Under the pieces are notes generated by a model. The model saw nothing but the letters and a program-made list of their open reading frames with translations, made no database searches and was not told the origin of the DNA. Below, in pieces: positions 1-64,000 of a DNA stretch of 64,000 bases. Both the position numbers and the translations under genes were made by a program. Every line of letters starts with the position of its first letter. Within the stretch, counting starts at the first letter, position 1. This DNA is from Mesostigma viride (lineage: Eukaryota; Streptophyta; Mesostigmatophyceae; Mesostigmatales; Mesostigmataceae), in the NCBI GenBank assembly GCA_009746045.1, contig RPFO01000002.1, forward strand, positions 187,501 to 251,500, in the 5' to 3' direction.

Positions 1-3000
1 ATATCACCAACCATCTCAGTGGAGATCTACAAAGCAGTGCCTAATTAGTGCCTATATCACCAACCATCTCAGTGGAGAGCTACAAAGCAGTGCCTAATCG
101 GTGCCTATATCACCAACCATCTCAGTGGAGATCTACAAAGCAGTGCCTAATTAGTGCACATATCACCAACCATCTCAGTGGAGATCTACAAAGCAGTGCC
201 TAATTAGTGCACATATCACCAACCATCTCAGTGGAGATCTACAAAGCAGTGCCTAATCGGTGCCTATATCACCAACCATCTCAGTGGAGATCTACAAAGC
301 AGTGCCTAATTAGTGCACATATCACCAACCATCTCAGTGGAGATCTACAAAGCAGTGCCTAATCGGTGCCTATATCACCAACCATCTCAGTGGAGATCTA
401 CAAAGCAGTGCCTAATTAGTGCACATATCACCAACCATCTCAGTGGAGATCTACAAAGCAGTGCCTAATTGGTGCCTATATCACCAACCATCTCAGTGGA
501 GATCTACAAAGCAGTGCCTAATTGGTGCCTATATCACCAACCATCTCAGTGGAGATCTACAAAGCAGTGCCTAATTAGTGCACATATCACCAACCATCTC
601 AGTGGAGATCTACAAAGCAGTGCCTAATTGGTGCCTATATCACCAACCATCTCAGTGGAGATCTACAAAGCAGTGCCTAATCGGTGCCTATATCACCAAC
701 CATCTCAGTGGAGATCTACAAAGCAGTGCCTAATCGGTGCCTATATCACCAACCATCTCAGTGGAGATCTACAAAGCAGTGCCTAATTAGTGCACATATC
801 ACCAACCATCTCAGTGGAGATCTACAAAGCAGTGCCTAATTGGTGCCTATATCACCAACCATCTCAGTGGAGATCTACAAAGCAGTGCCTAATTGGTGCC
901 TATATCACCAACCATCTCAGTGGAGATCTACAAAGCAGTGCCTAATCGGTGCCTATATCACCAACCATCTCAGTGGAGATCTACAAAGCAGTGCCTAATT
1001 AGTGCACATATCACCCACCATCTCAGTGGAGATCTACAAAGCAGTGCCTAATTAGTGCCTATATCACCAACCATCTCAGTGGAGATCTACAAAGCAGTGC
1101 CTAATTAGTGCACATATCACCAACCATCTCAGTGGAGATCTACAAAGCAGTGCCTAATTGGTGCCTATATCACCAACCATCTCAGTGGAGATCTACAAAG
1201 CAGTGCCTAATTAGTGCACATATCACCAACCATCTCAGTGGAGATCTACAAAGCAGTGCCTAATTGGTGCCTATATCACCAACCATCTCAGTGGAGATCT
1301 ACAAAGCAGTGCCTAATTAGTGCACATATCACCAACCATCTCAGTGGAGATCTACAAAGCAGTGCCTAATTGGTGCCTATATCACCAACCATCTCAGTGG
1401 AGATCTACAAAGCAGTGCCTAATCGGTGCCTATATCACCAACCATCTCAGTGGAGATCTACAAAGCAGTGCCTAATTGGTGCCTATATCACCCACCATCT
1501 CAGTGGAGATCTACAAAGCAGTGCCTAATTGGTGCCTATATCACCAACCATCTCGGTGGAGATCTACAAAGCAGTGCCTAATTAGTGCACATATCACCAA
1601 CCATCTCAGTGGAGATCTACAAAGCAGTGCCTAATTAGTGCACATATCACCAACCATCTCAGTGGAGATCTACAAAGCAGTGCCTAATTGGTGCCTATAT
1701 CACCAACCATCTCAGTGGAGATCTACAAAGCAGTGCCTAATTGGTGCCTATATCACCAACCATCTCAGTGGAGATCTACAAAGCAGTGCCTAATTAGTGC
1801 CTATATCACCAACCATCTCAGTGGAGATCTACAAAGCAGTGCCTAATCGGTGCCTATATCACCAACCATCTCAGTGGAGATCTACAAAGCAGTGCCTAAT
1901 TAGTGCCTATATCACCAACCATCTCGGTGGAGATCTACAAAGCAGTGCCTAATTAGTGCACATATCACCAACCATCTCAGTGGAGATCTACAAAGCAGTG
2001 CCTAATTAGTGCACATATCACCAACCATCTCAGTGGAGATCTACAAAGCAGTGCCTAATTGGTGCCTATATCACCAACCATCTCAGTGGAGATCTACAAA
2101 GCAGTGCCTAATCGGTGCCTATATCACCAACCATCTCAGTGGAGATCTACAAAGCAGTGCCTAATTAGTGCACATATCACCAACCATCTCAGTGGAGATC
2201 TACAAAGCAGTGCCTAATCGGTGCCTATATCACCCACCATCTCAGTGGAGATCTACAAAGCAGTGCCTAATTAGTGCCTATATCACCAACCATCTCAGTG
2301 GAGATCTACAAAGCAGTGCCTAATTGGTGCCTATATCACCCACCATCTCAGTGGAGATCTACAAAGCAGTGCCTAATTGGTGCCTATATCACCAACCATC
2401 TCAGTGGAGATCTACAAAGCAGTGCCTAATTGGTGCACATATCACCAACCATCTCAGTGGAGATCTACAAAGCAGTGCCTAATTAGTGCACATATCACCA
2501 ACCATCTCAGTGGAGATCTACAAAGCAGTGCCTAATTAGTGCACATATCACCAACCATCTCAGTGGAGATCTACAAAGCAGTGCCTAATTAGTGCCTATA
2601 TCACCAACCATCTCAGTGGAGATCTACAAAGCAGTGCCTAATCGGTGCCTATATCACCAACCATCTCAGTGGAGATCTACAAAGCAGTGCCTAATTGGTG
2701 CCTATATCACCAACCATCTCAGTGGAGATCTACAAAGCAGTGCCTAATTGGTGCCTATATCACCAACCATCTCAGTGGAGATCTACAAAGCAGTGCCTAA
2801 TTGGTGCACATATCACCAACCATCTCAGTGGAGATCTACAAAGCAGTGCCTAATCGGTGCCTATATCACCAACCATCTCAGTGGAGATCTACAAAGCAGT
2901 GCCTAATCGGTGCCTATATCACCAACCATCTCAGTGGAGATCTACAAAGCAGTGCCTAATTAGTGCCTATATCACCAACCATCTCAGTGGAGATCTACAA

Positions 3001-3191
3001 AGCAGTGCCTAATTGGTGCCTATATCACCAACCATCTCAGTGGAGATCTACAAAGCAGTGCCTAATTAGTGCACATATCACCAACCATCTCAGTGGAGAT
3101 CTACAAAGCAGTGCCTAATTAGTGCCTATATCACCAACCATCTCAGTGGAGATCTACAAAGCAGTGCCTAATTAGTGCCTATATCACCCAC
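1..3191. repeat. 53-bp intronic satellite (about 60 copies) abutting an ABCC donor site
   Basis: An uninterrupted head-to-tail array of a 53-bp unit (start ATATCACCAACCATCTCAGT) runs from the window edge to the donor of exon 3192-3269. Units differ mainly in one short stretch (TTAGTGCAC, TTAGTGCCT, TTGGTGCCT, TCGGTGCCT). On the minus strand each unit reads CACTGAGATG-GTTGGTGAT, matching the exon end and donor CACCGAGATG|GTGGGTGAT. Each unit therefore holds a copy of the exon end and 5' splice site. The array is intronic and continues beyond the window. Confidence 0.97.
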
Positions 3192-29938
<26,747 letters not shown>

Positions 29939-31627
29939 CTGCCAGGACCGGCGTAAATTATGCGAATATACAGGCTCGATTAGTGATCAGGTTCAGAACT
30001 TCAGAGGTCGACTGTGCGCAGCGATGTTCGCAATAACACTAGCAGTGCTTGCGGGCTAACACGTGATCGTGTGCATCACACTCTGCCTAGGTGTTCATGT
30101 CCCCTAGGTTTGTGTCTGATTACAGGGCCCAAGGTGGCCATTAAAATCACAAAAAGAGAAGAATGGACAAAAGAAGACATGCGTTCATATAAGGCTCGCA
30201 AAATGCGCGCACCCTTTGGCACTTCTTCACGAAGCCAATGGAGTACATTGATAGACGTTTGCTCCATCGGCTGCTCGAACAAGCCGGCTCCAGACGTAAT
30301 CGAATTCATGAGTTAAAATTTCAAGGATCCATTTTGTACCCCAATATTGCACCCCTATATTACACGCGAAGTCTGCACCATGGAACCCACAACTCGTTGC
30401 CTTACTAAACGGTTCGAAGCAGCGAATTGATCGATTCTCAAACCAGCAATGTAGAAAATCGTTTCAGGTTATGTGGCATGTCTGGTATACTGAAAAATGT
30501 GATGTGACATTAATATTATTTGCCCCTGCGTCTGGAGCTCTCTGCCTACGTTTGCCACTAACATTTCCTTTCGCCATCAGGCAGTGGGAAAACTGTCATA
30601 AGGTTCGCACTTCGCCATCAGCAAATAAGGACGTCACTATGTAGCAGCATTTGCTGGTTGTATAAACCAATGATCCGGCGCCAGCTATAAGGGATACAAC
30701 ATGCGCCTGCCTCTAGTTCGTCCCAGCCGTTCCGGCTACAATGAAACCGGTTCGCAAATAACTGGTTCATTGCTGTTCATTATTTGTAAGCCTGAACGGC
30801 TGGGACGAACTAGAGGCAGGCGCATGTTGTTGTATCCGTCATAAATTGCGGCATGGAAGTTTGAAGCGTGGCCTCCTCGGGGCGTGTACGGGCCCGTGCG
30901 CCGCGCCCCACCTCAACGCCTGTGACCACGTGGCAAGGGACAGCGGAACCAAGCCACGTATACAGTATGTATACACGGGGTGCAGTCGCGGCCTTGGGCT
31001 CCCGGCGCGGGGCGGGGTACCGGGTGCCAGCAGTTGTTACAGTATTGCAGTATGTACTGTAGCCGGCCCAAATTTCCGGCCCGTAGGTCCGACCCCCTGT
31101 GAAGGGCCTCCCGGTGCCGTCTGTACTCTGTACAGTAGCCACTAGCCCACTACAGTACTCACTACCTACTGTACTGTAGCCACTCCCACAGACCCACAGT
31201 ATGCTTCCGACAGAACCTTGGGGTAACAGATCTGCGCAAGGCGCAGTGCGCACCCGGCACCACGTACAGTATTGCGCACCATTGTTCCCGTCAAGTCCAA
31301 AACGCGCGCGTTCGAATTTCTTGTCTTGTTTGATGAACTGCGCAGTTTTAATTTTTATTGAGCAAGAGCTCCTTGCGATAGCCTGGTATCAGTGGTATGG
31401 CGACGGCATTCCCCATATGTGCTATTAATTTAGATTAGGTCAACGATTGCCGTGGGGTTTTCACGGGAATGTCCCTTCTATAAAGCCTTCTATCTCAGAA
31501 TTACGCTACTATGCTTGGTTGGTATAGATCACGTGGCGTCAGGTTAGCGCAACGGGTTTTGAGATTATACCTTCTGATGACTGAGAGCTAGGCACATCCT
31601 TGACACCGATACAGACGAGCTGTGTCC
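29939..31627. promoter_or_regulatory. intergenic region between divergent ABCC and CCDC15-like genes
   Basis: About 1.7 kb separates the first recognised ABCC exon (minus) from the ATG of the coiled-coil gene (plus), so both promoters should lie here. The missing ABCC 5' exon may also lie here; a 77-residue minus ORF at 30076-30309 is a weak candidate. A stretch at 31035-31195 repeats TACTGTA/TACAGT words. No TATA box or known operator can be asserted. Confidence 0.5.
30693..30836. repeat. inverted repeat with 40-bp arms (fold-back element)
   Basis: The left arm 30693-30732 (GATACAACATGCGCCTGCCT...) is matched by its reverse complement at 30794-30836. All 40 bases pair, with one 3-nt insertion (TTG) in the right arm. 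The loop is about 60 nt. It could be a MITE or a solo fold-back; no clear target duplication is visible. Confidence 0.93.
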
Positions 31628-34600
31628 ATGGCAGCAGCATATAGAACCCCTCCTCCAATCACGCTATGGAAGCCGGTTCCCCCTTACGCGGACCAACCCC
31701 ACTCCATACAATACGAATGCAACATTCCCGTATCTAACATTAAAGCCGTCGTGGAGAAAAATCCCCAAGTAAGCCTGCCAAATTCGTTAACTCCAGTTCT
31801 GAGCGGGGAAGTCCAGCCACTTTTTCCATCATACCCGCCCGTGTCAGTCAATTAACAAGCATGTTAACGGTCACCGTTTCGTCCTTGTCTCGTGTTCGTA
31901 CAGTTGGTCCGCCCAGGTTGCGGTTGCGTGGAAGATGGCGAAGAAGAAAATCTCGCCGAGTCTACAGCCGCAGTGAGTATAGGTCTCCGAGCCTACGCAG
32001 TATAATGTCTTTTGGTATATCTCGTTCTATGTAAGCCACGCCTAACGTCGCTACATTTATACATAGATAGGATATGCTTGATAGCTCCGTCAGCACTTTG
32101 TATTTACGGCCTGCCCTTTCTCTCTTTGCTTTTGCGCGGGGGCTTCTAATTTGCAGGTTTACGCCTGCTGGCAACAAGAGCAAGCTTTCCTGCGAAAGCA
32201 GACCAAATCACACCAAGCAAGAGCTTTCAATGAAAAGCTTAAGCAGCGTGTTTTCGAGAGAGAGACTGCCCGGCGGATCGCGCAGCAAACAATTGCCAGC
32301 TCGGATGCCCAAGCGGAGCGGAACATGGCAAGTATTTATGCTACTATGAGATTATACTATTGCAGAAGTAACCTTTCAGTGTAAACACATTGGCCAAGTG
32401 AAGTAATCCTTGATGAGTTTGTCATGACTTTGTATGAATGAGTGGGATCGCAGTTGCCAGTGATTGCCATGCCTGCATTCTGCGCTACTGCTTCAATGGC
32501 TAATGCATGTTTCTTATGACCCTAATTGCAGACACCATGGATGCAATCCGATGTGTTGTGTTTGTCCTGATGGCCATGGTTGACATTGCCCTGCAAAGTC
32601 GCCCCTCGCCCCCACCCCACCCCCACCCTGCCCCCAACACCACAGGAGGACAAGATCAACCGTGGGATTAGTTCCTGGAACCAGAAGGTGAGCTTGTCCT
32701 GCACCGCAAGGGATCCTGCCCATAGTAACTATCCCAATATTATGTTCAACATAGACATCTTTGTCATATATAAAATGACTATAGGGTAAATATATCAGTC
32801 TATATACTATTGCTCTTTATCTACATAATAGCTATATCCAGTGCCATAAGCAACATCATCAAGACTATTTATGAGGAGTCCCACCTGGAAAGGCTTACTT
32901 GCCCAGGTCGAGGCTGAAGGCAGCAGCCTGGCGTGAGCACCGGCCCCGTGCTGACTAGAGAAGCGGGGTTCAACCCATCCGCAACCAGGGTTTTCCCCCG
33001 TGAAGCCTGGCATTTGCCTTGGGTTCGCCTGTGTCGGCACATTCTACATAAGCCAGAAATAGAACTGTCCCACCAACCCGATCAGTCAAGGGACCGCCCT
33101 CACAAAGCCTACGATATTCATGACCGCCTGCCCGCAGTGTGCTCTCAGTGTGTCCACGCCTTCGTAAAACTAGCAATGGTTGCCACTGTAGGCATGTTCA
33201 TGCGCGGCAACGGCAAGCGTGGCTCGTAAGCAAAGGCCACAGTGGTGTACTTGAGCACTTGGCTGCAGGCCATGGCCTGGCATGGTGCTGTGCCTTAACG
33301 GCCCCCATCCCCAAGCCAGCTGTCTCCACGTTGTCTATCTATATAATGCCATCTCATGGTCTCACTGTCCATTCCCCTGTTTTTCTGGTTAGTAGCTCCC
33401 CCTTCACAGGCTAAATGCGCCTCCCCTGTCTGCTAACTGTCCCTGGAGTTCTGGCACGTCCAACTGATTCCCATCCCAGCACGGGCGCCTGGTGAACGCA
33501 TCCAAGATCTTGGAAGCATCGCCGCCCATGGGACCCAGGCCAAGCGGGGACACGGGCGCATCGCCACCGCTGCAGGCCAGGGATGACAACCAAATGGACA
33601 CCGGGCCCGACCAAGCGGCACGTGGCAGCGGCAGCAGCTTTGCCAGTAGCAACCGGCCAGGCAGCTCGCCTGCCGGGGGGACGTTGCAGGGCGGTGATAG
33701 AAGTAGCAAGACCAAGCCGCCGCCGCCACGGTTCCAGACGGTGCTCCCGCCCGGGCAGTGCTTTGACCGGACCAAGAGTCGGGGCATCGCGCTGCAGGTG
33801 TGTGGGGATGGGTGTGACTTGCCCCCCAGCCAGTCGCCGATTTGCGTTGTTCATACTCATTATCGCATCCATTCACTTGGTTCCTGATCTGTTCGTTCGT
33901 TCATTCGTTGGACCATCTGTCCATCCATCCATGCACCCACCCACCATGCCTCCCACCCCCACCCACCACACACACATAACCCCATTCAACACTGCCAACT
34001 AATCAAGTCAATCGTTCAATTAGTTTTTTGCACCGGCATGCTGCTGCCCTGCTGTCCGCCAGACAGGCGAAGCTCATCCGCGCCATGAGAGGCGCATGCT
34101 TTACCGTTTATCTTACAATGTAATCCATTAATTGCGACCACGCTGGTAGGCTGCTGTCCCCCACCCCCACACAGGTGAAGCGTGTGTGTGCGGTAGGGAT
34201 GTGGCAAAATGATGCAAGCTGTTACTACTATGTCCGTATGTATGCTGCGCTGCCCCTGTGTCCGCGCCACAAGCTCGCGTTGTGTCTATTAGAAAAACAA
34301 CTAGAACACCAAAGCTTTTTGCATTTTTTATAATGACATGGTAACATATTTAATTATAATGCTAACATTTTTCCTATGTATGCTGCCACAGTGATCTTGT
34401 GTCGGTGCCACCGATGAAGCGCGTCCTTTCATTGCAACGTGCAGTCATGGCTATCCATCAACAAGTCATTATGGTACGGCCCGTCCTCCTGCATCCTCCA
34501 CGCAGGTGAAGCGCGTGCGTGTCGTGCGCAGCAAGGAGATGCAGCTGGAGCGCGAGCGGGTGGACGCCTGGTGCGCGCGCCAGAAAGAGAACAACACCGG

Positions 34601-37600
34601 CCCGCGGTGCGTCCACCCATGCCCATGACCTTGGTGCCCATGCCCATGCCTATGCCGATGGTGCTATCCGAGCTCCCCACAATCACATGCCCAGTTGCAT
34701 GTGATCTTAGCTTTCCACCTGTATTCCCCCTTGCCCCCCTTCCTTATTCTACTATCTATTCCCCTTTACTATATTATTCTACTATCTATTCCCCTCCCTG
34801 GTGAATGCCTAGAAACACCACCGTAGTTTAGTTTGGTTCCGCTGTAAGTGGCGTCGTGCGCATGTGCTGGCTAGTAGCGTGCAGATGCGCATGAGGCCAC
34901 TTAGCATCCAGGCCTAAGAAGCTTTGGAAAGGCCATGGCCATGGCTGGACGAGGCATCGGGTTAGCCCTTGACAGCAACGACGATGAGGGGCATGATTGC
35001 CACATGATCCCTTCATAACAGATATCGCCACAGCTTTTCAACTGGTTGAGATCCGTCGCTCCCGGGGGTCACCCTGCAAGTGTGTGGTTTTCAAGGGTAG
35101 TGGAATACACGGCAGCTCATAGGGCGCAAGGGACAGGCAGGGCCTGTTAGTTTTGAACTGCCGGTGTAAGGGGTTGCGCATCTTCCCTGTCATCACATGC
35201 TTCTCTGAAACATTTCTTGCTCTGTAACCCTTTTCCTGGGGCATGTTTGCTAGGATCCCTCCCCTTCGCCATCGAGCACTCCTAACATTCCCTGGCCCTG
35301 TGAACCCATTTCTTTGTGCACGAGTGTACTAAACTCTCTGCGCTTCGCTTCCCTGGACCCATCCTTGACCGTCACAACCAGGCCGACCAAGGAGAAGAAG
35401 GGCGAGGCGCGGGAGGTGGCCTCGTGGCCCGAGCTGGTGGCCCTGAACGAGAGGAACCCACGCCTCGCCGAGATCCAGGCCGCAAAGGCACGAGCGGAGG
35501 CCGAGGTGGAGGCAAGGGTAGGTATTTTTAACTTTTTGGTCTTGCCACGGTTGATGCTGGGACTGTACAGATTGTGGGTGGGTGCCTCTTGCTTGACCGA
35601 GCATGTTTATCTCAACAACCTGTATGGACCATCCGACCTACCGGTCTATGTATGGACCATCCGACCTACCGGTCTACGTATGGACCATCCGACCTACCGG
35701 TCTACGTATGGATCATCCGACCTACCGGTCTACGTATGGACCATCCGACCTACCCGGTCTGCTTATGGGCCGTCCGGCCTACCGGTCTATGAGAGCATAT
35801 ATATTCAGAAGTCTTGTGTTTGAATTCAGCATTTTTCTTTGTTTGAAATGTACATCAATACGTCGGTATGGATGTGTGGCATGCCCGGCACCGATGCCTG
35901 TAGCGATTGCCCTCATTTGTCTGTAGTGGTTGAAGTTGCATGCAATAGCGTCCCGACTGCTGGGTCTTGGTTGTGTTTGAAGTGGTTATGATGGCAATGT
36001 GTTATTCACTATAACCAGTTGGTAGCACAACTTTGCAAGGCAAGCCCCTTCTGGACTTGTTGCAATCTCCAGGCTAGCCCAGTGGGAAGTATATGATATA
36101 TTGTCCACTGTGGGCACCTGGCAATCATTGTAGTGGCCCTATGGCCTGCAATATCCTGTCCCGCAACCGATATTGTTTTCCTTTTCCGCATAGGTACTAA
36201 GTCACATGTGAATGTCTTTCTGGCTTCTGCCTCGCTGTTCCATCGTCATCGGCTACAAGTCACCTCCATCCGCCATCATCTCACATCTTAAAATTTATCC
36301 CTGTGCCCTTGCCCGCTTGCTGCCATGTGCACGTGTCACAGCGCGCGGAGGAAGCGGCCAGGGCAGAAGCGACCAAGCAGGCATACCGCATGATGGAAAA
36401 GTCGCGGTAGGTACAGCCCTCGTTGTCAACGCACATGTCAGCTCATTTGTCAGCTATACTAGGTACAGCCCTCATCGTCAATATTGCTAGTATGTGCAAC
36501 CTCTTGATCCATAATTCTGGCAGGCACATCTCTCATCCTCACTTAAGCTCATTTCAGTTCGACACCTGCTCCAGCTTGGGAGCCATCTAACCCATATGAT
36601 GGGGGTAGCTCTCGTCATGCTCACGAGTACAAATATTTTTTCTTCCTTTATTTTCCTCAAGCAGCAGCACCGACTGCACCGTGCCACCGGTAGGCCATTG
36701 GTGGTGCCTCAGGGTGGTATTTGGTAAGTATACATCCTGAGATTTGTGTATGCTAAATTATACATAAACGACCTGACACATCGCTAGCGTGATAGGAAAA
36801 ACAAATACAGCCATTCACGCCTTAAGTTGGGTTGGCTTAAGTTGTGTTCACACCTTAAGTTGGGTCGCTTAGGAGTTAGGCATTCTAAGTTCAAAGTAGT
36901 TCATATTAGTATGTTTTCGTATCTTTAGTTCAAATTAGTACAATCTAGTAGAGCCATTCGCGCCTTAAGTTGGGCTCACGCCTTAGTTAAGTTGGGTTGA
37001 CCCCTCAAAAACCTTGAACCCAACTTAAGGCGTGAATGACTGTACTTGTAATTTCAAAAGCTAATACCTGGCGTTCACGTGTGACCCACTGCCAAACTGA
37101 AAGTAGGCATTGTGACTTGGCTGCATCATAGTGGTATCTCTTTGCTTGTGTGCCCCCCTGGATGGCTCCTCTGTCATGGCCTCATGTCGCATTCGCTAGC
37201 TATGGAGGCTTCCTGGGGTCGAAGAGCATCCCTTATTGTTTGTCTGACAGTCAGACTGATGTAAGAGAATGCTGACGTACCTGACCTTTTCAGATTAAAT
37301 CGGATTCGGATGTCCTTTCGATACTGTATTGTTGTGCAACCACTTCCCTGAATTTTTTTCTACATGGTACACTTGCAACGCCACCTTGCACATGCGCTGC
37401 CAACCTGCACAGCCTTGCTGCCTCAAAACATTCTGCTGCGTCTAAAAACAATGCCGGTTGCCTGCGCAGCTTTGCACAGGCTAGTTACTACTTGCACTGG
37501 CGACATAAAACCATGTAACTGGCTTCCATATGTTTTCCAGTGGGTTTGTCTGCTCTGCGCTGCTTATTCCAACTCTGCGCATTTGGTCTCAACACATATT

Positions 37601-37828
37601 GTACCCCTCAGGTACAATGAAGCGCTGCAAAGGCGACTTCTCAGCCGCATCCACGAACTGAGCATAACGTTGCCCCCGTTGTGCGGCTGCGGGCATGGCA
37701 TCAGCCCCCTGAACGAGGACTACCAGCGCTACTGCGCTAACAACTGCCCACTACGTACAGACGACGATGCCTTTGCTACCGCTTTGTCTTGCGTACTCCA
37801 CGCATACGGAGTGGTGCCTCCCCCCTAG
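31628..37828 (+). CDS. CCDC15-like coiled-coil protein, nine exons
   Basis: Exons: 31628-31768, 31904-31972, 32157-32327, 32646-32687, 33480-33797, 34506-34606, 35382-35517, 36342-36406 and 37612-37828. All phases agree, giving 1260 nt (419 residues and a stop). The N-terminus is PPPITLWKPVPPY. Residues about 71-127 are a charged helix (FNEKLKQRVFERETARR). The middle, from exon five, is Ser/Gly/Pro-rich and disordered. Residues about 260-350 form a long Glu/Arg/Ala coiled coil. The C-terminus has LPPLCGCG and CANNC followed by AFATALSCVL, an arrangement I recall from the C-terminus of CCDC15, a centriole/cilium-associated protein. The start is the first ATG in frame, in context GTCCATGG. Intron three is GC-AG (ATG|GCAAGT); a GT alternative four bases downstream would give a stop. 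Identification by memory only. Confidence 0.85.
32688..33479. other. intron of the CCDC15-like gene
   Basis: About 790 bp. A decayed candidate exon at 32910-32935 does not fit the phases. Nothing else is recognised. Confidence 0.5.
33798..34505. other. intron with an acceptor-like echo
   Basis: The real acceptor of exon 34506-34606 (CACGCAG|GTGAAGCGCGTGCG) has a relative at about 34166-34190 (CACACAG|GTGAAGCGTGTGTG). A second fragment ATGAAGCGCGT occurs near 34411. Confidence 0.6.
34607..34680 (+). repeat. short repeats at the donor of exon 34506-34606
   Basis: Just after the donor GTGCGTCCACCCATGCCCAT, the motif GTGCCCATGCCCATG and CCTATGCCGATGGTGC recur, apparently copies of the first intron bases. 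Confidence 0.55.
35620..35795 (+). repeat. 28-bp intronic array (about 6 copies)
   Basis: Units of 28 bp (TGGACCATCCGACCTACCGG core) begin about 100 bp after the donor of exon 35382-35517. The unit does not resemble that donor. Confidence 0.93.
36401..36630 (+). repeat. donor-side duplications at exon 36342-36406
   Basis: The donor region CG|GTAGGTACAGCCCTCGTTGTCAA recurs at 36460 as TAGGTACAGCCCTCATCGTC, then more weakly near 36519 (GGCACATCTCTCATCCTCAC) and 36601 (GGTAGCTCTCGTCATGCTCA). This is the same pattern as in the ABCC gene, in a gene on the other strand. Confidence 0.8.
36806..37044. mobile_element. Tc1/mariner-type MITE with TA target duplication
   Basis: Terminal inverted repeats of about 27 bp, CAGCCATTCACGCCTTAAGT at the left and the complement of CAGTCATTCACGCCTTAAGT at the right, are flanked by TA on both sides (36806-36807 and 37043-37044). 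The 235-bp interior repeats the TTAAGTTGGGTT word and has no coding capacity. It sits in the last intron of the CCDC15-like gene. Confidence 0.88.
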
Positions 37829-38059
37829 TTCAGGTTGGCTGCTAGCTTGCAAGTCCTTGTGGCTACGGGAGGAAGGGAAGATACCATCAGTGGCGGACAA
37901 CAGTATCAATGGCGGCCGCGTCCAACATTGTTTGGGTCCCTCACTTGGCATACTTTGTTCGCGTTTACATCTGTTGCGGCAGTCTTTGCCACAGTGGTGA
38001 ACGCATCGATCAGCTTTAATTGCATGTATAATCTACCATACTTAGTTGTCTCTTTGATG
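37829..38059. other. 3' flank of the CCDC15-like gene
   Basis: No further exon; presumably carries the 3' UTR. No canonical polyadenylation signal could be chosen with confidence. Confidence 0.4.
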
Positions 38060-38216
38060 TTGTATGAAATTAAATTAAATTAAATTATAACATGCCTCCG
38101 GTGTGAGATCACGTAGCACATATTCCTTGAGGGATGGTGGAGTGGGGAGAGCCGCGTAATCTAACTAACCTACCGCTAATCTGCCTAGTCTAGAAAAATC
38201 CTAACTACCCTACTCA

Positions 38217-38530
38217 TCAAAACGCCTCCTCTTGGGGGGAGGTGGTTTGCCCACAGGGTCGGGCGTGTGAGCGCCTTGACAATCTTCTTCCGCCGCGTCT
38301 TGTTCTGCATGGCAGTCTAAAGAAGGGAGAGAGAGTGGATGCGGTATTCAAACTGGGCTTGGACCAGTAGGTCATCCAGCAACATCTGGGTGTAGTTCGT
38401 GACATGTTTCCCTACCCTTTTGGGAATGCCCTTGGGGCCAGGCCAGGTCAGAATATGCCGCCCTGGCTGGCCAAGCCGCTGGGGGCCGGCCAGACCAAGG
38501 GCCGTGTCGACCTGACGTACTGGTGCGAGC
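38217..38530 (-). pseudogene. LINE ORF2 C-terminal segment
   Basis: Reads PGRHILTWPGP, GKHVTNYTQMLLDDLLVQAQ and, after a break, the basic C-terminus KPPP-rich/RRRFD. The same segment occurs at 40720-41030, 46900-47217, 52440-52720 and 53345-53490, which defines the family across the window. Confidence 0.75.
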
Positions 38531-38639
38531 AAGGTGCATGTCCTACAAATGCTATCCTACGCTGTCTAATCTCGTCCGAAATACGAGGCATGCCCTGATA
38601 CAAAGACTCCAATGATGAGCGCTTGGAAAACCCTACGTT

Positions 38640-40220
38640 CAGGACCTGTCCCGAGCATCCTGTAAACCGTGCCGTTGAGCCTCAGTGGCTGCCAGTGTGG
38701 GTGTGAGTGTCCACGCCTCGGCGCCATACGTGAGCACCGTGAGGATGAGGACCTTGAAGAGCATGCGCTTGCGGTGCTCGCCCAGGCCCTTGGAGCGCCA
38801 GTAGGTTTTCAGCGAACGATGCCGAGCCCAGGCCAGGCCGATGCGGGTGTCCACATCGGCGGCGGTGTCAGGGAGCCAGCTCCCCGGCCAACAGTTTGAA
38901 GCGATCGCGGAACGGGACCTCCGTCCCGTCAAGCAGGCGCGGCAGAGGCGGTGCGAGTGGAGGCCCCAATCACCATCGCCTCAGTTTTGACACTAGAATC
39001 TCCAACCCCACCGCTCGCGCCTCCAGGCCGAGACAGTCCAGCCAGGTCTGAATGTGCTCGGGGCTCGCGATGAGGGTGGTGTCATCCGCATAAATCAGGT
39101 CGGCCAGGCGGTAACCAGGTTTAACCCCGCCGTGCTCTTTCTCGTTAAGGATGTCCAAGCCTGGCTCAAACCCCTTAAGATCAGTAAAGCGCGCACGTGC
39201 CCGGCGCATCAGTGAGGTGATCCACGACAATAATGAACAGGTATGGGGACAGGACACAACCTAATTGCCACACCCCGTGGTGAAGGTGGAATGGTGGGGT
39301 GGTGCCTTCCGTGCAGTCCGCACTACAGCCTGTGAGCCCTCATACAGTCGACGAATGGCAGCAAGAAACGCTGGTGGTACCCAATCCAGAGCTAGGATGG
39401 CCCAAAGAGCCTGAGTCCCAGAGGACCGTGTAAAAGGCCTTGATATAGTCAACAAAAATGAAGACCATGCAGCGGCAAACTGTCAGGGCAAAGGCGACGC
39501 ACCTCCTCCATCAACCGGCGTGCGCGACAAACACAGCCATGACAGTGTTACGACCACGACGGAAGCCCATATCTGAGACTCACCCAGGTGTGGGTCCAGC
39601 GCGGCGCGGAGCCTGTGCAGCATCATCATGCGCATGAAGACCTTCAGCGCGGCGCTCTGGAGGCAGACACCCCGGTAGTTACCGGGGTCAGCAGCAGAGC
39701 CCTTCTTGTACAGCATGACGCGGATGGCCGTCTGCCACCCAGCAGGCGGAGGCTCGTCAGAGAGCAGGACACGGTTGCAGAACGCCAGCAGAAGATCCCT
39801 AACCGGCGCCGGATCAGGGGTCTCCAGCAGCTCAGCAGAAAGGTGTTCGGCACCGACGTCGACCGCCGTGCGCATCGTACCGCAGCTAGGCGAGCAAGGG
39901 CGCCGTCCAATTCCTTCAAAGTGAAGGGGTCCAGACGACGTCGTTGGTGGCAAGGCAGCCCTCCTGCAAGGCGGGGACAAGTGGTAGTCCGCGGCCGAGG
40001 AGGGGGGCGCTGGCGGCGGCCGGGGGTCCGGCAACCCCGAGGCGGGCGGCCGTCTCGGGGTGAAGCGTCGGGGGGGGGCCGCGAGCCCCACCGGTCAAGG
40101 AAACATTGTGGGCCAACCAGCGGTCCGAGGCTGACCGGCGCCGTGCCGTCCCCCGTGCTCCACCGGGGTGCGCTGCCGCCGCCCGCCGGCCGCCGAGCCG
40201 GTCGAGGTGGTACCACATGT
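38640..40220 (-). pseudogene. LINE reverse transcriptase, broken into several frames
   Basis: On the minus strand, pieces in different frames read in order: VMLYKKGSAADPGNYRGVCL (39483-40091, the RT block before the palm), a palm piece at 39261-39455, LADLIYADDTTLIAS (38970-39257) carrying the YADD catalytic motif, and KVLILTVLTYGAEAWTL (38639-38932), the usual segment after the RT domain. Frameshifts between pieces make it non-functional. Catalytic YADD is intact locally. Confidence 0.88.
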
Positions 40221-40499
40221 CCTCAGTTGCCCTGCATGTTTGCGAGCTTGGCAGGCCTTGGCATCTGCGATGCACTGGGCCGCCTCCGCGTCCTGAATGT
40301 TGTATGCACATCCTTCTTATTCCGCTTTGAAAGAAATTTTTCTGTTATGGGATATATTACATAGGAATAGTTGCATGTCAGTATGGGACATCGATGCAGT
40401 ACGTCAGGTGATGGGAGAAGATGCACACATAGTCACGGATGTATAAGTAAGTACTTGCGTGTCATGCGCATGGGCATGCCACGGATCGAGTACTAATAA

Positions 40500-41115
40500 A
40501 AAATTAATATAACATGACTCCGCGTTGGGAAATCATGTAGCACATATTCCCTTACACGCAAACTGGCAGCTCGGCTCGACGGCACAGTTTACAGGATGCT
40601 CCGGCAGGTCCTTAACGTAGGTTTTTCCGAGCGTCCGTCATCAGAGTCTTTGTATCATGGCATGCCTCGTGTTTCGGACGAGATTTAGCATTTGTAGGAC
40701 ACCTTGCCCGCACCAGCCAGGTCGACACCACCCTTGGTCTGGCCGGCCCCCATGCAGCGGCTTGGACAGCCAGGGCGGCATATTCTGACCTGGCCTGGCC
40801 CCGCGGACATTCCCAAAAGGGTAGGGAAACCTGTCACCAACTACGTTCAGGTGTTGCTGGACGACCTAGTGGTCCCAGCCCAGTTTGAGCACCGCATCCA
40901 CTCTCTCTCGATCCCGTCTTTGGACTGCCATGCAGGACAAGACGCGGTGGAAGAAGATTGTCAAGGCGCACACGCCCGACCCTGTGGGCAAGCCACCTCC
41001 CCCCAAGCGGAGGAGGCGTTTTGATGAGTAGTGTAGTTAGGCTTTTCTAGATAGAGTTAGGATAGTTCGATCACGCGGCTCCCTCCACCCCATTGAATTG
41101 AATTGAATTGAATTG
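40500..41115 (+). mobile_element. LINE 3' fragment with (TTGAA)n tail
   Basis: A plus-strand, 5'-truncated copy from about 40560. It carries the post-RT segment, the ORF2 C-terminus (ending MQDKTRWKKIVKAHTP ... KRRRRFDE and a stop at about 41028) and a tail of TTGAA repeats at 41090-41113. Positions 40500-40555 are a separate minus-oriented 3' end (ATATAACATGACTCCGCGTT). Confidence 0.8.
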
Positions 41116-42030
41116 TAATGTATAACTCCGTTGGGAGTATATGTAGCACATAGCCCTTGAGAGGGGGCATATGGCCTATCATACATCCTAAGCTACTTCC
41201 TGCAAGGGTGGGGATGTAAAGGACCCTTGCTCTAGGTGCACCAGGGCACGTGCATCCCCATGATCTTCAAGCTATGCCCAGCGAAGGGGGAGCCTGTCAT
41301 GGGGGGGAAGATCAGCATAGCTATACAAAAAGCTAGGGCATGGCGTCTCAGCAGAGAGTTACTCCCTGCATGGGCACAACATAACTAAATAAAGAGCTCT
41401 AGGCATCATCTGGAGTGTGGCTCATCATAGGCACACATGTACATGATTAAATAAAGCGCGTGGCTTAGCTGGGATAGGGCCTCTAGGAGGCGTACATGTA
41501 CATGGCCACGGTCTATCTATTCTACACTACTGCTGTATTCCCCTAAGCTGGGGCGCCTGGAGTCGCTGGGGCCGCGGGGGTCGCCTGCCAGGGCTTGTGG
41601 CCGACGTAGATGGCCGCCCCCTTCCAGTACACCGGCTGCCCCGCCTTGGTCTGCCGGAGCTGGAGGTAGGTCGGCCATAGCTCCCGTCGCCGTTGTTGCT
41701 GCGCCAGGGTCAGGTCGTCATCAAGGGTGAAGAGAGTCTTCGCGAGCCGCTTGCGGCGTCTAAGAAAAGAAATCTTGTCCGCCGGGGTCTTAAAGGTGAG
41801 AAGGAGCGGGGGCGGCCCTGCCTTACCCCGCGCGCGGGGAAGGCGGTGGGCGGCCAGCTCGATCTCACCAGTAAGGCCCATGCGATCAAGGATTTCTCTC
41901 TCAAAAGCACGCGCAAGCTTCTCGGAATTCTCACCTTCCTCCATCTTGAGATTCTTGACAATGACGTTAAGGCTGCGCTTGCATGGCGAGCTCGATCGGC
42001 CTCCTCGCGGAGGTCAAGCGTCTGCCGCTC
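41113..42030 (-). mobile_element. 5'-truncated ORF1-type LINE element
   Basis: The 3' end at the left shows the family hairpin CTCCCAACGGAG (minus strand). The C-terminal half of the ORF1 protein follows at 41543-41990 and is nearly identical to the intact copy at 54750-55859 (TLFTLDDDLTLAQQQRRREL). The 5' part is missing. A plus-oriented LINE tail begins at about 42035 (to 42105). Confidence 0.82.
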
Positions 42031-42194
42031 CACCCCATACATCATGGAATATGTGCTACATGACCCCCCCACGGAGGCATGTTATAATTTAATTTAATTT
42101 TTTTAATATTCCCTTGAGCTGGATGGATGGAGGTGGGCAAAGCCGCGAAACAGAACTAGTCTAACTCTAAGCTACTAACACATCAAAATTTTTT

Positions 42195-42900
42195 TGCACT
42201 TTATTTCTGGCCAAAAAATTATTTGACTGGCTTGCTAAAACATGTTGGACCCAGGTTTTGGGCCCAAGCGAGCACATATCTGGTAGTGTTCACCCCCCAA
42301 AATTGGGGGTCATCGGACAACCCTGGCAAGGTTAACTGTGACATATAACAGCATAAGGTACATGGTTTTTGATATTTTTGCACATATAGAGGCAAGCAAT
42401 CAACATCAAATTTTATTCAATTGACTCAGGAACTTGCATGCGAACTGAATTATGTCCCTCCATCATGATGACATTGTGAAGTCTCAGTTTGCACCCTACC
42501 TTCATGCAACATGTTGGTGACGTTTGACAGCATGAAAAGTCAATTTTTTTTACAATTTCATTAGTTTTCTACATCCAAGAGGGCCATAACCATTTCAAAC
42601 AAGGCACACACAACTTAAATGCATAATTTACAAAGGCCAGGTAAAGCATGCACCAAGGTTGAGGTCACCTATAGACCTATTTGTGACAGTCAATAGCATA
42701 AAAAATGCAGTTTTTGCTCATTTCTTTCATTTTGCATAAGTCAAATCATGCAGATTGCATCCAACATGATTCCACTTTAATTACCCACAACTTGCACACA
42801 CATTGAATTCGGGTCCAACGTCATGATGACAATGCCAAATCTCAGTTCCTAAACCAACGTTTAACATACCATCAGTGACATATCATGGCAGCACTCATCA
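42195..42900. repeat. diverged ~180-bp tandem repeat, AT-rich
   Basis: About four degenerate units are visible through recurring words near 42339 (GTGACATATAACAGCAT), 42516 (GTGACGTTTGACAGCAT), 42685 (GTGACAGTCAATAGCAT) and 42877 (GTGACATATCATGGCAG). CATCATGATGACA occurs twice as well. Spacing is 169-192 bp. No coding potential. Confidence 0.65.
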
Positions 42901-43690
42901 TTAATTAATCAATTAATTATTAATTAATTAAAATCATAGCTCCGTTGGGAGCATATGTAACACATATGTAGCCCTGAGAAAGGGACATCTATGGGTTTGT
43001 AATACTATCAGGGCGACAGCCTGCAGGTGGAGGATGTACAACTATTGATCACCTGCTCTGGCCGGGTGCACAAGGTGCACCTGCATGCACCGCCATGATG
43101 GTTCACATGCCTCCTTAACAAGCACGTACAGGCACCCAGGGCGGCTTGAGGAGAGGGCCTAGAAGGCCTGCATGGCATATGGGGTGGAAGGTATGTGGCT
43201 AGGCTATATATAGCTGGTGTACACATGGCATCTCAGCAGAGTCAGCCGGTAACTCCCTGCATTATTAGGCATAGCATGGCTGAATTCTTAATGCATCATC
43301 CATGGGAGGTCCCATTGTAGGCAGGGCGTGGCTAAATACTGAAAGCATCATCCATGGGGGCCATTATGGGCGCACATGCGCGTGGGCCACATGCAAAGGC
43401 TAAGCCTGTCTAATCTACACTACTGGTATATATTCGATCCCTAGTCTGAGGTGGCAGGAGGGGCCTGCACCAGGGCTTGTGGTCGACGTGGATTACCGCC
43501 CCCCTCCAGCCGGTATATACCGGCTTCCCCCCTGCGCGCTGCCGGAGCTGAAGGTATAGGTAGGCCATAGCTCGCGTCGCCGCTGTTGCTCGGCCAGGGT
43601 CAAGTCGTCGTCCAGCGTGAAGCGAGTCTCCGAGAGCTTCTTGCGGCATTTAAGGAACGCCAGCTTGTCCGCCAATGATGCATGTACTTA
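42900..43690 (-). mobile_element. 5'-truncated ORF1-type LINE element
   Basis: Begins (3' end) with an ATTAATTA tail and the CTCCCAACGGAG hairpin in minus orientation. The ORF1 C-terminus follows at 43410-43675 (TRFTLDDDLTLAEQQRRREL), frameshifted relative to the intact copy. Confidence 0.78.
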
Positions 43691-46110
43691 AAGGTGAGGA
43701 TCGAGCACAGGTTCATTCATCATTGGCCGAATCTATTACGCAATATATGACGAGCAAACGCTCCTCGACGCAACGCAGTTTAGCGGATGCGCTCGCCCAT
43801 GAAAATGCGGCAGCTGATCAGGCTGCACCTTCGCCCTCAGATCCGGCAGGCAGCGGTGACACTAGTCGTGCACTGGTGGTCGCCCCGAACCCTCCCGGGC
43901 TCACTGCATCGCCATCGGCATGCATCGCCTGACCCTAAACGTACGCACCCGCTCAGCCGGCAAACAGGAGGGTCTTCACGCCCGGCCCTCGGAACCGCGC
44001 TTTCGGCTCCAACCTTTCCAGGTCGATGATCACGACTGGACCATGCAACATGTCTCCGTCCGATGCTCTGCACGTACTGCATCTTCTACGGGGACTATCT
44101 ATGCCTCGCTTTACGACCTGTGCCTCCATCTCCACGACACCAATCGCCTCCTCTGTACCGACGGCCGCCGCTGGACCAACGTCAGCATGGTTTTCGGATC
44201 CCCCCGCCCCCGCCTCCAGCATGCCATCCTCAACTCCCTTCTCCAGCGCTCTGACGGCGAGATCTGGCTGGGCTCTATCCATCTCCGCCCCCATGTGCAC
44301 TCCGTTCCATCCTCACGGAAGCCTTCCAGCAGCACGTGACCCCCCTTGCTGCCGACGTAGCAGCATGATGGGTGGCACGCTGACTATACTGAACTTCCTC
44401 ACCTTTCCACCACCGCCGCCTCCACCTCCACTGCCATTTCCGCCTCCACGTACTGCCGACATCAAAGCCCAGCTCCTCGACCTCGACCAACACCTTCAAG
44501 CAACCACCATGCCGCCCTCCAGTGCTTGCATGACACCACCGGCCGGCCTCACCGCCCAGGCGGTGAAGGACGTACATCGCCGCCCAGCGCCGGCACCTGC
44601 TGGCCCGGCCGGTGATGCTCCCTCCACCATGCAAGCTGGGCGGACTTGCTTTACCAGCATCACACCACCTCCACCATGCACCTCCACCATCGCGGCACAA
44701 CTCATGCAAGCAACAAGCCCTCGACCTTCGCGAGGAAGCCGGCATCGCCAAGCGCAGCCACAATGTCATCGTCAAGCACTTCGACCAGCCGGCAGGTGCA
44801 TGAGACCTCCGCACGCCTTCTCACGGCATTTAAGCGCGACATTCTTGCCCCCATGCTACTCACTGCATGGTGAGCTGCGGATGTCGGCTGTCCGCCTCCC
44901 CCGCGCGCGGAGGGAAGGCTGGACCGGCACCTGTCAGTGCTCCTCACCATGGCGGACAAGCTCCAGCGTTCCTTATATGCCGCAAGAAGCTCTCGGAGAC
45001 TCGCTTCGTACGCTGGACGACGACTTGACCCTGGCCCAGCAACACCGGCGACACGCGAGCTATGGCCGACCTCCGGCAGAGCGCAGGGGGGAAGCCGGTA
45101 TACTGGAGGGGGGCGGTCATCCACGTTGACGTACAAGCCTGGGCAGGTGCACCTCCTGCATGCCACCTTAGACTTGGGAATATATACCAGTAGTGTAGAT
45201 TAGTCAGGCTTAGCCTAGCATGTGGCCCACGCGCATGTGCGCCCATAATGGCCCCCATGGATCATGGATGATATGCCTTCAGAATTTAGCCAAGCCATGC
45301 CTATAATGGGACCTCCGGATCCCATGGATGTTGAATTTAGGCTTTAGCCATGCTATGCCTATGCATCGAGAGATGCTCTCCGTGTTGAGAAGCCACGCCC
45401 TAGCTAGCTCTTGCATAGCCATGATGATCTTCTCCACCTATGACGCGGGCTCCCCTTACCTGGGAGTTGCCCGAGACTCTGGGTGGTGCAGGTGCCCTAG
45501 TGCACCTAGAGCAGGTGCAGTTGTTTACATTCCCACCCCGGCCTGCAGGAAGTAGCTTAGAATGTATTCAGTTGTAGGCCATATGCCCCTTTTCGGGATA
45601 TATATTCATTGAGAATGATAGATTACGGAGGTGAGATAGGCATGCAACATAAGGAAAAACCCGAGAACTGGGAGAATGCCCTGAAGAAATTAATAGTAAT
45701 CTGACACAGACATCCAAGGATCACGCCAGCGGCACAAGGTACAACTAACTATACATCACAAAACTACACGCAGCAACAGCGCTGCCGGCCCACCATGCAG
45801 GCCTGGAAGGAATCTAGACCGCATGGGTCGCGACAAAGTCGGCCCGGGTGCGGCGGAATAACACATCAGCCACGGTGCGAGTGAGGGCGAGTGACAGACG
45901 CTGCCGCCAATACGAGGACCACGTGCGGGCCGACCACGGGGCGGTCTGACCCTCGAGGTCGAGGCGGTCTTCACGGCGCTGGCAGCACTCGTGGAAAAAC
46001 TCCGCTGTCTTGGGGCCCATGGCCCCGAACTGCATGGCCCATGGCCTTCGGGATATATATGTGCTATATATACATGTACTCCCAACGGAGTTATGTTCCT
46101 AATTAATTAA
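43690..46110 (+). mobile_element. decayed full-length ORF1-type LINE element
   Basis: Starts with the family 5' UTR end (ATTACGCAATATATGACGAG) and the ORF1 start at 43748 (MTSKRSSTQRSLADAL). Shifted pieces of the coiled-coil/RNA-binding ORF1 run to about 45200. A 3' UTR follows, ending in CTCCCAACGGAGTTATG and an AATT tail at 46105. Between 45600 and 46040 a minus-strand ORF2 C-terminal piece has been inserted. Confidence 0.75.
45814..46035 (-). pseudogene. LINE ORF2 extreme C-terminus
   Basis: Reads FGAMGPKTAEFFHECCQRRE, then WSARTWSSYWRQRLSLALTR. A plus-strand relative is at 52828-53163. This W-S-A-x-x-x-x-x-YWRQRLS pattern is known to me from the ends of plant and algal retroelement polyproteins. 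Confidence 0.65.
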
Positions 46111-46890
46111 TGGTCACTTGGACACATATTATATGGATTGAACATGGCGAATGATGTTGACAACATCAATTATGATACAATGTCCTACTAAGTTGTACAA
46201 TCAAGGTGTGAACAAGCTCGTAAATGTTCGATCTAACTGCTATGCATAAAACACGAGTCACTTGGTAAATAAAACATGCCCAACGTTCGCAATAAGGCGC
46301 GCCGAATGACACGTGGCAGCACGTAGTCAAAGCACACAAAGATCACTGAGTGCATGTACATGCATACATGCAGGTTGCTGCCAGGGCAGCACACAACTTG
46401 AATAGATTGCCTACTACCCCATCATGTACTCAGGCACAGCCATCTGCGCTGCTTCTTGTATCGCGTCTCTGCCTTACATGGGCTGCGTTGCAATTCTGGC
46501 ATGCTATCCAACTCCGTCAGCCCTATAGCCTGCTCCATTCTCACTACTCTGAAGCAGCACGCCCTTGGCCTTCATCCTTCTGCTTGAGGCCATGCAAGCG
46601 TGCGTCTAGCTTCTTCAACGCATGGCTAGGTGCTCCATGCAGGGCTGTTCCTGAGAACTTGGTGATGTCACCGTGCTTGAGGATTAATTAGAGTGTGAAG
46701 GTGGGCTTCTGCAATTAAGGTGAAAGTATACAAGCCACACGCTAGCTTGGTCTGCTGCTACATACAGCCACAAAGCTGTCTGTCAAGCTAGCGGCCAGGT
46801 TGGCGGCTTGGGCTGCACGGAGAGTGCCCCCGGGGCCATCATCGACCCAGGGAGGAGCGCATTCCACATGGCGACAAAGTCCTGCATGCT
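46111..46890. other. unannotated stretch
   Basis: About 780 bp between element ends. A 113-residue plus ORF (46350-46691) has no recognisable motif. No further features seen. Confidence 0.4.
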
Positions 46891-47783
46891 TAATCTAATC
46901 TAGAAAACCCTAGTAGCTACTCTACTCAGCAAAGCGCCCCTTCCTCTTCTTGGGGGGGGCCGGGGGGCTTGCCCACAGGGGCTGGCGTGTGAGCCTGGAC
47001 AATCGTCTTCCACCTTAGCTTCTTGTTCTGCATAGCAGTCCAAGCGAGAGAGAGGGAGTGAATGCGATGTTCAAATGGGGCTGGGACCACTAGGTCGGCC
47101 AGCAACTGCTAGCTGTGGGTAGGTCATGACACATGTTTGCCTACCTTAGGTATGTCCTTGGGCCGGGCCAGGCCAGGTCAGGATATGCAGCGCCCTGGCT
47201 GGCCGGCCAAGCCGCTGCACTAGGAAGTCGGGTTCTGAGATTTTTCTCAGGATCCTGAGATTTCCTGAGATTTTTCTCAGGATTCCTGAGATTTTCTCAG
47301 GATTTCCTGAGATTTCCTGATTTTTTTCTCAGGATATCAGGAGAAATCCTGAGAAACCCTGAGACTTTTCTCAGGATTCCTGATATTATATCAGGACTTC
47401 CTCTTGAGAATCTTGAGAAGTGCCTGAGATGCGTCTCGCGAAACACTGAGAAACACTGAGATTCGTAAAAAAATCCTGAGAAATCCTGAGATCCTGAGAA
47501 AACCCGCTGAATCAGAAAAAATCAGGAAAATCAGGACACTTAACAGCACAAAAAATCAGGAAAATCAGGACACTTAGCATGGCACAAAAAATCAGGAAAA
47601 TCAGGACACTGAGCATGACACTTGAGAACTCTCAAGTGCATGAAGACAGGACACTTATGCAATATATGTGGATGCAGAAATGATGCAGTTGACACACATG
47701 TTCATTGGAAATAAATAAATATAAGTGTGACAAGCACACAACAAGTTACATCAATCCATCATTACATTATATTAGGAATATAA

Positions 47784-48779
47784 TCAATCCCACTCCTCAT
47801 CAGTGTATGCAGCACTGTCAGAGTCCGCATAATTTACTACCACACGTTGCCTCTCACTTCTCCTTTGTGTGGGAATGCATGCCTCACCGTCGCTGCTCAG
47901 CGACAAATCACTAGCAATGTCATCAGGGCTTGATGCGCTGCCACTAGCCGCTGCCATGGACTTGCCAGCAATGCTCTTGCCACGCGAGCGGTTTGGTGCA
48001 GCGGCTGTGTGTGTTTCTACCAATGTGTCCGCAGTGCGCTTGCCACGCGAGCGGCTTGGTGCAGTGGTTGCTTGTGGTTCTACCAATGTGCCAACAGTGC
48101 GCTTGCCACGTGAGCGATTAGGTGCAGTGGTTGCTTGTGGCTCCGCAGCCATGCGTGCAGTGGTTGCTTGTGGATCTATGGGTGCAGTGCGATTACCTTG
48201 TGAACGACCTCGTGTTGTCATGTCTCTTCGCTTAACACACAGTGTCACCTTGCGCTGCAGGTTCATATCAGCATACACGTCTGTGGTTCTCAGCTGAGCA
48301 CCTGCAGCACGGGATAATACATGCTGGGCTGCACTACACGTTTCCTTTACCATTTGCCACGGCAATTTACAGTGCACGATGGCTATCTCAGGTGCATACT
48401 CTGGATCAACTACAAAACCAACTGAACATACACTCCCGGGAAGGACTAAAGCATCCTGCTTGGGCGCTCGCTCCCCTAAAGGTATAAGCGTCAATCCCTC
48501 TAAAGGGAGCTCTTTCACAGAACCGACATCAAACAGAGCGACCTTTAAAAGAACTTGCCTACTCCATCCTTCCGTCGGGGCACGGAGGAAACTATGCAGA
48601 ATGTGTGTGATGCGGCCATACCTAACCCCCTCTTTACCATAAACCATTACTCCCGAGTTGCGATGGCGAACAGTTTGTCGAAGGTCGGCGACTGCAGTTC
48701 GGTAATTGCTGCCATTGATGTGGATTGAGTCATGCTCGTCACAAGCAGGCTCCATGCCACACACCGCCGCCGTAATCAT
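47784..48779 (-). CDS. 331-residue CACTA-encoded protein of unknown function
   Basis: Single-exon ORF inside the CACTA element. Residues 1-190 look folded (HINGSNYRTAVADL, VMVYGKEGVRYGRITHILHS, FVVDPEYAPEIAIVHCKLPW). From about 195 to 275 there are several imperfect repeats with RSRGKRT and PQATTAP words, basic and possibly DNA-binding. The C-terminus is acidic and Ser-rich. The fold before the repeats recalls the C-terminal part of EnSpm transposase-associated ORFs, but I do not recognise a named domain. Open reading over 331 codons suggests recent selection or a young insertion. Confidence 0.6.
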   Translation of the reverse strand: MITAAVCGMEPACDEHDSIHINGSNYRTAVADLRQTVRHRNSGVMVYGKEGVRYGRITHILHSFLRAPTEGWSRQVLLKVALFDVGSVKELPLEGLTLIPLGERAPKQDALVLPGSVCSVGFVVDPEYAPEIAIVHCKLPWQMVKETCSAAQHVLSRAAGAQLRTTDVYADMNLQRKVTLCVKRRDMTTRGRSQGNRTAPIDPQATTARMAAEPQATTAPNRSRGKRTVGTLVEPQATTAPSRSRGKRTADTLVETHTAAAPNRSRGKSIAGKSMAAASGSASSPDDIASDLSLSSDGEACIPTQRRSERQRVVVNYADSDSAAYTDEEWD

Positions 48780-50579
48780 CGTGGGGAGGCGTGGCTCCTG
48801 GTTTTGCGTGATCCATTGCTTTCTATCTGAGCAAGTGACTTGACTAGTGCGAGACCCAAAGTGGAAATGCCGTGTCTATTCCGGCCTAACATGGCTGATG
48901 AAGGCGTTTATGGAATGGTGCGGCTAGGTGCAGGGTTGTGTTGCCTACCATGGCTGCTGAAGGCGTTCATGGGTGCGGCTAGGTGCAAGGTCGCGTTGCC
49001 TAATCGCAACCTTTCTAAATTTTTCGCTCGTTGGACCAACGGTCTACCAGGTAACGGTTAAGAGAGGTAGGGCGCGAAGTTGAAAGTTTGGAACGGCACT
49101 GTCGTCATGCGGCTATTTCACGGCATCATAACGGCCTTTATTTCAGTTATGTTCAGTTCAGTTTATTCCCACGCCGGTTCCCTAGCCTTGCCCGTACCGG
49201 CTTCGGAATAAACGGATGCCGGAACCGTATCCTTGTTCCAATTTTTAACAGGCAGGTACTACTTATATAAAGCCCGAACTAAGAGCTCTTTTGTAGAATG
49301 TTCTCACTGCCTAATTGCTTTAGTGACTTTGCGTTAATAATTGTCGGCTGTCAGTCTGTCAGCCAACAATCAGAAATCGTTGTCGCACTTTATAACCTGC
49401 TCCAATGGTTGTCCGGCAAAGGCAGGACCAAGCGTTTTCTAGGGTCTGGCAGGACGGCGGTTTTTTAAATGCCTGTGGCTTTCATTGGTGAATACTAGTT
49501 ACTGTACCTGTAAATTTATCGGCAGTTTGCGGCTCCGACCGTTCTAAAAGGCTTTGAGACAAGTAGTAACCAGTGGAAAGGTAAGATGTCATGACAATAC
49601 GGAAGATCGCTTGGCTGGAATCACTCGAGACATTCCGCCTGCCGCTGGCTACGGATGTGACCTAGTCGCAATCTTTTTTTTTGCGCAAATTCAAAAAAAC
49701 GCGTCTGACGTAGCCCTAGCCGTTGTTCGCAGTCAAGTCAGTGCTGGGGCTAGCGGGCAGTGAGGGCACATACACGCTAGCTCGAGCGATGGGGCAACCG
49801 ATTTCCATACGTAACCAATGAATGCAACCACCGAATAACAAGCGCTGCAGGTGTGGCAGCAGGGGTGGCAGCGAGAACCGCACTAGAAGCGGTTCTAGTA
49901 GCGACGACATGTGAGTGACATAAGTAACGGAGAATAAACAGAGCGAGATTCTGGAGCTATCCAAAACCTACAAGGCCGTCATGGACAGGCTGTGATCGAA
50001 GAGGAATGGAGCCGGGAAAATGAGCAACTGCGTAGCTGAGCAAGGATACTTATGAGAATTGCTTGGCAGTTTGCATTGGAAGGCCCATAGACCGCAAAAG
50101 CGGCATTCTGAGCAAAAGCTGGTTTCTTAGTATAGCATGAACTCTGAATACTTGATTTCTTGTCCTCTTACATGCGTGGTCAATTTCATGAAGATGACCA
50201 TCATGAAGTACCGTCCTTGGGCATTTTTGTGCGTACATGCCCGTTTGTTGTCAAAGCACGTCCATGCAGACCTGAATCCCATGCAAGCCCCAAGCGTCAA
50301 TTGCGACTATCTTTGCAAAGGAAAAGCATCTAGACGTGTTCTGATGAAGCCAGTAAGGTCAAATGTTTCATGGTGCTTCCTCATAAGCCACATAGTAGAT
50401 TAGATACTAACTTGGTTGGTCCATGCGTGAGTATGTGCATGTTGTCATCAGTTTGCTACCTACTTTTTAATTACCTTGCCTACTTACTAGCTTTGTTATT
50501 GAAGGTATTTTCCTAATTTTGCACTGGAATTCATTCCTTACATCACTACTATTCTTTCTCCCCTTTGCAATCGCAACAG

Positions 50580-51674
50580 GAGGGACGGAATGTTATCTTC
50601 TCCGCGGTCATGAGGTTGTCCCTTCTGCGTGGTAAGTGTCATAAAGTTGATTAGTCCCTTGGTCCCTCACTTGCTCCTTGCTTCCTTGCATGCTTGCTTG
50701 CTGAGTTCGATAAACCCCTTGCTTCCTTGCATGCTTGTTTCCGTCTTTGCGTGCTTGCTTGCTTCTTTGCGTGGTTGCTTTCTTCCTTGATTAGGCCCTT
50801 GCTTGGTTGTTTAGCCGCTTGCTGAATTTGATTAGTTCCTTGCTTTATTCCCTTGCTTCCTTGCATGCGTGCTTCCTGAATGTAATTAGTCCCTTGCTTC
50901 CTTTCTTAGTCCCATGCTTCCTTTGTAAGCCACTCTTCCTCGCATGCTTGCTGAATTTAATTAATGCCTTGCTTCCTTTGATATGACCTTGCCTACTTGG
51001 TTAGGCCGTTCCTTCCCTGCATGCTTGACCACTTGCTGAATGGAATCAGTCCCCTGATTCCTTTGTTAGGCCCTTGCTTCCTTTGTTAGCCCCTCTTCCT
51101 TGCATGCTTGCAATTGCTTGCTTGCTGAATCTAATCAGTCCCTTGCTTCCTTTGTTACGCCCTTGCTTCCTTATTTAGCCACTCTCGTCCTTGCGCGCAT
51201 GTACGCTTGCTTGCTGAATTCAATTAGTCCCTTGCCCTGAAGAAATTTAGTCTAGTTACCCTGGAGCTTCACAGTTAATAAACGTGTTTTCCCTTTTTCA
51301 ATGCATCGGTCATATGCAATGTCGTGGTTTCTTGGTCTTGCACATCTCAATAATGGCGGTGCTAGGCTTTCACTTGGGTCACCCTTTCAATGTTTTGTAC
51401 CAGTCAGAAGTATCTTTTTTTATGCCGAGCATGATGTTGTTTGCTATGCCTTTGGTCTGGTTAGGTGTACATGTGCACATGCTGCAGCCCAGCGTTTCTA
51501 ATCATGGTCCTGTTTAATGCCTTTTTTCCCCCTTCCTGGTTTATGCGTGCAGGTAAATGTGCAACGAAGCACAGTTTGGCAGAGTATATGAAGAACCAAA
51601 TGATCTACAAGATCTGCCAAACGATGAAGAAACAATCCTCTTTTTGTTGTGATTTATTTTTTGCCTATGAATAA
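50580..51674 (+). CDS. possible small two-exon CACTA gene (3' part)
   Basis: Exon 50580-50631 (acceptor CAACAG, donor GTAAGT) and exon 51553-51674 (acceptor GTGCAG) are phase-compatible. They end KHSLAEYMKNQMIYKICQTM ... FAYE and a stop, overlapping an AATAAA at 51670. Upstream exons are not identified. Weak support, from splice signals only. Confidence 0.3.
50640..51240. repeat. degenerate CTTGCTTCCTT-rich repeat inside the CACTA element
   Basis: Loose tandem units built on GCTTGCTGAATTTAATTAGT and CCCTTGCTTCCTTTGTTAGG, roughly 70-95 bp apart, lie in the likely intron of the preceding candidate gene. Confidence 0.8.
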
Positions 51675-52419
51675 AAGATTTTTTAAATAATATTTATCAA
51701 TGTAATAAATGCACTGATTGTGAGTCATGCCCCTGTTGTAATCATCTTGCATTGTCGTATTTCTGTTGGTCCCTGATAACACCATTTTTTGTCCCAGAAT
51801 GGCTGGAGAATTCGCCTGTGCATGTTCTTGATTTTCTTGAGATTCTACTCGTTTTTTTGTCCTGAGATTTTCTTGAGATTCTACTCGTTTTTTTGTCCTG
51901 AGATTGTCCTGAGATTTTGTCCTGAGATTTTCACTACAAAGTCAAAATCTCAAGACCTGAGTTTTTCACCAGAAATCTCAGGACCCGAGGTGTGCACTTA
52001 CCAGATTTTGTGAAGACGAAAAAAATCAGGAAAAATCAGGGCAATCTCAGGAAAAATCTCAGGAAATCTCAAGACGATCTCAAGACAATCTCAAGATATC
52101 TCAGGATTTCTCAGGATTTCTCAGGATTTCTCAAAAAAAAACTCAGGACGATATCAAGAAATATCAGGACGAATTTTTTCCGACTTCCTAGTGTGGGGGC
52201 CGGCCATGCAGACCGAGGTCGGTGTCTACCTGACTGCATGCTGCGAGCAAGATGTCCTACGAATGCTATCAGTCCTACGCTGTCTAATCTCGTCCGAAAT
52301 GCGAGGCATACCCTGGTACAACTTTGATTCTAAAGACCTATGTGTGGAATATCATGATCATTATATGTATGGAATATCAAGGAGACAATATATGTATGGA
52401 ATATGTACATATGTCTGGC

Positions 52420-53640
52420 AGGCCCCCAGCGGCTTGGCCAGCCAGGGCGGCATATTCTGACCTGGCCTGGCCCCAAGGGCGTTCCCAAAAGGGTAGGGAA
52501 GCATGTCACGAACTACATCCAGATGTTGCTGGACGACCTAGTGGTCCCAGCTAGCCCAGTTTGAACACCGCATCCACTCTCTCTCCCTTCTTTGGCCGGA
52601 TCGCGACTGCCATGCAGAACAAGACGCGGTGGCAGAAGTCTGATTGTCAAGGCTCACACGCCAGCCCCTGTGGGCAAGCCACCTCCCCCCAAGCGGAGGA
52701 GGCGTTTTGATGAGTAGTGTAGTTAGGATTTTCTAGACTAGATAGCTCAGAGTTAGGTTAGTTCGATTACGCGGCTCCTTCCACCCCACCCACCCATCAA
52801 GGAATATATGTATGTGGCTGGGGCTGTATGTATGTGGCTGGGGCCTCCCTCACGGCAGGTTACACGGCGGACCGGGCGGAGCGGGCCAAGCTCCTGGCCT
52901 ACGGCGACGTCGGGCACCATCGTGTGGTGCCCTTTGTCCTGGAGGAGTTTGGGGCCATGGGGCCCCTGACCTCCGCCTTCTTCAAGGAGTGTTGCCGGCT
53001 CCGGGAGGACCGGCTGGACCTGGAGGGCCAGCGGGCCCCATGGTCGGCGCGGACCTGGACGTCATATTGGCGTCAGCGCTTGTCGGTGGCGCTGACTCGG
53101 GCCATGGCTGACATCATGCTCCGCCGTACGCGGGCTGATTTTGCGGTGCAGCAGGGCTATTAGGTTCCTCCCGTTAGGCGTTTCCATTGGTCTTATCGTA
53201 TAGTATAGAGCTTTGACATGGCTCTGTATATAGGTTTATAGCTGGGCGTTTGCTTTGGTTTGAGTGATTTCACTCTGCTGTAAGTAATTATATTTTTAAT
53301 ATATGTATTAAAAATATAATTACTTACAGCAAGGAATCTGTGTGCTACATGATCTCGCATCCACTCTCTCTCCCGTCTTTGGACTGTCATGCAGGACAAG
53401 ACGCGGTGGAAGAAGATTGTCAAGGCGCACACGCCCGACCCTGTGGGCAAGCCACCTCCCCCCAAGCGGAGGCGGCGTTTTGATGAGTAGTGTGGTTAGG
53501 ATTTTCTAGATAGCTTACAGTTAGTATAGTTCGATCACGCGGCTTCCTCCACCCCATCCATCATGGAATATGTGCTACATGACCTCCCCACGGAGGCATG
53601 TTATAATTTAATTTAATTTAAATTTTTTTAATGATCTCGA
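52420..53640 (+). mobile_element. LINE 3' fragments in series
   Basis: Contains an ORF2 C-terminus at 52440-52720, a second ORF2 end at 52828-53163 (FGAMGPLTSAFFKECCRLRE ... WRQRLSVALT, stop at 53163), an inverted repeat at 53277-53330, another basic ORF2 end at 53388-53490 and a family 3' tail (GGAGGCATGTTATAATTTAA) to 53630. Confidence 0.75.
53277..53330. repeat. perfect 25-bp inverted repeat with 4-nt loop
   Basis: GCTGTAAGTAATTATATTTT plus TAATA (53277-53301) is exactly complementary to 53306-53330, with TATG as the loop. It lies 114 bp after a LINE stop codon. Confidence 0.97.
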
Positions 53641-54215
53641 TCCCAAGGCGGGCCAGCCGGTGTACTGGAAGGGGGCGGCCATCTACGTCGGCCACAAGCC
53701 CTGGCACGCGACCCCCTCGACCACCGCGGCCCCAGCAACTCCAGCCCCGGCCTAGGGGAATACAGCAGCAGTAGTGTAGAATAGTTAGACAGTGGCCTTG
53801 TACATGCCCGCCTACTACAGGCACTATACCACCAGCTGAGGCCTAGCCTTTTTAATCATGTACATGTGTGCCTATGATGAGCCACCCTCCAGATCACCAG
53901 ATGATGCCTAGCTTTATTTAATTATGCAGTGCCCATGCAGGGAGTCCCTCCCTGCTGAGAAGCCATGCCGGCCTAGCTCTCGTATAGCCATGATGATCTT
54001 CCCCCACCTGGCATGCTCCCCCTTAACTGGGCATAGCGTGATAGACCATGAGGGTGCAGGTGCCCTGGTGCACCTAGAGCAAGGGTAGCTTACATTCCTA
54101 CCCTTGCCTGAAGTAGCCTAGAATGTATTAAAAGCCATATGCCCCTTCTCAGGGATATGTGCTACATTTACTCCCAACGGAGTGATGTTGATAATAATTA
54201 ACCCATAGTCCGCTG
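53640..54215 (+). mobile_element. 5'-truncated ORF1-only element
   Basis: Starts abruptly inside the last ORF1 codons (QPVYWKGAAIYVGHKPW) and continues with the 3' UTR of the element at 54325-56310. It ends at CTCCCAACGGAGTGATG with an ATAATTAA tail. Typical of an aborted reverse transcription. Confidence 0.82.
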
Positions 54216-54324
54216 ACCCATTTTTGGCACTTTCATACCCCTGAAAATGAAAAAAATCATAACTCACACTAGGCCACAACTCCAAATACCCCCAACCAAG
54301 ATTCTAGGAGTATCTACACTCCCA

Positions 54325-56310
54325 GCCAGCCACGAGCCACGAGCCACGAGGTAGCCATGGCTGTCGGAGCTCATAACTTTCACGTTTGAGCGCCGAATTC
54401 AGCTGTGAATATCACAATCGCTTCGTCTTTCTAAGACGCACATGCTGATATAATTTTCCGACGCTATTACGCAATATACGATGAGCAAACGCCTCTCGAC
54501 GCAACGCAGCCTGGCGGCTGCGCTCGGCAATGAAAATACGCCTGCAGCTTCGGCTGCAGCTTCGCCCACCGGCCCAGATGGCAACGGTGACACTAGTAGT
54601 GCACTGGTGCTCGCCCAGCCAGTCCCGGGCTCGCCTCGCCATCAGCATCGCCTGAACCTAAGCGCAGTCGCTCTGCTGAGCCGCCCTGGGAAGAGCGCTC
54701 CTTTGACGTCAACAGCCCCGGCTTCTGGCAACGCAGCCCCACTTGGATTATGGAAGACTTTTATTACGGCAATTACGCCTCGCTTCTAGCCATGTGCGTG
54801 TACCTCACGACCCACAACCGTGGCCGCTGGCCTGGTGGCGGCGAGCTTGTCGACCCCGCCGAGGCTCTCCCAATCATTCACCGCATGCCTCGCCCCAAGC
54901 TTCAACGCTTCGCCCTCTGCTCCCTTGTTGGACGCTCCGAATCCGAGATCTGGGCTCCCAAACCGCCCCCCTTCCCCTCCGAAGCCTCCATCCGCACCCT
55001 CCTCAAGGAAGCTTTCGAGCAGCACGTGACCCCTCTTGCCGCAGATGTGGCGGCACTTGGCGGCACGCTGGCTGCTGAGCTCCCCACCATCCCCACCGCC
55101 ACCGCCACCCTCCTCGCCTCCACCCCCCCCCCCTCCGTCTCCACCGACTCCATCACCGCCCAGCTCCGCGACATCGACCAGCGCCTCAAGGATAATGCAA
55201 TCGCTATCGAGGTCTTGCAGAACACAGCAGGCCTCACCGCCCAGGCAGTGAAGGACATTGCCGCCAAGCCAGCCCCGGCTGGCCTGGCCGGCGATGCTCC
55301 TCCCATCACGACCTGGGCGGACATGCTTAAGCAACATACCACCTCCACCACCTCCGCCGTCGCAGCCCAGCTCCAGCGGCAGACGCTTGACCTCCGCGAG
55401 GAGGCCGAGCTCGCCAAGCGCAGCCTCAACGTCATTGTCAAGAATCTCAAGATGGAGGAAGGTGAGAATTCCGAGAAGCTTGCGCGTGCTTTTGAGAGAG
55501 AAATCCTTGATCGCATGGGCCTTACTGGTGAGATCGAGCTGGCCGCCCACCGCCTTCCCCGCGCGCGGGGTAAGGCCGGGCCGCCCCCGCTCCTTCTCAC
55601 CTTTAAGACCCCGGCGGACAAGATTTCTTTTCTCAGACGCCGCAAGCGGCTCGAGAAGACTCTCTTCACCCTTGACGACGACTTGACCCTGGCACAGCAA
55701 CAACGACGACGGGAGCTATGGCCGACCTACCTCCAGCTCCGGCAGACCAAGGCGGGCCAGCCGGTGTACTGGAAGGGGGCGGCCATCTACGTCGGCCACA
55801 AGCCCTGGCCAGCGACCCCCTCGACCACCGCGGCCCCAGCGACTCCAGCCCCAGCCTAGGGGAATACAGCAGCAGTAGTGTAGAATAGTTAGACAGTGGC
55901 CTTGTACATGCCCGCCTACTACAGGCACTATACCAGCTGAGGCCTAGCCTTTTTAGTCATGTACATGTGTGCCTATGATGTGCCACACTCCAGACGATGC
56001 CTAGCCTTATTTAGTAATGTTGTGCCCATGCAGGGAGTCACTCTCTGCTGAGAAGCCATGCCATAGCTCTTGTATAGCCATGATGATCTTCCCCCTCACA
56101 GGCATGCTCCCCCCTTACCCGGGCATAGCGTGATAGACCATGAGGGTGCGGGTGCCCTGGTGCACCTAGAGCAAGTGTTGTTTACATTCCCACCCTTGCA
56201 GGAAGTAGCTTAGAATGTATTATAGGCTCATATGCCCCTTCTCAGGGCTATGTGCTAAATATACTCCCAACGGAGTTATGTTCCTAATTAATTAATTAAT
56301 TAATTAAGGG
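54325..56310 (+). mobile_element. ORF1-only LINE element, near complete
   Basis: About 2 kb. It has a 5' UTR with three ACGAGCC direct repeats (54336-54352), an ORF1 start at 54481, the main ORF at 54750-55859, a 3' UTR, the CTCCCAACGGAG hairpin at 56263 and a tail of AATT repeats at 56285-56308. No reverse transcriptase or endonuclease is present between the ends, and truncated copies share the same structure, so this looks like a half-LINE parasitising an autonomous LINE. Confidence 0.82.
54750..55859 (+). CDS. LINE ORF1-type RNA-binding protein
   Basis: 369 residues. Residues 1-75 start MEDFYYGNYASLLAMCVYL. Residues about 75-220 are Pro/Ala-rich with TAQLRDIDQRL and TAQAVKDIAAKP heptad-like helices. 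Then QTLDLREEAELAKRSLNVIV leads into an RRM-like core, followed by ILDRMGLTGEIELAAHRLPR and PPPLLLTFKTPADKISFLRR, the order seen in L1 ORF1 (Transposase_22-type) proteins, which act as nucleic-acid chaperones in the RNP. Reading continues upstream of this Met in the same frame (WEERSFDV). The family start at 54481 is in another frame because of a one-base deletion near 54630 relative to the copy at 57930. No CCHC knuckle was seen. Confidence 0.75.
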   Translation: MEDFYYGNYASLLAMCVYLTTHNRGRWPGGGELVDPAEALPIIHRMPRPKLQRFALCSLVGRSESEIWAPKPPPFPSEASIRTLLKEAFEQHVTPLAADVAALGGTLAAELPTIPTATATLLASTPPPSVSTDSITAQLRDIDQRLKDNAIAIEVLQNTAGLTAQAVKDIAAKPAPAGLAGDAPPITTWADMLKQHTTSTTSAVAAQLQRQTLDLREEAELAKRSLNVIVKNLKMEEGENSEKLARAFEREILDRMGLTGEIELAAHRLPRARGKAGPPPLLLTFKTPADKISFLRRRKRLEKTLFTLDDDLTLAQQQRRRELWPTYLQLRQTKAGQPVYWKGAAIYVGHKPWPATPSTTAAPATPAPA

Positions 56311-57540
56311 CTTTCAGAATATGCAATAATACCTTGGCTTTATCAAAGCATTTGGATGATAGCTCCAGTCAAAGTTGGCCAAAAGACGATCTTTTTTCCC
56401 CAAGGAAAAGTCTACCCCACCCTAACTTCCCAGGGAGGGCAGGGAATCTCAATAACAACATTGGACAACTTATAGTTGGATAGTCCAATGGTGGTTTCCT
56501 TGGGTCAGACCACCCGGATAACCCATTACCCCTATATAACGTGCTCATACATGTGTGTGGGTTACGCGCGTGTAAACAGCTATCTATGACATGCAACACA
56601 ATAATGCATTATAACAAGCTATCAAAGGCTGCCAAAAGTGCTGGAATACAAACACGTTGCCTACCTGCACTGACGGAGTGGTATACTCCAAAGAAATGCC
56701 AAAAACTGGGCACTTTCAGGGCTAATACCACTCTTTACAACAGGCATGGAACTTGCTGAAATATGCATGGATACAATCGTCATTTATAATGCATGGGATA
56801 CGTATTCCGCTGCAAACAACACGCGAATACGTTGTCGTACCTGGCTCGTTCATGCCCTACCCGGATTCCGCTGGCCGGGACCCTCATATCTCACACATAC
56901 TGATGCTCTACATGCAAAGGCCGCCATAGCCGCATACTTCATGATCCGCCATGACTACCAGGTCGATGTTCCGTGCAAAGATGGCTACTAAACTAGTCCG
57001 CATTCTCAGCAAACGCTGCAGCCGACGTCCCATACCCAAACTGGATGCCCGGGCTGGCGCAGATTTGCCCGGCCATACTGATAGGGAGGAAATCGACCTA
57101 TGATAAGCTATGACTCATCTGGAACTGACGACCAGGAAAGTTATATTTTCCTACCTGTATTTTCCCAACCCTATAAATCTGGCCGTGCCTGACCTACGCA
57201 AATCATGCATCGTCATTCTGAGCAACATTCTGAACCGTTTCAAGCCGTGAGACGCAAACATTTCGTAACAGCGGCACGTTGGCAGCCATATCTCATTACG
57301 CGCGCGCGCGAGCGAAAATTTCCCGCCAAAGTCACGTGATACATTCTCAATGCACGTTGTAATTACCAGGCTATGGCGAATATTACCCCCAAACCTATGC
57401 ATCACCTTCGTCCCTAAGTGTTCCCGGACCCACCGGACCACTGACATCCGTCACAAGTGGCGCGGCGCTCTCGGCGCGGCGCGAAATTCGACCGTTAGTC
57501 AAACCCCCCGACAGGTCGGGGGGTTAACGGACTAATTAAG
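56311..57540. other. unannotated stretch with a short strong hairpin
   Basis: About 1.2 kb between two LINE tails. It contains an 81-residue plus ORF (56746-56991) with no recognised motif, a CGCGCGCGCG run near 57301, and an 11-bp-arm hairpin at 57502-57525 (AACCCCCCGAC / GTCGGGGGGTT, 2-nt loop). Nothing else can be assigned. Confidence 0.5.
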
Positions 57541-57544
57541 GGTT

Positions 57545-57605
57545 AATTAATTAATTAATGATCTCCCAACGGAGGCATGTTATAATTTAATTTAATTTAA
57601 GTTTA
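57545..57605 (+). mobile_element. minimal LINE 3' end remnant
   Basis: Only CTCCCAACGGAGGCATGTTA and the TTTAA tail remain, preceded by TTAATTAATTAA. An insertion truncated to its last ~45 bases. Confidence 0.7.
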
Positions 57606-58322
57606 TTGTATATGTATGAATAAGCGACCCGTTTAGTAAGACGAGCCACGAGCCACGAGCCACGAGGTAGCCATGGCTGGCGGCGGAGCTCATAACTTTA
57701 ACGTTTGGGCACCGATTTATGCTGTGAATATCACAATATCGCTTCGTCTTTCTAAGACGCACACGCTGATATAATTTTCCGAAGCTATTACGCAATATAT
57801 GGCGAGCAAACGCTCCTCCGCGCAACGCAGCCTGGCGGCTGTGCTAAGCCCTGAAAATACGTCTGCAGCGTCGGCTGCAGCTTCGCCCTCCGGCCCAGAA
57901 GGCAGCGGCGCCACTAGCCAACAAGCCCTATAGTGGTCGCCCAGCCCCCTCCTGGGCTCGCCTCGCCCGCAGCGTCGCCTGAACCCAAGCGCAGTCGCCC
58001 TGCCGAGCCGACCTGGGAAGCGAATTCGACTTTGACGCCAGCCAGCCCGGCTTTTTTGACAAGCTCAACCACGACAAGATCCTGAGCTACGTGTTCTGTG
58101 TATCGTATGCCTCGCTTCTTGAACTGTGCAAGCAGCTCTTCCACCAAGGTCGCCTCGTCGATGCTTTCCAGAGGCGCGCCTACAACCTCGACTCCATCCT
58201 CACCCTTCGCCGCCCCCACCTTCAGATACGCACCCTCTTCTCCCTCCTTGGCCGCTCCATCGAGGAGCTTTGGCCCCCCACGCCCCTCACCACCATTAAC
58301 CGAATCCTCCATCCGCTCACTC

Positions 58323-61300
58323 CGTCGTCTGTCCCAACTCAGTCCTCACAGGAGGACTGAGTTGACAATTTTCAACCGCGTGTAGCGACTAGGTGGGGGG
58401 TCCATCCCAAATGTTTTGATGTGGATCGGGGGTGTACTAGATGTCATTTTGTTGGCAAAAATACTGCAGATGTGAAAACTTGACGCGAACACCTGAAAAT
58501 TACACGGTCGTTGGGCACCCCCTCGCGAATTTGCATTTTTCGGGATAAGAACGAGTGGGAAAAATTCAATCAAATCCTGGTGCATGAAGAAAAAATATAG
58601 GCATGTAAACAATATAGTTCTTTATCAATAGAAAAAAACTGGGCTCGATTTGGCCACTGCAACTGCCTGAAACAATTTAAAAACTCTCAGTCCTCAGCCG
58701 TGGACAAGGGCTTGCTGGCACTATGCCAGCATGCTATACCATTATTCCAATGTCCATATTATGCCATGTAGCCATTTAAATGACCCATGCTCACACAAAA
58801 AACATCTACAAACCTGCAGGGCTCAATAAAACATGCTAGGAGGGCCTTGCAAGTCGCTTACGGAGCTGAAAAACGTCTACATGCTAGCATGCTAGCACCT
58901 AGTTTTCATTATCCCAAGCACCTAGTGCTGATAATGATAACCTGCATATATAAACAATATTAGGCAAATTCAGCGCCTGCTTGGCCCTGCAGCTGTCTGG
59001 GCGCGGGTGGCCCTCTTGGCCGCCCACTTCCTGCCAGCCTCGCTGCGCTCGGTGAGGGGCACCATGGCCCTCTGCTTGCCCTTCAAGGCGTTCAAGCCGG
59101 GGATCTTGCCTGGCGGGGCATGCCAGGCAGCGAAGCACTCGCGGTGCAGGGCCACGTTGCATTCTGGGCACCAGAAGTCAGTGCGAGGAAGGCGAGGCTC
59201 CCCAGGCTTGGGCTTGGGCTTGGTGGCAGTGCACACCTCACACTGTGCCTGCATGCGTTCCTCGCCCTTGAATGGGATGCGCTCGATGGTGGTGTGTGTG
59301 CCGGAGTGCCGCCCACCACGTCCGGGCATCACAGCCACGCCCACGCTGTCGATGGGCAGTGCGGCACCATCCCACTTGTTGTGCATCAGCTTGGTGGCCA
59401 GCTTCAGGTGGAAGTCCATGTGAGACATGGCCTCATCCGGGCCACCCGCCAGCAGGGTGTGGATGTTGTGCGCCTGGCTGACCGTCTCGGACAGCATGCC
59501 AAAGAATGGCCGGTGGAACCACATCTGCGTGGGCAGCACAGACTGCACATTGTATTCGGCGCAATGCATGTCCTTGATGTCGACGGCCTTGTACATGGAC
59601 CAGTACAGCACCACGTGGTATGGAGCCGGCACTTGCACGCGGTCAGCCGTGCGACCTCCGTGGCGCGACACCATGACCTGCTTGATGGGGACGCCGCTGC
59701 CACACAGCCACACAAGCTGGCGGTCCTGCCACCCGACCACGCTGACCCCGGTCTCCTCGTTGTACGCCCAGCACCACCAGCCCTGCGCCGGCTTCCTCGG
59801 CACCAAGGCCTTCAGCTCAGCCCACGGGATGCCCTTCCGGTTGGTCATGATCGTCCCCACGCTGTCATGCCCCTTGGCAGCAAGGCGGACAGCGTTCTCC
59901 ACGCCCGTGTAGTAGCGGTCGGTGGCCACGGTGCAGCCCTCCCGTGGAAGCGTGTCGCTGAGGCGCTGCGTGACCGCGGTGACATGGCCCACTTCTGGCA
60001 GCTTGTCGTATGTCTCGGCGTGCCAAATGTACCCGAGGTGGATGTCGCAGAGGCAGTATTTCCGGATGTGGAACTTGTTTGGCTTGTCCTTGCAGTAGCA
60101 ACGGACTGGACACATCTGGTGGCGCGTCTCAATTGACCGCTCGTCCAGGGCCATGTGCCCCGAGGGGACGAAATACTTCTTATACTGGCCATTAAGGAAG
60201 CGCTCCAGCCAGTCGAGTTGCCACAGACGGTGCTCACGAGTGCGGGGGTCTGCAGGCCTCTGGGTGCTGTCGCGGAAATGGAGGAACCGGGTAATCTGCT
60301 GAAACCGTTTCAATGTCATGTACCGGTTGAGGCGAGCTCCACCAAGGATGCCCAGGTCTGCCTCTTGGAAATAAAGAGGTACAGAGGGCAGCTTGCACAC
60401 GCCCATGGTAAGCACGATGGCCAAGTACTTCCCAAACTCATGCACAGTGAGGTGGTCCCATGTTCTTCCCCCCTCATCCTCCTCATCCTTCTTGCTGGCA
60501 GCATAGCGATTGATCTCGGCGACGATGGGCGCCAGAGTGTCCTGGATTACCATGAACAGGGTCCATATGTCCAGCAGCTTCCATGCACCAATCCTGGTGG
60601 GGATGTTCTTGGTAGAAGCCGGCGTTGTAATACCTTGCGGGTTGATTGCCGGCCCCTTGCCTGCTGCCGGCTCCCCTACGCCCCATCGCCAGCCATCCTG
60701 TGTCACAGGCTCAGCCTCCTCGTCGCTGCCCTCATCATGTGGGCGAACACGCACATCCGCTGCCTCCAGCTCATCCTCGTCATCAGACTCGACGAGATCA
60801 GGCACCTCGTCGGGGTCAGCGCCTGCTGGCATGGAATCACGTCGCTTCCGGGTGCGTTTGGGCTTGGAAGCAGCCCCGGAAGGTTTAGGAGGTCGCCCTC
60901 GCCCGCGGCCAGTGGCACCGCGCCCGCCACGCCCTCGCTTTGGGACGAAATCGCCATCATCGCCATCAGACGCGGGGTCGTCGTCATCGCCCTCATCTGG
61001 CCCCACCTCCGGATCTGGCATGGGTTCGTCATCTGACGACGGGGGGGGGGGGCTGTCGGCATTCCCCGAGGTTGGGGAAATCCCTCCCGACGTTTCCTCG
61101 CCGGCAGCGTGGTCCAGAATGTACTGTCTTGAAAAATCATACTGCGTTTCATCATCAAATAAGACTGTAAACTGCGCTCCCCGGGACTTTTTGCCCGTGA
61201 CCTTGCCACACAACACCGCGCTTGCAAAATTAGCACCGTAATTCGACTTTGCCCAATTTATTCCGAACTCTGTCGCCTTTACTTTCACTTTAAACCCTAT

Positions 61301-61645
61301 ATCTATGCGTATTTCTGGGCCTACTCCACTGCCGGTCTCCGCCATCGCTGACCGTGCATCGTCGTCGTCAGTCGCAGTCGTCCCTTTTTGGTACCGTTTT
61401 TCGCCCAAAATTTTTTAGGGTACCCTAGTTACCCCCCTACAGATGAGGGTCAAAACAAAATCCAAAAAAATCGCAAAAATATGTCCCAGAAACATCTTTT
61501 CACGTAGTATTTGAATAAATTTAGAGAGAATTTTTTTGACAAATATTCCGACCAGGGCGAATTTTCTACAAACCTCAAAAACTCGGTCCTCGGTAGAGGA
61601 CTGAGATCGACTCAGTCCTCCGCTGAGGACCAGAGACAGACGACG
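58323..61645 (-). mobile_element. piggyBac-type DNA transposon, about 3.3 kb
   Basis: The ends carry imperfect terminal inverted repeats: CGTCGTCTGTC at 58323-58333 and its complement at 61635-61645. Inside these sit AGTCCTC...GAGGACT palindromes at both ends (58337-58364 and 61585-61630). A TTAA, the piggyBac target, lies just outside the right end (61648-61651) but not at the left. The element splits an ORF1-type LINE copy. Confidence 0.75.
58970..61408 (-). CDS. piggyBac-family transposase, intact, 812 residues
   Basis: Cut-and-paste DDE/D transposase (DDE_Tnp_1_7 type). Residues 1-240 hold a chromo-like start (FTVLFDDETQYDF), an acidic stretch (120-150), an AT-hook-like GRGRGRPPKP (167-176) and a basic patch (KPKRTRKRR). 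The catalytic core begins near 265. The three expected acidic residues are visible: D422 in MALDERS, D497 in VATDRYY and D610 in MYKAVD. The C-terminal Cys-rich domain has C723, C726, C747, C750, H755, C758 and H763 (CEVC, CPEC, HREC), used by piggyBac for end binding. No frameshift or stop occurs. Start chosen at the first Met; an internal Met at residue 22 (MAETGSG) is an alternative. Confidence 0.95.
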   Translation of the reverse strand: MGEKRYQKGTTATDDDDARSAMAETGSGVGPEIRIDIGFKVKVKATEFGINWAKSNYGANFASAVLCGKVTGKKSRGAQFTVLFDDETQYDFSRQYILDHAAGEETSGGISPTSGNADSPPPPSSDDEPMPDPEVGPDEGDDDDPASDGDDGDFVPKRGRGGRGATGRGRGRPPKPSGAASKPKRTRKRRDSMPAGADPDEVPDLVESDDEDELEAADVRVRPHDEGSDEEAEPVTQDGWRWGVGEPAAGKGPAINPQGITTPASTKNIPTRIGAWKLLDIWTLFMVIQDTLAPIVAEINRYAASKKDEEDEGGRTWDHLTVHEFGKYLAIVLTMGVCKLPSVPLYFQEADLGILGGARLNRYMTLKRFQQITRFLHFRDSTQRPADPRTREHRLWQLDWLERFLNGQYKKYFVPSGHMALDERSIETRHQMCPVRCYCKDKPNKFHIRKYCLCDIHLGYIWHAETYDKLPEVGHVTAVTQRLSDTLPREGCTVATDRYYTGVENAVRLAAKGHDSVGTIMTNRKGIPWAELKALVPRKPAQGWWCWAYNEETGVSVVGWQDRQLVWLCGSGVPIKQVMVSRHGGRTADRVQVPAPYHVVLYWSMYKAVDIKDMHCAEYNVQSVLPTQMWFHRPFFGMLSETVSQAHNIHTLLAGGPDEAMSHMDFHLKLATKLMHNKWDGAALPIDSVGVAVMPGRGGRHSGTHTTIERIPFKGEERMQAQCEVCTATKPKPKPGEPRLPRTDFWCPECNVALHRECFAAWHAPPGKIPGLNALKGKQRAMVPLTERSEAGRKWAAKRATRAQTAAGPSRR

Positions 61646-61880
61646 AGTTAAGGAGGCCCTCGAGCAGCACGTGGCCCCCATCGCTGCAGATGTGGCGGCC
61701 ATATGGGCAGCACGCTGACTGCCGAGCTCCCCCTCCTCTCCACCATCTCCACCGCCACCACCCCCTCCTCGAAGGTCAATTACGCGGCTTCTCCCACCTC
61801 CACCCACCCAACATGGAATATGTGCTACATGACCTCCCAACGGAGGCATGTTATAATTTAATTTAAAATTTTAATTTCAT

Positions 61881-63336
61881 TCCTGCAGATAACAGCTCAA
61901 TCTGTCTGGGTCAATGCGCAGGAACACACGGGAACGTGGTTTCAAACAAGCAGCAAAACCAAGCAATATTGACAGAATGTCCTTGCAAATGCTACTCCCG
62001 TCAGCTAGAAAGCATATGCAATGACGGTCACGTGCTCATTGTGCAGACAACGCCATCCAAACTAGATGGAACTTCCATGCGTATCTCTTCCGTGAGAAGC
62101 CCTACCACACGTAGGGGCTTGCAAATGGCGTAGCTGAAGTCACTCTGCTGTGACGACCTTGAAGGACTCCGCACAATTGGTTATGTATCCCCAAAGTCAA
62201 CTATGACAATCACCGGAAAGCCGTGATCGGGGCGCGATCTGTCGAAAGGAGCATTGATATGGCGCTGCAACGCACTAATCCAACTCTGGGCGGCATCCTC
62301 TTGGATCAGCTGGTGTATCTTCTACCTGCTACGCCACCCTGTTCAACCACGTCGAAGACAACCAAGCTCTGGTACGCAGGTATAAAACAGCTGATGCAGC
62401 AATCCCACGAGACAGCACTTACTGCCTCGGAATGCCATGTTCGAAACCAATGCAAGGCAAAGCTTCATACAGACCATTGTCCTTGAGTAGTAATTCATAA
62501 TCGTCGTATTTATCGGCGGCTTCATGCTGTTACCGTTTACTCCTTATGACCAGCTGTGAACCCTTGCAAACTCTGCATGCTTAACTTCACAGGAATATCC
62601 TGCCAAGCTAGAAAACTGGTGTTTTTGCCATTTCCACCTGGGAGCCAGCTAGAAGCTGCTTCGGAGGTCGGAGAGGCGAAATCAGAAATGAACGTTTCGG
62701 CGTCTGCCCCTATAAATCGCTGCCGACATTTTCATGCCTGCATGGTCTCCAGTCTCCACGAAATAATCTGGGCACTGCATGGGGTGTCTGGGCAGTGCCC
62801 GGGCACTGGGCAACTCATGACTCGTGACTCTCGAGTCAAAAGCAATTGAAGGGCGATATCTCAATAAGGATACTAGTACGCCGTGACAGCGCAAGATGTG
62901 GAACGTATCTTGTGGAACGTATTTCTGTGGAACGTACATTGCAAGGCTATTCGTCCTTGCAGAGCCACAAGTCCACAACGGCGACTCAACGATCGCTGTT
63001 GCTCTAGCCCTAACTGGATGAAGTGGAAACTGGAAAAGTGGAAACCCCTGGCCGTTCCACTGAAGAGAGTTTCTATGGCAGTCTCTTGATGTCCGTTGAC
63101 GAAGTAATCCCAGTGCGTCGCGCCAAATGATTCCGGGCATGAGTTGTCGGGGCATGCCCATGCCTTCGGGGGGTGATCACAACTTTCCTTGGATGCCAGC
63201 GTGAACTTAAGGCAGCAGGATAAGGGGCGCACTCTGATTGGCGGGCGGGCGAGCTCCGTGCTTCATTGCGGGGAAGGCAGGATCGGAGACGTGATCATCG
63301 CCTCAATTCCACTCAACCAACCATCTCAATTCCACG
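61881..63336 (+). promoter_or_regulatory. upstream region of the Lhc gene
   Basis: About 1.45 kb. A threefold repeat of GTGGAACGTAT (62897-62940) lies about 410 bp before the ATG. ATTGG (inverted CCAAT) occurs at 63236-63240, about 100 bp before the ATG. CTCAATTCCAC is directly repeated at 63302 and 63325 just before the start codon. Small ORFs here have no recognised motif. Confidence 0.4.
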
Positions 63337-63744
63337 ATGGCGGCTTCCGTGTCTCAGATGATCCAGGCCAGGTAGGCTTATGAATCGCTTTTTCATTGGG
63401 AGATTAGCGTTTCCAAAATTTTCCCGGTCAGAAATGGATTTTGGTAGACTTTTGCATGGCGCGAGACCGATGGCATTTGCTACGATCCTGGATCCAGTAC
63501 CCGTGGATAGAGGCTATTATTGGGAAACACGATGCAGTCTTCATTATAACTTCCAGCTCAAGTGCCACATTTTTCTTCGTTGCCCGCATGTTCCTCATGT
63601 CCGCAGCACCTTCCTCGGAAGCAAGGTGGCCTCAGTCGCCCGCGCCACCCCCGCCAAGGCCCAGGCTAAGTTCGTCGTCTCGGCCTCTTCTAACCGCCCA
63701 GTGTGGTTCCCCGGCAATGCCCCCCGGGCATGGCTGGACGGCAG
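63337..63744 (+). CDS. light-harvesting chlorophyll a/b-binding protein, first two exons
   Basis: Exon 63337-63371 (MAASVSQMIQA plus two bases) joins in phase to exon 63607-63744 (TFLGSKVASV ... AQAKFVVSASSNRPVWFPG, then NAPRAWLDG). Introns are GTAGGC...CGCAG and GTGAGC onward. RPVWFPG-x-x-P-x-AWLDG is the conserved N-terminus of mature Lhc proteins, most like photosystem I Lhca. The preceding 30-odd residues (Ala/Ser/Lys/Arg-rich, VVSASS before the mature part) are a chloroplast transit peptide. The protein inserts into thylakoid membranes and binds chlorophyll; the three transmembrane helices lie beyond the window. Confidence 0.9.
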
Positions 63745-64000
63745 GTGAGCTCTAAATAGGATTCTGCATGGTTCTGCTGATGCGTGCATCTACGCACCCA
63801 ATATTGGGAGTAGAACTGATATTTTTGTCATAGCTAGTTGGCATTTTTGTTGTGATATCTGTTTAGGTTTGCTTGAGCATGGAGTTCGAGCTGTATCTCT
63901 CTGCGCTGATTAGAAGACGTAGTTATCACGATAGAGCTGGTTGTCTCATTGATAGATCGTGATATCCCCGCACTGGGGGCCTCCACCCGCATGGGTGTCA

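Follow-up and report, generated by a model that had tools for sequence, protein, structure and literature searches.

The window that we analysed is a stretch of 64,000 nucleotides, positions 187,501-251,500 of scaffold C1591 in a 439.9-Mb assembly of the Mesostigma viride genome. For the published genome, the sections of the report used here give a size of 441.8 Mb, a mean intron length of 1,142 bp and repetitive sequence in 30% of intron space (PMC6947507). The left part of the window holds an ABCC-type ABC transporter gene (3192..29938, minus strand), for which we modelled by hand 24 exons within the window. Joined together, these exons give 969 codons in a stop-free frame, and the best PDB match to their product is ABC transporter C family member 13 (E 3.7e-172). 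The gene runs on to the left of the window, where further ABCC exons lie; its 5' end was not found. The exons within the window are as follows.

29938-29700, 28754-28456, 27298-27066, 26169-26082, 25469-25331 and 24075-24010, minus strand: ABCC exons 1-6
23075-23013, 22175-22095, 21320-21225, 20635-20574, 20156-20057 and 17198-17106, minus strand: ABCC exons 7-12
16629-16475, 15679-15571, 14319-14260, 13648-13522, 10975-10891 and 9976-9705, minus strand: ABCC exons 13-18
9281-9226, 8318-8268, 7434-7323, 6699-6542, 5876-5790 and 3269-3192, minus strand: ABCC exons 19-24

A second gene, on the plus strand (31628..37828), has 9 exons that encode 419 residues in a full frame; its third intron has a GC donor (ATG/GCAAGT, 32328-32333), and a Pfam search with its protein gave no match. 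Pfam searches with seven protein pieces named only a transposase, a chlorophyll-binding exon and a weak HAD-hydrolase match. The transposase is an 814-codon piggyBac-type frame (58970-61414, minus strand; Pfam DDE_Tnp_1_7), reported as 100% identical over 84% of the query to the Mesostigma viride EukProt entry jgi/Mesvir1/23441, with two single-residue differences on reading. At the right end, the predicted plus-strand exon 63607-63744 directly precedes a chlorophyll a/b-binding-protein exon beyond the window (Pfam Chloroa_b-bind), and the two probably belong to one gene. Retroelement-like coding fragments were recognised by eye at 38700-41900 and 54600-55860 (reverse-transcriptase-like and ORF1-like); two such frames had no Pfam match, and peptides resembling these fragments are predicted again on the scaffold flank. 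Just upstream of the ABCC exons lies a MITE-like inverted repeat (30696-30830) with 42-nt arms that are 98% complementary and 51 nt apart. Two identical predicted coding segments, probably a transposon, lie about 138 kb apart on the scaffold (C1591:8204-9301 and 146728-147825). Long open ABC ATPase frames also occur on scaffolds C2011, C602, C802 and C2103, the last three of which match equally; our guess is that these three may be plastid DNA and that C2011 may be a bacterial contaminant.

Simple repeats are found at two places in ABCC intron 11. At 17492-18549 lies an interstitial telomeric array of about 1 kb, in which telomere-type TTTAGGG repeats (17779-18549) are accompanied by degenerate blocks of GGGTGGA and GGGCTCA. 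In the same intron, 34 bp past the exon 11 donor, GGGT/GGGC tetranucleotide repeats extend for 566 bp (19457-20022) and are G-rich on the transcript strand.

Other repeats in this gene are related to its own exons. Using Tandem Repeats Finder (TRF) on frame-checked exons to call arrays, and local self-alignment to find copies, we detected copies of the exon end in seven ABCC introns (after exons 2, 3, 10, 13, 18, 23 and 24), six of which include the donor. Exons 19 and 22 are each followed by a further array that begins at intron base +2.

1..3205, minus strand: donor-spanning array of exon 24 (donor 3192), 53-bp unit, 60.5 copies, 14 exon nt per unit
3912..5800, minus strand: donor-spanning array of exon 23 (donor 5790), 51-bp unit, 37 copies, 11 exon nt per unit
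6335..6540, minus strand: array from intron base +2 after exon 22 (donor 6542), 22-bp unit, 9.4 copies, without exon bases
9030..9224, minus strand: array from intron base +2 after exon 19 (donor 9226), 33-bp unit, 5.9 copies, without exon bases
9458..9711, minus strand: donor-spanning array of exon 18, the Walker A exon (donor 9705), 42-bp unit, 6 copies, 7 exon nt per unit
16307..16333, minus strand: copy of the exon 13 end, exon positions -30 to -3, without the donor
20492..20605, minus strand: donor-spanning duplication of exon 10 (donor 20574), 59-bp unit, 1.9 copies, 32 exon nt
26982..27020, minus strand: copy of the exon 3 end and donor, 31 exon nt
28278..28344, minus strand: diverged copy of the exon 2 end and donor, 58 exon nt

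An earlier, sequence-only reading of this DNA had described junction arrays at about half of the ABCC donors, and most of these are borne out, with some misplaced or overcounted. TRF recovered the four donor-spanning arrays at 3192, 5790, 9705 and 20574 with the copy numbers listed above, and the arrays at 6542 and 9226, reported as copies of mainly the first intron bases, contain no exon bases. At donor 28456, for which four copies had been counted, the last 50-58 exon nt recur as three diverged copies, with a fragment in addition (besides the copy listed, exon 2 end copies lie near 28018-28075 and 27819-27881), and at donor 27066 the same count reduces to a single clear copy and a 13-nt fragment at the threshold used. 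The two copies at donor 14260 agree with a copied intron-start sequence (score 34) and with two copies by eye; of about three copies at donor 22095 only a weak match is left (score 26). The array placed at a junction near 13500 (11973-13417) is not a junction array, as the true donor is at 13521/13522 and the array begins 104 bp into the intron. The copy of the exon 13 end had been overlooked.

Because exons 10, 18 (Walker A) and 23 end in conserved coding sequence, copying at these junctions went from exon into intron; the end of exon 23 is ambiguous by 3 nt between two weak donors. Exons 2 and 3 have poorly conserved ends, from which the direction cannot be read. The two longest arrays also record how they grew. 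In the 53-bp array, two differences from the exon end are common to 58 of 60 copies, the donor reads GTTGGT in place of GTGGGT in 56 of 60, and GT is present in all 60; therefore one diverged founder copy was amplified into the array. The array may be longer than seen, because a run of 2,500 N (C1591:185001-187500) adjoins it directly left of the window. In the 51-bp array the exon bases are exact in 32 of 36 copies and GT is present in 26 of 36, and multi-unit blocks recur within it (3912-5800). Array growth of this kind fits unequal exchange or block slippage within the intron.

Copies are also found on the acceptor side, in the ABCC gene and in the second gene, at the following positions.

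29046..29067, minus strand: copy of the intron 1 acceptor end and exon 2 start, found with a 30-nt query
27531..27580, minus strand: copy of the exon 3 start in the upstream intron
5950..5991, minus strand: acceptor-spanning copy upstream of exon 23
3380..3415, minus strand: weaker acceptor-spanning copy upstream of exon 24, seen only with the intron end in the query
34164..34190, plus strand: acceptor-spanning copy upstream of exon 6 of the second gene

A second copy of the exon 3 start, with its acceptor, lies near 27443-27478, and the exon 24 start alone scores 15 against the upstream intron. The sequence-only reading had held that the arrays are always seeded at the donor side; it had missed these copies, and that part of its description is not borne out.

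We sampled junctions elsewhere with an exon finder built from the codon use and splice-site profiles of both window genes; on these two genes, which are its training set, it recovers exactly 23 of 24 ABCC exons and 4 of 9 second-gene exons. The independent test comprised 96 donors outside the window, 48 from the same-scaffold flank and 48 from loci collected by a kinesin search. The flank introns form five groups: one covers the second half of the ABCC gene, and the others come from four further genes, of which one looks P-type-ATPase-like by eye; the kinesin-search set covers eight loci on seven other scaffolds. The last (or first) 30 exon nt served as the query against the adjoining intron, with a main threshold of score 24. 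In the flank, we left out by hand before scoring a low-complexity exon call (152770-153130), calls under score 17 and transposon-like ORFs. Kinesin-search exons were hand-picked from the predicted list before scoring, leaving out L032 4302-4358 (itself an exon-end copy), L036 2404-2507, most L031 calls and others. Eight of the 48 donors in this set have no downstream exon in the locus, and up to 1,500 bp of the following sequence was used for them; the acceptors of L035 exon 7151-7404 and L036 exon 3737-3880 were left unscored. One neighbouring pair of predicted exons is mutually similar (F1, score 26).

Exon edges matched their own introns far more often than the introns of other exons in all three sets.

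Window, score 22: exon ends in 7/32 donors (non-cognate 24/992); exon starts in 4/31 acceptors (non-cognate 14/961)
Flank, score 24: 12/48 donors (non-cognate 8/2,256; exon-internal 30-mers 3/162); 6/48 acceptors (non-cognate 12/2,256; exon-internal 30-mers 3/217)
Kinesin loci, score 24: 12/48 donors (non-cognate 3/2,256; exon-internal 0/185); 5/38 acceptors (non-cognate 3/1,786; exon-internal 2/116)

Outside the window, copies thus occur at 24/96 donors and 11/86 acceptors, and pooling with the window at score 24 gives 29/128 donors and 14/117 acceptors. The figure of 29/128 is a low count because the copies at 3192, 5790 and 9705, with at most 14 exon nt per unit, fall below score 24. Exon ends matched other introns in only 64/16,256 non-cognate comparisons, so the similarity of units to their own junctions is well above control, and the earlier view of the copies as recurrent and independent holds. 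The same control gives no support to a shared mobile element as the source of the copies. Furthermore, in the pooled set at score 24 we found no inverted matches (0/128 exon ends, 0/117 exon starts), no exon end in the upstream intron (0/110) and no exon start in the downstream intron (0/104); lowering the threshold to score 22 brings in one inverted match and one in the upstream intron. By eye, head-to-tail junction units are seen outside the window at L034.4, L036.3 and L033.2, and an acceptor repeat of about five copies at L032.5. A sense copy that adjoins its own junction and matches its own exon is what local tandem duplication leaves behind, and junction copying is widespread in the sampled genes.

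We considered whether an assembly or gene-model artefact could produce these matches, given that the independent exons come from our own predictor, partly hand-curated, and that the scaffold contains runs of N. This seems scarcely credible, as the window exons hold an open 969-codon frame and match ABCC proteins, the copies are diverged and not identical to the exons, and the controls are near zero in three separate sets.

The sequence-only reading had gone on to propose a recurrent mutational process aimed at 5' splice junctions, for instance R-loop, U1 or transcription-linked breakage followed by slippage. Several results point that way. Array edges lie at most 2 bp from donors, or enter the exon, more often than expected in the window (6 seen vs 1.12 expected, P = 0.00055, with 2,000 bp of free space assumed for the intron that the window end truncates; 6 vs 1.86, P = 0.0043, when TRF was re-run on each intron with a 5-bp limit), the window being the discovery set and its P values therefore post hoc; such arrays are absent from all 8 window donors of the second gene. 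In the independent sets copies are more frequent at donors than at acceptors, both at score 24 (P = 0.04) and at score 30 (17/96 vs 5/86, P = 0.02), exon ends exceed the intron-interior expectation in 84 independent introns (23 vs 15.0, P = 0.005), and the reach of the copies into the exon is short, as described below. Against targeting, donor pinning of arrays is absent from 93 introns outside the window, which are a sample and not the genome (6 donor array edges seen vs 5.60 expected, P = 0.49; acceptor edges 2 vs 5.10, P ≤ 0.11). Acceptors are hit too, at the 14 of 117 noted above; the intron interior is duplicated nearly as often; and arrays and copies begin at various points between exon position -58 and intron base +2, which rules out a fixed breakpoint at the junction. 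An origin at donors only is ruled out by the acceptor copies together with the unreplicated donor pinning. We therefore consider targeting of 5' splice junctions unlikely. The phenomenon first described is mostly real and wider than claimed, extending to other genes and to acceptors; its donor-specific interpretation is not supported outside the ABCC gene.

The comparison with the intron interior can be followed more closely. Under one rule for 113 introns, exon ends were copied in 28 vs 22.4 expected from the interior (P = 0.053), and in the 29 window introns among them they fell below expectation (5 vs 7.4). Exon starts, in contrast, were below expectation (13/106 seen, 19.3 expected, P ≤ 0.03), and exon bodies were nearly free of copies (1/79 and 1/76). 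The first 30 intron bases were not above the interior in the 113 introns (19, P ≤ 0.19) and were below it in the independent ones (10, P ≤ 0.05), with a frequency in the flank of 0.08 vs about 0.3 inside the intron; within the window, too, repeats are no commoner at intron starts than in the interior (9 seen, 7.1 expected, P = 0.22). Because the exon evolves slowly and its copies stay recognisable longer, exon ends should show a modest excess even if nothing targets them. At the other end of the intron, splicing tends to take the first AG past the branch point, and an upstream acceptor copy would add exon bases to the message, so the acceptor deficit fits this rule. Richness in arrays is likewise not a trait of the ABCC gene alone: arrays cover 40% of its introns, 3% of those of the second gene and 6% in the right part of the window, and the coverage of 27% in flank introns and 20% in kinesin-locus introns makes the gene rich and not unique.

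We think it probable that these copies come from frequent local tandem duplication that ignores exon borders and is filtered by splicing and purifying selection. In this scheme short DNA segments in Mesostigma genes would often duplicate locally in tandem, whatever the exon borders, and duplications within exons or harming coding sequence would be purged. A duplication crossing a donor would place an extra exon end and donor downstream of the original one; with the first donor in use, the extra copy would be spliced out and the event would be near-neutral. A duplication crossing an acceptor would place the extra copy upstream of the true acceptor and would be tolerated less often. Some founders would then expand block by block into long arrays and others would decay. 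Sense copies that match only their own exon and are partly decayed lie at both ends of introns in our samples; we infer the use of the first donor, the selective filter, the near-neutral decay and the DNA mechanism, be it slippage, unequal exchange or break repair.

Several properties of the copies bear on this reading. An in-frame stop precedes each of the donor copies tested, 102 in total in six window introns (1, 1, 1, 4, 36 and 59 per intron), so use of a copy would truncate the protein and the first donor is needed for the full protein; judged from the reading frame, the first donor is probably the one used in the mRNA. The exon part of the 29 pooled donor copies has a mean identity of 0.88 (from local alignment and so somewhat high), and the aligned GT is retained in 22 of them, in line with the earlier suggestion of lengthened introns with decoy donors. 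These stops and this divergence also bear on whether the copies are retained by selection, with decoy donors or exon-edge copies regulating splicing. The retained GT, in those 22 copies and in most or all units of the 51-bp and 53-bp arrays, speaks for such a role; the observed proportion (0.76), however, is the decay expected at this divergence (0.77, from 0.88 squared), the donor is weaker in the 56 GTTGGT copies of the 53-bp array, the tested copies lead to stops, and the copies are exon-specific with no shared motif apparent in the non-cognate comparisons. We see no sign that donor copies are either kept or removed by selection, 29 being few, and a regulatory role is quite improbable.

Local duplication also predicts that the intron side of the junction is copied, and so the 14 of 29 copies in which the intron part is above control are expected; the 15 of 29 in which it is not count against this reading. 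The repeat period has a median of 115, and most copies lie 30-220 bp from their own junction. Their reach into the exon has a median of 30 nt and a maximum of 58, a mean of 0.30 of the available length (KS P = 6e-7), and 2 of the 29 exceed half of it. This is shorter than random breakpoints predict; it counts against plain duplication and is unexplained. The donor-pinned arrays of the window weigh on the same side, as does, in the independent introns, the excess at exon ends together with the deficit in the first 30 intron bases. Either longer copies, which would carry exon-enhancer context, compete and are removed, or duplication is itself limited near junctions. The short reach is the single part of the data that could hide a new mechanism: a splicing-linked process might limit or drive exon-edge duplication, taking 15-60 exon nt, usually with the splice site, and how far it extends would depend on the splicing machinery or on exon-enhancer context. 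Splice-site duplication would then act throughout the genome as a constant source of longer introns and of latent alternative splice sites. We regard this as possible and rather doubtful.

Tandem duplication is also an established route of intron gain in the portions of the literature considered here (PMC3443670, PMC4974935), including a potato RdRp case in which a tandem duplication with splice signals creates a new intron (PMC4974935), and the Mesostigma copies might accordingly be relics of introns born by tandem duplication of exon sequence. The two resemble each other in that splice signals are duplicated. In its simple form, however, intron gain predicts a new intron whose 3' end holds the end of the upstream exon and whose 5' end holds the start of the downstream exon, and the copies adjoin their own junction instead, most of them at the short distances given above. 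As far as these descriptions go, the known cases create introns, whereas the Mesostigma introns appear to have existed already and to have been lengthened. Judging from the position of the copies inside introns, lengthening would fit better, and we consider birth by duplication highly improbable as their origin.

Among green algae, tandem repeats in Chlamydomonas and Volvox are enriched near intron ends, with a U-shaped position profile (PMC3887541); as in Mesostigma, the introns of these green-lineage species abound in tandem repeats, whose frequency depends on position relative to the intron ends, and the consulted part of that report makes no mention of exon-edge copies or duplicated splice sites. 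Introners, described in the section cited as sequence families common to many introns (PMC9860276), share with our arrays the presence of repeated intron sequence. Unlike introners, the copies here match their own exon, and sharing of that type was not seen among the exon edges, which alone were compared (64/16,256 non-cognate matches vs 29/128 cognate).

Single junction-spanning repeats are already known. Zhuo and others reportedly described in 2007 human introns derived from tandem arrays with splice sites within the arrays, and Gao and Lynch are said to have found in 2009 splice sites inside internal gene duplications. The VNTR of the human CBS gene has an effect on splicing. Described as a copy-number polymorphism of 16 to 21 copies in the cited part of one report, its 31-bp unit (c.1444_1467+7) contains the exon end and the first intron bases (PMC2630376), and an excerpt of another places it at exon 13-intron 13 (PMC1395315). 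The units at donors 3192, 5790, 9705 and 20574, and at the three loci L034.4, L036.3 and L033.2, are similarly composed of exon end, donor and first intron bases, head to tail. Unlike the CBS repeat, a single human locus, those in the one genome that we examined involve many junctions, many genes and acceptors as well. An incomplete literature search returned no report of exon-edge copies at such frequency, which leaves novelty in print uncertain, and the main text of the Mesostigma genome papers, in the portions available, is without any word beginning 'splic'. In Mesostigma, exon-edge copies, usually with the splice site, occur at about one quarter of the sampled donors and one eighth of the sampled acceptors. 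If this extends genome-wide, Mesostigma would offer a natural collection of duplicated splice sites that grade in age and in exon content. Such a collection would let one ask how the spliceosome, faced with many identical donors, settles on the first, and it would bear as well on the seemingly lower tolerance of acceptor copies and on intron growth in early-branching streptophyte algae.
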